This document shows positions 1-64,000 of a stretch of 64,000 bases of DNA, one piece after another (positions within the stretch are counted from its first letter, which is position 1; the number at the start of each line of letters is the position of its first letter). This DNA is from Massilia sp. METH4 (GTDB lineage Bacteria; Pseudomonadota; Gammaproteobacteria; Burkholderiales; Burkholderiaceae_D), in assembly GCF_037094685.1 (NCBI RefSeq), contig NZ_CP146614.1:3534001-3598000 (forward strand), in the 5' to 3' direction. Position numbers and translations under genes: made by a program. The notes under the pieces are model-generated. The model was not told where the DNA came from. It did not search any database and worked only from the letters and a program-made list of their open reading frames with translations.

Positions 1-634
1 GGCGATCCGCATTTCGCTCGAGGTGTCCAACCTGGTCAGCACGATCAAGACGAATTCGGGCACCACGGCCTACCAGATCGGTACCCGGCAGGCCGCCACG
101 ATGCTGCAACTGAAGGATGGCGAAAACCAGGTGCTGGCCGGCCTGATCAACAACGAGGAACGCAGCGGCGGCAACCGGGTGCCGGGCCTTGGCGACCTGC
201 CCATCGTCGGTCGCCTGTTCGGCACGCAATCGGACGACTCGCAGAAGACGGAGATCGTGCTGTCGATCACGCCGCGCCTCGTGCGCAACCTGCAGCGGCC
301 CGAGGCCAGCGCCACCGAGTTCTCGGCCGGGACCGAGGCGAACTTCCGCCGCAAACCGGAGCTGGGCGTGCGCGCGCCCGTCGCGCTGCCGCAGCGTGGG
401 ACGCCCGTGCCGGGAGCGCCGGCGACCGGCACACCGGCGCAACCGGCTTCACAGCCGGGCCTGCAGCCGACCCCGCAGGAGTCCGGCACCCCGGTCGGCG
501 TGCCGCTGTCGACATCGCAGCCGGGCCCGGCGTCGAGCGTCACGCAGGACCCGTTGCAGGTGCTCCCGGTCACGCCGCCGGCGCCAACCGTGCCGCCGGC
601 GCCGACCACGACGCCGCCCACGCAGAACCAGTAA
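1..634 (+). CDS. Secretin (GspD/PilQ family), C-terminal part only
   Basis: The reading frame is open from the window edge, so the N-terminal domains lie upstream. What remains is the end of a secretin beta-barrel: it carries the family signature [15 protein letters not shown] followed by a [13 protein letters not shown] strand. Secretins form the outer-membrane gate of type II secretion and type IV pilus machines. After the barrel there is an unusual tail of about 100 residues rich in Pro, Thr and Gly, with no obvious fold. The stop codon overlaps the next start by one base (TAATG), so the gene is translationally coupled to the pseudopilin genes behind it. I cannot tell whether this is a classical GspD or a lineage-specific secretin. 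Confidence 0.85.
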
Positions 635-1119
635 TGGACGGATCGCTCAGCCGCCGCCGCGGCTTCACGCTGATCGAGCTGCTGGTCACCGTGGCCATCC
701 TCGGCCTGCTGGCGGCGCTCGTGATTCCGACGGCGCAAGTGACGGTCCAGCGGCGCAACGAGCAGGAATTGCGCACCGCGCTATACCAGATCCGCAAGGC
801 CATCGACGACTACAAGCAGGCCTATGACGACGGCCGCATCGCCAAGACGATCGGCGGCACCGGTTATCCGAAGAACCTGGAAACGCTGGCCGAGGGCGTG
901 GTCGACCTGCGCGATCCGAAACGTGGCAAGATCTTCTTCCTGCGCCGCGTGCCGCGCGATCCCTTCGCGCCGGACAGCGAGCTCTCCAACGCGCAAACGT
1001 GGGGCAAGCGCAGTTACGCCAGCGAGCCGGAAGAGCCGCGCGAAGGCGAGGACGTCTATGACGTGTATTCGAATTCCGACAGGGTGGGGCTGAACGGCAT
1101 CCCCTATCGAAAATGGTAG
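634..1119 (+). CDS. Pseudopilin, GspG-like type II secretion protein
   Basis: A 161-residue protein with a type III (prepilin) signal: a short basic leader SRRR, the cleavage motif [11 protein letters not shown] at about residues 10-20, then a hydrophobic helix. After the helix comes [23 protein letters not shown], typical of the amphipathic helix of GspG-type pseudopilins. It should be cleaved and N-methylated by a prepilin peptidase and sit in the inner membrane or a pseudopilus. It starts on the last base of the secretin stop codon. The next gene encodes a second, similar protein, which suggests a dedicated secretion or pilus-like device; the substrate is unknown. Confidence 0.85.
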
Positions 1120-1125
1120 GCAATC

Positions 1126-1512
1126 GTGAACAAGTCTGACAAGCCCGGCAAGGGTTTCACGCTGATCGAACTGCTGGTGGTGCTGGGCATCGTGGCGCTG
1201 CTGCTCACGCTGGCGGTGCCCCGCTATTTTCCCAGCGTCGACAAGACGAAGGAAACGATCCTGGCCGACAACCTGCGCAATACGCGCATGATCATCGACC
1301 AGTTCTATGGCGATACGGGCCGCTACCCGGAATCGCTGGAACAGCTCGTCGAGAAAAAATACCTGCGCGCGGTGCCAGTCGACCCGATCACGGAAACCAG
1401 CTCGAGCTGGCAGTTGCTGCCGCCGGAAGACCCGGCCCAGGGCGGCATCGCCGACATCAAGAGCGGCGCCCCCGGCAACGACCGCAGCGGCAAGCCGTAT
1501 GCAGAATGGTAA
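1126..1512 (+). CDS. Pseudopilin, GspG-like, GTG start
   Basis: A 128-residue protein that starts at GTG six bases after the previous stop. It has the prepilin motif [13 protein letters not shown] near residue 11, a hydrophobic segment, and a short globular part containing DTGRYPESLEQLV, the motif typical of GspG-like major pseudopilins (a D..RYP..L..L pattern). Compared with GspG it is short. The two neighbouring genes also encode prepilin-type proteins, so these three probably assemble together with the secretin encoded upstream. The end of the gene overlaps the next start by 14 bases. Confidence 0.83.
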   Translation: MNKSDKPGKGFTLIELLVVLGIVALLLTLAVPRYFPSVDKTKETILADNLRNTRMIIDQFYGDTGRYPESLEQLVEKKYLRAVPVDPITETSSSWQLLPPEDPAQGGIADIKSGAPGNDRSGKPYAEW

Positions 1513-2320
1513 CGCCGGTAAGCAAGTGCCCGCGGCCGGCGGCTTCACCTATGTGGGCCTGGTCATCCTGGTCGCCATCATCGGGCTCGTCGCCGCCACG
1601 ACGGTGCGGGTCGGTGTCACGTTGCAGCGGGCGCAGGCCGAACGCGACCTGCTGCACATCGGCGAACAGTTCAGCAACGCGCTGAAAAGCTACGCCGCCG
1701 CCACGCCGGCCGGCCAACCGCAGCAGCCGCCGACCTTGAAGGAGTTGCTGAAGGACCCGCGCTTTCCGGGCACGCGCCGCCACCTGCGCAAGATATTCAT
1801 CGATCCAATGACGGGCAAGGCGGAGTGGGGCATTCTCTACATGGCCGACAACAAGGGCATCCTGGGCATCCACAGCCTGTCGAAGGCCATGCCGATCAAG
1901 ATCAGCAATTTCCCGGCGCGCTTCCAGTCGTTCAGCGGCAAGCAAAAGGTGTCGGAATGGGTGTTCACGTTCGATGGCCAGGAACCGTTGCCGCCGGGCC
2001 AGGTCAAGCCGGGCCAACCCGGCCAGGCCAATCAGCCCGGCCAGGCCAATCAGCCTGGCAAGCCGGCCCAGCCTATGACAGGCGCAGGCAGCGTGACGCC
2101 GGGCATGCCGGGCGCAGCCGGCCCCGCGGGGCCCGTGCCCGCGCCGGGGACGCCGCCCAGCGCGCCCCCGGCGCCGGAACCTGTGCCGGATCCTGTGGAT
2201 CAGCCTCCCGCCGAGCCGGCGCCCGAAGCACCGGCGGAACAGGCCGAGCCCGCAGAACCGGCCGAGCCTGCCGAATCGCCCCCGCCGGCCGAGCCGGCGT
2301 CTCCCGAGCCGGCTGAATGA
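1499..2320 (+). CDS. Minor pseudopilin-like protein with a long Pro/Ala/Glu-rich tail
   Basis: I place the start at the ATG inside the end of the upstream gene, giving 273 residues; a longer open frame exists but is not needed. Residues 1-40 form a prepilin-type signal and helix with the motif GGFTYVGLVILVAIIGLVAA. A globular region follows to about residue 165, including the stretch LLKDPRFPGTRRHLRKIF and a WGILYMADNKGILGIHS strand region. The last 110 residues or so are low complexity, rich in Pro, Gly, Ala and Glu, with repeated PGQ(A)NQ and EPAEPAE units. Such a tail on a pseudopilin is unusual; it mirrors the Pro-rich tail on the secretin. Function beyond the pseudopilin class is unknown. 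Confidence 0.78.
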   Translation: MQNGNAGKQVPAAGGFTYVGLVILVAIIGLVAATTVRVGVTLQRAQAERDLLHIGEQFSNALKSYAAATPAGQPQQPPTLKELLKDPRFPGTRRHLRKIFIDPMTGKAEWGILYMADNKGILGIHSLSKAMPIKISNFPARFQSFSGKQKVSEWVFTFDGQEPLPPGQVKPGQPGQANQPGQANQPGKPAQPMTGAGSVTPGMPGAAGPAGPVPAPGTPPSAPPAPEPVPDPVDQPPAEPAPEAPAEQAEPAEPAEPAESPPPAEPASPEPAE

Positions 2321-2573
2321 TGCCGCGCCTGGGTGGACCGCCATCCTTGTTGTATTTGCGAGAACAAGTGTTGCAATCGAAGCACAGTCTTGCCAAAAAC
2401 TACTGTAGAGTACGCCTATTGGAACGGTTGTTGTCTCAATAACAGTTGCGATGAGAATTTTGCAATTACCTCTTGTAATTTTCAGATGTAATTATGTTAT
2501 GATCTATCTCAGCAGTTCAGCAACGTACTGACCAGCGACGTAACACTACTACTACTCTCACAAGGATAACTTC
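2321..2573. other. AT-rich promoter region of the PEP-CTERM gene
   Basis: This is 253 bases of AT-rich sequence between the pseudopilin cluster and the PEP-CTERM gene, with no credible ORF. A possible sigma-54-like element TTGGAACGGTTGTTG lies at 2419-2433, but it lacks the C of the -12 GC. A possible sigma-70 -10 TATGAT is at 2498-2503, with a poor -35 (TTGTAA) 19 bases upstream. Either could drive the gene; neither is strong. A ribosome-binding site AAGGATAA lies just before the start codon at 2574. Confidence 0.45.
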
Positions 2574-3050
2574 ATGAAACTGAAATTTGCCGTAGCTTCC
2601 GTACTGGCCGCCGCCTCGATGAGCGCCTTCGCTGACAACCAGAACCTGACCGCCAGCCTGGACGCTGCGACCGAGTTCGACAGCGTTGGTACCCTGTTCG
2701 CCGACAACGGCGCAGACGTGCTGACCTTCGGCGGCCTGGCTCCTGGCCTGTACGACATCGTCATCACCGTCAGCGGCCAGCAACTGAACTTCAACGCCGC
2801 CGCGACCACGCTGAACGGCGTGACCGGCGCATACGACGCCTCCGTGGGCAAGTTCAAGTTCCTGGGCTTCGAAGCCACCGCCTCGTCGCCGTTCGTGCTG
2901 AACCTGGCAGGCTGGACGACCGGCGCCAAGGCCGTGTACTCGGGCGAACTGACCGTGTCGGCTGTTCCGGAACCAAGCACCTACGGCATGCTGCTGGGCG
3001 GCCTGGGCATCATGGGCTTCCTGGCCCGTCGCAAGTCGAAGCAAGCCTGA
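2574..3050 (+). CDS. Small PEP-CTERM exported protein (FxDxF-like)
   Basis: A 158-residue protein with a Sec signal peptide (KLKFAVASVLAAASMSAFA, cleavage near residue 21), a beta-rich middle, and a C-terminal sorting tail: VPEPSTYGMLLGGLG, a hydrophobic helix, then the basic end ARRKSKQA. The PEP motif, helix and basic cluster mark it for recognition by an exosortase (EpsH/XrtA family), which cuts near PEP and releases the protein to the cell surface or the extracellular matrix. The exosortase gene is not in this window. The length and the FDSVGTLFADN region resemble the FxDxF PEP-CTERM family, though this subtype is assigned by eye. A strong terminator follows directly. Confidence 0.88.
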   Translation: MKLKFAVASVLAAASMSAFADNQNLTASLDAATEFDSVGTLFADNGADVLTFGGLAPGLYDIVITVSGQQLNFNAAATTLNGVTGAYDASVGKFKFLGFEATASSPFVLNLAGWTTGAKAVYSGELTVSAVPEPSTYGMLLGGLGIMGFLARRKSKQA

Positions 3051-3064
3051 TTTCAGGTTCATGC

Positions 3065-3099
3065 AAAAAAACCGCTGCCTCGGCAGCGGTTTTTTTTTT
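3065..3099. terminator. Bidirectional intrinsic terminator
   Basis: A perfect hairpin ACCGCTGCC-TC-GGCAGCGGT (3071-3090) flanked by an A-run on the left and a T-run on the right. It lies between convergent genes, the PEP-CTERM gene (+) and murJ (-), and can stop transcription from both sides. Confidence 0.92.
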
Positions 3100-3116
3100 G
3101 CTGTGAGCGGTCCGGA

Positions 3117-4667
3117 TCACTTGCCGGTGCGGCGGAAATCGCGCACGCGGAAGCCCAGCGCGAGCAGGGCACCGAAATACACGGCACCGCACGCGGCGAT
3201 CACGAGGAAGAGGGCGCCGGCCCGCAGGAACGGCGTGGCGCGCATGGCCAGCCAATCGAACTGCTGGCTGCCGAACCACGCCACGCCCGCCATGATGGCG
3301 ACGGCGACGATGAGCTTGGCGAAGAACTTCCCCCAGCCGGGCACCGGGCGATAGATGTCGCGCTTGCGCAAACCGTAGAACAGCAGCGTGGCATTGATGC
3401 AGGCAGCCAGGCCGATCGACAGCGCCAGGCCGGCCACTTCGAGGGCAGGCACGAAGACGAGGTTCATCAGCTGCGTGGCGACCAGCACGCCGATCGCGAT
3501 CCTGACGGGCGTGCGGATATCCTGTTTCGCGTAGAACGCCGGCGCCAGCGTCTTGACGAGGATGATGCCGGTCAGCCCGGCGGCATAGGCAATCAGGGGA
3601 CGAGCGGACATTCGCGCGGCCTCGTCGCTGAAGTGGCCATAGTGGAACAGCGTGGCGATCAGCGGCAGCGCCAGCACGGCCAGGCCGACGGCGGCGGGAA
3701 TCGCCAGCAGGAAGGTCAGGCGCAAGCCCCAGTCCAGCAGCGCCGAATACTCCTGGGGGTCGCCATCCACGCTGGCTTTCGACAGGCTGGGCAGCAGGAT
3801 CGTGCCCAGCGCGACGCCCAGCAGGGCAGTGGGGAATTCCATCAGGCGGTCGGCATAGGTGAGCCAGGAGATGCTGCCCTCGCGCAGGTGCGAGGCGATG
3901 GCCGTATTGATCATCAGGCTGATCTGGGCGGCCGCAACGGCAAACACGGCCGGCCCCATTTTCTTGAGCACGCGTCGTACACCCGCATCGCGCAGCCCGG
4001 CAGCCGGATTGATCGACAGCCGCGGCAGCATGCCGATCTTCACCAGTGCCGGCACCTGGATCGCCACCTGCAGCAGGCCGCCGACGAACACGGCGATCGC
4101 TTGCGCATAGACGGGCTGTTCCAGGTAGGGCGCCAAGAACAGCGAGCCGGAAATCATCGACAGGTTCAACAGCACCGGCGTGAACGCGGGGATCTTGAAC
4201 TGGCGCCAGGTGTTCAGGATGCCGCCGGCCATGGCCACGAACGACATGCACGCGATATAGGGGAACATGAGGCGGGTCATCCAGACGGCCGCGTCGAACG
4301 CTTCCGGGTCCTGCTTCAGGCCGCCGGCAATCACGGCCAGCAGCAGCGGCGTGCCGAGGATGCCGGCGGCGCTGACGAGCAGCGTGGCCCAGACGAGGCA
4401 ATTGGCCACGTGATCGGACAGTGTCTTGCTGGCCTCGAAACCTTCGCGATTCTTGTACTCGGCGAGGATGGGCACGAAGGCCTGGGAAAACGCGCCTTCG
4501 GCGAACAGGCGGCGCAGCAGGTTGGGGATGCGGAAGGCTACGTTGAAGGCGTCGGTATAGGCGCCAGCGCCGAAAGCCCGGGCGAACAGGCTTTCGCGCA
4601 GCAGCCCCGTGACGCGCGACAGCATGGTCATGCTGGAGACGGCGGCGAGGGTTCTGAGCAGGTTCAT
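3117..4667 (-). CDS. murJ: Lipid II flippase MurJ
   Basis: A 516-residue polytopic membrane protein, full length for MurJ (MOP exporter superfamily, formerly MviN). It moves lipid II across the inner membrane for peptidoglycan synthesis. The start MNLLRTLAAVSSMTMLSRVTG and the following RESLFARAFGAGAYTDAFNVAFRIPNLLRRLFAEGAFSQAFVP region are classical MurJ N-terminal signatures, with about 14 hydrophobic segments along the chain. The ATG has no clear Shine-Dalgarno sequence. A TATAAT on the minus strand at 4681-4676 sits only about 9 bases upstream, so the transcript may have a very short leader; this is inference. Confidence 0.95.
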   Translation of the reverse strand: MNLLRTLAAVSSMTMLSRVTGLLRESLFARAFGAGAYTDAFNVAFRIPNLLRRLFAEGAFSQAFVPILAEYKNREGFEASKTLSDHVANCLVWATLLVSAAGILGTPLLLAVIAGGLKQDPEAFDAAVWMTRLMFPYIACMSFVAMAGGILNTWRQFKIPAFTPVLLNLSMISGSLFLAPYLEQPVYAQAIAVFVGGLLQVAIQVPALVKIGMLPRLSINPAAGLRDAGVRRVLKKMGPAVFAVAAAQISLMINTAIASHLREGSISWLTYADRLMEFPTALLGVALGTILLPSLSKASVDGDPQEYSALLDWGLRLTFLLAIPAAVGLAVLALPLIATLFHYGHFSDEAARMSARPLIAYAAGLTGIILVKTLAPAFYAKQDIRTPVRIAIGVLVATQLMNLVFVPALEVAGLALSIGLAACINATLLFYGLRKRDIYRPVPGWGKFFAKLIVAVAIMAGVAWFGSQQFDWLAMRATPFLRAGALFLVIAACGAVYFGALLALGFRVRDFRRTGK

Positions 4668-4794
4668 GGGCCGAGATTATAGCGGTGTGGCCACAATGCA
4701 AGACTTACAATTTTCTGAAAGGCGGCGCGGGGGCGAGGGGACGGGATTCCGGGATGATTTTGGCAACATCGCGGTCGGATCAGGAGTTAATAGA

Positions 4795-4823
4795 TTGCCC
4801 CGGCACCAAAAGCTCGTTATAAT
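4795..4823 (+). promoter_or_regulatory. Sigma-70 promoter of rpsT
   Basis: TTGCCC (4795-4800) and a perfect TATAAT (4818-4823) are separated by 17 bases. Transcription would start near 4830 and leave a leader of about 130 bases before rpsT, long enough for the autogenous translational control known for S20. The remaining sequence between murJ and rpsT (4668-4962) contains no gene. Confidence 0.75.
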
Positions 4824-4962
4824 TTAAGGCTGTACAGAATTCAGTGACGCAGACATCGAGGTTGACCAGCTCTGCGTTGGCCTGCTTTGGTCAGACTGAA
4901 CGCACCGGTTTGGCAAACGCTGTTGTTTGCAAACGAACTTTGACAACGATTTAGGAAATTCC

Positions 4963-5229
4963 ATGGCAAATACCGCACAAGCGCGCAAACGCGCTCGTCA
5001 AGCAGTCAAGCAAAACGCACACAACTCGGCACAGCGTTCGACCCTGCGCACCGCGATCAAGGCCGTTCGCAAGGCAATCCAGGCTGGCGACAAGGCTGCT
5101 GCAACGCAGATCTTCCAGTCCTCCGTGTCGACCATCGACTCGATCGCCGACAAGAAAATCATCCACAAGAACAAGGCCGCTCGCCACAAGAGCCGCCTGG
5201 CAGCTGCCCTGAAGGCACTGTCCGCCTAA
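4963..5229 (+). CDS. rpsT: 30S ribosomal protein S20
   Basis: An 88-residue, very basic protein starting [21 protein letters not shown] and matching S20 along its length, including the [24 protein letters not shown]-terminal helix. It binds 16S rRNA in the body of the small subunit. The frame is open 12 codons further upstream, but the ATG at 4963 is chosen because it gives the conserved N-terminus and is preceded by AGGAAA at a suitable distance. It has its own promoter and terminator, so it is monocistronic. Confidence 0.97.
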
Positions 5230-5270
5230 GTTCGCGTGCGGCGGCGACAGCCGCCAGACAGGTGCACCTG

Positions 5271-5304
5271 AAAAACCCGCATGGCCCGGCCATGGCGGGT
5301 TTTT
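5271..5304. terminator. Intrinsic terminator after rpsT (bidirectional)
   Basis: Stem CCCGC-ATGGCC / GGCCAT-G-GCGGG with one bulged base, preceded by AAAAA and followed by TTTTT. It serves rpsT (+) and can also stop the convergent DUF192 gene (-). Confidence 0.88.
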
Positions 5305-5325
5305 CGCTTTTCCACCGCGCGCCGT

Positions 5326-5763
5326 TCAACGCCGGACCGGCAGGTTGCCGATCTTCATGCCCGGCTTGATGTGCTTTTGCCGGAACCAGCCCTGGTTCAT
5401 CTCGAGCGCATACTTGACCGGCACGCCCTTCGTCGAGCAGTGGCTGTCCAGCGTGTGCGGATGCATGTCGCGGATGTTGACGATCTTCCCATCGGCGTCG
5501 ATGAAGGCAACCGACAGCGGCAGTGGCGTATTCTTCATCCACATGCACTGCGTGGCCGGCGCATCGAACACGAACACCATGCCGGCATTGGCCGGCATCG
5601 CGTCCCGGAACATCAGTCCCTGCGCGCGCTGCGCTTCCGTCGCGGCGATCTCGGCCTTGATCAGGTGCATTCCGGCCGTGAGCGTGGTGGTACCGAAGCG
5701 TTGGTCCTGGGCGGAGGCGCCGGCGGCGGCGAGCAGGGCAACGAGGGCAAGGGCGTTTTTCAT
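5326..5763 (-). CDS. DUF192 family secreted protein
   Basis: A 145-residue protein. I start at the ATG that gives a signal peptide (KNALALVALLAAAGASAQ); an upstream start 17 codons earlier would hide it. The mature part is a DUF192 domain with hallmarks such as RAQGLMFRDAMPANAGMVFVF, MWMKNTPLPLSVAFIDADGKIV and the end KYALEMNQGWFRQKHIKPGMKI. The family forms a small beta-barrel-like fold; its molecular role is not established. It follows the pseudouridine synthase gene on the same strand and may be co-transcribed with it. Confidence 0.88.
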   Translation of the reverse strand: MKNALALVALLAAAGASAQDQRFGTTTLTAGMHLIKAEIAATEAQRAQGLMFRDAMPANAGMVFVFDAPATQCMWMKNTPLPLSVAFIDADGKIVNIRDMHPHTLDSHCSTKGVPVKYALEMNQGWFRQKHIKPGMKIGNLPVRR

Positions 5764-5832
5764 GGTGTCGGGTCGATTCGAGTGAAACGGTGCCGCCATG
5801 ATAGCGGCCGCCATGGCTCCCCTAAGTCTCTA

Positions 5833-6390
5833 TTAAGTCTTCAGTTCCGCGGGCGCGATTTCCATCCATTCGCCGGGCATCAGCGGGTGCGTGGCGAGCG
5901 ACACCGCGCCGATCGCGCTGCGTACCAGGCGCAGCGTGGGCAGCCCGACGGCGGCCGTCATGCGGCGCACCTGCCTGTTCTTGCCTTCCTGGAGCGTGAT
6001 GGCCAGCCAGGAAGTCGGCTTGTCCGCCCGCGCGCGGATCGGCGGGTTGCGCGGCCACAGCCACTCCGGCTCGGCGATGCGCACGGCCTTGCACGGTTTG
6101 GTCACGAAGTCCCCCATGTCGAGGGGTGCCTGCAGGCGCTCCAGCGCGGCGGCGTCGGGAATGCCGTCGACTTGCACGAGGTAGGTTTTCGCTTCCTTGC
6201 GGTCGGGGTGGGCGATGGCATGCTGCAGCTTGCCGTCATCGGTCAGCAGCAATAATCCTTCGCTGTCGGCATCGAGACGTCCGGCCGGATACACGTTCGG
6301 CACGGGCACGCAATCGGCCAGCGTGAGGCGCTCCGGCTGCGGGGAAAACTGGCACAATACCCCGAATGGCTTGTTAAGTAAGATCAGCAT
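5833..6390 (-). CDS. rluE: 23S rRNA pseudouridine synthase, RluE-like
   Basis: A 185-residue RsuA-family enzyme without an N-terminal S4 domain, as in RluE, which makes pseudouridine at position 2457 of 23S rRNA in E. coli. The catalytic motif is VYPAGRLDADSEGLLLLTDDG, with Asp in the GRLD motif. EAKTYLVQVDG and the C-terminal EGKNRQVRRMTAAVGLPTLRLVR are also typical. I chose the ATG that begins MLILLNKPFGVLCQFS because the first strand must carry the NKP motif; a start 17 residues upstream is possible but unlike the family. RluE rather than RluF or RsuB is by similarity only. Confidence 0.85.
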   Translation of the reverse strand: MLILLNKPFGVLCQFSPQPERLTLADCVPVPNVYPAGRLDADSEGLLLLTDDGKLQHAIAHPDRKEAKTYLVQVDGIPDAAALERLQAPLDMGDFVTKPCKAVRIAEPEWLWPRNPPIRARADKPTSWLAITLQEGKNRQVRRMTAAVGLPTLRLVRSAIGAVSLATHPLMPGEWMEIAPAELKT

Positions 6391-6478
6391 TGCACGGATT
6401 GTACCGACTAAAGCATGGCGGGCAGTAAAATACTGATGCATAATCGTCAGTCGTCTTCTGTCTTATAGAAGACAATAA

Positions 6479-6578
6479 GAGCGCCTGACAAAACCTGCAG
6501 GCAAGGCGCGGCGTCGAAGACAGTACGCCTGTACGGCGAGACGCTGCAACGCAGCCATGCGGGTTTTGTCAGGTGCTC
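6479..6578. repeat. Imperfect inverted-repeat element upstream of icd
   Basis: Two 24-base arms (6479-6502 and 6555-6578) are near-perfect reverse complements around the core CCTGACAAAACC. They enclose about 50 bases. A second, smaller hairpin GTCTTC...GAAGAC lies just to its left (about 6451-6471). The block sits in the untranslated region between the divergent rluE and icd genes. It could be a genomic interspersed repeat or a folded leader of icd; the sequence alone does not decide. Confidence 0.6.
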
Positions 6579-6631
6579 CAAGGCATGCAAGGTCATGGCG
6601 CCGCCAGCGTCGCTTCACTTCGGAGAACTCG

Positions 6632-7885
6632 ATGTACCAACATATCAAAGTGCCGGCCGACGGCCAGAAGATCACCGTCAACGCGGATTACTCGTTGAGC
6701 GTGCCGAGCCAGCCGATCATCCCGTTCATCGAGGGTGACGGCACCGGCGTCGACATCACGCCGGTGATGCTGAAGGTGGTCGATGCCGCCGTGGCCAAGG
6801 CCTATGGCGGCGAGCGCCGCATCAGCTGGATGGAAATCTACGCCGGTGAAAAGTCCACCAAGGTCTACGGCCCGGACGTATGGCTGCCCGAGGAAACGCT
6901 GCAGGCCGTGAAGGAATACGTGGTGTCGATCAAGGGCCCGCTGACGACGCCGGTGGGCGGCGGCATCCGTTCGCTGAACGTGGCCTTGCGCCAGGAGCTG
7001 GACCTGTATGTTTGCCTGCGCCCGGTGCGCTGGTTCAACGGCGTGCCGTCGCCCGTCAAGGAGCCGCACAAGACCGACATGGTGATCTTCCGCGAGAACT
7101 CCGAAGACATCTATGCCGGCATCGAGTACCCGGAAGGGTCCGAAGGCGCGAAGAAGCTGATCAAGTTCCTGCAGGAGGAGCTGGGCGTGCGCAAGATCCG
7201 CTTCCCGGAAACTTCCGGCCTCGGCATCAAGCCCGTGTCGCGCGAAGGCACCGAGCGCCTGATGCGCAAGGCCATCCAGTACGCGATCGACAACGACAAG
7301 CCGTCCGTCACGATCGTCCACAAGGGCAATATCATGAAGTACACCGAGGGCGGTTTCCGCGACTGGGCGTACGCGCTGGCGCAGAAGGAATTCGGCGGTG
7401 AGCTGATCGATGGCGGGCCGTGGTGCAAGGTGAAGAATCCGAAGACGGGCAAGGACATCGTCGTCAAGGATTCGATCGCCGACGCGTTCCTGCAGCAGAT
7501 CCTGCTGCGCCCGGCGGAGTACAGCGTGATCGCCACGCTGAACCTGAATGGCGACTATATCTCGGACGCGCTGGCAGCCCAGGTGGGCGGCATCGGCATC
7601 GCGCCGGGCGCCAATATGTCCGACTCGGTGGCGATGTTCGAAGCCACGCACGGCACCGCGCCGAAATACGCCGGCAAGGACTATGTCAACCCGGGTTCGC
7701 TCATCCTTTCGGCAGAGATGATGCTGCGCCATATGGGGTGGACCGAGGCGGCCGACCTCATCATTTCATCGATGGAAAAGGCCATCATGTCCAAGCGCGT
7801 GACCTACGACTTCGCCCGCCTGATGGAAGGCGCCACCCAGGTGTCTTGCTCGGGCTTTGGCGAAGTGATGATCGAAAACATGTAA
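6632..7885 (+). CDS. icd: Isocitrate dehydrogenase, NADP-dependent
   Basis: A 417-residue enzyme converting isocitrate to 2-oxoglutarate and CO2 in the TCA cycle; length and sequence fit the E. coli-type homodimeric Icd. Visible motifs: the substrate loop [26 protein letters not shown], whose Ser is the phosphorylation site regulated by AceK in enterobacteria; [27 protein letters not shown] near the metal and coenzyme site; and [20 protein letters not shown]. The ATG at 6632 has GGAGAA eight bases before it; the frame is open further upstream but with no family support. An intrinsic terminator follows. Confidence 0.97.
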
Positions 7886-7907
7886 GCCGCCTGTCGCGAC
7901 CGCCTGC

Positions 7908-7933
7908 AAACCCGCGCCAGCCGCGGGTTTTTT
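7908..7933 (+). terminator. Intrinsic terminator after icd
   Basis: Hairpin AACCCGCG-CCAGC-CGCGGGTT followed by a T-rich tract. Confidence 0.88.
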
Positions 7934-7967
7934 ATTTGCAACAATGGATGCTGGAAACTGACGGACG

Positions 7968-7998
7968 AAAAAAAACCCCGCAGGTGCGGGGTTTTTTT
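7968..7998. terminator. Terminator of the cold-shock gene
   Basis: Stem CCCCGC-AGGT-GCGGGG with A8 on the left and T7 on the right, so it works in either direction. It lies just beyond the 3' end of the minus-strand csp gene. Confidence 0.9.
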
Positions 7999-8016
7999 AC
8001 AGTCGAGGAAGCTGGA

Positions 8017-8220
8017 TCAGCTAGCCTGGATGTTGGAAGCTTGCTTGCCTTTCGGGCCCTGCGTGACTTCGAACTGCACCTTTTGACCTTCTTTCAGGGT
8101 CTTGAAGCCGTTCATGTTGATTGCGGAGAAGTGTGCGAACAGATCCTCGCCACCATCATCAGGGGTGATGAAGCCGAAACCTTTGGAGTCATTGAACCAC
8201 TTAACGGTACCAGTTGCCAT
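8017..8220 (-). CDS. CspA-family cold-shock protein
   Basis: A 67-residue OB-fold protein with both RNA-binding motifs: RNP1 KGFGFITP and RNP2 DLFAHFSAI. It binds single-stranded RNA or DNA and acts as an RNA chaperone. The ATG at 8220 gives [14 protein letters not shown], the conserved start; an upstream in-frame start is ignored. It has a good promoter about 120 bases upstream, giving a long leader as is common for cold-shock mRNAs. Whether it is cold-induced cannot be read from the sequence. Confidence 0.95.
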
Positions 8221-8548
8221 AATAAAAAGAACTTTCAAATAATAACGAATCACACGAGCCATAAAAGCAAGAAGCTTCCTGCCCCCTCCTCGACAACTCA
8301 CTTCTTACCAACATGTACATTTCTGCACCAGTCGATATGGCATTGTTGGCGGAACAATTTTCTATGTCAAGCGCTTTGTCGCGGCAATAGTAAGATTTTT
8401 GCAACATGAGAAATCAGGAAAGGACTTGATTTTGCGCTGGGGGCCGCCATCTGCGCACAGTTGGGAAAGCGCGTAAGATTGAGGACAAATGGAAACGCCC
8501 AGCTAAACGGGCGTTGCATCGACCACGAAAGCATTAGAATATAAGCGT
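8221..8548. other. Divergent intergenic region csp / clpS
   Basis: A 328-base AT-richer stretch without a gene. It carries the csp promoter (8342-8370, minus) and the roughly 115-base csp leader. Close to clpS there is TTGCAT (8513-8518) followed about 17 bases later by AT-rich sequence before the clpS ATG, a weak candidate for the clpS promoter that would leave a very short leader. Nothing else is visible. Confidence 0.5.
8342..8370 (-). promoter_or_regulatory. Sigma-70 promoter of the csp gene
   Basis: Read on the minus strand: a perfect TTGACA -35 (8370-8365), a 17-base spacer, and AACAAT as -10 (8347-8342). Start of transcription near 8335. Confidence 0.65.
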
Positions 8549-8847
8549 ATGGCAACCAAGCATGACACCGAGACCGTCCTGGAGCGGCAGACGCTGAAGC
8601 CGCCCCCCATGTACCAGGTGGCGTTGTTGAACGACGACTACACCCCGATGGAATTCGTGGTCGCGATCATTCAGGAATATTTCAACAAGGATCGCGAAAC
8701 GGCTACGCAAATTATGCTGAGTGTGCACCGCTACGGCAAAGGCGTGTGCGGTGTGTTCTCAAAAGATATTGCATCAACCAAGGTGGAGTTCGTTTTAACG
8801 CATGCGCGCAAGGCGGGGCACCCCCTGCAGTGCGTGATGGAGGAAGT

Positions 8848-8851
<4 letters not shown>
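8549..8851 (+). CDS. clpS: ClpS, N-end rule adaptor of ClpAP
   Basis: A 100-residue protein with the ClpS core: [21 protein letters not shown] (the N-degron pocket region with the NDD..PMEFV motif), [12 protein letters not shown], and the C-terminal [11 protein letters not shown]. ClpS delivers proteins with destabilising N-terminal residues to ClpAP and inhibits degradation of other substrates. The stop overlaps the clpA start by four bases (ATGA), so the adaptor and its ATPase are translationally coupled. Confidence 0.96.
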
Positions 8852-11148
<2,297 letters not shown>

Positions 11149-11163
11149 GCCTCCAAGGCCAAC

Positions 11164-11193
11164 AAAAACCCGCTCGCGAGAGCGGGTTTTTTT
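11164..11193 (+). terminator. Intrinsic terminator after clpA (bidirectional)
   Basis: Stem CCCGCTC-GCGA-GAGCGGG preceded by AAAAA and followed by T7. It also lies at the end of the convergent PEP-CTERM gene. Confidence 0.9.
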
Positions 11194-11206
11194 ACGTCCC
11201 TGCCAT

Positions 11207-12010
11207 TCATGCGCCCCGCCGGCGCCAGCGCCGCATCAGCTCGAGCACCAGCACGCCGGCAGCCAGCATGCCGAGCCGGCCCGGCTCGGGGATCGGTGCC
11301 AGCGGCACGCCGTCGAGGCTGATCGCATCGAATGCCAGGCCTGTGTCGGCGGATGGGTCGACCCAGTTCACCACGCCGAATTCCAGCATGTATTGTCCCG
11401 TTGCCGCGATCGCGTAATCGGCCGTGATCCAGCCCGTTTGCCCGCACGGCTCGACATAGCACTCGCCCGAATCGCCCCCCAGCGGGCTCCACGTTGGAGT
11501 GATGCCCTCGACGTTCGAGTAAGGGGGATCGAGCGTGGCGGCGCCGGCCGGCATGCCAAAGCCCGGGACGGCGCCGCCCCCCGGCGCAGTGCGGGCGGTA
11601 GCGAGGAGCGCGGCCTGGGTGCCGTCCGCATGCAGCAGGCGCACCCATGCGTAATCGCTGAAATCGCCGCCGTCCGTCGTCACGTAATTGAACTGGAACT
11701 GCAATACGTCGCTGGCCTGCGCGGTGAACAGATGGGAACGCAAGGTGCTGCCCGAGTGCGAATCCCCCGGGACGCCGATGCCTGGCAGCCGCACCCCGGC
11801 CGCGCCGCCGTTCGTCGATACCCAGCCGTATTGGGCGCCTCCGCCCGGTGCCAGGGTGATGTCCCCGTCTTCCGGCGCGGTGCCACAGTTGCCCGTGCAT
11901 TGCCAGCCGGGCGGCATGCCGGCGTCGAATACCTGTGCGTGGCCTGGGCCTGCCGCGCAAATGAATACTGCCGCGGCGGTCGCGGCGAGCGAACGTGTTG
12001 GAATAGCCAT
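11207..12010 (-). CDS. PEP-CTERM exported protein
   Basis: A 267-residue protein. The ATG at 12010 is chosen because GGAGG lies just upstream and it gives a signal peptide ending ICAAGPGHAQ. The body is beta-rich, contains Cys pairs such as WQCTGNCGT and ECYVEPCGQ, and the segments SDYAWVRLLHADG and SNVEGITPTW, resembling the jelly-roll bodies of other surface proteins. The C-terminus PIPEPGRLGMLAAGVLVLEL followed by RRWRRRGA is an exosortase sorting tail (PEP, hydrophobic helix, Arg cluster). The function is unknown. A possible sigma-54 promoter lies 40-50 bases upstream. Confidence 0.85.
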   Translation of the reverse strand: MAIPTRSLAATAAAVFICAAGPGHAQVFDAGMPPGWQCTGNCGTAPEDGDITLAPGGGAQYGWVSTNGGAAGVRLPGIGVPGDSHSGSTLRSHLFTAQASDVLQFQFNYVTTDGGDFSDYAWVRLLHADGTQAALLATARTAPGGGAVPGFGMPAGAATLDPPYSNVEGITPTWSPLGGDSGECYVEPCGQTGWITADYAIAATGQYMLEFGVVNWVDPSADTGLAFDAISLDGVPLAPIPEPGRLGMLAAGVLVLELMRRWRRRGA

Positions 12011-12046
12011 GTCATCCTCCATCGGGTTGAGTAGGCACAAAGCGGC

Positions 12047-12062
12047 TGCATTTCTCATGCCT
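12047..12062 (-). promoter_or_regulatory. Possible sigma-54 promoter of the PEP-CTERM gene
   Basis: Read on the minus strand: AGGCATGAGAAATGCA, with GG and GC twelve bases apart as required for -24/-12 elements. It would start transcription about 27 bases before the ATG. The match is partial (consensus TGGCAC-N5-TTGC). Sigma-54 control by PrsK/PrsR has been described for PEP-CTERM genes in some betaproteobacteria, which makes the match more plausible. Confidence 0.35.
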
Positions 12063-12099
12063 ACACGCTTCGTGGGGCATGATTCCACGGCGATGTAAA

Positions 12100-12127
12100 G
12101 AAATCCGACATCGGAAATCCGACATCG
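12100..12127. repeat. Two exact tandem copies of a 14-base unit
   Basis: GAAATCCGACATCG occurs twice head to tail between the divergent PEP-CTERM gene and the S41 protease gene. It could be a regulator binding site or a replication slip. Confidence 0.6.
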
Positions 12128-12209
12128 GCCGTTGTTCCTGGTCGACCGCACTATTTCCAGCTCGAAATCTATGCCAGAATCCCCGTTCTCCCACCTCGCC
12201 GCAGTACCG

Positions 12210-15200
12210 ATGACCTTGCGCCGCCTGCTTCGCTCCGTTCCCATTGCCGCCAGCCTGCTGGCCACGGCGACCGCGGCACTAGCCGCCGCCCCCTACCTGC
12301 GCTATCCGGCGGTGCGTGGCGACGCGGTCGTCTTCACCGCCGAGGGCGATTTGTGGCGCGCCACCGCGCAGGGCGGCGCGGCGCAGCGCCTGACTACGCA
12401 CGCGGCAGCCGAAACCCACGCGGCCCTTTCGCCGGACGGCAAGTGGGTGGCCTTCGCCGGCAGCTACGAGGGTGCGCAGGACGCGTACGTGATGCCGCTC
12501 GCCGGCGGCTTGCCGAAACGGCTGACTTTTGAAAATGGCGGTGTCATCGTGCTGGGCTGGACAGCCCAGGGCGAAGTCCTGGTCAGCACCTTCCGCTCGA
12601 TCGGGCCGGGTGCCCACCGCGTCGTGGCGGCCGTGCAACCGGCCACGCTGGAGCGGCGCGTGTTCGCCGTGGCCGATGCCAACGATGCGGTACTCGACGA
12701 TGCGGGGAAGACGCTGTATTTCACCCGCCACGGCCTGGTCATGACCGGCGATAACGTGCGCCATTACCGGGGCGGCGCGCATGCCCAATTGTGGCGCTTC
12801 GACCTCGAGGGCGGCAGGGAAGCGCAGCGCGTGTTCCCCGACAGCGGCGGCAACGACCGCCGGCCCATGTGGTGGCAGGGAAGGCTGTATTTCGTCAGCG
12901 ACCGCGGCGGTACCGACAACCTGTGGTCGGCCAATCCGGACGGCAGCAATGCGCGGCAACTGACCGCGCACAAGGATTGGGACGTGCGCAATGCCGCGCT
13001 GGGCGACGGCCGCATCGTCTACCAGCTGGGCGCCGACCTGCACCTGCTCGACCTGGCGGGCAACGCGACCCGCCAGTTGCCGATCAGTCTCGTGTCCGAC
13101 TTCGACCAGCAGCGTTCCCGCCTGATCCGCTCACCGCTCGAGGCGCTGACGAACGTGCAGCTTGCCGCAAAGGAGGAACGGGTTGTGCTGACCGCGCGCG
13201 GCCGCGTGACCATTGCCGGTACCGGCAGCCAGCGCCGCGTGGAGATCGCCATTCCACAAGGCTCGCGGGCGCGCGACGCCGTGTTCTCGGCCGACGAGAA
13301 GTGGGTGTACGCCATCGTCGATACGACCGGCGAGAACGAAATCTGGCGCTTCGCGGCGGACGGCTCGGGCCACGGCGAACAACTGACCCGCGACGGCAAC
13401 AATCACCGCTGGGCGCTCTACCCGTCGCCGGACGGGAAATGGATCGCCCACACGGACAAGAAGGGCCGCTGCTGGCTGCTGGAACTGGCCAGCCGCAAGC
13501 AGACGCTGGTGGACGACGCCGGCAAGTCCGGCATCGACCAGCACGACGACCTGGTGTGGTCGGCGGACAGCCGGAACATCGCGTTCGTGCGCAGCGCCAG
13601 CACGCAGCTGCGCGACCAGATCGGCCTGTACAACCTGGAGTCGAAGGAACTGGCCTTCGTCACAAGCGACCGCTACACGTCGGCCGACCCGGCGTTCTCG
13701 CCGGATGGCCGCTGGCTGTACTTCCTGTCGGCCCGTAACTTCAAGCTGTCGAACGGTTCGCCATGGGGCGACCGTAATATGGGACCCGTGTTCGACAAGC
13801 GCGTGGGCGTGTACGCTTTGGCACTGCAACAGGGTAACCGATTCCCGTTCAAGCCGGACGACGAGCTGTCCAGGACCGCGCCGCCGCCGCCGGAAACGGC
13901 CGAAGACAAGGCCGCCGAGAAGGCCGTCGAAAAGGCGGTGGACAAGCTGGCGCAGGCCAAGGATGGCAAGGAGGCCAAGGAACCTGTGAAGCCGGCCAGG
14001 CCCGCGCTGCCGGCGATCGTTTTCCGGGGCCTGGCGCAGCGGCTGTTCGAAGTGCCGCTGACCGCCGGCAATTACCGCCGCCTCGCCGTGGACGACAAGC
14101 GCCTGTATTTCATCGACGCCGATGGCGCGGACGGCAAGCCGGCATTGAAGACGCTGGCGATCGCCCGCACCGAACCGAAGCCCGAGACTTTCGCGGCAAA
14201 CGTGCGCGACTTCGACCTGGCACCGGACCGCAAGCATGTGTATTACCGCACGATCTCGGCGGGCGCGGGAGAGATGTACATCGTCGACGCCGGCGCTAGG
14301 CAGCCCGCCGATATCTCCAAGGCGCGCGTGCGCGTGGAAGACTGGAGCATCGTGTCCAATCCCGTGCAGGAATGGAAGCAGATGTTCAACGATGCGTGGC
14401 GCATGCACCGCGACTTCCTGTACGACGTAAAGATGCGCGGCGTGAACTGGGTGGCGGTGCGCGACAAGTATGCGCCGCTCGTCGAGCGCGTGACCGATCG
14501 CGCCGAATTGAACGACATCCTCGGCATGATGGTGGCCGAGGTGGGCGCGCTGCACTCGCAGGTACAGCCCGGAGACATCCGCAAGGCGGCGCCGGAGGGC
14601 ACGCCATCGGGCCTGGGCGCCGTGCTCACCCGCGTGAAGAACGGCTACCGGGTCGATCGCGTGTACCGCACCGAGCAGGAGCTGCCGGCCGAACGCGCCC
14701 CGCTGGCGCAGCCCGACGTGGACGTGAAGGAGGGCGACGTGATCACTGCCGTCAACGGCAAGAGCGTGCTGGAAGCGCGGCACATCGCCGACCTGCTGCT
14801 GAACCAGGCCGGCCGGCAGGTGCTGTTGAACGTGCAACCAGCGTCTGGAAAACCACGTGCCGTCATCGTCGTGCCCGTGTCGACGACGCGGGAATCCGCA
14901 TTGCAGTACAGCGACTGGGAGCAGGGCAGGGCACGCCAGGTGGCCGAGGCGTCGGATGGCCGCATCGGCTACCTGCACCTGCGCGCGATGGGCGCGGACG
15001 ATATCGCCGCGTTCGCGCGCGACTTCTACGCCAACGTCGACCGCGATGGCCTGATCATCGACGTGCGGCGCAATCGCGGCGGCAATATCGACAGCTGGAT
15101 CATCGAGAAGCTGCTGCGCAAGGCGTGGGCGTTCTGGACCAATCCGGGCGGGCAGGCATCGCCAAACATGCAGAACACCTTCCGGGGCCATCTCGTGGTG

Positions 15201-15566
15201 CTGGTCGACGAACTCACCTATTCGGATGGCGAAACCTTCGCCGCCGGCGTCAAGGCGCTCGGCCTGGGGCCGCTGGTCGGCAAGCGCACCGCCGGTGCCG
15301 GCGTGTGGCTCAGCGACCGCAACCGGCTGGCCGACAATGGCATGGTGCGCGTGGCCGAGTTGGGGCAGTTCGACAGCGACAAGGGTCAGTGGCTGATCGA
15401 GGGCGTGGGTGTCATCCCCGACGTGGAGGTGGACAACCTGCCGCGCGCCACGTTCACGGGCCGCGACCGCCAGCTGGAAGTGGCGATCGAGATGCTGAGG
15501 AAGAAGGTGCAGGAAGCGCCGGTGAAGCCGTACAGCCCGCAGGCGATTCCAGCCCTGAACCAATGA
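12210..15566 (+). CDS. Tricorn-like S41 family peptidase, exported
   Basis: An 1118-residue protein with the layout of tricorn protease homologs: signal peptide (ending ATATAALAAA), a beta-propeller part with repeated WD40/PD40-like blades (for example LSPDGKWVAFAGS, YPSPDGKWIAHTD, FSPDGRWLYFLSA), a second propeller-like part, a C1 helical region (WKQMFNDAWRMHRDFLYDVKMRGVNW), a PDZ domain (VDVKEGDVITAVNGKSV) and a C-terminal S41 serine peptidase domain (RRNRGGNIDSWIIEKLL; TYSDGETFAAG with the likely nucleophile Ser). A charged Lys/Ala/Glu-rich linker near residues 565-595 separates the two propellers. The start is the ATG that begins the signal peptide; an ATG 13 codons earlier is possible. 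It likely degrades peptides in the periplasm. It converges on the response regulator gene with one base between stops. Confidence 0.88.
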   Translation: MTLRRLLRSVPIAASLLATATAALAAAPYLRYPAVRGDAVVFTAEGDLWRATAQGGAAQRLTTHAAAETHAALSPDGKWVAFAGSYEGAQDAYVMPLAGGLPKRLTFENGGVIVLGWTAQGEVLVSTFRSIGPGAHRVVAAVQPATLERRVFAVADANDAVLDDAGKTLYFTRHGLVMTGDNVRHYRGGAHAQLWRFDLEGGREAQRVFPDSGGNDRRPMWWQGRLYFVSDRGGTDNLWSANPDGSNARQLTAHKDWDVRNAALGDGRIVYQLGADLHLLDLAGNATRQLPISLVSDFDQQRSRLIRSPLEALTNVQLAAKEERVVLTARGRVTIAGTGSQRRVEIAIPQGSRARDAVFSADEKWVYAIVDTTGENEIWRFAADGSGHGEQLTRDGNNHRWALYPSPDGKWIAHTDKKGRCWLLELASRKQTLVDDAGKSGIDQHDDLVWSADSRNIAFVRSASTQLRDQIGLYNLESKELAFVTSDRYTSADPAFSPDGRWLYFLSARNFKLSNGSPWGDRNMGPVFDKRVGVYALALQQGNRFPFKPDDELSRTAPPPPETAEDKAAEKAVEKAVDKLAQAKDGKEAKEPVKPARPALPAIVFRGLAQRLFEVPLTAGNYRRLAVDDKRLYFIDADGADGKPALKTLAIARTEPKPETFAANVRDFDLAPDRKHVYYRTISAGAGEMYIVDAGARQPADISKARVRVEDWSIVSNPVQEWKQMFNDAWRMHRDFLYDVKMRGVNWVAVRDKYAPLVERVTDRAELNDILGMMVAEVGALHSQVQPGDIRKAAPEGTPSGLGAVLTRVKNGYRVDRVYRTEQELPAERAPLAQPDVDVKEGDVITAVNGKSVLEARHIADLLLNQAGRQVLLNVQPASGKPRAVIVVPVSTTRESALQYSDWEQGRARQVAEASDGRIGYLHLRAMGADDIAAFARDFYANVDRDGLIIDVRRNRGGNIDSWIIEKLLRKAWAFWTNPGGQASPNMQNTFRGHLVVLVDELTYSDGETFAAGVKALGLGPLVGKRTAGAGVWLSDRNRLADNGMVRVAELGQFDSDKGQWLIEGVGVIPDVEVDNLPRATFTGRDRQLEVAIEMLRKKVQEAPVKPYSPQAIPALNQ

Positions 15567-15567
15567 C

Positions 15568-16272
15568 CTACGGGGCCAGGCCGCGCACCTGCGCCGCCCG
15601 CCGCCGCGACACCTCCACCGTCATGCCGCCGGGCAGCAGCAGGCAGAGCCCGCCGGCATCGTTGGCCTGCATCCGCTCCACGAAGGCGAGGTTGACGATA
15701 TGCCGCCGGCTGGCGCGCAGGAAGCTCGCGGGATCGAGCCGTTCTTCGAGGTGGGTGAGGGAACGCAGCACGAGCGGCCGCACGTCGTCGAAATAGACGC
15801 GCGTGTAATTGCCTTCCGATTCGAACAACCGGATATTGTCCAGTGCCGGGAACCAGCAACGGTCGCCGTCGCGGATGAACAGCTTGCGCGGCGCGGCTGG
15901 CATGCCCGGTTGCGGCAGCCCAAGCCGCGCCGCGGCGCGTTGCAATGCGTGCGCGAGCCGATCCGCCCGGATCGGCTTTTGCAGGTAGTCCAGCGCGTTC
16001 ACTTCGAAAGCCTGCAGGGCATACCGGTCGAAGGCCGTGGTGAAGATCACCTCCGGCGTGCTGTCCAGGGCCTGCAGCAGGTCGAAGCCGCTGGCGCCGG
16101 GCATCTGCACGTCGAGCAGCATCAGGTCCGGGCGCAGTGCCGCCACCTGGGCGATCGCCTGCTCGGCGTTGGCCGCCTCGCCGACGATTTCGATATCCGG
16201 GTGCGCGGCGAGCAGGCGCCGCAGTTCGGCGCGCGCCAGGCGTTCGTCGTCGACGATCAGTATCCTCATCAT
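15568..16272 (-). CDS. LytTR-family response regulator
   Basis: A 234-residue two-domain regulator. The receiver has the acidic pair in VDDERLARAELRRLL, the phospho-acceptor in LMLLDVQMPG, and Lys in LQKPI. The C-terminal LytTR DNA-binding domain begins near KLFIRDGDRCWF and includes DNIRLFESEGNYTRVYF and FLRASRRHIVNL. It is paired with the histidine kinase gene upstream, whose stop overlaps its start (ATGATGA). It probably controls neighbouring or surface-related genes; targets cannot be read from the sequence. Confidence 0.9.
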   Translation of the reverse strand: MMRILIVDDERLARAELRRLLAAHPDIEIVGEAANAEQAIAQVAALRPDLMLLDVQMPGASGFDLLQALDSTPEVIFTTAFDRYALQAFEVNALDYLQKPIRADRLAHALQRAAARLGLPQPGMPAAPRKLFIRDGDRCWFPALDNIRLFESEGNYTRVYFDDVRPLVLRSLTHLEERLDPASFLRASRRHIVNLAFVERMQANDAGGLCLLLPGGMTVEVSRRRAAQVRGLAP

Positions 16273-17288
16273 GCGGCCGCCGGCAATTGCAGCGTGGCGC
16301 GCACCCAGCCATCGCGTTCGGCCAGTTCCAGGCTGGCGCCGCGGCCGACGGCCAGCTCGATCCGCTTGCGCGCATTGGCCAGGCCCACGCGCGTCGAGCC
16401 ATCCTGGCGACGGATGGCGCCCGCGTTGGCGATCTCCACCAGCGTGTTCCCTTCGCCGCGCCAGGCGCGGATATGGATTTCGCTGCCGGTCATGCTCAGT
16501 TCCACGCCATACTTTACGGCGTTCTCGACGAGCGTTTGCAGCGACATCGGCGGCACCATCACTTGCTCCAGCCCGGCTTCGATATCGAAGCGCACGCGCA
16601 GCCTTTCCTCGAAGCGGATTTTCTCGATCGCCAGGTAGGAGCGCACGGCGTCCAGCTCCGCCGCCAACGGCACGGTTTCCACATGCCCGGATTGCAGCGC
16701 ATAGCGCATCAGGCCAGCCAGTTGGTCGATCATGCGGGCCGCGCAATCGGGGTCTTCATAGATCAGCGCCCGTACGCTGTTCAGGCTGTTAAAGAAGAAG
16801 TGCGGATTGACCTGCGCCTGCAAGGCGCGCAATTCGACATCCTTGGCATGCAATTCCAAACGCAGCGTTTCCGCTTCGAGCCGACTGGCCCGCCGCAGCG
16901 AAAGTGCCATCACATAGGCGACGTTCCACACAACGAAGTTGCCGGTCCACGACAGCAGGGCGATGGGCAGCCAGCCGAAGTTGTCGATCGGCCGCATGAA
17001 GACATGGATCGCCATGGCGACACTGACGACCATCGCGGGCCCCAGGACGAGCGCGGAAGCGGCGGCCAGCCGCCAGTCGACGCCGCGCTGCGCCCAGCCG
17101 CGCCGCTTGACGAAGCGGTGCCACCGGTCCGACACGAACAGCGCGGAAACGAAGGTCCACAGCACCACCGCGCCGACGCCCCGATTGCCGGCATACATGA
17201 CGGCCTGGAACAGCGCGACGAGCCCCCAGCCGCAGCCCTGGCAGATCCAGTACCAGTTCAGGCGCGCGATGATGGGAAGCGATGGCAT
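16269..17288 (-). CDS. LytS/AlgZ-type sensor histidine kinase
   Basis: About 339 residues. The N-terminal half has four hydrophobic segments (for example GAVVLWTFVSALFV and LPIALLSWTGNFVVWNVAYVMAL). The His_kinase domain has the phospho-acceptor motif QVNPHFFFNSLNSVRAL, where the usual NPHFLFN reads NPHFFFN, and the ATPase domain has LQTLVENAVKYGVE and VGLANARKRIEL. I start at the ATG; a TTG three codons earlier is an alternative. The end overlaps the response regulator start, forming a two-gene unit. The signal is unknown; there is no periplasmic sensor domain of any size. Confidence 0.87.
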   Translation of the reverse strand: MPSLPIIARLNWYWICQGCGWGLVALFQAVMYAGNRGVGAVVLWTFVSALFVSDRWHRFVKRRGWAQRGVDWRLAAASALVLGPAMVVSVAMAIHVFMRPIDNFGWLPIALLSWTGNFVVWNVAYVMALSLRRASRLEAETLRLELHAKDVELRALQAQVNPHFFFNSLNSVRALIYEDPDCAARMIDQLAGLMRYALQSGHVETVPLAAELDAVRSYLAIEKIRFEERLRVRFDIEAGLEQVMVPPMSLQTLVENAVKYGVELSMTGSEIHIRAWRGEGNTLVEIANAGAIRRQDGSTRVGLANARKRIELAVGRGASLELAERDGWVRATLQLPAAA

Positions 17289-17307
17289 GGTCGACAAGGC
17301 GGGCGGC

Positions 17308-18165
17308 TCACTTCAGGAATCGGTCGATGCGATCATACATCCAGGCCGGATCGTCGTACATGATGAAATGGCGGGCCTTCTCCGCCATCTCCACTTGCGC
17401 GCCGGGCAGCTTTGCGTATTGCATCCGGTACACCTGTTCGATCGCGGCGCGCGGCGCGAAGTCCTTGTAGGCCACCCAGGTACCGAGCACCAGCGTGGGG
17501 GCCTTGATCTTCGCGATGTCTTCGCGCAGGTCGTTCGCCATCAGCTCGTACATCGCACCCGCCACCGCCTTGCGATCCGAGCGCTGGCCCCAGCCGGCGA
17601 TCCGTTCCACGTCCTCCGTCTTGCTGGCCATCGTCGCCACGGCGCGGCGCTGGTTGGCGGCATGGGTGGCATCGTCGCTCGCCAGTATCTGGTCGCGCGT
17701 GCCGGCGGCCATCTGCCGCAATTGCTCCGCCGTGATATTGGGCACCTGCGTCGCGCCGAGCGCGGGCAGCGCATCGACGATGACGAGCTTGCCGACCATC
17801 TCCGGGTGCGCGGCCGCGAATCGCAGCGCGAGGTAGCCGCCCAGGCTGTGGCCGATGACGACCGGCTGGCCGAGCTTGTTGGCGGCAATATAGCCGGCCA
17901 GCTGGCTTTCCACCTGCGGCAGCAAGTCCCCGTCGATGGCCGGCTGGCCGGCAAAGCCGGCAAGCGTGAGCACGTGGCATTGGCGCGGCCCGCACAGGTG
18001 CTGGACCGTGCCTTGCCACACCTCGCCGGATGAGGCAAGGCCGGGGATCAGGATCACGGCGGGGCCGGTTCCGGTCACTTCCACCTTGAAGGCGCTGGCG
18101 GCAAGCGCGGGCACTGCGATGGACAGGGATGCGGCAAGTGCCGCCACGATCAGTTGACGTTTCAT
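17308..18165 (-). CDS. Exported alpha/beta hydrolase
   Basis: A 285-residue protein with a signal peptide (KRQLIVAALAASLSIAVPALAASA) and an alpha/beta-hydrolase fold: oxyanion strand VILIPGLASSGEVW, nucleophile elbow GHSLGG, strand APTLVLGTWVAY before the acid position, and a late His in EKARHFIMYDDP. The start has AGGAGG just upstream. It is transcribed in the same direction as the kinase/regulator pair, 20 bases before it, so the three may form one unit. The substrate is not identifiable. Confidence 0.88.
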   Translation of the reverse strand: MKRQLIVAALAASLSIAVPALAASAFKVEVTGTGPAVILIPGLASSGEVWQGTVQHLCGPRQCHVLTLAGFAGQPAIDGDLLPQVESQLAGYIAANKLGQPVVIGHSLGGYLALRFAAAHPEMVGKLVIVDALPALGATQVPNITAEQLRQMAAGTRDQILASDDATHAANQRRAVATMASKTEDVERIAGWGQRSDRKAVAGAMYELMANDLREDIAKIKAPTLVLGTWVAYKDFAPRAAIEQVYRMQYAKLPGAQVEMAEKARHFIMYDDPAWMYDRIDRFLK

Positions 18166-18281
18166 GGTGTTCCTCCTTGCAACGAATGGTCGCACCGGCG
18201 GCGCGCCGGTGGCACCACACCATGATGAGTGGCGGAAAACGAGGATGAACGGCATCCTTTGCAGCGAAAGTGCTGCGCAGC

Positions 18282-19880
18282 TCAGCCTCCCGCTTCCTCG
18301 CGCAGGCGCCGCCACAGCGTGGTGCGGCTGATGCCGAGGTAGGCCGCGGCGGCGTCGCGCCGGCCGTTGAACCGGCGCAGCACGTCGGTGGCGCGTTCCG
18401 CTGCCGCCGGTGCGATGTCGCCGGCCGATGGCGCCAGCTCGGGTCCCGCCGCGAGCACGAAAGCCGGTGTGAGCGCCTGCAGCGGCTCGGCGGCCAGGAA
18501 GAGGGCCAGGCGCTCGCACAGGTTGCGCAGCTCGCGCACATTGCCGGGCCAGGCGTGGCGCGTCAGCAGCGGCGCGCAAGCCTGCAATTCGGCTTGCAGG
18601 TTCGGGTGCGCGCGCGCGCCCAGCGCCGCCAGCGCATTGCGCAGCAGCCACTCGGCCAGCGGCACGATGTCGGCAGTGCGTTCGCGCAGCGACGGCAATT
18701 GCAGCCGCAGCACGGCCAGGCGATAAAACAGGTCGGCGCGGAAGCGCCCGTCGCGCACGCGCTGCGCGAGGTCGCAATGGGTGGCGCTGACGATGCGCAC
18801 ATCGACCGGCACCGGTCGCGTGCCGCCCACGCGCACCACCTCGCGCTCTTCCAGCACGCGCAGCAGGCGCGTCTGCAGGGCCAGCGGCATTTCGCCGATC
18901 TCGTCAAGGAGCAGCGTTCCCCCATTGGCGGCTTCGAACAGGCCGGGCCGCCCGCCGCGCCGGGCACCCGTGAACGCGCCTTCCTCGTGGCCGAACAATT
19001 CCGATTCCAGCAGCGATTCGGCGATGGCGCCGCAATTCACGGCCAGGAACGGGCGACTGCCGCCATGCGCGGCGGCGCGGTGGATTGCCTGCGCCGCCAG
19101 TTCCTTGCCGCTGCCGGTCTCGCCCTGGATCAGCACCGTGGCGTTCGAGCGGGCGTACAGCACCACCGCCTGCCGCACCTTTTCCATCGCCGGCGATTCG
19201 CCGCGCAAATCGGCCAGGCCATGACGGGCCCGCAGCGTGTCCTGCACGGCGCCGGCGCGCGTGCGCCGTCGGCCGCCACCCGACTCCAGTTGCGCGAGGC
19301 GGGCGATTTCCAGCGCATCGTCGAATGCCTGGCGGATGGACGCCGCCGAGTAAACGAATACGCCCGCCAGGCCCGCATCCTCGGCCAGGTCGGTGATCAG
19401 GCCGGCCCCGACGATGGCGCGGATGCCGCCGGCTTTCAGCTCCTGCACCTGGGCCAGCGCGTCTTCCTTCGTCACATACGTGCGCTGCACGACATCGAAG
19501 CCGAACGTGGCGGCGAAATCCGCCAATTCCGGCATCGGCTGCTGGTAGGTGACGACGGCAATGCGCTCGGACACGCGGCGCGCGCGCGCCAGGGCACGCA
19601 TCATGTCCGTCCCGCTGGCCTTGGCCACCACCACGGGAACCGACAGCCGTCCCTTCAGGTACGCCGCGTTTGATCCCGCCGAGATGACGGCGTCGCAGCG
19701 TTCCGTGGCCAGCCGGTCGCGAATTTGCCGCACCGCCTCGTCGAAGCCGAGATGGATCGGTTCGATCGTTGCCAGCGCATCGTATTCCGGCGTGATGTCG
19801 CGGAACAGGTCGGACAGGCGCGACATGGATACCGTCCAGATGACGGGCTTGTCGGTATCGCCACTCGTGAGATAGGTCAT
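18282..19880 (-). CDS. prpR: PrpR, sigma-54-dependent activator of propionate catabolism
   Basis: A 532-residue enhancer-binding protein. Residues 1-190 form the PrpR N-terminal sensor domain, known to respond to 2-methylcitrate. The central AAA domain has Walker A GETGSGKE, the sigma-54 contact loop GAFTGA, and Walker [12 protein letters not shown]. The C-terminal Fis-type helix-turn-helix is [17 protein letters not shown]. It is divergent from prpB, with a sigma-54 promoter in front of prpB and inverted repeats between the genes, exactly the arrangement needed for PrpR control and autoregulation. Confidence 0.95.
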
Positions 19881-19925
19881 GTTTCAATTGTAGTTCAAAT
19901 GTGTTGCAGGCGTTGCAAATGAAAC
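19881..19925. promoter_or_regulatory. Candidate PrpR enhancer site
   Basis: GTTTCAATTG (19881-19890) and CAAATGAAAC (19916-19925) form an inverted repeat with one mismatch, and TTGCA repeats lie between them. The block touches the prpR start codon and lies about 70-110 bases upstream of the prpB sigma-54 promoter, a normal distance for an enhancer. Binding by PrpR is inferred. Confidence 0.5.
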
Positions 19926-19992
19926 GTCAGAGAGAGGGTGGGCGATGTTGCAAGCCGTTGATTTCGCATCATTTCCCAGTCCGGCGGCTGGT

Positions 19993-20007
19993 TGGCATGG
20001 CCCTTGC
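19993..20007 (+). promoter_or_regulatory. Sigma-54 promoter of the prpBC-acnD-prpF operon
   Basis: TGGCATGGCCCTTGC matches TGGCAC-N5-TTGC at all but one defined position, with GG and GC 12 bases apart. It starts 53 bases before the prpB ATG. The adjacent divergent prpR encodes a sigma-54 activator. Confidence 0.85.
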
Positions 20008-20045
20008 GAAGAGACATCGCATCAACCCGTCACTGAAAGGTCACC

Positions 20046-20933
20046 ATGAGTGTTCAATCCGCCGGCGCGGCATTCCGCCAGGCTGTCCGCGAAGAGTCGC
20101 CGTTGCAGGTCGTCGGCGCCATCAACGCCAACCATGCGCTGCTGGCCAAACGCGCCGGTTTTCGTGCCATCTACCTGTCCGGCGGCGGTGTCGCGGCCGG
20201 GTCGCTGGGCTTGCCCGACCTCGGCATTTCGAACCTTGACGATGTGCTGACCGACGTGCGCCGCATCACCGACGTGTGCGACCTTCCGCTGCTGGTCGAC
20301 GTCGACACGGGCTTCGGCGCTTCCGCCTTCAACGTGGCCCGCACCGTGAAGTCCATGATCAAGTTCGGCGCGGCGGCCATGCACATCGAAGACCAGGTGG
20401 GCGCCAAGCGCTGCGGTCACCGGCCCGGCAAGGAAATCGTCGGCAAGGGCGAGATGGTGGACCGCATCAAGGCGGCCGTGGACGCCCGCACCGACGGGAA
20501 CTTCGTCATCATGGCGCGTACCGACGCACTGGCGGTGGAAGGCCTCGACGCCGCCATCGACCGCGCGATCGCCTGCGTGGAAGCGGGCGCCGACATGATC
20601 TTCCCGGAAGCGATGACGGAACTGTCGATGTACAGGCAGTTCGCCAATGCCGTGAAGGTGCCGGTGCTGGCCAATATCACCGAGTTCGGCTCCACGCCGC
20701 TGTTCACCGTGGACGAGCTGCGCGAGGCCGATGTGGGCCTGGTGCTGTATCCGCTGTCCGCCTTCCGCGCCATGAACAAGGCGGCCGAGAACGTGTACGG
20801 CGCCATCCGCCGCGACGGCACGCAGAAGAACGTGCTCGATACGATGCAGACCCGCGCCGAACTGTACGAGCGCATCAACTATCATGACTTCGAACAAAAG
20901 CTCGACGCCTTGTTCGCCGCACAGAAAAAATAA
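20046..20933 (+). CDS. prpB: 2-methylisocitrate lyase
   Basis: A 295-residue enzyme of the isocitrate lyase/PEP mutase superfamily that splits 2-methylisocitrate into pyruvate and succinate, the last step of the methylcitrate cycle. Visible motifs: the metal-binding DVDTGFG and the catalytic loop [14 protein letters not shown] with its Cys, in the family order. Length agrees with PrpB. First gene of the operon, 12 bases before prpC. Confidence 0.96.
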
Positions 20934-20945
20934 ACGGAGACCACC

Positions 20946-22091
20946 ATGACCGAAACCACTTTCAAGCCCAAGAAATCCGTCGCGCTGTCCGGCGTCGCCG
21001 CGGGCAATACGGCGCTGTGCTCCGTCGGCAAGACGGGCAATGACCTGCATTACCGCGGCTATGACATCCTCGACGTGGCCGATGCCTGCGAGTTCGAGGA
21101 AATCGCCTACCTGCTGGTGCACGGCAAGCTGCCGACCACCGGCGAACTGAAAGGCTACAAGGCCAAGCTGAAATCGCTGCGCGGCTTGCCGCAGGCCGTG
21201 AAGCTGGCGCTGGAGGCGCTGCCGGCCGGCGCCCATCCGATGGACGTGATGCGCACCGGCGCTTCGGTGCTCGGCTGCGTGCTGCCGGAGAAGGAAGACC
21301 ACAACCTGGCCGGCGCGCGCGACATTGCCGACCGGCTGATGGCCTCGTTCGGCTCCATGCTGCTGTACTGGTACCACTACAGCCACGCGGGCCGCCGCAT
21401 CGACGTGGAAACGGACGACGATTCGATCGGCGGCCACTTCCTGCACCTGCTGCACGGCGCCCCGCCGCCGGAGTCTTGGGTGAAGGCGATGCACACGTCG
21501 CTGATCCTGTATGCGGAGCACGAGTTCAACGCCTCCACGTTCACGTCGCGCGTGATCGCCGGCACCGGGTCGGACATCTACTCGGCCGTCACCGGCGCGA
21601 TCGGCGCGCTGCGCGGCCCCAAGCATGGCGGCGCCAACGAAGTGGCGCTCGACATCCAGAAGCGCTACGAAAATGCCGATGAAGCCGAAAGCGATATCCG
21701 CGCCCGGGTGGCCAACAAGGAAGTGGTGATCGGCTTCGGCCACCCCGTGTACACGGTATCCGACCCGCGCAACAAGGTGATCAAGGAAGTGGCGCGCAAG
21801 CTGTCGCAGGAGGCGGGCTCGATGAAGATGTTCGACATCGCCGAGCGCCTCGAATCGGTCATGTGGGAAGTGAAGAAGATGTTCCCGAACCTGGACTGGT
21901 TCTCCGCCGTGTCGTATCACATGATGGGCGTGCCGACCGCCATGTTCACGCCGCTGTTCGTGATTTCCCGCACGTCGGGCTGGGCCGCCCACATCATCGA
22001 GCAGCGCATCGACAACAAGATCATCCGCCCGAGCGCCAACTACGTGGGGCCGGAAGACCTGCAATTCGTTCCCATCTCGGACCGCAAGTAA
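20946..22091 (+). CDS. prpC: 2-methylcitrate synthase
   Basis: A 381-residue member of the citrate synthase family that condenses propionyl-CoA with oxaloacetate. The typical catalytic regions are [14 protein letters not shown] (His) and [13 protein letters not shown] (His), plus [36 protein letters not shown] with the Asp/Arg site near the end. The size is that of PrpC rather than the longer GltA, and the operon context settles the assignment. Confidence 0.95.
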
Positions 22092-22100
22092 GGACAGCAA

Positions 22101-24713
22101 GTGAACATTCCCATGAATTCCGCGTACCGGAAGAACCTGCCCGGTACCACGCTCGATTACTTCGACGCACGCGCCGCCGTCGAGTCGATCGAAGCGGGCG
22201 CCTACGACAGACTGCCGTACACGTCCCGCGTGCTGGCCGAGAACCTGTGCCGCCGCTGCGACGCCACGCAGCTCACCAGCTCGCTGGAGCAGCTGGTCCA
22301 CCGCAGGCGCGACCTCGATTTTCCCTGGTTCCCGGCGCGCGTGGTCTGCCATGACATCCTGGGCCAGACCGCGCTGGTCGACCTGGCCGGCCTGCGCGAC
22401 GCGATCGCGGAGCAGGGCGGCGACCCGGCCCTCGTCAACCCCGTGGTTCCCACCCAGCTGGTGGTCGACCATTCGCTCGCCGTGGAATGCGGCGGCTACG
22501 ACCCCGACGCGTTCGCGAAGAACCGCGCGATCGAGGACCGCCGCAACGAGGACCGCTTCCACTTCATCGAATGGACGAAGCGGGCCTTCCGCAACGTGGA
22601 CGTGATCCCGCCGGGCAACGGCATCCTGCACCAGATCAATCTGGAACGCATGTCGCCCGTCGTGCAGGTAAGCGACGGCGTGGCCTATCCCGACACGCTG
22701 GTCGGCACCGATTCGCACACGCCGATGGTCGATGCGCTGGGCGTCATCGCGATCGGCGTGGGTGGCCTGGAAGCGGAAACGGTCATGCTGGGCCGCGCCT
22801 CGTGGATGCGCCTGCCGGATATCGTCGGCGTCGAACTGACCGGTCGCCCGCAGGCGGGCATCACGGCCACCGACACCGTGCTGGCGCTGACCGAATTCCT
22901 GCGCAAGGAAAAAGTGGTGTCGGCCTGGCTGGAGTTTTACGGCGAGGGGGCCGCGGCGCTGACGCTGGGCGACCGCGCCACGATCTCGAACATGGCGCCC
23001 GAATTCGGCGCCACCGCCGCGATGTTCCACATCGATGAGCAGACGATCAGGTACCTGCGCCTGACGGGGCGCGACGACGACCAGGTGGCCCTGGTGGAAC
23101 TGTATGCGAAACAGGCCGGCCTGTGGGCCGACAGCCTGGCGAACGCGCAGTACGAGCGCGTGCTGCGCTTCGACCTGTCGACGGTGGTGCGCAATATCGC
23201 CGGCCCGTCCAATCCGCACAAGCGCGTTCCCACCTCCGAGCTGGCCGCGCGCGGCATCGCCGGCGTGGTCGAGAACGAGCCGGGCCGCATGCCGGACGGC
23301 GCGGTGATCATCGCCGCCATTACCAGCTGCACCAACACGAACAACCCGCGCAACATGATCGCGGCGGGCCTGCTGGCGAAAAAGGCCAACAGCTTCGGCT
23401 TGCTGCGCAAGCCCTGGGTCAAGAGTTCGCTGGCCCCCGGTTCGAAGGCCGTCACGCTGTACCTGGAAGAAGCGGGCCTGCTGCCGGAACTGGAAAAGCT
23501 CGGCTTCGGCGTCGTGGCCTATGCGTGCACCTCGTGCAATGGCATGTCGGGCGCGCTCGACCCGGCCATCCAGCGGGAGATCGTGGAGCGCGACCTGTAT
23601 GCGACGGCGGTCCTGTCGGGCAACCGCAATTTCGACGGCCGCATCCACCCATATGCCAAGCAGGCATTCCTGGCATCGCCACCGCTCGTGGTGGCCTATG
23701 CGATCGCCGGCACGATACGCTTCGATATCGAGAAGGACGTGCTGGGGCATGACGCGAACGGCCGGCCGGTCACCCTGCAGGACCTGTGGCCGAGCGACGA
23801 GGAAATCGATGCGCTCGTGGCGGCCAGCGTGAAACCCCAGCACTTCCGCAACGTGTACATTCCCATGTTCGCGCGGCAGGAAGAGGCGGGCGGCAGCGTC
23901 AGCCCGCTGTACGACTGGCGGCCACAAAGCACGTATATCCGCCGGCCTCCCTACTGGGAAGGCGCGCTGGCCGGCGAGCGCACGCTCACCGGCATGCGGC
24001 CGCTGGCGGTCCTCGGGGACAACATCACGACCGACCACCTGTCGCCGTCGAACGCCATCCTGGCCGACAGCGCGGCCGGCGAATACCTCGCGAAGATGGG
24101 CTTGCCGGAAGAAGACTTCAACTCGTACGCGACGCACCGCGGCGACCACCTGACGGCGCAACGCGCGACCTTCGCCAACCCCACGCTGAAGAACGAAATG
24201 GTGGTGGTGGACGGCAGCGTGAAGGCCGGCTCGCTCGCGCGGATCGAACCGGAAGGCACGATCTCGCGCATGTGGGAAGCGATCGAGACCTATATGGAGC
24301 GCCGGCAGCCGCTGATCGTGATTGCCGGAGCCGACTACGGCCAGGGCTCCTCGCGCGACTGGGCCGCGAAGGGCGTGCGGCTGGCCGGCGCGGAAGCGAT
24401 CGTCGCAGAGGGCTTCGAGCGCATCCACCGCACCAACCTGGTCGGCATGGGCGTGCTGCCGCTGGAATTCACGGGCGGCATCAACCGGCTCACGCTGGGC
24501 ATCGACGGTACCGAGACGTTCGACGTGGTGGGCGAGCGCCAGCCGCGTGCCACGCTCACCCTCGTGATCCACCGGAAGAACGGCGAAAGCGTGACGGTGC
24601 CGGTGCTGTGCAGGCTCGACACGGCCGAGGAAGTGGCGATCTACGAAGCGGGCGGCGTGCTGCAGCGCTTTGCGCAAGACTTCCTGGCTTCCACGCAGGC
24701 GAGGGCGGCATGA
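22101..24713 (+). CDS. acnD: Fe-S 2-methylcitrate dehydratase AcnD
   Basis: An 870-residue aconitase-family protein. The 4Fe-4S cysteines appear in ITSCTNTNNPRN and ACTSCNGMSG; the swivelling domain includes DYGQGSSRDWAAKG and NLVGMGVLPLEF. In organisms with AcnD and PrpF in place of PrpD, AcnD dehydrates 2-methylcitrate to a trans-2-methylaconitate intermediate that PrpF isomerises. GTG at 22101 is the likely start, with AAGGAC in front; an ATG four codons later is possible. It ends in an ATGA overlap with prpF. Confidence 0.93.
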   Translation: MNIPMNSAYRKNLPGTTLDYFDARAAVESIEAGAYDRLPYTSRVLAENLCRRCDATQLTSSLEQLVHRRRDLDFPWFPARVVCHDILGQTALVDLAGLRDAIAEQGGDPALVNPVVPTQLVVDHSLAVECGGYDPDAFAKNRAIEDRRNEDRFHFIEWTKRAFRNVDVIPPGNGILHQINLERMSPVVQVSDGVAYPDTLVGTDSHTPMVDALGVIAIGVGGLEAETVMLGRASWMRLPDIVGVELTGRPQAGITATDTVLALTEFLRKEKVVSAWLEFYGEGAAALTLGDRATISNMAPEFGATAAMFHIDEQTIRYLRLTGRDDDQVALVELYAKQAGLWADSLANAQYERVLRFDLSTVVRNIAGPSNPHKRVPTSELAARGIAGVVENEPGRMPDGAVIIAAITSCTNTNNPRNMIAAGLLAKKANSFGLLRKPWVKSSLAPGSKAVTLYLEEAGLLPELEKLGFGVVAYACTSCNGMSGALDPAIQREIVERDLYATAVLSGNRNFDGRIHPYAKQAFLASPPLVVAYAIAGTIRFDIEKDVLGHDANGRPVTLQDLWPSDEEIDALVAASVKPQHFRNVYIPMFARQEEAGGSVSPLYDWRPQSTYIRRPPYWEGALAGERTLTGMRPLAVLGDNITTDHLSPSNAILADSAAGEYLAKMGLPEEDFNSYATHRGDHLTAQRATFANPTLKNEMVVVDGSVKAGSLARIEPEGTISRMWEAIETYMERRQPLIVIAGADYGQGSSRDWAAKGVRLAGAEAIVAEGFERIHRTNLVGMGVLPLEFTGGINRLTLGIDGTETFDVVGERQPRATLTLVIHRKNGESVTVPVLCRLDTAEEVAIYEAGGVLQRFAQDFLASTQARAA

Positions 24714-25900
24714 TGGCGCATCCACCGCAAGCGAAGATCCCCGCGACCTATATGCGCGGCGGCACCAGCAAGGGCGTGTTCTTCCGACTGGAAGACTTGC
24801 CCGAAGCGGCCCGCGTGCCGGGCCCGGCGCGCGACGCGCTGCTGCTGCGCGTGATCGGCAGCCCCGACCCGTACGGCAAGCAGATCGACGGCATGGGCGG
24901 CGCCACGTCCAGCACCAGCAAGACCGTCATCCTGGCCAGGAGCACGCGGCCGGACCACGATGTCGACTACCTGTTCGGCCAGGTCTCCATCGACAAACCG
25001 TTCGTGGACTGGAGCGGCAATTGCGGCAACCTGTCGGCGGCCGTCGGCCCGTATGCGGTCGCGAACGGCATGGTCGATCCAGCGCGGGTGCCGCATGACG
25101 GCCTGGCGGTCGTGCGCATCTGGCAAGCCAATATCGGCAAGACGATCATCGCCCACGTGCCTGTCACGAATGGCCAGGTGCAGGAAACGGGCGACTTCGA
25201 GCTCGACGGCGTGACCTTCCCGGCGGCCGAGGTGCAGCTGGAATTCATGGACCCGGCGGCCGACGAGGAAGGGGCGGGCGGCGCCATGTTCCCCACCGGC
25301 CGCGTGGTCGACGAGCTCGAGGTGCCTGGCGTGGGCACGTTGCGTGCAACGATGATCAATGCCGGCATTCCCACGATCTTCATCGATGCCGCCAGCATCG
25401 GCTATGCGGGTACCGAGTTGCAGGATGCCGTCAACGGCGACCCGAAGGCCCTGGCGATGTTCGAGGCCATCCGTGCGCACGGCGCCGTGCGCATGGGCCT
25501 GATCGGCCACGTGGACGAGGCGGCGAAGCGCCAGCACACGCCGAAGGTGGCGTTCGTCGCGCCGCCGGCCACGTACACGGCCTCGTCCGGCAAGACAGTC
25601 CGGGCGGAAGAGATCGACCTGCTGGTGCGGGCGCTGTCGATGGGCAAGCTGCACCATGCGATGATGGGCACGGCCGCGGTAGCCATCGGCACCGCCGCCG
25701 CGATCCCCGGCACGCTGGTCAACCTGGCCGCCGGCGGCGGCGTGCGCACCGCGGTGCGCTTCGGCCACCCGTCCGGCACATTGCGCGTGGGGGCGGAGGC
25801 GCTGGAGGCGGACGGGCAGTGGCGCGTGTCCAAAGCCGTCATGAGCCGCAGCGCCCGCGTGCTGATGGAAGGCTTCGTGCGCATCCCGGCCATTGCCTAA
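24710..25900 (+). CDS. prpF: 2-methylaconitate isomerase PrpF
   Basis: A 396-residue protein of the PrpF family (diaminopimelate epimerase-like fold). It starts YMRGGTSKGVFFRLEDLPEAAR and contains GGATSSTSKTVIL and DWSGNCGNLSAAVG, whose Cys region is conserved in the family. It isomerises trans- to cis-2-methylaconitate made by AcnD. Two ATG codons occur in a row (24710 and 24713); the first overlaps the acnD stop. Last gene of the operon. Confidence 0.94.
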   Translation: MMAHPPQAKIPATYMRGGTSKGVFFRLEDLPEAARVPGPARDALLLRVIGSPDPYGKQIDGMGGATSSTSKTVILARSTRPDHDVDYLFGQVSIDKPFVDWSGNCGNLSAAVGPYAVANGMVDPARVPHDGLAVVRIWQANIGKTIIAHVPVTNGQVQETGDFELDGVTFPAAEVQLEFMDPAADEEGAGGAMFPTGRVVDELEVPGVGTLRATMINAGIPTIFIDAASIGYAGTELQDAVNGDPKALAMFEAIRAHGAVRMGLIGHVDEAAKRQHTPKVAFVAPPATYTASSGKTVRAEEIDLLVRALSMGKLHHAMMGTAAVAIGTAAAIPGTLVNLAAGGGVRTAVRFGHPSGTLRVGAEALEADGQWRVSKAVMSRSARVLMEGFVRIPAIA

Positions 25901-25910
25901 GGCGAACAGT

Positions 25911-25961
25911 TTCCCGAAAAATGGGGTACGTCCCCATTTTTCGGGCGCATTTTTCGGGAAG
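25911..25961. repeat. Perfect palindrome after prpF, terminator or interspersed repeat
   Basis: CCCGAAAAATGGGG (25913-25926), a five-base loop, and CCCCATTTTTCGGG (25932-25945) are perfect arms of 14. A third partial copy, CATTTTTCGGGAA, ends at 25960. The first hairpin could stop prp transcription, although the T-run is inside the stem rather than after it. The nested third arm suggests a repeat (REP-like) element instead. Confidence 0.6.
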
Positions 25962-26133
25962 TATTGCTCACGAGTGAATGTGGGGTTTCGGTTCTTGATA
26001 TCCCGGCAATTCCTTTAAACGACTGTTGTATTGAAGCCCGGTACTGCCGGGCTTCTTGCTTTCTGCATGGCGGTTGCTGGGCCGCTGGTTTATGATCGCT
26101 CGTTGAGTTTCCTTGAGGAAGCAATAATTTCCC

Positions 26134-28677
26134 GTGATAATGAACGACACCCAAGCCACGATCGCCAACCCCATTGCCGCAGCGTTGCAGCTGGTCGGCT
26201 TGCCCGCGTGCGCATGCGATGCGGCCGGAGCGGTGTTCGCGGTCAATGCCGAGTTCTTGGCATTGCTGGCCGTCGATCCGCGCGGGTCCGCGATGGCGGA
26301 GCTGTTCGCGCCGCACGTGCGCGGCGCCGGTGCGGCTGCCCTGGCAGCGGCACTGGCCGGCTCCGAGACGGCTGCGTGGGACAGCTGGGTGATCGCCGCT
26401 GCCGGCAGCCATCTCGCCGTCGAGGTCACGGTCAAGCCGTTCCCCGCCACGCTGGCGGGGCGCGGAGCGACCGTCGTATTCCGGGAAATCGCGCAGCACG
26501 CCGCCGCGGAAGCCAACCGCAAGGTCTTGTTGGAACAGCAGGCGATCCTGGACAACGCGTCGGTCGGTATCCTGTTCACCAAGAATCAGAGAATGTTGAG
26601 CTGTAACCCGCGCATTGCCGAGATGTTCGGCTATGCGACACAGGAAATGATCGGCATGCGGGCCGGCACCGTGTTCCCATCGGCCGAGGTCTACCAGCAG
26701 TTCGGCGCCGAGGCCGGGCCGGTGCTGGCCAGCGGTCGGCCGTTCGAAAAGAAGGAATTCCGCTTCCAGCGCAAGGATGGCTCCCTGTTCTGGTGCCGGG
26801 TGCGGGCGAGGGCCGTGGACCATGAACACAACGACGGCGGCACCATCTGGATCCTGGAAGACGTAACGGCCTCGCGCCAGAACGACATGGAGACCGAAGC
26901 GTTGATGAACAACGCCTCGATCGGCATCCTGTTCACGCGCGATTGCCGGATCACGCGCCACAATCGCGGTTTCCTGGAAATGTTTCGCTACGAAGGCGAC
27001 GAGGCGCTGGGCCTGCACGGGAGCGCGCTGTATCCGTCGCCCGATTCGTTCGAGGCGCTTGCCGTGGCAGCCACGCCGGTGCTGGCGCTCGCCAGGCCAT
27101 TCCAGACCGAGGTGGAACTGCGCCGCAAGGACGGTTCCACTTTCTGGGCCCAGCTGATTGCCTACGTGGTCAACCCGGCGGCACCGGACCAGGGCACCAT
27201 CTGGATCGTCGAGGACCGCACCGAGCACAAGGCGGCCGAGCAATCGCTGCGCAATGCGGCCGATGCCGTGCGTCGGGCCCGCGACGAGCTCGAAGTGCGC
27301 GTGCTGGAGCGCACCGCCGAGCTGGCCGGTGCCAATGCGATGCTGCAGGCGGAAATCGTCGAACGCCGGCAAGCCGAGGCGCGCGTGCATCACATGGCTT
27401 ACCACGACAGCCTGACGGGCTTGCCGAACCGTGCGCTGCTGGCCGACCGGCTCGAGCGAGCCGTGCTGGCGGCGCGGCGCACCGACCGCCGGCTGGCCGT
27501 GATGTTCCTGGACCTGGACCGGTTCAAGACGATCAACGATTCGCTGGGCCACCTGACCGGCGACGCCTTGCTCAAGGAAGTGGCGGGCCGCCTGTGCCGC
27601 GCGGTGCGCGCCAGCGACACGGTGGCCCGCCTTGGCGGCGACGAGTTCGTGGTGCTCGCCCCGCACATCCGCGACACCGAGGAAGCGGCGCGGGTGGCAC
27701 AGAAGATCATCGACGCCCTGGCGCTGCCGTTCCCGCTCGACGGCCACACGCTGCACATCACGCCGTCGATCGGCATCTGCGTCTGCCCGGGCGATGGCGA
27801 CGACGTGGAAACGCTGATGCGCCGTGCCGACACCGCGATGTACCACGCCAAGGCCGCGGGCCGCAACAACTACCAGTTCTTCACGCAGAAGATGAACCAG
27901 GCGGCCACGTACTTCGAGCTGGAGAGCTGCCTGCGCAGCGCACTGGCGCAGAGCCAGTTCGAACTGCACTTCCAGCCCATCATCGATACCGGCACGCGCC
28001 GCCTGCATTCGCTCGAAGTGCTGCTGCGCTGGCGCCGGCCGGGCCTCGGCCTGGTAGGGCCGGACAAGTTCATTCCCATCCTCGAAGAGAATGGCCTGAT
28101 CGTGCCCGTGGGGGAGTGGGTGATCCGCCGTGCCTGCGAGCAGATCATGGAGTGGAAACGGCAGGGTTTGCGGCCGGTGCCGCTGGCCGTCAACCTGTCG
28201 CCGCGCCAGTTCATGCACAAGGGGCTGGTTCCGGCAATTCGCCGTATCCTCGACGAGACGGCGATCGACCCGGCGCTGCTGGAATTCGAGATCACCGAAA
28301 CGGCGCTGATGCAGCACGGCGAGCAGACGCTCGATATCCTCGGCCAGATCAACGCGATGGGCATCCGGTTGTCGATCGACGACTTCGGCACCGGTTACTC
28401 GAGCCTGGCATACCTGAAGCGCTTCCCCGTCAAGAAGATAAAGATCGACCGCGCCTTCATCAAGGACCTCGAGAACAGCGCCGAGGACCGGGCGATCGTG
28501 GCGGCGATCATCGCGCTGTCGGACAGCCTGCAGCTGTCGGTGGTGGCCGAAGGCGTCGAGACGGAAGGGCATTATGCCCTGCTGCGGCGGCAGGGCTGCC
28601 AGTTCGCGCAGGGCTACCTGTTCTCGCAGCCGGTGCCGCGGGCGAACGCGGCCAACATGCTCGAGCGCGTGAGCTGA
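26134..28677 (+). CDS. PAS-PAS-GGDEF-EAL cyclic-di-GMP enzyme
   Basis: An 847-residue cytosolic protein with no membrane segments. An N-terminal region of about 130 residues (PAS-like) is followed by two similar PAS domains (each begins near NA(S)xGILFT and ends GTIWI(V/L)ED), a coiled-coil linker, a GGDEF domain with intact RLGGDEF near residue 503, and an EAL domain reading LEVLLRW near residue 627, where the EAL signature is EVL, plus DDFGTGYSSL near 750. Both domains look catalytically competent, so it may make and break c-di-GMP. The start is GTG at 26134 or ATG at 26140; the best SD-like GAGGAA is rather far (13 bases). A repeat element lies right after the stop. Confidence 0.9.
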   Translation: MIMNDTQATIANPIAAALQLVGLPACACDAAGAVFAVNAEFLALLAVDPRGSAMAELFAPHVRGAGAAALAAALAGSETAAWDSWVIAAAGSHLAVEVTVKPFPATLAGRGATVVFREIAQHAAAEANRKVLLEQQAILDNASVGILFTKNQRMLSCNPRIAEMFGYATQEMIGMRAGTVFPSAEVYQQFGAEAGPVLASGRPFEKKEFRFQRKDGSLFWCRVRARAVDHEHNDGGTIWILEDVTASRQNDMETEALMNNASIGILFTRDCRITRHNRGFLEMFRYEGDEALGLHGSALYPSPDSFEALAVAATPVLALARPFQTEVELRRKDGSTFWAQLIAYVVNPAAPDQGTIWIVEDRTEHKAAEQSLRNAADAVRRARDELEVRVLERTAELAGANAMLQAEIVERRQAEARVHHMAYHDSLTGLPNRALLADRLERAVLAARRTDRRLAVMFLDLDRFKTINDSLGHLTGDALLKEVAGRLCRAVRASDTVARLGGDEFVVLAPHIRDTEEAARVAQKIIDALALPFPLDGHTLHITPSIGICVCPGDGDDVETLMRRADTAMYHAKAAGRNNYQFFTQKMNQAATYFELESCLRSALAQSQFELHFQPIIDTGTRRLHSLEVLLRWRRPGLGLVGPDKFIPILEENGLIVPVGEWVIRRACEQIMEWKRQGLRPVPLAVNLSPRQFMHKGLVPAIRRILDETAIDPALLEFEITETALMQHGEQTLDILGQINAMGIRLSIDDFGTGYSSLAYLKRFPVKKIKIDRAFIKDLENSAEDRAIVAAIIALSDSLQLSVVAEGVETEGHYALLRRQGCQFAQGYLFSQPVPRANAANMLERVS

Positions 28678-28686
28678 TTAGCCTAG

Positions 28687-28842
28687 TGTCCCGAGTCGGA
28701 AATTCGTTTCATAAATTCGACGAGAATCGCCCCGATACTGCGTTGCAAATGCCCGGAAAGGCCCCGGCCTTACCGGACATTTACGCCTTGCCTCGGGACG
28801 ATTTCGTCAAATTTATAAGCAACGAATTTCTGACTCAGGACA
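28687..28842. mobile_element. MITE-like element with about 46-base terminal inverted repeats and CTAG flanks
   Basis: 156 bases whose ends are inverted copies of each other: TGTCC..GAGTC.GAAATTCGTT from the left, and the same read from the right, with only a few differences over about 46 bases. The core holds a smaller GC-rich stem (GGAAAGGCCCCGGCC...). Both ends are bordered by CTAG (28683-28686 and 28843-28846), which may be a duplicated target. There is no ORF, so if mobile it depends on a transposase elsewhere (an IS5-type enzyme is a guess from the CTAG target). It ends inside the last codons of the exonuclease III gene. Confidence 0.75.
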
Positions 28843-29602
28843 CTAGCGTGGCGATGACCGGGGTGTGGTCGGAGGGTTGCTTCCACTTGCGCGGCGTGCG
28901 GTCGATCGTGCACGCGGTGCAGCGCGCGGCCAGCGGGGCCGACAGCAGGATGTGATCGATGCGCAGACCCTGGTTCTTCTGGAAGCGCAGCATCCGGTAA
29001 TCCCACCAGCTATAGGCCTTCTCGGGCTGCTCGAACAGGCGGTAGGCATCGGTCAGGCCCACATCGAGCAGGGCGCGGAAAGCGTCCCGCTCGCGCGGCG
29101 ACACGTGCACTTCACCTTCCCACACAGTCGGATCGTGCACGTCGCGGTCTTCCGGCGCCACGTTGTAGTCGCCCAGCACCGCCAGGTTCGGGTGGCTCGC
29201 CAATTCCGCAGCCAGCCAGTCGCGTAGCGCCGCCATCCACGCCAGCTTGTAGGTGTATTTATCGGAATCGACGGCCTGGCCGTTCGGCACATAGGCACAA
29301 ACCACGCGCATGCCGCCAATCGTGGCGGCGAGAATGCGTTGCTGCTCGTCGGGATACAAGGGGTTGTTGCGGACGATGTCGGTCATCGGCAGGCGCGACA
29401 GGATGGCCACCCCGTTATAAGTCTTCTGCCCGGAGAATTGCACCTGATAACCCGCTTCCTCGATGGCGGCGACGGGGAATTTATCATCAGTAAGTTTTGT
29501 TTCTTGGATGCAGATGATGTCGACGGGATTATCTTCGAGCCACTGCAACAGGTGCGGCAAGCGGACATTCAGGGAATTGACGTTCCAGGTGGCGAGTTGC
29601 AT
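28835..29602 (-). CDS. xth: Exodeoxyribonuclease III
   Basis: A 255-residue ExoIII/AP endonuclease: MQLATWNVNSLNVRLPHLLQWLE, IICIQETKL (metal-binding Glu), GDYNVAPEDRDVHDP and the C-terminal RIDHILLSAPL and SDHTPVIATL with the catalytic Asp-His. It repairs abasic sites in DNA. The gene is complete, but its last codons (GTG TCC TGA, where TGA is the stop) derive from the end of the MITE-like element, so the original C-terminus was replaced with little change after ATL. No other gene lies in the same direction nearby. Confidence 0.94.
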   Translation of the reverse strand: MQLATWNVNSLNVRLPHLLQWLEDNPVDIICIQETKLTDDKFPVAAIEEAGYQVQFSGQKTYNGVAILSRLPMTDIVRNNPLYPDEQQRILAATIGGMRVVCAYVPNGQAVDSDKYTYKLAWMAALRDWLAAELASHPNLAVLGDYNVAPEDRDVHDPTVWEGEVHVSPRERDAFRALLDVGLTDAYRLFEQPEKAYSWWDYRMLRFQKNQGLRIDHILLSAPLAARCTACTIDRTPRKWKQPSDHTPVIATLVS

Positions 29603-30016
29603 AGTATTCCTTGTGGGTGTTTCATTTTGGGCGGCATATTACCGCAATGAGTACTCCACAAGTTGCAAAAACCTAATACAATGTACGGAAGTTCAATTGC
29701 GCTGCGTCAGCAATTGGAAACAATAAGACTACTCTCAGACGCAACTTCGTTGCAAAATGCGACCACTTTGAAAATTTATTGCAGTTTTTGCCACACAGTT
29801 ATCTAAATAGTACTAAAATTCGGTTCGCGAAGCCGCGAAAGGGCCATATACTTAGCATGTTCGTTCGCGAACGGCTCATAGCCCCGCTTGGTGCGACCAG
29901 GCAGCCTTGCGTTCGACAGCACAAAAAAGCTCCATCGGTGATGTTGTCGTTCGACAATAAGTGGTACTATTGGGAAATGTTGGTTTAAACGTGCAAAGCA
30001 TTTGTAAAGGAAGAAA
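29603..30016. other. AT-rich intergenic region with short palindromes
   Basis: 414 bases with clearly lower GC than the neighbours and no credible ORF. Two exact short palindromes stand out: CGTTCGCGAACG (29862-29873) and TTGTCG-TT-CGACAA (29944-29957). The second lies about 60 bases before the next start codon and could be an operator for the downstream gene. AAGGAAGAAA just before 30017 is that gene's ribosome-binding site. Confidence 0.5.
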
Positions 30017-30388
30017 ATGCGATCTGCATTCGAAGCATGGGCTCAGAAGGACGGGCACATCGTCCGTCGCCGCGAAGACAAGCCAGAAGAATACCTGGTG
30101 TATGAAACGCAGCGCCGCTGGCTGATCTGGCAGGCTGCGCTGGAACACGGCAAGACCCCCGCCGGCCGCAAGTCGGTGAAGGATGCCGGTGAAAAGGGCG
30201 GCACCCGCACCGCGACACGTCCGCAGGTAATTGCCTCGGACGAAGCCGCCGTGCGCAACCAGGTGCTGAACGAAGTGCTGGATGCATTCTCGGCACTGAA
30301 GAGCAAGGACGACACCGCGATGGATGACATCATGCATGTGATCCAGGGCTTGAAGCAGAAGCAGCAGGCCGCCAAGAACGGCGACTGA
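30017..30388 (+). CDS. Unknown small soluble protein
   Basis: A 123-residue protein I do not recognise. It begins MRSAFEAWAQKDGHIVRRRE and contains YETQRRWLIWQAALEHGK, followed by a charged, helical C-terminal half ending KQKQQAAKNGD. No signal peptide, no membrane segment. A good ribosome-binding site and codon use like the neighbours support it as a real gene. It stands alone after the AT-rich region; a role cannot be inferred. Confidence 0.72.
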   Translation: MRSAFEAWAQKDGHIVRRREDKPEEYLVYETQRRWLIWQAALEHGKTPAGRKSVKDAGEKGGTRTATRPQVIASDEAAVRNQVLNEVLDAFSALKSKDDTAMDDIMHVIQGLKQKQQAAKNGD

Positions 30389-30463
30389 CGGCTCGATGCC
30401 AGCCCGGCAGAAGAACCGGACCGGCATGGCGCGCTTGCGCGATGCCGGTCTGGTAGCGGTACG

Positions 30464-31108
30464 ATGACGGCCGGGCTGCACGGCCCGCTTTCACGGCGGG
30501 CGCTTTTGCGTCTGCTTGTGCGTCTGTTCTTGTGCTATCGATTCGCCTATCAGGCACAGCCAGCTGAATTGCCAGCCACTGCTTGGGCAAGCAAATTGCC
30601 TGCCACCTTGCCAGCCACCTTGCCCATCGCAATGCTGGTCGCGTTGCTGGCCGGCTGTGCAACGCTGACCGAATCGACCGAACAGTATGTGATGGTACAA
30701 ACCGTGCTCGACTACCAACCGGTAGCCGGGGTCGGCTGCGTCCTGACCAATGATGCCGGGCGCTGGTTCGTCACGTCCCCCGGCCGCGTGCGCATCCGGA
30801 AAAGCACAAAGCCGCTGACCGTGGACTGCCGGTCGAACGACGTTCATGTCGTCGACCAGATCAGCCCGAAGCAGAATACCTCGCGCTGGGGCAATATCCT
30901 GCTTACGGCGGGCACCGGCCAATTCATCGACCGCTCTACGGGTGCCGGATTCGATTACCCAAGCACGCTGACCGTGCTGTTGCAGCGCGTCCCTCCAGCG
31001 CCACCGCCGAAAGCGGCTGCCGCACCCGCGCCACCTCCGCCACCGCCTCCACCACCGCCCAAGCCGGCGGAACCGCCACAGCCACCGGGCGGGTCGGCCA
31101 TTTATTGA
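30464..31108 (+). CDS. Probable lipoprotein with Pro-rich C-terminus
   Basis: Up to 214 residues. A lipobox LLAGC occurs at residues 61-65 when counted from the ATG at 30464, which is too far from the N-terminus for a normal lipoprotein signal, so the true start is probably nearer, perhaps a TTG or the ATG at 30632; no clear ribosome-binding site decides it. The mature part has the pattern DYQPVAGVGCVLTNDAGRWFVTSPGRV, then IRKSTKPLTVDC, and a glycine/serine region, ending in a run of about 12 Pro. The next gene starts inside its stop codon. Confidence 0.6.
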   Translation: MTAGLHGPLSRRALLRLLVRLFLCYRFAYQAQPAELPATAWASKLPATLPATLPIAMLVALLAGCATLTESTEQYVMVQTVLDYQPVAGVGCVLTNDAGRWFVTSPGRVRIRKSTKPLTVDCRSNDVHVVDQISPKQNTSRWGNILLTAGTGQFIDRSTGAGFDYPSTLTVLLQRVPPAPPPKAAAAPAPPPPPPPPPPKPAEPPQPPGGSAIY

Positions 31109-31359
31109 GTATTCCTTCCACACCCGTCGAGCAGGTCGCGCCAGGGCTTACCGAAGCGGAATTGGCCGGCGTGGAGCGTGCCGTGGGCTCGGCCGAGCAG
31201 GCCGCGGCCCGGCCGGCCCCTTCGGCGCCCGCGCCGACCGCCTCCGTACAGGCGGCAGGCGCGGCGAACACCCGCAAGGGCATCCTGTGGGCCACCCTGG
31301 CACTGGGTCTGTGCGTGTTGGCGGCCATGGCGTGGCAGCTCTGCCGGCAGATGAAATAG
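31105..31359 (+). CDS. Small single-pass membrane protein, TTG start
   Basis: An 84-residue protein starting at TTG that overlaps the upstream stop (TTGA). The first 55 residues are Ala/Pro/Glu-rich and probably cytoplasmic or disordered; residues 59-78 (ILWATLALGLCVLAAMAWQL) form one membrane helix, followed by CRQMK. Coupled to the lipoprotein gene, so the two products may work together. No family recognised. Confidence 0.5.
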   Translation: MSIPSTPVEQVAPGLTEAELAGVERAVGSAEQAAARPAPSAPAPTASVQAAGAANTRKGILWATLALGLCVLAAMAWQLCRQMK

Positions 31360-31387
31360 GTGTCGCCGGGAGCGCATGGCGCCAATG

Positions 31388-31421
31388 AAAAACGCCGCCC
31401 GGCGCAAACCGGGGCGGCGTT
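31388..31421 (-). terminator. Terminator of pepA
   Basis: Hairpin AACGCCGCCCGG / CCGGGGCGGCGTT with one bulge. On the minus strand it is followed by T5, which fits the end of the minus-strand pepA; on the plus strand no T-run follows. Confidence 0.75.
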
Positions 31422-31467
31422 CATGCGGACGGGGCCGATGCGATGATGCTCGCGCTTATGCCCTCGT

Positions 31468-32961
31468 TTATACCCTATTGATCAGGAAGTTCGTCAGCAG
31501 CGGCACGGGGCGGCCGGTAGCGCCCTTGGCGGCGCCCGATTTCCAGGCCGTGCCGGCGATGTCCACGTGCGCCCAAGGATACTTGCGGGTGAAGTTCTCC
31601 AGGAACGCGGCGGCCGTGCACGAGGCACCGCCCGGCGTGCCGATATTGGCCAGGTCGGCGAAGTTCGACTTCAGCTGTTCGTTGTACTGCTCGCCGATCG
31701 GCAGGCGCCACACGGTGTCGCCGGTGGCGCGGCCGGCCGCGGCGATTTCCTCGGCCAGGGCGTTGTGCACGTCGTCGTCGCGCGTGAACAGGCCGCTGTG
31801 GTGGTGGCCCAGCGCCACGATGCAGGCGCCGGTCAGCGTGGCCACGTCGATCACGGCCGCCGGGTTGAAGCGCTCGGCATACGTCAGCGCGTCGCACAGG
31901 ATCAGGCGCCCCTCGGCGTCGGTGTTCAGCACTTCGATGGTCAGGCCGTTCATCGAGGTCACGATGTCGCCCGGCTTGGTGGCGCGGCCGGAAGGCATGT
32001 TCTCGCAGGCCGGCACGATGCCGATCACGTTCAGCTTCAGGCCCATCTCGCCGATCGCGCGGAACGTGCCCAGCACCGACGCGGCGCCGCCCATGTCGTA
32101 CTTCATTTCGTCCATGCCCGGGCCCGGCTTGATCGAGATGCCGCCCGTGTCGAACGTGATGCCCTTGCCGACCAGGACGATCGGCGCATCCTTCGGCTTG
32201 CCGCCCATGTGCTTGAGGACGATGAACTTCGGCGGCTGCTCGCTGCCGTTCGTCACCGACAGGAAGCTGCCCATCTTCAATGCCTCGAGCTGCTTGCGCT
32301 CCAGGACTTCCACGTTGAACTTGAACTCCTTGCCCAGGCCCTTGGCCGTCTCGGCCAGGTAGGTCGGCGTGCAGACGTTGGCTGACAGGTTGGCCAGGTC
32401 TTTCGTCAGCTGCATGCCATTGGCCACGGCGATCGCCTGCGCCAGCGCCAGTTTGGTGGCGGCATTGTTCGGCACCGCCAGGGCGATTTTCTTCACGCCG
32501 CTTGGCGCCGGGTCCTTCTTCGATTTTTGCGCATCGCTGCGATACACGCTGTCTCGCGCGGCGGTCACCACGGCGCGGATCGCCCAGTTGACGTCGCGGT
32601 CTTTCACTTCGGCCAGCGGCAGTGCCATAATGGCGTCCGCCGCGCCCAGCGTGGAGAACACTTTCAGTGCGGCCTGCAGGCCGCCCGTGAACGCCTTTTC
32701 GGTCACGGCATCGGCATTGCCCAGGCCGACCAGCAGCACGCGCTCGGCCGCCACGCCGTTCAGGCCGCGCAGCAGCAGGGTGGAGCCGGGCTTGCCCGTG
32801 ATGTCGCCGGACTTCAGCGCATGCGTGATATCCCCGGCGCCGTCGAGGGCCTGGGCCGCCTGCGAAAGCTTCTTGTTTTCGAATACAGCCACTGCGACAC
32901 AGCCGGTCTTTGCCGACGCGATGCTGTTCTTGGTGTCGAATGCTTTTATGCTAAAGTCCAT
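31468..32961 (-). CDS. pepA: Leucyl aminopeptidase PepA
   Basis: A 497-residue M17 aminopeptidase with the metal-binding motifs of the family: [29 protein letters not shown], and [18 protein letters not shown] (the NTDAEGR signature). It removes N-terminal residues such as Leu from peptides and forms hexamers with two metals per subunit. Start ATG with GGAGAA upstream. Divergent from lptF. Confidence 0.96.
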
Positions 32962-33102
32962 TTTTGTTCTCCGTAGGTGCGCAGATGTTCGTCTGAATGT
33001 CCGTCTCGTGGACGAACACCAAAGCGCGGTAGCTTAACCCAATTGCGTGATCCGGTTGCATCAACCGGTGACATGACTCACTAGCCGAATTATAAGCTTC
33101 GA

Positions 33103-34221
33103 ATGATTTTTCAACGCGCCCTGCGGCGTGAGCTGCTCAGCTCCGCCGGGGCAACCTTCACGGTGCTGTTCACCATCATCCTTACGTGGACCCTGATCAG
33201 GATCCTTGGCCAGGCCGCCGGCGGCAAGGTCGCCTCGTCCGATGTCATTGCGCTGATCACCTTCACGTCCCTGAACTACCTGCCGCTGATCCTGGCATTG
33301 ACCAGTTTCATCGCCGTGCTGCTGGTGGTCACCCGCACCTATCGCGATTCCGAAATGGTCGTGTGGTTCGCTTCCGGCCAGAGCCTCACGGCCTGGATCC
33401 GCCCGGTGCTGACGTTCGGCTTCCCCATCATCCTCGTCACCGCGGTGCTGGCGTTCTATGCCGGGCCGTGGGCCAAGCAGCAGTATGCCGAGTACGTGGA
33501 GCGCTTCGCCAAGCGCGAGGACCTGCAGAAGGTGTCGCCGGGCCAGTTCAAGGAATCGGGTTCGTCCAACCGCATCTTCTTCGTGGAAGGCACGTCGGGC
33601 CAGACGGCCTCGGTTCAGAACGTATTCGTCAACCAGGTCGACGCGCGCGGCACGTCCGTCATCGTCGCCAAGGAAGGCGTGATCGAGACGGGCGACAACG
33701 GCCAGCGCTATCTCGTGCTGAAGAACGGGCGCCGCTACCAGGGCGAGCCGGGGCAGGCCGACTTCCAGACGATGGAGTTCGAAAGCTACAAGATGCGGGT
33801 GGCGCAGCAGGCCGCCAAGCTCGAGACGATCCAGAAGGTCAACGCGATCCCGACCGGGATGCTGCTCACGATCCCCACCAACCAGGCCCGCGCCGAGATG
33901 CTGTGGCGTATCTCGGCCCCGATCACCTGCCTGGTGCTCATGCTCCTCGCGATCCCGCTGGGCTTCGTCAACCCCCGCGCCGGCAGCTCGACCAACCTGA
34001 TCATCGCGATCCTGATCTTCTTCACGTACTACAACCTGACCGAGTTGTTCAAGAAGGCCGTGGAACAGGGGCGGCTGAGCTTCGCGATGGGCTGGTGGCC
34101 GCTGCACGTGGCCGCGCTGGCAACCGTTGTGGTGCTGTTCCTGTGGCGCTTGAACGTGAACAGCCGCTGGCACCCCGGCGCGCTGCTGTCGGCGAAAAAG
34201 CGCGGCAAGGGGGCGGCATGA
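33103..34221 (+). CDS. lptF: LPS export permease LptF
   Basis: A 372-residue YjgP/YjgQ family protein of the LptBFG transporter, which extracts lipopolysaccharide from the inner membrane. It begins MIFQRALRRELLSSAGATFTVLFT and has three hydrophobic segments before a periplasmic region (about residues 125-255), then three more at the C-terminus, matching the six-helix topology. The end overlaps lptG by four bases (ATGA). Confidence 0.95.
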   Translation: MIFQRALRRELLSSAGATFTVLFTIILTWTLIRILGQAAGGKVASSDVIALITFTSLNYLPLILALTSFIAVLLVVTRTYRDSEMVVWFASGQSLTAWIRPVLTFGFPIILVTAVLAFYAGPWAKQQYAEYVERFAKREDLQKVSPGQFKESGSSNRIFFVEGTSGQTASVQNVFVNQVDARGTSVIVAKEGVIETGDNGQRYLVLKNGRRYQGEPGQADFQTMEFESYKMRVAQQAAKLETIQKVNAIPTGMLLTIPTNQARAEMLWRISAPITCLVLMLLAIPLGFVNPRAGSSTNLIIAILIFFTYYNLTELFKKAVEQGRLSFAMGWWPLHVAALATVVVLFLWRLNVNSRWHPGALLSAKKRGKGAA

Positions 34222-35381
34222 GCGTCCTGCAACGCTATTTCACTTCCTCCGTCACCAAGGCCGTGGGTCTGGTGCTGGCGGCGTTCCTGGGCCTGACGGC
34301 CTTCATGGACCTGACCAACGAACTGTCGTCCGTCGGCCGCAACGGCTACGCGTTCCAGGATGCGCTGCTGTACGTGCTCGTGATGGTCCCGCAGCACGTG
34401 TACGAGGTGATGCCGGTTGCCGCCCTGATCGGTACCATCTATACGATGGCGCAGTTCGCGTCGTCGTCGGAATTCACGATCATGCGCGCGGCCGGCATGT
34501 CGACGCGGATGGCAGGCTGGATGCTGTTCAAGATCGGCGTGATTTTCGTCATCGTCACGTTCATCTTCGGCGAACTGATCGCCCCACGCACGGCGCTGAT
34601 GGCCGAGCGCCTGCACCTGACGGGGCGCGGCACCACGGTTTCGTCGGAGTTCCGTTCCGGCCTGTGGACCAAGGATATCGTGAAGAGCGAAGGCTTGACC
34701 GGCACCGTGCAGGGCTCGCGCTTCTTCAATGTGCGCGCGGTGCTGCCGGACAGCAGCCTGGTGGACGTGAAGCTCTATGAATTCGACAACAGCTACCGCC
34801 TGCGCACGCTCACGGCGGCGAAAAGCGGCACCTACCAGGGCAACAATGTGTGGCGCCTGCGGGATGTCACGGAAAACCGTTTCATCAACCCGGCGCTGCT
34901 GAAGGGCGATGCCAACGCCCAGAACAATTTCGGGCAGGAGACCAGCGCGATCGAAACGCAGCGGCATGCGACCAAGGACCTGGTATCGGAGATCACGCCG
35001 AAGATCCTTTCGGTGGCGGCCTCCGACCCGGAGCGCATGTCGGCCAACGAGCTGGCCGTGTACACCCGCCACCTGCAGGAAAACCGCCAGGGTACCGAGC
35101 GCTTCAAAATCGCGTTCTGGAAGAAGCTGTTCGATCCGCTGGCGATCTTCGTGCTGATGGCGCTGGCGCTGCCATTCGGCTACCTGCACACCCGCAGCGG
35201 CGGCGTGAGCCTGAAGATCTTCATCGGCATCATGATCGGTGTGAGCTTCCTGCTCGTGAATACGCTGTTCTCGCACCTGGGCGTGCTGTCCGACCTGCCG
35301 GCCGTCCTGATCGCGGTGATGCCGAGCCTTATTTTCCTCGCCCTGGCGATCGGGGCACTTTACTGGGTGGAGCGACACTAG
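34218..35381 (+). CDS. lptG: LPS export permease LptG
   Basis: A 387-residue partner of LptF with the same fold: N-terminal helices (RYFTSSVTKAVGLVLAAFLGL), a periplasmic beta-jellyroll, and C-terminal helices ending PSLIFLALAIGALYWVERH. Conserved stretch FASSSEFTIMRAAGMS lies in the coupling loop that contacts LptB. Start ATG at 34218 overlaps lptF; the stop TAG is directly followed by the ATG of the CbiX-like gene, so one transcript is likely. Confidence 0.95.
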   Translation: MSVLQRYFTSSVTKAVGLVLAAFLGLTAFMDLTNELSSVGRNGYAFQDALLYVLVMVPQHVYEVMPVAALIGTIYTMAQFASSSEFTIMRAAGMSTRMAGWMLFKIGVIFVIVTFIFGELIAPRTALMAERLHLTGRGTTVSSEFRSGLWTKDIVKSEGLTGTVQGSRFFNVRAVLPDSSLVDVKLYEFDNSYRLRTLTAAKSGTYQGNNVWRLRDVTENRFINPALLKGDANAQNNFGQETSAIETQRHATKDLVSEITPKILSVAASDPERMSANELAVYTRHLQENRQGTERFKIAFWKKLFDPLAIFVLMALALPFGYLHTRSGGVSLKIFIGIMIGVSFLLVNTLFSHLGVLSDLPAVLIAVMPSLIFLALAIGALYWVERH

Positions 35382-35756
35382 ATGAAACGCGCCTTGATCC
35401 TGTTTGCCCATGGCGCCCGTGCCGCCAGCTGGGCCGCGCCGTTCGAACGCCTGCGCGACATCGTGGCCGCGCGCGAGCCGGAAGTCGACGTGTCGCTGGC
35501 CTTCCTGGAACTGATGTCGCCCCGCTTGCCGGAGCGCGCCGCCGCGCTGGTGGCGCAGGGAATCACCGACCTGACCGTGGTGCCGGTATTCCTGGGGCAG
35601 GGCGGCCATGTGCTGCGCGACCTGCCGCTCATGATCGACCAGCTGCGCGTGGATCATCCACAGCTGGCCGTGCGCGTCGCCGAGGCGGCCGGCGAGAACG
35701 CCGCCGTGCTGCAAGCCATTGCCGATTACTGCGTGGGATCGCTGGCCGATGCGTGA
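35382..35756 (+). CDS. cbiX: CbiX-type sirohydrochlorin chelatase
   Basis: A 124-residue small CbiX/SirB-family protein: RALILFAHGARAASWAAPFERLRD carries the active-site His at the end of the first strand, and VVPVFLGQGGHVLRDLP the second, as in single-domain chelatases that insert cobalt or iron into sirohydrochlorin. It starts immediately at the lptG stop and overlaps the next gene by eight bases. Siroheme is needed by the sulfite reductase encoded further along. Whether the metal is Fe or Co is open. Confidence 0.85.
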   Translation: MKRALILFAHGARAASWAAPFERLRDIVAAREPEVDVSLAFLELMSPRLPERAAALVAQGITDLTVVPVFLGQGGHVLRDLPLMIDQLRVDHPQLAVRVAEAAGENAAVLQAIADYCVGSLADA

Positions 35757-36501
35757 CGTCGGGCCGATCGCGATTGCCCAGACTGTCGCCGTCAAGGGCG
35801 ATATCGCCGCCAACTTGGCCCGCCATGGGGCGCTGGCGCAGATCGCGGCTGGCGAAGGCGCCCGGCTGGTGCTGTTTCCCGAGCTCGCGTTGACCGGCTA
35901 TGAACCCGGGCTGGCCGCCGGGCTGGCGCTCGAGGCCGGCGATGCGCGGCTGGCGCCCTTGAGGGAGGCCGCCGTCGGGAACGGTATCGTGATCGTCACG
36001 GGCGCGCCGCTGAAAACCGCCGGCTTGCCGCTGATTGCCGCGCTGTCGTTCCTGCCGGACGGCGCGACGCAGGTTTATACGAAGCAGTGCCTGCACGCGG
36101 GCGAGGAGAGCGCGTTTGCGCCCGGCGACGGCGGTGTGGCCCTGTCGCTGGACGATGTGCATATCGCACTGGCGGTGTGTGCCGATACCACGCGCCGCGA
36201 GCACGTGGCGGCCGCCGCGCGCGGTGGCGCGGGGCTGTACGCGGCCAGCATGCTGATATCGGAGAACGGCTATGCACAGGATGCGGCCATGCTGGCCGGC
36301 TATGCGCGCGAGCTGCGCATGCCTGTGGCGATGGCCAATCACGGCGGCCCGACGGGCGGCTGGGCCAGCGCGGGACGCAGCGCATTGTGGGATGAAGATG
36401 GCAATGTGGTGATTGCCGCCGAGGGTGCGGGTGAATGCTTGTTGCTCGCCTGGCGCGATCGCCATGGCTGGCGGGCGCGCACTATCGGCGAGCACTCCTG
36501 A
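35749..36501 (+). CDS. Nitrilase-superfamily carbon-nitrogen hydrolase
   Basis: About 250 residues. The catalytic triad of the nitrilase superfamily is visible: Glu in LVLFPELALTGYEPG, Lys in QVYTKQCLHAGEESAFAPG, and Cys in HIALAVCADTTRR. Start at ATG 35749, overlapping the chelatase stop. The subfamily is not clear; amidases, beta-ureidopropionase and others share these motifs. The position behind cbiX is probably just operon packing. Confidence 0.82.
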   Translation: MRDVGPIAIAQTVAVKGDIAANLARHGALAQIAAGEGARLVLFPELALTGYEPGLAAGLALEAGDARLAPLREAAVGNGIVIVTGAPLKTAGLPLIAALSFLPDGATQVYTKQCLHAGEESAFAPGDGGVALSLDDVHIALAVCADTTRREHVAAAARGGAGLYAASMLISENGYAQDAAMLAGYARELRMPVAMANHGGPTGGWASAGRSALWDEDGNVVIAAEGAGECLLLAWRDRHGWRARTIGEHS

Positions 36502-36580
36502 GCATCAATCGAACGGCGGCGGTTTGCTTGCCTCGTGCTCGCCCATCGACTGGGCCAATGTGCCAGGGGGACAGTTCTCG

Positions 36581-37327
36581 TCAATGTTCGGTCACGTTGG
36601 CCCGGGCATGCGCCACCATCGCCTTGATGGTCGCTCCCGGCGTTTCGAACTCGCGCTCGACCGCGTCGCGCAACGCGTCGGACTTCAGGTCGTCGAGCGC
36701 GGCGCGCGACACCTGCTCGGCCAGCTCCTCTTCATCCTGGCGGTGCAGCACTTCGACCACGAGCCGCACTTCCTTCGTGTAGTTCAGCACGAACGACAAC
36801 AGGGCAGGGGCGGACGACGTGCCGCCGGTCTTCACCAGCTCTTCCGTGTAGGCGTTCAGGCTGGCGGCCAGCGCGGCCACGCGCGCCGCCGGGTCGCCCA
36901 GGTGGCGCCGTGCCAGCGTGAAGTCTTCGGCGGCCACCAGGGCAGGCAAAGCGAAATCGGCGCATTGCGCCGCCAGCGCCGGCATCTGGATATCCATGCG
37001 CACGAACAGGTCGTGCGTGGCCTTTTCCTCGCCCAGGGCGCTGTTGATGGCCACGATGTCGCGAAACAGGTCGCGCGATTCGCCGCCGTTCAGCATGCGC
37101 GCCGTGTCGCGGTCGCGCAAGCCTTGCAGCGCACGGCGAGCGAGCGGGAATTGCTCGGCGAGGTAAATCCAGTCGCGCAGCGCGAACGACAGGCGCACGC
37201 CGGCGAGGCTGGGCTCGACGGCGAGCGCGTTTTCATGAAACCACAGATGGTCGCGCAGCGCGTCCTCGTACCGGCCCTCCAGCCGCGCGGTGCGCGCCCG
37301 TTCCAGAACGTCGTGTGCTTGTCCCAT
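36581..37327 (-). CDS. Unknown TPR-like protein
   Basis: A 248-residue, all-helical soluble protein with alternating Ala/Leu-rich helices resembling TPR repeats (RTARLEGRYEDALRDHLWFHENAL; RDWIYLAEQFPLARRALQGLRDRD). No signal, no membrane segment, no catalytic motif that I recognise. It stands alone on the minus strand between the lptFG operon and a membrane protein gene. Confidence 0.7.
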   Translation of the reverse strand: MGQAHDVLERARTARLEGRYEDALRDHLWFHENALAVEPSLAGVRLSFALRDWIYLAEQFPLARRALQGLRDRDTARMLNGGESRDLFRDIVAINSALGEEKATHDLFVRMDIQMPALAAQCADFALPALVAAEDFTLARRHLGDPAARVAALAASLNAYTEELVKTGGTSSAPALLSFVLNYTKEVRLVVEVLHRQDEEELAEQVSRAALDDLKSDALRDAVEREFETPGATIKAMVAHARANVTEH

Positions 37328-37381
37328 GCTGCCTCTCCCATTCTTGCAAAAGGAGATATTTTATCAGTGCAGAATACACTG

Positions 37382-37435
37382 GATGTGCAGGATGTGCTGG
37401 ATGTGCTCGATCTGCTAGACGCGCTTGTTGCGCTT
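37382..37435. repeat. Six degenerate 9-base repeats
   Basis: GATGTGCAG, GATGTGCTG, GATGTGCTC, GATCTGCTA, GACGCGCTT, GTTGCGCTT follow head to tail. The last units run into the 3' end of the DUF6328-like gene on the other strand. Probably a small slip-generated array. Confidence 0.5.
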
Positions 37436-37906
37436 GAGCCAGAGCGGCACCATCCACCAGACGCCAGCGACGATCGTCCCGATCACCGTGGCCACGAGCA
37501 GCCCGATCTTGTGGCCGAACACTTCGGAAACGACGAGGTTCGTGCCCAGCACCAGGGCGATGCCGAGGGCGATCGAGCCGGCGACGATCTGCCGCGTGGC
37601 ATAGCGCTTGAAACGCTCGCGGTCCATCAAGGGGCGCATCACGCGATGCTGCACGGCGGGACCCGACAGCAGGATCAGGCTGCTGAGCGCGAAGAACAGG
37701 GTGGCCAGGAACACGTACTTTTCCGATTGCACGATGTTCCGGAAACCGCCGTTGAAGGGCAGGATGATCAGGAATGCGGCCAGCGTTTGCGCACCGGGCA
37801 GCACGATGCGCATCTCGCTCAGCATGTCGGAGAAGTCACCGTCTTCGGGCAGGTCGGCTTCGTCGGGGACGTCGCCTTTATTCGGTTGTCTGGGATCGAC
37901 TTTCAT
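37415..37906 (-). CDS. DUF6328-like membrane protein
   Basis: A 163-residue protein with an acidic N-terminus (about 30 residues) and four membrane helices, including AAFLIILPFNGGFRN, FFALSSLILLSGPAVQH and GSIALGIALVLGTNLVVS; the last ends in a basic tail WLKRNKRV. The motif EMRIVLPGAQTLAAFLIILPF is the signature of DUF6328 as I remember it. Function unknown. Confidence 0.72.
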   Translation of the reverse strand: MKVDPRQPNKGDVPDEADLPEDGDFSDMLSEMRIVLPGAQTLAAFLIILPFNGGFRNIVQSEKYVFLATLFFALSSLILLSGPAVQHRVMRPLMDRERFKRYATRQIVAGSIALGIALVLGTNLVVSEVFGHKIGLLVATVIGTIVAGVWWMVPLWLKRNKRV

Positions 37907-38024
37907 ATCGGGGGCTCTTCTCGCACATTATAGGAAGAACACCACGGGCATGGCGCCCGTTACCCAGCCATTGCACTGCGCCGACAAGGGAAGCGCGAAA
38001 GCGAAAGCGGTAGCGGTATCAGTA

Positions 38025-38744
38025 TCAGCTCTGCTGCAGGGGCCGCGCTTCCATGGCCTCGCCCACCATCACCAGCACGGGGCCGTGCGGCGAACCAAGG
38101 CCGTGCGCGAGCTTGTCCAGGGTGATGCGTTCGATGCGCTGGTCGGGGCGGCTGACATTTTCCAGCACCAGCACCGGCGTATCCGGACGCCGGCCCTGCA
38201 GCAGCAGCCGCTGTGCGGTGGCGATCGCTTCGCGCCCGCCCATGTACTGCACCAGCGTGTCCGTCGACGGAATGCCGGACAGGTCGTCCTCGTCGGGCGC
38301 GGTGCTCGATGTAAAGAAGGCGACGCTGCGCGCCACGCCCCGCTTGGTGAGCGGCTGCTTGGCGGCCGCCGCGGCCGCGACGGCCGTGGTAATGCCGGGT
38401 ACCACCTCGACTTCGATGCCCGCTGCTTCCAGCGCCGTCAATTCCTCGTCGGCGCGGCCGAACAGCATCGGATCGCCGCCCTTCAGGCGCACCACGCGCG
38501 CATATTTCTGCGCGCATTCGATCAGCTGCTGGTTGATGAAGTCTTGTGCCGCCGAGCGCTGGCCGGCGCGCTTGCCCACGGAAACCAGGTCGGCCTGCGG
38601 GCACAGGGCCAGCATTTCCGGCGTCACCAGCGCGTCGTAGAGCACCACGTCGGCCTCGCCCAGCAGGCGGGCGCCGCGCACGGTGATCAGGTCCGCGGCG
38701 CCGGGACCGGCGCCCACCAAAAAGACTTTTCCGACTGCTGGCAA
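38025..38744 (-). CDS. cobA: Uroporphyrinogen-III C-methyltransferase (SUMT)
   Basis: A 239-residue SAM-dependent methyltransferase converting uroporphyrinogen III to precorrin-2, first step of siroheme and cobalamin synthesis. Motifs: KVFLVGAGPGAADLITVRGARLL, VRLKGGDPMLFGRADEEL and VVPGITTAVAAAA. The start is TTG, with GGGAG eight bases upstream; no ATG fits. Last gene in the cys cluster, where it supplies siroheme for CysI. It lacks the CysG dehydrogenase/chelatase part. Confidence 0.92.
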   Translation of the reverse strand: MPAVGKVFLVGAGPGAADLITVRGARLLGEADVVLYDALVTPEMLALCPQADLVSVGKRAGQRSAAQDFINQQLIECAQKYARVVRLKGGDPMLFGRADEELTALEAAGIEVEVVPGITTAVAAAAAAKQPLTKRGVARSVAFFTSSTAPDEDDLSGIPSTDTLVQYMGGREAIATAQRLLLQGRRPDTPVLVLENVSRPDQRIERITLDKLAHGLGSPHGPVLVMVGEAMEARPLQQS

Positions 38745-38800
38745 ATCGTGCTCCCGCGCTGGCTCTTGCTATTTGAAGGTTACCCGTCGAGGCGCGCGAA

Positions 38801-40114
38801 TTAAGGCTGATCCTGAAGCCGGATCATTCCGGCCGCGACGGTCTGGTGCGTGACTTCATCGATCAGGATGAAGGCGCCGGTCGCGCGGATGTCGGCATAG
38901 GCATCGGCGGCCAGCGGCTGCTGCACGGTCAACGCAATGCGTGCCACGTCGTTCAGCTTCAGCGCATCGGCATCGTGACGCTGCTGCGTGTTGATGTCAA
39001 GGATCGAGTCGATCTTCGTGACCTTGGCGGCGGTCTGCTTGGTGCCGTGCTTGAGCCAGTACTTGCGGCGCAGGTCCAGCGGTTCCTCGGACAGCCAGCA
39101 CACGTCGGCATTGACCTGCTTCAGCAGCGTTGCCGGCTTTTCGGAAGAGGCCAGCACGTCGCCGCGCGACACGTCCACGTATTCGTTCAGCACGATGGTC
39201 ACCGACTGGCCCGCCGTCGCGGTCTGCAGCGAACCGTCGAAGGTGACGATTTCCTTCACCGTGGCGGCCTGGCCCGAGGGCTGCACCACCAGCTGGTCGC
39301 CCACCGACACCTTGCCGGCTTCGATACGGCCCATGTAGCCGCGGAAGTCGTTCGCCTCGTGGCCGTTGTGGCGAGCCACCAGCTGCACGGGGAAGCGGAA
39401 CGGCGCGTCGTGCGATTCGTCGTACACGGACAGCGATTCGAGCAGCTCGATCAAGGTCGGGCCCTGGTACCACGCCATGTTGGCGCTCTTCTCGACGACG
39501 TTGTCGCCGGTCAGCGCCGACAGCGGAATGGCCGTGATGTCCTTCAGGCCCAGCGTCTGCGCGAATTCCTGGTAAGCCTTGACGATGCGCTCGTACACGT
39601 CCTGGTCGTAGTTCACCAGGTCCATCTTGTTGACGGCCACCACCACGTGCTCGATCTGCAGCAGGTGGGCGATGGTCGAATGGCGCTTGGTCTGGATCAG
39701 CAAGTCGACGCCGCCATCCTCGCGCAGCTTTACCTTCGACACGTCGACGAGGATGATCACCGCGTCGGCGGTCGAAGCGCCCGTCACCATGTTGCGGGTG
39801 TACTGCTCGTGGCCCGGCGTGTCGGCGATGATGAACTTGCGCTTCGGCGTGGCGAAATAACGGTAGGCCACGTCGATCGTGATGCCCTGTTCGCGTTCCG
39901 CTTCCAGGCCGTCCGTCAGCAGCGACAGGTCGATGGTGTCGCCCACGGTGCGCTTGTGCTTGGCGCGCGACACGGCGGCCAGCTGGTCGGCGAAGATGCC
40001 CTTGCTGTCGAACAGCAGGCGGCCGATCAGCGTGGATTTGCCGTCGTCGACGGAACCGGCCGTGATGAAGCGGAGCAGGCTATGTTGGGACAGGTTTTCG
40101 TTCATGGCGTTCAT
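38801..40114 (-). CDS. cysN: Sulfate adenylyltransferase subunit 1 (GTPase) CysN
   Basis: A 437-residue translation-factor-like GTPase that drives ATP sulfurylase. G motifs: GSVDDGKSTLIGRLL, DTPGHEQYTRNM, and NKMDLVNYD. It activates sulfate to APS together with CysD. It starts within one base of the cysD stop. There is no fused CysC (APS kinase) domain, consistent with a direct APS reductase pathway. Confidence 0.96.
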   Translation of the reverse strand: MNAMNENLSQHSLLRFITAGSVDDGKSTLIGRLLFDSKGIFADQLAAVSRAKHKRTVGDTIDLSLLTDGLEAEREQGITIDVAYRYFATPKRKFIIADTPGHEQYTRNMVTGASTADAVIILVDVSKVKLREDGGVDLLIQTKRHSTIAHLLQIEHVVVAVNKMDLVNYDQDVYERIVKAYQEFAQTLGLKDITAIPLSALTGDNVVEKSANMAWYQGPTLIELLESLSVYDESHDAPFRFPVQLVARHNGHEANDFRGYMGRIEAGKVSVGDQLVVQPSGQAATVKEIVTFDGSLQTATAGQSVTIVLNEYVDVSRGDVLASSEKPATLLKQVNADVCWLSEEPLDLRRKYWLKHGTKQTAAKVTKIDSILDINTQQRHDADALKLNDVARIALTVQQPLAADAYADIRATGAFILIDEVTHQTVAAGMIRLQDQP

Positions 40115-41055
40115 CAGAAGTATCCGGCTTTCTTGCGTTTTTCCATCGAGGCTTCGGAGGTCTGGTCATCCATCCGCGTCGCGCCCCGTTCGGTGACCTG
40201 GGTGACGGCCGTCTCGGCGATGATCGCTTCCACGTCGGCAGCGTCGGAAGAAACCGGGCAGGTGCACGAGATGTCGCCCACGGTGCGGAAACGCACCACC
40301 TGCGTTTCCACGGTTTCGCCGTCGCGGGCCGGGGTCAGGTCGGTCAGCGGCACCAGCAGGCCGTTGCGCGGGATCACCTGGCGCTCGTGCGCGAAGTAGA
40401 TCGACGGCAGCGCCAGTTTTTCGCGGGCGATGTACTGCCACACGTCCAGTTCCGTCCAGTTCGAGATCGGGAACACGCGCATGTTCTCGCCCGGGTGCAC
40501 GCGGGTGTTATACAGGTCCCACAGTTCCGGGCGCTGGGCCTTCGGGTCCCACTGGCCGAATTCGTCGCGGAACGAAAAGATGCGTTCCTTGGCACGGGCT
40601 TTTTCCTCGTCGCGGCGGGCGCCGCCGATGCAGGCGTCGAAGCCGTGTTCGGCGATCGTTTCCAGCAGCGTGACGGCTTGCGCGGCATTGCGCGAATCCG
40701 TTTGCGGGTTACGCAGGCGCACGGTGCCCTTGCGAATCGATTCCTCCACGGAGCCGACGATCAGGCGCTCGCCCAGTTCGGCAACGCGGCGGTCGCGGAA
40801 TTCGATCACTTCCGGGAAGTTGTGGCCGGTATCCACGTGCACCAGCGGGAACGGGAATTTGCCGGGACGGAAGGCCTTTTCGGCCAGGCGCAGCAGCACC
40901 ACCGAATCCTTGCCGCCGGAGAAGAGCAGGGCGGGATTGGAGCATTCCGCGGCCACTTCGCGCAGGATGTGGATCGCTTCGGATTCGAGGGCATCGAGGT
41001 GGCGGGAATTCACGTCCCCCAGCCCGGTGATCTGATTGTCTGCCAGTGCGTTCAT
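40114..41055 (-). CDS. cysD: Sulfate adenylyltransferase subunit 2 CysD
   Basis: A 313-residue ATP-pyrophosphatase-fold enzyme: LLFSGGKDSVVLLRLAEKAF (SGGKDS loop), VDTGHNFPEVIEFRD, and RVFPISNWTELDVWQYIAREKL. With CysN it makes APS from sulfate and ATP. The ATG at 41055 is chosen; the open frame further upstream reads through cysH and is not coding. End overlaps the cysN start. Confidence 0.96.
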   Translation of the reverse strand: MNALADNQITGLGDVNSRHLDALESEAIHILREVAAECSNPALLFSGGKDSVVLLRLAEKAFRPGKFPFPLVHVDTGHNFPEVIEFRDRRVAELGERLIVGSVEESIRKGTVRLRNPQTDSRNAAQAVTLLETIAEHGFDACIGGARRDEEKARAKERIFSFRDEFGQWDPKAQRPELWDLYNTRVHPGENMRVFPISNWTELDVWQYIAREKLALPSIYFAHERQVIPRNGLLVPLTDLTPARDGETVETQVVRFRTVGDISCTCPVSSDAADVEAIIAETAVTQVTERGATRMDDQTSEASMEKRKKAGYF

Positions 41056-41089
41056 GTTTGTTCTCGTATGGTGGCGGCGCTCGGTGATG

Positions 41090-41806
41090 TTACGCCGCCA
41101 CGGATTTGATTCGAATGAGCTTGCCGTCCACGACGTGCAGCCCGCATTCCTTCGATTCGGGGTTCTCCCACCACCACCGGCCGGCGCGGACGTCCTCGCC
41201 GGGCTGGATCGCGCGGGTGCACGGCTCGCAGCCGATCGACGGGAAGCCCTGGTCGTGCAGCGCATTGGTCGGCACGCCGTTGGCGCGCAGGTATTCCCAC
41301 ACGTCTTCCTCGGACCAGTCGGCCAGCGGGTTGAACTTGTCCATCAGGTGCGCGGGATCGTCCTCGTGCACCTGCAACGAGGAGCGGGTGTTCGATTGCG
41401 CGCGGCGCTGGCCGGTGATCCAGGCCTTGTTGCCCGCGAGGGCGCGGCCCAGCGGTTCGACCTTGCGGATGCGGCAGCATTCCTTGCGCATCTCCACGCT
41501 GTCGTAGAAGGCGTTCAGGCCGTTCTGCGCCACGTACTGGTCCACCGCATCCTGCTCCGGGCGGAACAGCGCGATGTCATAACCGTAGTGCTCCTTGACG
41601 CGCTCCACCATTGCCAGCGTTTCCTTGTGCAGGCGGCCCGTCTCCAGAGAGAAGATGCCGATCGGCAGCTTGTCCTTCAGGATCAGGTCCGTCAGCACCA
41701 TGTCCTCGGCGGCGAGGCTGGAGGCGAACACGGCTGGCGTGTACTCGCGTGCGATCAGCTCCAGAGTCTGCCTGGTGGACGCAACGAGAGAATCGAGCTT
41801 GCTCAT
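41090..41806 (-). CDS. cysH: APS reductase (Fe-S type) CysH
   Basis: A 238-residue reductase. The ECCRIRKVEPL, GCEPCTR and ECGLH motifs show two Cys pairs for a 4Fe-4S cluster plus the catalytic Cys, so it should use APS directly rather than PAPS. FSLETGRLHKETLAMVERVKEHYG is the sulfonucleotide-binding region. It is preceded by DUF934 and followed by cysD in the operon. RBS GAGGAAA before the start. Confidence 0.94.
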   Translation of the reverse strand: MSKLDSLVASTRQTLELIAREYTPAVFASSLAAEDMVLTDLILKDKLPIGIFSLETGRLHKETLAMVERVKEHYGYDIALFRPEQDAVDQYVAQNGLNAFYDSVEMRKECCRIRKVEPLGRALAGNKAWITGQRRAQSNTRSSLQVHEDDPAHLMDKFNPLADWSEEDVWEYLRANGVPTNALHDQGFPSIGCEPCTRAIQPGEDVRAGRWWWENPESKECGLHVVDGKLIRIKSVAA

Positions 41807-41817
41807 GTATGGTTTCC

Positions 41818-42381
41818 TCAGATGCCGGCGCCGACGTCGTTGTGCTCGCGCACTTCGACGGCGCGGGCATGGCGGCGGAACAGCGGGCGCTTGTCGTCCA
41901 CCGATGCCTGGTAGGTTTCGGAGAACACGGTCAAGCCTTTCAGCGCATCCTCGATGCTGCGGTCAGGGCGCGGCGCATAGGCGTCGAAGCCCGTGCGCTT
42001 CATCTGGAACAACTGGTCGCGCAGCACGTCGCCGATGGCGCGCAGCTCGCCCGTATAGCCAAGGCGCATGCGCAGGTTGTAGGCGATCGAGTAGCCGCGG
42101 CCGTCGGTGAACTTTGGGAAATTCACGGCCACCACGGAGAATTTGTCCAGCTCGCCCTTCAGTTCCTCGGGGCGCTCGTCCGATTGCAGCCACACGCCGA
42201 TTTCCGGACGCGCTGCCAGCGTTTCCTTCTGCGCCTGCCATACCTTCAGCGGCACGATGACTTTGCCGGTCGCCACTTCCACCGATGCGGGTTCCTGGCC
42301 TTCCTCGAGGCGCAGGACGGTCCAGTCGTCGGCAACGATCTGGTTACCTTTAATAACGCGGTTGGCAAATTCGTTAGGCAT
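41818..42381 (-). CDS. DUF934 family protein
   Basis: A 187-residue protein of the DUF934 family: VIVPLKVWQAQKETLAARPEIGVWL, FPKFTDGRGYSIAYNLRMRLGYTGELRAIGDVLRDQLFQMKRTGFDAY. Found next to cysI and cysH in many proteobacteria and thought to help sulfite reduction, perhaps in electron supply; the exact role is not established. It overlaps the cysI stop by eight bases and precedes cysH. Confidence 0.88.
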   Translation of the reverse strand: MPNEFANRVIKGNQIVADDWTVLRLEEGQEPASVEVATGKVIVPLKVWQAQKETLAARPEIGVWLQSDERPEELKGELDKFSVVAVNFPKFTDGRGYSIAYNLRMRLGYTGELRAIGDVLRDQLFQMKRTGFDAYAPRPDRSIEDALKGLTVFSETYQASVDDKRPLFRRHARAVEVREHNDVGAGI

Positions 42382-44065
42382 ATTCGTCTTCTCCTACCAG
42401 GCGGCCCGGTTCATTGATGGGTGTTGCATACACATGTTCCTTGAACGGGGCGATCCCGATGCGCTGCACGGTGTCGACGAATTTCTCGTCCGGCGTGCGT
42501 TCGCGCAGGTACACCTGCAGCAGGCGGTCGATCACTTCCGGCATCTGGTGCGCGGAGAACGACGGGCCGATGATCTTGCCGATGGCGGCGTTATTGCCCT
42601 GCGCGCCGCCGATCGACACCTGATACCATTCGCTGCCATCCTTGTCGACGCCCAGCACGCCGATATTGCCCACGTGGTGGTGGCCGCAGGCGTTGATGCA
42701 GCCCGAGATATTCAGTTCGATGTCGCCGATATCGTGCAGGAAGTCCAGGTGGTCGAAGCGTTCCGCGATGGCGGCCGAGATCGGGATCGATTTCGCGTTC
42801 GCCAGCGAGCAGAAGTCGCCCCCCGGGCAGCAGATGATGTCCGTCAAGAGGCCAATGTTCGGCGTGGCCAGGCCATGGGCCTTCACTTCCTGCCACAGGG
42901 CGAAGAGCTGCGACTGCTTCACGTCCGCCAGCACGATGTTCTGCTCGTGCGTCACGCGCAGTTCGCCGAAGCTGTAGCGGTCGGCCAGGTCGGCCATGAA
43001 GTCCATCTGTTCGGCCGTGGCGTCGCCCGGCGGCACGCCGGTCTTCTTCAGCGACAGCAGCACGGCCGCGTAGCCGGGCTGCTTGTGCGGCTTGACGTTG
43101 CGGTTCAGCCAGTTGGCGAACGCCTTGTTGTCCTCATGGCCGGCGCGCGGGTCGATCGCTTCGAGCTGCTCGTACGGATGCGGCTGGAAGTAGGCGATGA
43201 CGCGTTCCATCTCTTCCAGCGTCAGCGTCTCGGCATTGCCCTTCAGGTCCGCCCATTCCTCTTCGACCTGGCGCGTGAATTCCTCGGCGCCGATGGCCTT
43301 CAGCAGGATCTTGATGCGGGCCTTGTACTTGTTGTCGCGGCGGCCGTACTGGTTGTAGACGCGCATGATCGCTTCCACGTACGTCAGCAGGTGTTCGCGC
43401 GGCAGGAATTCGCGGATCGTCGTGCCGATGATCGGGGTACGGCCCATGCCGCCGCCGACCATCACCTTGAAGCCGATCTCGCCGGCATCGTTCTTCACCA
43501 CCGTCAGGCCGATGTCGTGGATCGCGATCGCGGCGCGGTCTTCCACGGCGCCGTTGATCGCCACCTTGAACTTGCGGGGCAGGGCGATGAACTCGGGGTG
43601 GAACGTGGACCACTGGCGCAGCACTTCGGCATACGGGCGCGGATCGATGATCTCGTCGGCGGCCACGCCGGCGAATTCGTCCGAAGTCACGTTGCGGATG
43701 CAGTTGCCCGAGGTCTGGATGGCGTGCATCTCGACCGAAGCCAGGTCGGCCAGGATGTCCGGCGTCTGTTCCAGCTCGATCCAGTTGAACTGGATGTTCT
43801 GGCGCGTGGTGAAGTGGCCATAGCCGCGGTCGTACTTGCGGGCGATATGGGCGAACATGCGCATCTGCTTCGAGGACAGCAGGCCGTAGGGCACGGCGAT
43901 CCGCAGCATGTAGGCATGGCGCTGCATGTACAGGCCGTTCTGCAAGCGCAGCGGCAGGAATTCTTCTTCGGTCAACTCACCGGACAGGCGGCGCTGCACC
44001 TGGTCGCGGTACTGCGCGATGCGTTCCCGCACGATGAGATGGTCGTATTGATCGTATTGGTACAT
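42374..44065 (-). CDS. cysI: Sulfite reductase, siroheme Fe-S subunit (CysI)
   Basis: A 563-residue nitrite/sulfite reductase. The siroheme/4Fe-4S cysteines are in CPGGDFCSLANAKS and SGCINACGHHHVG. It reduces sulfite to sulfide. No CysJ flavoprotein is encoded here, so electrons probably come from ferredoxin or a DUF934-linked donor. It is the first gene of the minus-strand operon; AGGAAC precedes its ATG. It is divergent from the CysB-type regulator. Confidence 0.94.
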   Translation of the reverse strand: MYQYDQYDHLIVRERIAQYRDQVQRRLSGELTEEEFLPLRLQNGLYMQRHAYMLRIAVPYGLLSSKQMRMFAHIARKYDRGYGHFTTRQNIQFNWIELEQTPDILADLASVEMHAIQTSGNCIRNVTSDEFAGVAADEIIDPRPYAEVLRQWSTFHPEFIALPRKFKVAINGAVEDRAAIAIHDIGLTVVKNDAGEIGFKVMVGGGMGRTPIIGTTIREFLPREHLLTYVEAIMRVYNQYGRRDNKYKARIKILLKAIGAEEFTRQVEEEWADLKGNAETLTLEEMERVIAYFQPHPYEQLEAIDPRAGHEDNKAFANWLNRNVKPHKQPGYAAVLLSLKKTGVPPGDATAEQMDFMADLADRYSFGELRVTHEQNIVLADVKQSQLFALWQEVKAHGLATPNIGLLTDIICCPGGDFCSLANAKSIPISAAIAERFDHLDFLHDIGDIELNISGCINACGHHHVGNIGVLGVDKDGSEWYQVSIGGAQGNNAAIGKIIGPSFSAHQMPEVIDRLLQVYLRERTPDEKFVDTVQRIGIAPFKEHVYATPINEPGRLVGEDEYA

Positions 44066-44232
44066 AGCGTTCCTATAGTCGCAAGCCGGGGACTTGCCGG
44101 CAGGTCGTCCCCAAGGTAGGCGTTATCGTAATAAACTCACGCTTTATTCCAAACGACTTAGTCTTTATTTGCTTATATGCGTGGGCGGTATAAGCTTCAG
44201 CGTAAAATAACGGACTTACCGCCGGGAACTAC

Positions 44233-45174
44233 ATGAATCTTCATCAACTTCGTTTCGTACGGGAAGCCGTCCGCCAGAATTACAACCTGACCGATGCCGC
44301 CAAGGCGCTGTTCACGTCGCAGCCGGGGGTGTCGAAAGCCATCATCGAGCTCGAGGAAGAGCTGGGCGTCGATATCTTCACCCGCCATGGCAAGCGTATC
44401 CGCGGCCTGACCGAGCCAGGCCGGCTGGTCTTGCAGTCGGTCGAGCTGATCATGCAGGAGATCGACAGCCTCAAACGGATCGGCAAGGAATACGCGGCGC
44501 AGGACAGCGGCAGTTTCACCATCGCCACGACGCACACCCAGGCGCGCTACACGCTGCCGAAGGTGGTGCAGGCCTTCATGCAGAAGTTCCCCAAGGTAAG
44601 ATTATCTCTTTTGCAAGGCAACCCTCGGCAGATTGCCGAGATGGTGCAGCGGGACCAGGCCGACCTGGCGATCGCCACCGAGTCGATTGCGGGCGTGGAA
44701 GGCTTGATCACCTTGCCCTGCTACCAGTGGGAGCACGTGGTGGTGGTGCCGCCGGAGCATGCGCTGCTCAAGGCGAAGGCCGTCACGCTGGAAGATATCG
44801 CGTCCTACCCGGTCATCACCTACGACGGGGCGTTTGCCGGCCGCAGCAAGATCGACCATGCATTCTCGCTGCGCGGCCTGAAGCCGGACGTGCTGCTCGA
44901 AGCGATCGACGCCGACGTGATCAAGACCTATGTGGAGCTGGGCATGGGCATCGGCATCATCGCGGGCATGGCGTTCGATCCCGAGCGCGACCGCAATCTG
45001 CGCGCCATCTCGGTGGGCCACCTGTTCGGCATGAACGTCTCGCGCGTGGCCGTGAAGCAGGGGGCCTACCTGCGCTCCTATATTTATACGTTCATCGAGC
45101 TGCTGGCGCCGACGCTGAACCGCAAGCTCGTCGAGCAGGCAATGCGCGGCGAGCAGGAAAACTACGAGTTATGA
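44233..45174 (+). CDS. cysB: CysB-family LysR regulator of sulfur assimilation
   Basis: A 313-residue LysR protein: N-terminal winged helix (LHQLRFVREAVRQNYNLTDAAKALF) and an effector domain with TTHTQARYTLP, the sulfate/acetylserine-binding motif of CysB and Cbl. Located divergently from cysI, as expected for an activator of the operon. It could be Cbl rather than CysB; the two are hard to separate by eye. It is coupled to the following methyltransferase gene by an ATGA overlap. Confidence 0.87.
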   Translation: MNLHQLRFVREAVRQNYNLTDAAKALFTSQPGVSKAIIELEEELGVDIFTRHGKRIRGLTEPGRLVLQSVELIMQEIDSLKRIGKEYAAQDSGSFTIATTHTQARYTLPKVVQAFMQKFPKVRLSLLQGNPRQIAEMVQRDQADLAIATESIAGVEGLITLPCYQWEHVVVVPPEHALLKAKAVTLEDIASYPVITYDGAFAGRSKIDHAFSLRGLKPDVLLEAIDADVIKTYVELGMGIGIIAGMAFDPERDRNLRAISVGHLFGMNVSRVAVKQGAYLRSYIYTFIELLAPTLNRKLVEQAMRGEQENYEL

Positions 45175-45818
45175 AGCACGAATCACTGATTGAATACTAC
45201 GCCCGGCACGCGGCCGACTACGAGAAGGTCTATGACAAGCCCGAGCGCCAGGCCGACCTGGCCGCCTTGCGCGGAAAGCTGCCGGAGCTGCTGCGCGGCC
45301 ACAAGGTGCTGGAAATCGCCTGCGGCACGGGCTACTGGACGCGCCTGATCGGTGCCACCGCCGCTTCGGTCCACGCGACCGATATCAACGAAGCAACGCT
45401 GGCGCTGGCCCGCGACCGGCAATCCGGCGGGAACGTGACCTTCGCGCAGGCCGATGCTTTCGACCTGCCGGCCGCTCCGGGCCAATACACGGCGGTCTTC
45501 GCCGGCTTCTGGTGGTCGCACGTGAAGCGCGAGGAGCAGGACCGGTTCCTGGCGCAGTTGCGGGCGAAACTGGGCAAGGATGTGCTGCTGGTGCTGCTGG
45601 ACAATACCTACGTCGACGGCAGCAGCACGGTCATCGCCCGCACTGACCAGGAGGGCAATACTTACCAGATTCGTACGCTGGGGTCGGGCGAGCGCATGGA
45701 AATCGTCAAGAATTTCCCGACTGACAGCTACCTGCGTAAGAAACTGGCCGCGGCGGTGAAGGAAATCCGCATCGAGCGTCTGCCGTATTACTGGCTGCTG
45801 ACGGCACGCCTGAAATAA
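45171..45818 (+). CDS. Class I SAM-dependent methyltransferase
   Basis: A 215-residue methyltransferase: motif I VLEIACGTGYWTRLI, VHATDINEATLALA, and FAGFWWSHVKREEQD. The C-terminal half with YQIRTLGSGERMEIVKNFPT is distinctive, but I cannot name the substrate. It starts inside the cysB stop codon, so it is co-translated with the regulator. A link to sulfur metabolism is only positional. Confidence 0.82.
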   Translation: MKHESLIEYYARHAADYEKVYDKPERQADLAALRGKLPELLRGHKVLEIACGTGYWTRLIGATAASVHATDINEATLALARDRQSGGNVTFAQADAFDLPAAPGQYTAVFAGFWWSHVKREEQDRFLAQLRAKLGKDVLLVLLDNTYVDGSSTVIARTDQEGNTYQIRTLGSGERMEIVKNFPTDSYLRKKLAAAVKEIRIERLPYYWLLTARLK

Positions 45819-45948
45819 ACGCAATGCTTGTTGTGCTTTAGCAACAACTTGTCGATGTCATATTGTTGAAGTATTTGGAAGGCATGATACGCCGCGTCAG
45901 ATCCGCAGCGGTCTCACAGTCCGACCAACTCAACAAGAGAACATCAAA

Positions 45949-47037
45949 GTGAAAAAACTTACCCTGGCCGCACTCATCGCCGGCAGCTTCGCAGCCACCG
46001 CTTCCGCCCAGTCGAACGTGACCATCTACGGTATCGTCGATGCCGGTATCGTCCGCGAGACCGGCGGCGCGGCCGGCGATGTCACCAAGGTGACGAGCGG
46101 CGTCGGCAGCCAGTCCCGCATCGGCTTCCGCGGCACCGAAGACCTGGGCAATGGCCTGTCCGCGATCTTCACGCTGGAATCCGGCTACAAGGTCGACGAC
46201 GGCACGCTGGACAACACCACCAGCGCGCTGTTCAACCGCCAGGCTTTCGTGGGCCTGTCCAGCAAGGACCTGGGCACCCTGACGCTGGGCCGCCAGTACA
46301 ACCCGCTGTACAACGCCCTGTCGAAGATCGCCGACCCGTTCGGCGCCGGCTACGCGGGCAGCGCCAAGAACCTGTTCCCGACCGGCGGCGTGAACACCCG
46401 CGTGTCGAACTCGATCGTCTACACGACCCCGAAATGGTCCGGCTTCTATGTGGAAGGCCTGTACGCGCTGGGCGAACAGCCGGGCGACAACACGGCTGGC
46501 CGCATCTTCTCGATCGGCTTCAACTACAGCAACGGCCCGCTGAACGCCGCCCTGGTGTACAACAACCGTAACAACGACGTGGCCGCCACCGGCACCACGC
46601 CGGCCGCCGAGCGCGAAGACGGCAAGAACACGCTGCTGGCCGTGAACTATGACTTCAAGGTCGTGAAGGTCTTCGCCGCCTTCGAGCGCGACAAGGGCCT
46701 GAACAGCTCGCCGATCCCGGTCGCGAACGCATTCGGCTATGCCGTCGCGCCGCGCGCTTCGCTGGAAGCGGATGACGCGCTGCTCGGCGTGCAGGTACCG
46801 GTCGGTTCGGGCAAGATCATCGCCTCGTGGATGAACAAGAACGACAAGACCGCCAACAACCAGGATGCGCGCCAGTGGGCCGTCGGCTACTCGCACGACC
46901 TGTCGAAGCGCACCAGCGCCTACATCGCCTACGCGAAGATCGACAACAAGAACGGCGCCGGCTACACCGTGGGTAACAACAACGAGGCTGGCAGCGGCGA
47001 CACCGGCTTCAACCTGGGCATCCGCCACACGTTCTGA
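45949..47037 (+). CDS. Outer-membrane porin (Gram-negative general porin)
   Basis: A 362-residue beta-barrel porin of the betaproteobacterial type: signal peptide KKLTLAALIAGSFAATASAQ, first strand SNVTIYGIVDAGI, constriction-loop region, and the C-terminal strand FNLGIRHTF ending in Phe. GTG start with AAGAGA upstream. The gene has its own terminator; the region upstream (45819-45948) is AT-rich and could hold its promoter. Confidence 0.94.
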   Translation: MKKLTLAALIAGSFAATASAQSNVTIYGIVDAGIVRETGGAAGDVTKVTSGVGSQSRIGFRGTEDLGNGLSAIFTLESGYKVDDGTLDNTTSALFNRQAFVGLSSKDLGTLTLGRQYNPLYNALSKIADPFGAGYAGSAKNLFPTGGVNTRVSNSIVYTTPKWSGFYVEGLYALGEQPGDNTAGRIFSIGFNYSNGPLNAALVYNNRNNDVAATGTTPAAEREDGKNTLLAVNYDFKVVKVFAAFERDKGLNSSPIPVANAFGYAVAPRASLEADDALLGVQVPVGSGKIIASWMNKNDKTANNQDARQWAVGYSHDLSKRTSAYIAYAKIDNKNGAGYTVGNNNEAGSGDTGFNLGIRHTF

Positions 47038-47059
47038 ACGTTAGCTACACACCGCAAGG

Positions 47060-47089
47060 AAAAACGCCCGGCATGAGCCGGGCGTTTTT
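47060..47089. terminator. Terminator after the porin gene (bidirectional)
   Basis: Stem AAAACGCCCGGC-ATGA-GCCGGGCGTTTTT, a perfect hairpin with A- and T-runs, between the porin gene and the convergent small gene. Confidence 0.92.
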
Positions 47090-47105
47090 AGTTGAAGGTA
47101 ACGGT

Positions 47106-47381
47106 TCAGCCGGGGAAGTAATGCTTGACAAGGCCTGGCAACAACTGAGCCAGGAATATCGCCGTGACGACCCACATGATGATTGCGCTCTTCGCTTCAG
47201 CGATGTCGGTCTTGGTGGCGTAGGTTGCCTTGATCAAAGCGACGTCGGCCTTGATCGTGGTGAGATCCGCCTCGAGTTTTTCTACGCGCTTTAACATGAC
47301 TTCATCATAGGGCGGCCCTCCATCATTAGCAAGTTTGCGTGACTTGCGCTCGCTCAAATCCGGCAACTTGTCGATGGTCAT
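47106..47381 (-). CDS. Small coiled-coil membrane protein, unknown
   Basis: A 91-residue protein: a charged start (TIDKLPDLSERKSRKLAN), a predicted coiled coil VEKLEADLTTIKADVALIK, then a membrane helix WVVTAIFLAQLLPGL and a short end KHYFPG. This layout is like small DUF1640/CCDC90-type proteins. ATG at 47381 has GGAG upstream. It lies four bases after the stop of a kinase gene on the same strand and may be co-transcribed. Confidence 0.65.
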   Translation of the reverse strand: MTIDKLPDLSERKSRKLANDGGPPYDEVMLKRVEKLEADLTTIKADVALIKATYATKTDIAEAKSAIIMWVVTAIFLAQLLPGLVKHYFPG

Positions 47382-47385
47382 GGGA

Positions 47386-48153
47386 TTACTCCGGCAGAGG
47401 AAGGCGGATCTCGATTCTCGTCCCGCGGTGGCTTCCCGTGATTGAGATATCTCCATGGATTGCCCAGACCCGTTCGCGCATGCCGAGCAGCCCGAACGAC
47501 GATGGTTTTTCCATGTCGGCCTGGGCAATGCCGCGGCCATCGTCTTCGATCGTCAAGTAAAGAGTCGCGCGGTGCCGGCGCAGCGCGACCCGGACCCGCC
47601 GGGCGTTGGCGTGGCGGGAGATATTCGTCAGCGATTCCTGCACGATACGGAAGAGCGCGGTACTGTAGCGGTCGTTCAACACGAGTTCGTCTTCCCGGGC
47701 AACCAGCTCGCACCTGGCGGCGTTGCGGGACTCGAATTCATGGCGCAGCGATTGCAGCGCAAAGTACAGGCCGCCTTCATCGAGTGCATGCGGGCGCAGG
47801 TTGCTCGCAATACGGCGGAGCGACGTGATCGCCGAAAGAAGCCGCTGATCCATGCCGGCCAGGAGTTCACGCGTGGCTTCGTCGGCGATCGGCTGCTGCA
47901 TCAGCAGGCTCATGTCCACGCGCAGGGTCGCCAGGAGCTGGCCCAGGTCGTCATGCAATTCGCGCGCGATGTGGGTGCGTTCTTCCTCGCGGATGTTTTC
48001 CAGCGCATAGTCGGTGGCGCGGCGCCCGGCCATGCGTGCGCGTGCATTGGCTTCGCGCTGCCCGGCACATGTGCCGGGCAGGGCATGGAGCCGCCAGACC
48101 AGGCGTGCGGCGACGAGCAGGGCGGCCACCAGTAACGGTCGTGACATGGACAT
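47386..48153 (-). CDS. NarL-type sensor histidine kinase (HisKA_3)
   Basis: A 255-residue kinase. An N-terminal membrane segment (LLVAALLVAARLVW), then the HisKA_3 box EEERTHIARELHDDLGQLLATLRVDMSLL with its phospho-acceptor His, and an ATPase domain containing FRIVQESLTNISRHANARR and DDGRGI. No sensor domain. The matching NarL-type regulator is not adjacent; the next gene downstream is a small membrane protein. An 18-base perfect palindrome lies within the gene near 48061. Confidence 0.87.
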   Translation of the reverse strand: MSMSRPLLVAALLVAARLVWRLHALPGTCAGQREANARARMAGRRATDYALENIREEERTHIARELHDDLGQLLATLRVDMSLLMQQPIADEATRELLAGMDQRLLSAITSLRRIASNLRPHALDEGGLYFALQSLRHEFESRNAARCELVAREDELVLNDRYSTALFRIVQESLTNISRHANARRVRVALRRHRATLYLTIEDDGRGIAQADMEKPSSFGLLGMRERVWAIHGDISITGSHRGTRIEIRLPLPE

Positions 48154-48248
48154 GCGATCTCCCTTCGGCTGATCGAGAGCAGCCGTTCGAAAACGCTAAT
48201 ACAGCCGAGTTCGGGAAGACTTGATGTGACGCAGCGGCAGCGCCGGAT

Positions 48249-49010
48249 TCACATCTGCTTGAACAGGTGCAGGAAGCTCCGGCTTACTTCCAGCTTTTCC
48301 GGCCGTCCCTTGATCATTACCAGGTGACGGCCGCGGATGTCGCGGGTCACGCCTTCGATCGCGTTCACATTGACCAGCGTGGCGCGATGAATCTGCCAGA
48401 ACAGCGATGGGTCCAATTCCTCGGCCAGGTCGCGCACCGGCTTGCGGATCAGGGCCTCGAACTTGTCCGTCTGTACGCAGGTATATTTTTCATCCGACCG
48501 GAAGAACAGGATTTCCTCCACCGGGATCATGCGCAGGTCCTGGCCGATGCTGGCCTGGATCCATTGCAGGAACTTGGGCTTGGGCGCCGCGATCTTCTCG
48601 GCGAGCTGCGACAGCATTGCGGTCACGCTGGCGTTCACGTCGCCGGCCGGCTTGTGCAACCGGTCCTTCAGGCGGTCGGCGGTGATTTTCAGCCGTTCCT
48701 GCTCGGGCGGCTTGAGCACGTAATCGACCGCGCCGCGCTCGAAAGCTTCCACCGCATAGGCATCGTAGGCGGTGACGAACACGACATGGCTCTTGCCGCC
48801 GATGGCGGCCGCCGCTTCCATGCCGGTCTTGCCGGGCATGCGGATGTCCAGGAAAGTGAAGTCGGGACTGAGCTCGTCGACGAGCGCGATCGCCTCGTCG
48901 CCATTCTTGGCTTCGCCCACGATCTCCAGATCCGGCCAGACCTGGCCCAGGCGCATGCGCAGCTGGTCGCGCATCAATCGTTCATCGTCGGCTAAAATCG
49001 CGGTAGGCAT
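48249..49010 (-). CDS. LytTR-family response regulator
   Basis: A 253-residue regulator: receiver AILADDERLMRDQLRMRL and phospho-acceptor in FTFLDIRMPGKTG, KPPEQERLKI, then a LytTR domain with FRSDEKYTCVQTDKFEALIRKPV and FWQIHRATLVNVNAIEGV. The kinase gene upstream (49180-50496) is of the matching LytS type. A stretch of 12-base repeats lies between the two. Start at the ATG that begins the receiver. Confidence 0.88.
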   Translation of the reverse strand: MPTAILADDERLMRDQLRMRLGQVWPDLEIVGEAKNGDEAIALVDELSPDFTFLDIRMPGKTGMEAAAAIGGKSHVVFVTAYDAYAVEAFERGAVDYVLKPPEQERLKITADRLKDRLHKPAGDVNASVTAMLSQLAEKIAAPKPKFLQWIQASIGQDLRMIPVEEILFFRSDEKYTCVQTDKFEALIRKPVRDLAEELDPSLFWQIHRATLVNVNAIEGVTRDIRGRHLVMIKGRPEKLEVSRSFLHLFKQM

Positions 49011-49109
49011 GGGGCGCACTCGTGAGGGCAATGGGTGCCAATTATTCAATGAATCGGTGCACTGTGCAATGCCCCTGTTGCCCCATTGCTCGCCGGGTTG
49101 CCTGTAGCG

Positions 49110-49169
49110 TTATCTGCCGCCTTATCTGCCGCCTTATCTGCCGCCTCATCTGCCGCATTACCTGCCTTC
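49110..49169. repeat. Five tandem 12-base repeats between kinase and regulator
   Basis: TTATCTGCCGCC occurs three times exactly from 49110, followed by TCATCTGCCGCA and TTACCTGCCTTC. It fills most of the gap between the kinase and regulator genes and lies in the probable leader of the regulator mRNA. Confidence 0.75.
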
Positions 49170-49179
49170 GTGGCAGCCG

Positions 49180-50496
49180 TCACTTGTGGGCGCCTTCGGC
49201 GAGTTGGTAAGGCACTTCGATGGTGGCGATCACGCCGCTCGGCTTGTTGGGCTCGATGCGCAAATGGCCGGCGTCCCCGTGCAGGAGTTTCAGGCGCTCC
49301 CGTATCGTTACCAGGCCCAGGCCCGTGCCGTCGCTGGGCTTGGCGCCGAAACCCAGTCCGTCGTCCGTCACGATCACGCGCAGCTTGCTGTGTGCCACGT
49401 CGGCGCGCACCTTGAGCGTGCCGCCTTCAGGTTTGCCTTCGAGCCCGTGCTTGATGGCGTTCTCCACCATCGATTGCAGCATCATGGGCGGGAAGGCCGC
49501 GCTGCGCAGGCCGTCGGGAATGTCGAAGTCGATCGTCAGCCGTTCTTCCATCCTCATTTTCAGCAGGGCCAGGTAGGCCAGCACCATGTCGGCTTCGCGG
49601 CCCAGGTTGGTGATCAGCGTGTTGTCGCGCATTTGCGGCAGGACGGCGCGCAGGTACTTGATCAGGCTGCGCTGCATGGCCGAGGCGCGCGGCGGGTCCG
49701 TTTCGATCAGGTGTTCGACGGAAGCGAGCGTATTGAACAGGAAGTGCGGTTCGACCTGCGCCTGCATCATCTGCATCTTCGCTTCCGAGAGCTGGCGCTG
49801 CATGGCGGCGCGCTCGGCGGCGGCGTTGGCTGTCTGCGTTTCCGCCTCCGCCTTCTTCTTCCCGCCCATGAGCGCTTTCATGCCGAACAGCGTGAGCACG
49901 AGCAGGAAGACAAAGCTCTGGAACCAGGTCGACGCCTGTTCGTGGTAGCGCGACACCTTTTCCTCGGCCGCATTGTCGACAGCTTCTTCGAGTGCGTTGG
50001 ACAGTTCTTCGCCGATCTGGGGCGGCAGCTCGATGTGCACTTCTTCGCCAGGCAGGGTGGTGACGACAGGCGCTTTCGCCATCGGCGCGGCAGGTGCCGC
50101 CGGGGCTGCCCCTGGGGCGTCAGGCGCACCGGCCGCTTCGGGAGCATCAGGCGCGTCGGGAGCTTCAGGAGCTTCAGGAGCTTCCGGCGACTCGGGGGGA
50201 GTCGGATTGCGCAGCTTGCCGCCGCGCGGGTTGAAGTGGATGCCGCTGTCATCGATGACGATGCTGGTGTCCCCCGAACTCGGCCGTTTGTGGGATCGGA
50301 TGACCACGTCATCATCCATCGTCGGCGAGAACAATTCGTCCTGCAGGATCGAGGCCGCGATCAGGGCGAGCGCGGCGAACAGGAAGAACTTCCACCAAGA
50401 CAGTTGGGTAACCCAGGTGGCGGTACGGTCGAAACCCTTGTGCAGCGAGGCCAGGATGGCCTTCAGGGTTTCTTGCAATTTTGGGGTGGGGAACAT
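49180..50496 (-). CDS. LytS-type sensor histidine kinase with Glu-Ala-Pro repeat
   Basis: A 438-residue kinase. A membrane helix near residues 35-50 (KFFLFAALALIAASIL), a periplasmic region of about 150 residues that includes a disordered stretch of EAP/DAP units, a second membrane helix (FQSFVFLLVLTLFGMKAL), then the His_kinase box AQVEPHFLFNTLASVEHL and ATPase motifs MVENAIKHGLE and DDGLGFG. It works with the LytTR regulator downstream. The acidic Pro-rich repeat in the sensor part is unusual and its role is unknown. Confidence 0.86.
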   Translation of the reverse strand: MFPTPKLQETLKAILASLHKGFDRTATWVTQLSWWKFFLFAALALIAASILQDELFSPTMDDDVVIRSHKRPSSGDTSIVIDDSGIHFNPRGGKLRNPTPPESPEAPEAPEAPDAPDAPEAAGAPDAPGAAPAAPAAPMAKAPVVTTLPGEEVHIELPPQIGEELSNALEEAVDNAAEEKVSRYHEQASTWFQSFVFLLVLTLFGMKALMGGKKKAEAETQTANAAAERAAMQRQLSEAKMQMMQAQVEPHFLFNTLASVEHLIETDPPRASAMQRSLIKYLRAVLPQMRDNTLITNLGREADMVLAYLALLKMRMEERLTIDFDIPDGLRSAAFPPMMLQSMVENAIKHGLEGKPEGGTLKVRADVAHSKLRVIVTDDGLGFGAKPSDGTGLGLVTIRERLKLLHGDAGHLRIEPNKPSGVIATIEVPYQLAEGAHK

Positions 50497-50640
50497 CGAG
50501 GCGTCCGTTCTCTATCTAGGCGAGCAAGTGTAGATAACGTTACGCAAAACTGTCCACCGGGGCGAGGGCGGTGCGACAGTCTGCGCAATCGCGGTGCTGG
50601 AACGGAAAAGCGGAGGATGGCCCGAGGAGCAAAAAAGTGC

Positions 50641-50669
50641 TTGCGTGCCGTTGGGCCAGTTGCTATAGT
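50641..50669 (+). promoter_or_regulatory. rrn promoter P1
   Basis: TTGCGT and TATAGT separated by 17 bases; a good sigma-70 match. Confidence 0.7.
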
Positions 50670-50738
50670 TCTGTCCCTCGCAGCAACGCAGCTGTCACGA
50701 AAGTGAAACAAGCAGCTTGATGTGAGTAGATGAGAAGC

Positions 50739-50767
50739 TTGACGAATCGCACGAAACACTCGATAAT
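50739..50767 (+). promoter_or_regulatory. rrn promoter P2
   Basis: TTGACG and GATAAT separated by 17 bases, about 100 bases downstream of P1, as in typical tandem rrn promoters. Confidence 0.75.
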
Positions 50768-51015
50768 CTCGCTTCTCTGCTGCTGACAAACACAACGATT
50801 TGTCGCTGAATGCAGCAAGCGCCGAATGGCAAGAATTCTTTAACAATCAACAGTCGATAAGTGTGGGCGTTTGATGATGTGCCCGGGACTTCGGTCCCGA
50901 AGCTCAAAATATATAGCATCAAACGTTCACGCAAAATAAACGTAATCATCTTCGGATGATTCGTCAGTATTTTGAGTGAATGACCCTCGGCAGCAATGCC
51001 GAGACAACAGAGATT

Positions 51016-52549
<1,534 letters not shown>

Positions 52550-52639
52550 GAGTAGGCACTGACCGCAAGGTCGTGCATCAAACGCTCACACTTATCGACT
52601 GTCGAATGAAGAAGAAACAGTAGCACCGCAAGATCATGC

Positions 52640-52716
52640 GGGTCTGTAGCTCAGCTGGTTAGAGCACCGTGTTGATAACGCGGGGGTCGTTGGTTCGAGC
52701 CCAACCAGACCCACCA
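52640..52716 (+). tRNA. tRNA-Ile (GAT)
   Basis: 77 bases including an encoded CCA. Acceptor stem GGGTCTG / CAGACCC, T-arm GGTTCGAGCCC, anticodon GAT at 52674-52676. In the 16S-23S spacer, as usual. Confidence 0.97.
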
Positions 52717-52736
52717 CGTATTGCACAGAAATCCCT

Positions 52737-52812
52737 GGGGGATTAGCTCAGCTGGGAGAGCACCTGCTTTGCAAGCAGGGGGTCGTCGGTTCGATCCCGT
52801 CATCCTCCACCA
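52737..52812 (+). tRNA. tRNA-Ala (TGC)
   Basis: 76 bases with encoded CCA; anticodon TGC at 52770-52772, T-arm GGTTCGATCCC. Second spacer tRNA. Confidence 0.97.
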
Positions 52813-53024
52813 AAAAGCTTAAACGTAAGCGTGACGAGTTCACATTTATGTTTAGTCTTTTAGAGACTTAAGCTGTTTCGTTCTTTAACAATCTGGATGA
52901 AGTAAAGTTTTATTAAGCGTGGATCGAAAGATTCACACTTAGGGTAGTGTTCGAAAGAACGCATACAAAAACTCATCAAGCACAGTAGTAAATGCATTTG
53001 AAGCTATAGCCGTCAAGGTTATAG

Positions 53025-55902
<2,878 letters not shown>

Positions 55903-56025
55903 TAACCTTGACGGTTGTATTTAATTTTTCAGTGCATTTACTCTTGATGAGTGACCCAAAACTTTACTGAATCCAGATTGAGCAGTAGCGTCGCCCTGTA
56001 GCGGGACGATACTGCGTACAAGTCA

Positions 56026-56140
56026 TGCCTGATGACCATAGCAAGTCGGTCCCACCCCTTCCCATCCCGAACAGGACCGTGAAACGACTTTGCGCCGATG
56101 ATAGTGCTGCAACCAGTGTGAAAGTAGGTTATCGTCAGGC
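56026..56140 (+). rRNA. rrf: 5S ribosomal RNA
   Basis: 115 bases from TGCCTGATGACCATAGCAAG to TTATCGTCAGGC; the ends pair. CCATCCCGAACAGGACCGTG is the typical loop B/C region. Confidence 0.95.
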
Positions 56141-56152
56141 TGTTATACCGAG

Positions 56153-56184
56153 AAAGCCCGTAGCGTGATCGCTGCGGGCTTTTT
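56153..56184 (+). terminator. rrn terminator 1
   Basis: Hairpin AGCCCGTAGCG-TGAT-CGCTGCGGGCT followed by T-run. Confidence 0.88.
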
Positions 56185-56274
56185 CCATTTTCTGCTTCCG
56201 TCTCATCCGTGCATACCCTCCGCTTCGAGCTGTCGAATGCGCCGATCGTTCGGCCGGGCACTGCCCGACCTCAC

Positions 56275-56325
56275 TGCTGCAACCAGTGTGAAAGTAGGTT
56301 ATCGTCAGGCTGTTATTCCGAGAAA
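56275..56325 (+). pseudogene. 3' remnant of a second 5S rRNA gene
   Basis: The stretch 56275-56325 matches 56105-56155 with one mismatch, 170 bases downstream. It covers the last 36 bases of 5S and the bases that follow it. The 5' two-thirds of a 5S gene are missing. It reads as the remainder of a tandem 5S duplication, or of another rrn end, after a deletion. Confidence 0.8.
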
Positions 56326-56354
56326 AGCCCACCAGTGATCTGGTGGGCTTTTTT
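56323..56354 (+). terminator. rrn terminator 2
   Basis: Hairpin AAGCCCACCA-GTGATC-TGGTGGGCTT followed by T6. It follows the 5S remnant as terminator 1 follows the real 5S gene. Confidence 0.9.
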
Positions 56355-56356
56355 CA

Positions 56357-56708
56357 TTTGCGCGTCGTAAGACAAAACCCAGCCCACAAGCAATCCCCGG
56401 GGTCCGACCCGGCGGGGCGTAGCGGTGCGGGCATGCATGCCCGTACTCTCTCCTGACCCCGGCTCTTGCCGTTGGGGTTGGATTCAAAGCTTGCGGCCTG
56501 CCAGCGAATCCTAGAAACACGGCAGGGCTATTGTCGTTTTGGTACCGGTAGCTCGAAAATACCCGTCACGCGCTGCTCACATCCCTGCGAATACCTGTTG
56601 CTTAAATGTTGTTAATATCGCTCTCGATATTCTGATGACTGCCCAAAATCAATTCTCGAGCCCGGTTTCACGGTAAGCTCTGCATTTTTGCAACTGCAGG
56701 GCATCGAC
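56357..56708. other. Intergenic region downstream of rrn
   Basis: 352 bases without a gene. It includes a palindromic GCGGGCATGCATGCCCG at about 56428-56444 and an AT-rich stretch before the next gene (TGTTGTTAATATCGCTC). No clear promoter motif can be assigned. Confidence 0.45.
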
Positions 56709-58409
56709 ATGATTCGCAACTTCCTCGCCGCGGCCGCTGCCGCGTTTACGACGTTCGCCAGCGCTGCGGAGTCGACGAGGAGCCCATCACCGGCCGGGTT
56801 GAAAGGTGCACTGGAGTCGGAATCGATCGGCCTGCTGCCCGCCGGGAGCATGCGGCTCAATACCGGTAAATGCGGCGATTGCACGGCGCCGAAACAGGGC
56901 CTCTGGTACTTCGAGAACGAATTGATCGGCATACCAGGTGCGGGTGCGGCGGTATCGGGTTTCACCGCCGGTGTCGACAGGAAAGCCGATGTGCGAAACT
57001 GGGCGGCAACGCAGCATGCGGGAAAGCTGGCTTATCCGTCCCTGGTGTGGATCGGCGCCCCGAGCATCCTCGAAGGCGCGGTCATGCTGCCGGGCGGCCA
57101 GCGGGTGCGCACTGCGGACGGCAGCGAACTCGACATGAAGCTCGTTCCCAAGATTTCCACCAACCTGTCATATGCGAACGAGGCCACTGCCGCCTACTTT
57201 TCTGGGCGCGAAGTCCGCATGCGGGGGACCTTGAACAGTGCGGCTGGGAAGGATGTCTTCGTGGCCCGTACGATCTGGCCCAGCGATTTTGCTCTGGACC
57301 CGGCGCAGCTGCAAAGTGCACCCCTGCGCCAGCCCGCCGACCTGGCCGCCTTCGTGCGCGAGCCGGTCAAGGAAGGCCGCGGGATCGAAACACGCTTGCT
57401 GTGGGAACGGCATCCCGGCAAGACGCGCGACTGGAAGCAAAAGCCCGTGCTGGCATTCGTGCTGAACGGGGCGCAAGGCGACGACGACGAATCGCTGGGC
57501 GGACATTTCGCCGTTGCCACCGGCCATATCGGCGCGCGGGCCGAATGGCACGACTGGGCCGTCAATAATTTCTACAACCTGGATTCGTTCAGCGAAAAGG
57601 GCATCGTCGCCGCGACGCTTCCCATGGACAGCTACCTGATGGACTTGAACAGCGGCCAGCAGTACTACCGCCCGTCCTATATGCTGGTCGCAGTCCTGAA
57701 CAACGAACGTGCGGCGGTCGCATTCCAGGGCGGCGTGCAGCGCGTCTTCAACCAGCTGTACCGCCATGATTTCCAATACCGCCACGCCAGCGCCAACTGT
57801 GCCGGCATCAGCGTGGACGTGTTCGACTCGCTCGGCTGGCAGCTTCCCAAGCGCGGCCCGACCGCCCCGTTGAAGTCCCTGGCGGCCTATACCTATATCG
57901 CGGCCAAGGATGGCAGCTTGCAGGCCGGCCGCAAGATCTATGATTACCTGAACGAAGAGCAAACCCGCCTGTTGCCTGCGGTGGCGTTCGAGGCCGCCGG
58001 GCTGGACCTGCTGGAAATTATCGGCGGCGACGACAAGCAACGCCGCTTGAGCGCCTACGAGCAGCAGCTCAAGAGCGATATCGAAGCCATCATCCTGGTG
58101 CGCATTCCGCAAGTGCCGTCCAGCCGCGTAATGGGCTCGGCTCCGGTATTCTCGTTCGACGAATTCCGCGCGCGGGTTCCCGAGAACCAGGCAGACTGGA
58201 AGGTCGTGCCGGTCGCCGCCCGCCCATTTCCGGCGGCACTGCGCGACCCCGCGAGCGCGGTGGAGGCCGAACCGTCGCCGGTCCCGTTGCCGATCGCCGG
58301 CATCGGCCTGTGCGGCGTGCTGGGGGCGCTCCTGCTTTGGCGGCGCAAGGCCAGGAAGAAGCACGCCGGCAAGCCGGCCGCCCCGGCGACTAAAGAACTG
58401 GTGCATTGA
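56709..58409 (+). CDS. Exported protein with PEP-CTERM-like tail and possible permuted papain-type domain
   Basis: 566 residues. Signal peptide IRNFLAAAAAAFTTFASAAE. The middle contains GGHFAVATGHIG (about 275-285) and ANCAGISVDVFDSLGW (about 369-384). A His before a Cys in such strands resembles permuted NlpC/P60-like hydrolases (DUF4105 and related families), but this is inference. The C-terminus PSPVPLPIAGIGLCGVLGAL plus WRRKARKKHAGK looks like a VPLP/PEP-type exosortase signal. The start is the ATG at 56709; a start seven codons earlier is less likely. Converges on the VWA gene. Confidence 0.72.
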   Translation: MIRNFLAAAAAAFTTFASAAESTRSPSPAGLKGALESESIGLLPAGSMRLNTGKCGDCTAPKQGLWYFENELIGIPGAGAAVSGFTAGVDRKADVRNWAATQHAGKLAYPSLVWIGAPSILEGAVMLPGGQRVRTADGSELDMKLVPKISTNLSYANEATAAYFSGREVRMRGTLNSAAGKDVFVARTIWPSDFALDPAQLQSAPLRQPADLAAFVREPVKEGRGIETRLLWERHPGKTRDWKQKPVLAFVLNGAQGDDDESLGGHFAVATGHIGARAEWHDWAVNNFYNLDSFSEKGIVAATLPMDSYLMDLNSGQQYYRPSYMLVAVLNNERAAVAFQGGVQRVFNQLYRHDFQYRHASANCAGISVDVFDSLGWQLPKRGPTAPLKSLAAYTYIAAKDGSLQAGRKIYDYLNEEQTRLLPAVAFEAAGLDLLEIIGGDDKQRRLSAYEQQLKSDIEAIILVRIPQVPSSRVMGSAPVFSFDEFRARVPENQADWKVVPVAARPFPAALRDPASAVEAEPSPVPLPIAGIGLCGVLGALLLWRRKARKKHAGKPAAPATKELVH

Positions 58410-58439
58410 CCCATCGGCCGCGGCGGGATACGCCGGCGG

Positions 58440-59585
58440 TCAGACGTGGACGATGCCCGCCCCGGCTGCCCACTGTTCCAGGTCCTCGCGCTTGATCGCC
58501 GCCGCCATCAGCTCGGGGAACAGGTCGGGAGTGCAGGCAAAGCACGGTGCTCCCATCGCCACCAGTTGCGCCGCATTGTGCTTGTCGTACGAGGGTGCCC
58601 CCTTGTCGTCCAAGGCCAGCAGCACGATGAATTGCACGCCGCTGGCGATCATGGCCGCGGCGCGCTTGAGCATTTCTTCGTTACGCCCGCCTTCGTACAA
58701 GTCGCTGATCAACACGAAAATCGTATCCTTCGGCCGCCTGACCAGGCCCTGGCTGTAGGCCAGCGCGCGATGGATGTCGGTACCCCCGCCCAGCTGGGTG
58801 CCGAACAACACCTCGACCGGGTCCGACAGCAATGGCGTCAGGTCGACCACGGCGGTATCGAACACGACGACCGAGGTGCTGACGGCCTTGATGCTGGCGA
58901 GCACGGCCGCAAACACGCTGGCATAGACCACCGAGGGCGCCATCGAACCGCTCTGGTCGATGCACAGCACGATGTCGCGCAGGGACCGGCCCTTGCGGCC
59001 AAAGCCGATCCGCGTCTCCGGAATGATGGTCTGGTAGTCCGGCTGGTAGTGCTTCAGGTTGGCGCGGATCGTGCGCATCCAGTCGATCTCGTTATGGCGC
59101 GGCCGGCGGTTGCGCGTTGCCCGGTTGAGACTGCCCGTGACGGCCTGGCGCAAGGGACTGGCCAGCTTGCTCTCGAGCTCGCGCACCACCTTGCTGACGA
59201 CCGCCCGTGCGGTGCTGCGCGTCTTGTTCGGCATGATGCGATTCAGGCTCAGCAGGGTAGCGACCAGGTGCACGTCCGCCTCGACCGCCTCCAGCATTTC
59301 GGGTTCGCACAGCATCCGCTGCAGGCCGAGCCGATCGAGCGCATCCTTCTGCATGACTTGCACGACCGTGGAAGGAAAATACTGGCGGATGTCGCCCAGC
59401 CAGCGCGCCACGTTCGGCGCCGAGGCGCCCAATCCTCCACGCGGCGAGCCCGGCTCGCCGCCATACAGTGCGTCGAGCGCCCGGTCCATCGCCAGGTCGC
59501 TGGCCGACAGGGGCGTGTCGACGGCGCCGCCGAGCACGAGGCGCCAGCGGCGCACGGCTTCCGCCGGGTCGAGATCATTCGCCAT
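58440..59585 (-). CDS. VWA-domain protein of the MoxR/DUF5682 cluster
   Basis: A 381-residue cytosolic protein. Residues 1-190 are helical without recognised domain; residues 200-375 form a von Willebrand A domain with MIDAS motif DQSGS (210-214) and GGGTD (266-270), so it should bind a metal and a partner. This layout is like CoxE/YehP-type VWA proteins that work with MoxR ATPases. It is the last gene of the operon and overlaps DUF5682 by 11 bases. The partner or substrate is unknown. Confidence 0.85.
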   Translation of the reverse strand: MANDLDPAEAVRRWRLVLGGAVDTPLSASDLAMDRALDALYGGEPGSPRGGLGASAPNVARWLGDIRQYFPSTVVQVMQKDALDRLGLQRMLCEPEMLEAVEADVHLVATLLSLNRIMPNKTRSTARAVVSKVVRELESKLASPLRQAVTGSLNRATRNRRPRHNEIDWMRTIRANLKHYQPDYQTIIPETRIGFGRKGRSLRDIVLCIDQSGSMAPSVVYASVFAAVLASIKAVSTSVVVFDTAVVDLTPLLSDPVEVLFGTQLGGGTDIHRALAYSQGLVRRPKDTIFVLISDLYEGGRNEEMLKRAAAMIASGVQFIVLLALDDKGAPSYDKHNAAQLVAMGAPCFACTPDLFPELMAAAIKREDLEQWAAGAGIVHV

Positions 59586-61842
59586 GGATTACCTCCCGCG
59601 CCGTGGCGCTGCCGAATAGGGTTGCCAATACCGGCAAGACGCGGCGTGCGCGATCCCGGTCGATTGCCTGCGTGCTGTCAACGGACGACACCTTCGTCCC
59701 GGCCGCGCCGGCACTGGCGCGTTCGGCCAGCTGGCGCCGTTCCGGCGCCGCGAAGCTGCCGAACGTGCGGCGCAGCAGCGGCAGCAGTTCGACAAAGGTC
59801 TCCGGAGGCAGCGACAGCACCCAGCCATTGATCGCATGCCACAGCTCGTCGTTATGAACCAGCAGCGTGCCGCTGCCCTGCAGGAAGCCTTCCAGCCACT
59901 GCGCGGCCGCCACCGGTGCCACCGCGCGCGAGCACAGCAGGAGCAGGTGGCGCGAGGCCTCGTCCATGGGCCAGTGGCGCTGTTCCGCGAGGATGCGCAC
60001 CGCCCGCCCGGCCAGCAGCGGATGTGTCGCTTCGCTGCGTGCGCCAGCCTCCAGCGCCGCAAACCAGGCAGCGCCGTGCTCATCATGCTGCAGCAACCGG
60101 ATCGCGGTGTCGCCGGCGATGAGCTGTACGAGCAGTTGGGCGGCAGCCTCGTCGGCTATGCCCCGCACGCCGAAGGGGAGGGCGACGCAGGCACGCGCGA
60201 CCAGGCCGTCGACCACGCTCGCCAGCGCCGCCGTGTCGGTGCCGCGCGCGCTGCCGTAACGCAGCACGTTGACCAGCGGTGGCAGGGCACCCAGCAAAAA
60301 GCCAGGATCGGCGGTATGCGCGCTCGCTTCCTGGATGCGCGTCATCAATGGCGCCACGGCGGCGCGCAAGTCGGCGAGCAGTACCTGTTCCATCAGGCCA
60401 GTCAGCGCGGGAAGGTCGGCAATCGCCGCGCCACGGCTCACCGCGCACGCAGTGGCGGCCTCTTCCACCGTGGAACCCCACACGCTCGCTTCGATCAGGC
60501 GGATCGCGAACTCGGGCTCCCACGCCAGGCGCCACAGTTCATGAAAGGTGCCGCTCTTGCCGCGCACGACCTGCCGGCTGCCCCAGGCGATACCGAGCAT
60601 GCCCAGCCGGTGGAGCACCACGCTTTTCTCGAGGTGCGCCGGCTGACGCAGGTCCAGGTCGAGATCGAGGCTGTCGGCACGCACCGCCATGCGCAGCCGC
60701 TTTTGCTGGGCTTGCACGTCCTGGACCAGCGGCAGGGTCGGCACCGAGGCCGGCACTTCGCCCAAGCGGTCGTCGATCAGCAGTTCGCGCCGGATCAGCT
60801 GCAGCGGCAGCTCGCAGTCGTAGCAGAATACCGCGCGTACAGCCTCCATCAGTTCATCGAGCCCGGCGCGCGGGCGGTCGCGCAGTGCCGCCAGTGTGTC
60901 CGCAAGGCGCGCGGCCTCGATGATGTGCGCCGAAGAGGCGTCCAGGTCGTGCCGGCGCAGCAGCGTCGCCACGCTGGTCAGCCAATGCAGGCTGGCTTGC
61001 TCGCGATGGTTCCACACGTGCTGGTACCAGCCTGGCGCGGCCACCCCGGCGCCATAGCCGCTGGCAAAGGTAAGCCGGCCATAGCTCCATGGCGTCCAGG
61101 TGGCGGCCAGCTTTTCCTTCGGCAGCCCCTTGAGCAGATCGTTGTCGCTTTTCGCCGTCGGCATGCGCGCCAGCGCGGGCACGTGCCAGGCGCCGCATAC
61201 CACCGCGATGCGCTGGCAGCCCTGTTTTTCCGCGGCCCGGATCATGTTGCGCATGTATGCTTCGCGGCGCAGCTCCTGGATATCTTCCTGAGCGGCGGTT
61301 TGCTCGCGCACGGCCGTCATCATTTCCGCGATCGCGGCAAACAGGTCGAGGCTGTCGCTGCGCTGCTCCACCAGGTGGTCCCACCAGGTCTCGGTGTCGC
61401 TGAAGCCCGCTGCTTCGGCGATCCATGCCAGCGGGTCGGCGCGCAGGCGCGGCGCGTCCCCTTCGTCGCCCGGCTCTCCGCCGGTGCCGACGTCAGCGCT
61501 TTCGCCTTCGCCTGGCGCGGGCGTTTCAGCGAGCCGATGGCCTTGCGGCAGATCGCACCATCGCACCGGCACGGCATGCGCGTTGGCGTAGCGGATGGCC
61601 TGCCACTCCGGCGAGTATTCGGCGAATGGATAGAATACGGCGCGCTGCGGCGCAGCCGGCGCATAGACCAGCAGGGCGCAGGGCGGCTCCAGCCCCGGTT
61701 CGCCGACGTGGGCCAGCAGAGCGTCCGCTTCGGGCGGGCCTTCGACAAGGATGCAATCGGGCCGCAGCGCATGCAGCGCATCGAGCAGGCTGCGCGCGCA
61801 GCCGGGCCCATGGTGGCGGATGCCGAACAGGTGTACGCTCAT
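59575..61842 (-). CDS. DUF5682 protein, possible TraB/Tiki-like hydrolase
   Basis: A 755-residue cytosolic protein. I recognise DUF5682 from the start HLFGIRHHGPGCARSLLDAL and ILVEGPPEADALL. Three sites look like the TraB/Tiki/EreA-type superfamily: a GxxH-like first motif (GIRHH, residues 7-11), Glu in VEGPPE (34), and a later REAYMRNMI followed by RIAVVCGAWHVPAL (GAWH, 217-220). These proteins bind metal or act as hydrolases. The remaining 500 residues are helical and not recognised. It lies between the AAA gene (12 bases upstream) and the VWA gene (overlap). Confidence 0.82.
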   Translation of the reverse strand: MSVHLFGIRHHGPGCARSLLDALHALRPDCILVEGPPEADALLAHVGEPGLEPPCALLVYAPAAPQRAVFYPFAEYSPEWQAIRYANAHAVPVRWCDLPQGHRLAETPAPGEGESADVGTGGEPGDEGDAPRLRADPLAWIAEAAGFSDTETWWDHLVEQRSDSLDLFAAIAEMMTAVREQTAAQEDIQELRREAYMRNMIRAAEKQGCQRIAVVCGAWHVPALARMPTAKSDNDLLKGLPKEKLAATWTPWSYGRLTFASGYGAGVAAPGWYQHVWNHREQASLHWLTSVATLLRRHDLDASSAHIIEAARLADTLAALRDRPRAGLDELMEAVRAVFCYDCELPLQLIRRELLIDDRLGEVPASVPTLPLVQDVQAQQKRLRMAVRADSLDLDLDLRQPAHLEKSVVLHRLGMLGIAWGSRQVVRGKSGTFHELWRLAWEPEFAIRLIEASVWGSTVEEAATACAVSRGAAIADLPALTGLMEQVLLADLRAAVAPLMTRIQEASAHTADPGFLLGALPPLVNVLRYGSARGTDTAALASVVDGLVARACVALPFGVRGIADEAAAQLLVQLIAGDTAIRLLQHDEHGAAWFAALEAGARSEATHPLLAGRAVRILAEQRHWPMDEASRHLLLLCSRAVAPVAAAQWLEGFLQGSGTLLVHNDELWHAINGWVLSLPPETFVELLPLLRRTFGSFAAPERRQLAERASAGAAGTKVSSVDSTQAIDRDRARRVLPVLATLFGSATAREVIHGE

Positions 61843-61854
61843 CGTCGGCGGGAA

Positions 61855-62946
61855 TCAAGCCATCACTTCACGGCAAGCGCGGTACAGGTCCTTCCAGCCG
61901 TCGCGCTCCTTGACCACCGTTTCAAGGTATTCGAGCATGACCACGCGGTCCTGGATCGGGTCCTTGACGATCGCGCCGACCATGCCGGCCGCGAGGTCCG
62001 CGCCGCGCAGCACCCCATCGCCGAAATGGGCGGCCAGCGACATTCCGTGGGTGATGACGGAAATTGCTTCGGCCGTGCTCATGCTGGCACTGGGCGCCTT
62101 GATCTTCACCTTGCCGTCGGCCGTGACGCCTTCGCGCAGCTCGCGGAACACGGTGACGATGCGGCGGATTTCCTCGAGTGCCGGCAGCTCGCCCGGCAGT
62201 TCGAGCGCGCGGCCCATGCTGGCCACGCGCGTCTGCACGATGCGCACTTCCTCGTCCGCGGTGCGCGGCGGTGGCAGCACGACGGTGTTGAAGCGGCGCT
62301 TCAGCGCGCTCGACAGCTCGTTGACGCCGCGGTCGCGGTCATTCGCCGTGGCGATGATGTTGAAGCCTTTCTGGGCCTGTACTTCGTCGTCGAGTTCTGC
62401 GATCGGCAGCACTTTCTCGGAGAGGATCGTGATCAGGCTGTCCTGCACTTCGCCGGCGATGCGCGTGAGCTCTTCGACGCGTGCGATCTTCCCTTCGCGC
62501 ATGGCGCGCATCACCGGGCTGGCCACGACCGCGTCGAGCGAGGGGCCTTTCGAGAGCAGTTGCGCGTAGTTCCAGCCGTAGCGCACCGCCTCTTCGCCGG
62601 TGCCGGCGGTACCTTGCACCACGAGGGTCGAGTCGCCGCTGATGGCTGCCGCCAAGTGCTCGGACACCCAGGACTTGGCGGTGCCCGGCACACCCAGCAG
62701 GAGCAGGGCCCGGTCGGTCGCCAGGGTCGCGACGGCGATCTCGATGACGCGGGGATTGCCGATGTACTTGGGGCTGATCTCGAAGCCGTTGTCCAGTTTT
62801 CCGCCCAGCAGGTAGGTCGAAACCGCCCAGGGCGACATCTTCCAGCGCGGCGGGCGCTGGCGCTTGTCGCAGGCGATCAAGGCTTCCAGCTCGGTCGCGT
62901 ACTGGGTTTCGGCGTGCTGGCGAAGAACGGTGCTGCTTGCGGTCAT
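61855..62946 (-). CDS. MoxR-type AAA+ ATPase
   Basis: A 363-residue AAA+ ATPase: Walker A GVPGTAKS (85-92), sensor-1 IIATANDRD (197-205) and arginine finger LKRRF (215-219). The Walker B equivalent reads IARVEEL (154-160), with Glu-Glu instead of the usual Asp-Glu, an unusual variant. MoxR ATPases act as chaperones that mature or remodel partner complexes, generally with VWA proteins. ATG at 62946 overlaps the DUF5691 stop by four bases; the longer open frame is rejected. Confidence 0.88.
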   Translation of the reverse strand: MTASSTVLRQHAETQYATELEALIACDKRQRPPRWKMSPWAVSTYLLGGKLDNGFEISPKYIGNPRVIEIAVATLATDRALLLLGVPGTAKSWVSEHLAAAISGDSTLVVQGTAGTGEEAVRYGWNYAQLLSKGPSLDAVVASPVMRAMREGKIARVEELTRIAGEVQDSLITILSEKVLPIAELDDEVQAQKGFNIIATANDRDRGVNELSSALKRRFNTVVLPPPRTADEEVRIVQTRVASMGRALELPGELPALEEIRRIVTVFRELREGVTADGKVKIKAPSASMSTAEAISVITHGMSLAAHFGDGVLRGADLAAGMVGAIVKDPIQDRVVMLEYLETVVKERDGWKDLYRACREVMA

Positions 62947-64000
62947 GCGGGCTCCTGGAATGAAAGGATCATCTCGTGGCGGAAACGCACGAGGTGGAAA
63001 AATTGATCGACCGGGCCTTGCCAGCCGTGGGGATCGTCCGCCAGGCCCGGCCACGGGCGCGCGGCATCGAGGACCGCGAACGGGTCGAGAATCGCAGCCA
63101 GCGAGAGCAGGGCCGAACGGAAGGTCCATTGCTGGGTTGCCAGCGCAGGCAGGCCGGCGAGCAGGCGCCGCGTGATCGCGTGCGACAGCTCCGTGGGCCA
63201 TGGTGCCGGCGTGGTTGCCGCCAGCTGATGGAGCAACTCGACCAGCGGAGCATCGGCGGCTTGCCAGGGCGTGTGGCTGGCTTCCACGAGGTTGAGCAGC
63301 ATGGCGTGCATGGCGGGTGGCGGCAAGGCGGTGTACGCCCCCACAAAGGCAGAGGCATTCTGGTAGCGCACCGCGCCGCCCGTCTTGAGCCAGGTGCGCG
63401 CCCATGCGTCGAGCCAGGCGAGGAGGCCTGGGGTGGGGGCGTGCGCCAGGTGCAGCTGCAGGGCGTTCGTCCAGCCGAGCAGCAGCGCTTCCTGGTAGTC
63501 CGTGTCGGCACTCCGGGCAATGCACTCGTCCGGCGCAAGGTTCAGCGACGCCGACCAGTGCGAGGGATCGATCGCCGACAGCACGTCGACCAGCCAGCCC
63601 GCCTTCTCGCCCAGGCCCGGATGTTTCACCTCTCCGATACCGTCGCGTATCATCGCCGCATCGCGCTCCGCCGGCGGCGTGACGGCCAGGCGGGTACCTC
63701 GCAAGAAGCGCTTTTCGAGCTGCAGCAGGGGCGCCGCGCGTGCGATCATCCGTTGCCCCAGCTGCGATCCGGGCAGGCTCGCCAGCAAGCGCTGCGCAGC
63801 CTGGCGCACGGCTTTCCTGCGGTCGTCCAGCGCAGCTTCCAAAAAGGCTTCGTCTGCCCCCTGGAGGCCGATGCGTAGGCAAAGCAGCAGGGCGGCGCGG
63901 TTCTCCGGCGGCTCGGCGGACCAGGAAGATTGCAGGGCTGCGCGGGCGGCGGCCGGGTCCACGCGCCGCCAGGCTTCGAATGCCGCGACACGTTGTTCGA
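62943..64000 (-). CDS. DUF5691-like protein, partial (N-terminus outside window)
   Basis: At least 350 residues; the reading frame stays open to the window edge. A helical, Leu/Ala-rich protein with HEAT-like stretches (RKAVRQAAQRLLASLPGSQLGQRM) and a C-terminal segment VDQFFHLVRFRHEMILSF. I recognise it as DUF5691 from its neighbours and general pattern, not from a catalytic motif. First known gene of the operon; it is coupled to the AAA gene by a four-base overlap. A SWIM zinc-finger gene is often found upstream in similar clusters (from memory), but here that is outside the window. Confidence 0.72.
   Translation of the reverse strand, partial: EQRVAAFEAWRRVDPAAARAALQSSWSAEPPENRAALLLCLRIGLQGADEAFLEAALDDRRKAVRQAAQRLLASLPGSQLGQRMIARAAPLLQLEKRFLRGTRLAVTPPAERDAAMIRDGIGEVKHPGLGEKAGWLVDVLSAIDPSHWSASLNLAPDECIARSADTDYQEALLLGWTNALQLHLAHAPTPGLLAWLDAWARTWLKTGGAVRYQNASAFVGAYTALPPPAMHAMLLNLVEASHTPWQAADAPLVELLHQLAATTPAPWPTELSHAITRRLLAGLPALATQQWTFRSALLSLAAILDPFAVLDAARPWPGLADDPHGWQGPVDQFFHLVRFRHEMILSFQEPA

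Follow-up and report, generated by a model that had tools for sequence, protein, structure and literature searches.

The window, i.e. the whole 64,000-nucleotide stretch of DNA that was analyzed, ends in a run of closely packed genes encoding a VWA_CoxE-type protein, a DUF5682 protein, a MoxR-type AAA+ ATPase, and a DUF5691 protein (Table 1). A sequence-only reading had described four same-strand genes with tight junctions, and their coordinates, the minus strand, and the 4-base, 12-base, and 11-base spacings were all confirmed, as were the family assignments (VWA_CoxE at 180 bits, DUF5682 at 875 bits, AAA_5 at 126 bits, and DUF5691 at 255 bits over its within-window portion). A 19-kb stretch spanning the window edge (L002) was used for the full DUF5691 gene, which matches PF18944 at 385 bits over its whole length, and for the gene upstream of it. 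The latter had been named as a gene to check for a SWIM zinc-finger protein, and it does encode one (21.5 bits against a cut-off of 19.6; motif CSCPSRKFPCKH); the SWIM domain binds zinc. The SWIM and DUF5691 genes overlap by 4 bases, as do those for DUF5691 and MoxR; MoxR and DUF5682 are separated by a 12-base gap, and DUF5682 and VWA overlap by 11 bases. The reading frames are open in all five genes, with dN/dS values between the window and its relative L112 of 0.14 (SWIM), 0.23 (DUF5691), 0.07 (MoxR), 0.17 (DUF5682), and 0.09 (VWA). A Pfam scan of the partners of MoxR and VWA returned nothing but DUF5682, DUF5691, and SWIM.

Table 1. Features of the locus, in window coordinates except where L002 is named
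Feature	Position	Strand	Length	Family
SWIM zinc-finger gene	L002 10536-11873 = window-equivalent 64535-65872, outside the window		445 aa	SWIM (Pfam)
DUF5691 gene	62943..64000 in the window, running on to window-equivalent 64538	(-)	531 aa	PF18944
MoxR-type AAA+ ATPase	61855..62946	(-)	363 aa	AAA_5
DUF5682 protein	59575..61842	(-)	755 aa	PF18934
VWA_CoxE-type protein	58440..59585	(-)	381 aa	PF05762
Antisense frame	59836-63006	(+)	1,056 aa	
Convergent frame	56688-58409	(+)	573 aa	no Pfam match
rRNA operon	51016-56140			
rRNA operon	L002 12398-17506 (window-equivalent 66397-71505)			

The long antisense frame opposite the MoxR and DUF5682 genes is probably spurious, such frames being common in GC-rich genes. 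By eye, the convergent frame has at its C-terminal end a hydrophobic stretch followed by basic residues, reminiscent of a sorting signal. The five genes sit between two co-directional rRNA operons and thus have a direct repeat of about 5 kb on each side. rRNA was also seen near related loci, on both sides of L112 and at both contig ends of L030, while L031 and L028 end in 5S rRNA; none was seen beside L029. Recombination between these repeats could delete the operon, and the patchy spread described below could follow from this.

Genome contigs were scanned with a DUF5682 alignment, and the best 80 of at least 581 confirmed stretches were analyzed, a sample skewed to the subtype and close relatives of the window because the best-scoring stretches were kept; partner families were called with profiles built from the window's own proteins. 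All five families lie on one strand as separate genes in 63 of the 80 loci; another four encode SWIM and DUF5691 as a single open frame that keeps the SWIM motif intact, bringing the total to 67. Co-occurrence on this scale is not due to chance, and the comparison of gene order around DUF5682 upholds the earlier view of one conserved unit: the five-gene unit is real and widely conserved. Five loci are truncated by contig ends, seven are without one or more partners (L034, L036, L044, L078, L082, L091, and L101), and in L099 the fused frame holds just part of the SWIM protein, with the Cys-His motif absent. The full set is not always strictly adjacent, other frames lying between MoxR and DUF5682 in L071 and L075, and in L079 a DUF4132 gene precedes VWA. 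Frames of ~245 aa with no Pfam match also occur between MoxR and DUF5682 in L043 (4073-4801) and L105 (8722-9456). By our own reading of the record labels, the set is found in about eleven phyla, i.e. Pseudomonadota, Cyanobacteria, Chloroflexota, Bacteroidota, Planctomycetota, Verrucomicrobiota, Acidobacteriota, Armatimonadota, Deinococcota, Desulfobacterota, and Actinomycetota.

Within the phylum of the window DUF5682 is present in 11 of 249 genomes. Its subtype in the window (over 700 bits) occurs in five, the other main matches scoring about 330-370 bits, and genome G196 holds both. Among the same 249 genomes, DUF5691 exceeds its cut-off in exactly the five that have the window's DUF5682 subtype; two more, without DUF5682, gave DUF5691 matches of 19-20 bits, below the cut-off. 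Of 60 genomes from the genus itself, 12 have DUF5682; judged by score, six belong to each type, and no genome holds both. Relatives were found in 36 of 72,556 plasmid records and 1 of 50,697 phage records, and no relative was among 47 pattern stretches from IMG/VR. A 14-kb record labeled "Bacteriophage sp." from human faeces (MT835988.1, 10584-12758) matches 96% of DUF5682 at 29% identity and is possibly a bacterial contig. A separate 504-aa frame in L027 (G246:C1:3523518-3523715) matches DUF5682 positions 23-88 alone, at 19.3 bits, below the cut-off.

The order in the window, SWIM-DUF5691-MoxR-DUF5682-VWA (type A), is distinct from a second order, DUF4132-MoxR-DUF5682-VWA-SWIM (type B), to which E. 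coli belongs. Of 14 type B loci, 13, among them E. coli, have a DUF4132-family frame, and in 12 VWA is followed by a frame bearing the SWIM Cys-His motif, the exceptions being L024, which is cut by a contig end, and L026, which is ordered differently. When two type B frames were scanned, Pfam found SWIM in E. coli YehQ and not in the L022 frame. A DUF4132-cluster frame adjoins VWA in six type A Bacteroidota loci (two confirmed by Pfam), and a whole-genome search found no DUF4132 in the window's own genome. A profile search run as a control gave no DUF5691 match in E. coli. The window operon is a sister of the E. coli yehLMPQ set. The sequence-only reading had called it a candidate undescribed system, which has to be amended, as the gene set is already present as this sister in E. 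coli K-12 and YehL gives its name to one of seven published MoxR subfamilies (PMC3893208). According to the same source, the MoxR proteins of E. coli K-12 are RavA and YehL, of which RavA has been characterized.

Of 5,426 E. coli genomes, 5,284 have yehM, with at least 80% of its length in 5,166; in NZ_CP137737.1 (1867916-1871259) the match is split in two, and the annotation places an IS5-family transposase beneath it. The set is dispensable, since passages on a genome-reduced strain list molR to yehQ as missing (PMC10652928) and two Shigella sonnei lineages are described as being without the stretch that holds yehL and yehM (PMC12795559). These deleted-gene lists are the only papers found, by the passages matched, to name two or more of YehL/M/P/Q. 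yehQ is also mentioned among the genes tested in a butanol-tolerance study (PMC6442406). In the searched literature, mostly outside subscription papers, we found no function assigned to the gene set, none for YehL, and no paper naming DUF5682. Searches for DUF5691, DUF4132, YehM, YehQ, or MolR listed many unrelated uses of the letters. Among the passages joining SWIM, MoxR, VWA, and operon none was about this set, and no match listed joined MoxR, TraB, and SWIM. To see whether the set might be under SOS regulation, we scanned the window locus and that of E. coli for a LexA-like site (CTGTN8ACAG); one-mismatch matches alone were found, at the level of chance, and the DNA-damage idea was therefore dropped. 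In Deinococcus, a DUF4132 gene is noted as induced on DdrO depletion (PMC8533742).

The AlphaFold model of the DUF5682 protein (pLDDT 90.2) and structure comparison divide it into a predicted TIKI/TraB-fold domain (residues about 1-235) and a helical, HEAT-like solenoid (residues about 395-714). In that comparison the predicted N-terminal domain has the TIKI/TraB fold, and His-10, Glu-34, Arg-193, and His-220 are invariant, forming a signature (xxxH, E, RxxxM, H) in the TraB order and with near-equal spacing to that of five TraB/PrgY proteins. DUF5682 very probably has this predicted fold together with its catalytic signature. Profile methods see the relationship faintly. The best hhalign probability against TraB was 3% (E 0.014), and that against erythromycin esterase was 1.1%, below one control; the positive control, erythromycin esterase against TraB, itself reached just 0.5-1%. 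The TraB profile held 26 rows, some off the intended frame, eight of which were removed in a repeat comparison. Pfam gave no TIKI/TraB-family match in DUF5682, whose sequence matched no solved structure (best E 0.57), and two single TraB proteins likewise matched no solved chain. Designed armadillo proteins, which ranked above TraB chains when the TraB profile was compared with solved chains (E 0.055), were dismissed as repeat artefacts. ChaN and erythromycin esterase, two other TIKI-fold families, were absent among the 50 structure matches listed, which excludes nothing.

A protein of this fold might also be catalytically dead, DUF5682 serving as a substrate-binding scaffold in a general remodeling chaperone. 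One TIKI-superfamily protein is indeed described as missing the catalytic set (PMC6254334), and much of DUF5682 is solenoid. Across 84 DUF5682 sequences, however, 56 columns are invariant, and 34 of them, the signature residues included, fall within the first 290 of 755 residues; we consider such a scaffold unlikely.

Both components of the putative motor retain the motifs of a working MoxR-VWA chaperone pair, in line with the earlier proposal that they may act as one. The AAA+ features of MoxR are in place (P-loop, Walker B acidic pair, and sensor Asn). Its P-loop reads GVPGTAKS, the pattern GxPGTAK[S/T] is kept in 86 of 87 relatives, and R-x-EE and ATAN are at least 95% conserved over the same 87. 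The MIDAS of the VWA protein is intact (DQSGS, GGGTD, D), and 85 relatives conserve these columns to at least 95%. By sequence, Midasin and NorQ are the nearest solved chains to MoxR. In MoxR-VWA pairs elsewhere, the VWA protein is described as capturing a peptide, and a client as being reshaped with ATP (PMC7159879).

The same source describes GXXXTAKS as a peculiar P-loop variant of the FtsH and beta-propeller ternary systems. The similar GxxxTAK[S/T] here invites an interpretation as a conflict system of the MoxR-vWA ternary type, directed against phages or otherwise, with SWIM-DUF5691 sensing a trigger that would unleash the DUF5682 hydrolase. bpMoxR of Pfam gave weak matches in 24 of 26 MoxR rows, one row being misread, and 26.6 bits against a cut-off of 27 for the window protein; the patchy spread over phylum and genus would also fit. 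The flanks were scanned with PADLOC and Pfam for one gene per side (110 of up to 160 flanks), covering frames picked by length, of 100-700 aa and complete within their contig. Several different PADLOC systems were found among the 110 genes, with 37 PADLOC families matched. Each of the 25 listed is matched by one protein, however, none recurring, and the 25 listed of 84 Pfam families are mostly metabolic, transport, or regulatory, which, as raw counts, is weak evidence against a defence island. PADLOC also assigned 0 families to each of the four window proteins. The near-universal presence of yehM in E. coli and the near-absence of DUF5682 from phages and plasmids argue in the same direction, and we regard a conflict role as unlikely.

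Known pairs of a MoxR and a VWA protein, such as NorQ-NorD and CoxD-CoxE, insert metal into a client. MoxR and the CoxE-like VWA protein could do likewise for a client encoded away from the operon, with DUF5682, DUF5691, and SWIM as scaffold and metal-binding helpers. The CoxE type of the VWA protein, the zinc binding by SWIM, and the DUF4132 (MolR-type) gene beside the set in type B loci are consistent with this. A 1990 paper is said to have found molR necessary for molybdate use, a report that we count for metal or cofactor insertion. NorQ, among the nearest solved chains of MoxR, belongs to the NorQD pair stated to drive metal insertion (PMC13036017), and the mention of yehM among the genes mutated in E. 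coli under copper exposure (PMC12409786) is a hint for metals. Against it, no metalloenzyme family recurs among the 25 listed of the 84 Pfam families in the flanking genes, the window's own genome is without DUF4132, and the invariant His/Glu/Arg/His set of DUF5682 is left unexplained. Metal or cofactor insertion is thus possible but doubtful.

The simplest reading of our analysis is that the client of MoxR-VWA is DUF5682, encoded in between the two, and that DUF5682 is a hydrolase. The gene set and its order, the conservation, the motifs, and the SWIM-DUF5691 fusions are observed; the activity of DUF5682, the action of MoxR-VWA on it, and the adaptor role of SWIM-DUF5691 are inferred. We favor, at a probability of about 0.45, one ATP-driven machine made up of all five proteins, in which MoxR-VWA acts on the DUF5682 hydrolase with SWIM-DUF5691 as adaptor or sensor. 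A MoxR hexamer with its VWA_CoxE co-factor would bind DUF5682 via the VWA MIDAS and would use ATP to change its shape, so that metal is loaded or the active site opened. The effector would be the TIKI/TraB-fold domain, most likely a peptidase or esterase, carried on the HEAT-like solenoid. Targeting would fall to SWIM and DUF5691, which are fused in four loci and would jointly bring the target. The earlier reading of a protein-maturation or stress/conflict system can be sharpened in this way, given the resemblance of the DUF5682 N-terminal domain to a TIKI/TraB-fold hydrolase. A bolder form, possible but doubtful, is that the operon specifies an ATP-dependent hydrolase of a new class, probably a protease. 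Here a TIKI/TraB-fold peptidase would be regulated in trans by a MoxR-VWA ring, SWIM-DUF5691 would be the targeting adaptor, and a sister form would lie unrecognized in nearly all E. coli as yehLMPQ.

Among MoxR-VWA systems the operon stands as a variant of its own, set apart by an effector of predicted TIKI/TraB fold. The five-gene form, across its phyla, tells which partners belong together, i.e. SWIM with DUF5691. The predicted hydrolase domain and the named candidate active-site residues in YehM make the role of YehL and its neighbors testable in a laboratory strain and, if the hydrolase is real, it would be a new enzyme type among the known clients and partners of MoxR-VWA pairs.

Among known systems, the E. 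coli K-12 cluster yehL-yehM-yehP-yehQ likewise groups MoxR, DUF5682, VWA, and SWIM genes on a single strand, with yehI/yehH beside them, but differs from the window in its MoxR-DUF5682-VWA-SWIM order, its longer SWIM protein, its adjoining DUF4132 gene, and its distant DUF5682 subtype (570 bits against 1,049 bits to the family profile). With TraB/PrgY and the TIKI/erythromycin-esterase fold hydrolases, DUF5682 shares the fold, as predicted for its residues 1-232, and the spaced signature, whereas it carries a large fused solenoid, is linked with a MoxR-VWA motor, is missed by Pfam, and is detected weakly by profile comparison. Like NorQ-NorD and CoxD-CoxE, the window pairs a MoxR AAA+ protein with a VWA protein, which in this case is CoxE-type; in contrast to them, its operon is without a client metalloenzyme gene and has the additional DUF5682, DUF5691, and SWIM. 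We know of no DUF5682, SWIM, or DUF5691 partner of RavA-ViaA. This E. coli system is likewise described as a MoxR and VWA pair, its MoxR protein being of another subfamily than that of the window (PMC3893208). The MoxR-vWA ternary conflict systems, in an account whose main text does not mention SWIM, YehL, TIKI, or TraB (PMC7159879), resemble the operon in joining MoxR and VWA to a dedicated third protein and in the similar P-loop, but here that third protein is DUF5682 rather than VMAP, iSTAND, FtsH, or a beta-propeller.
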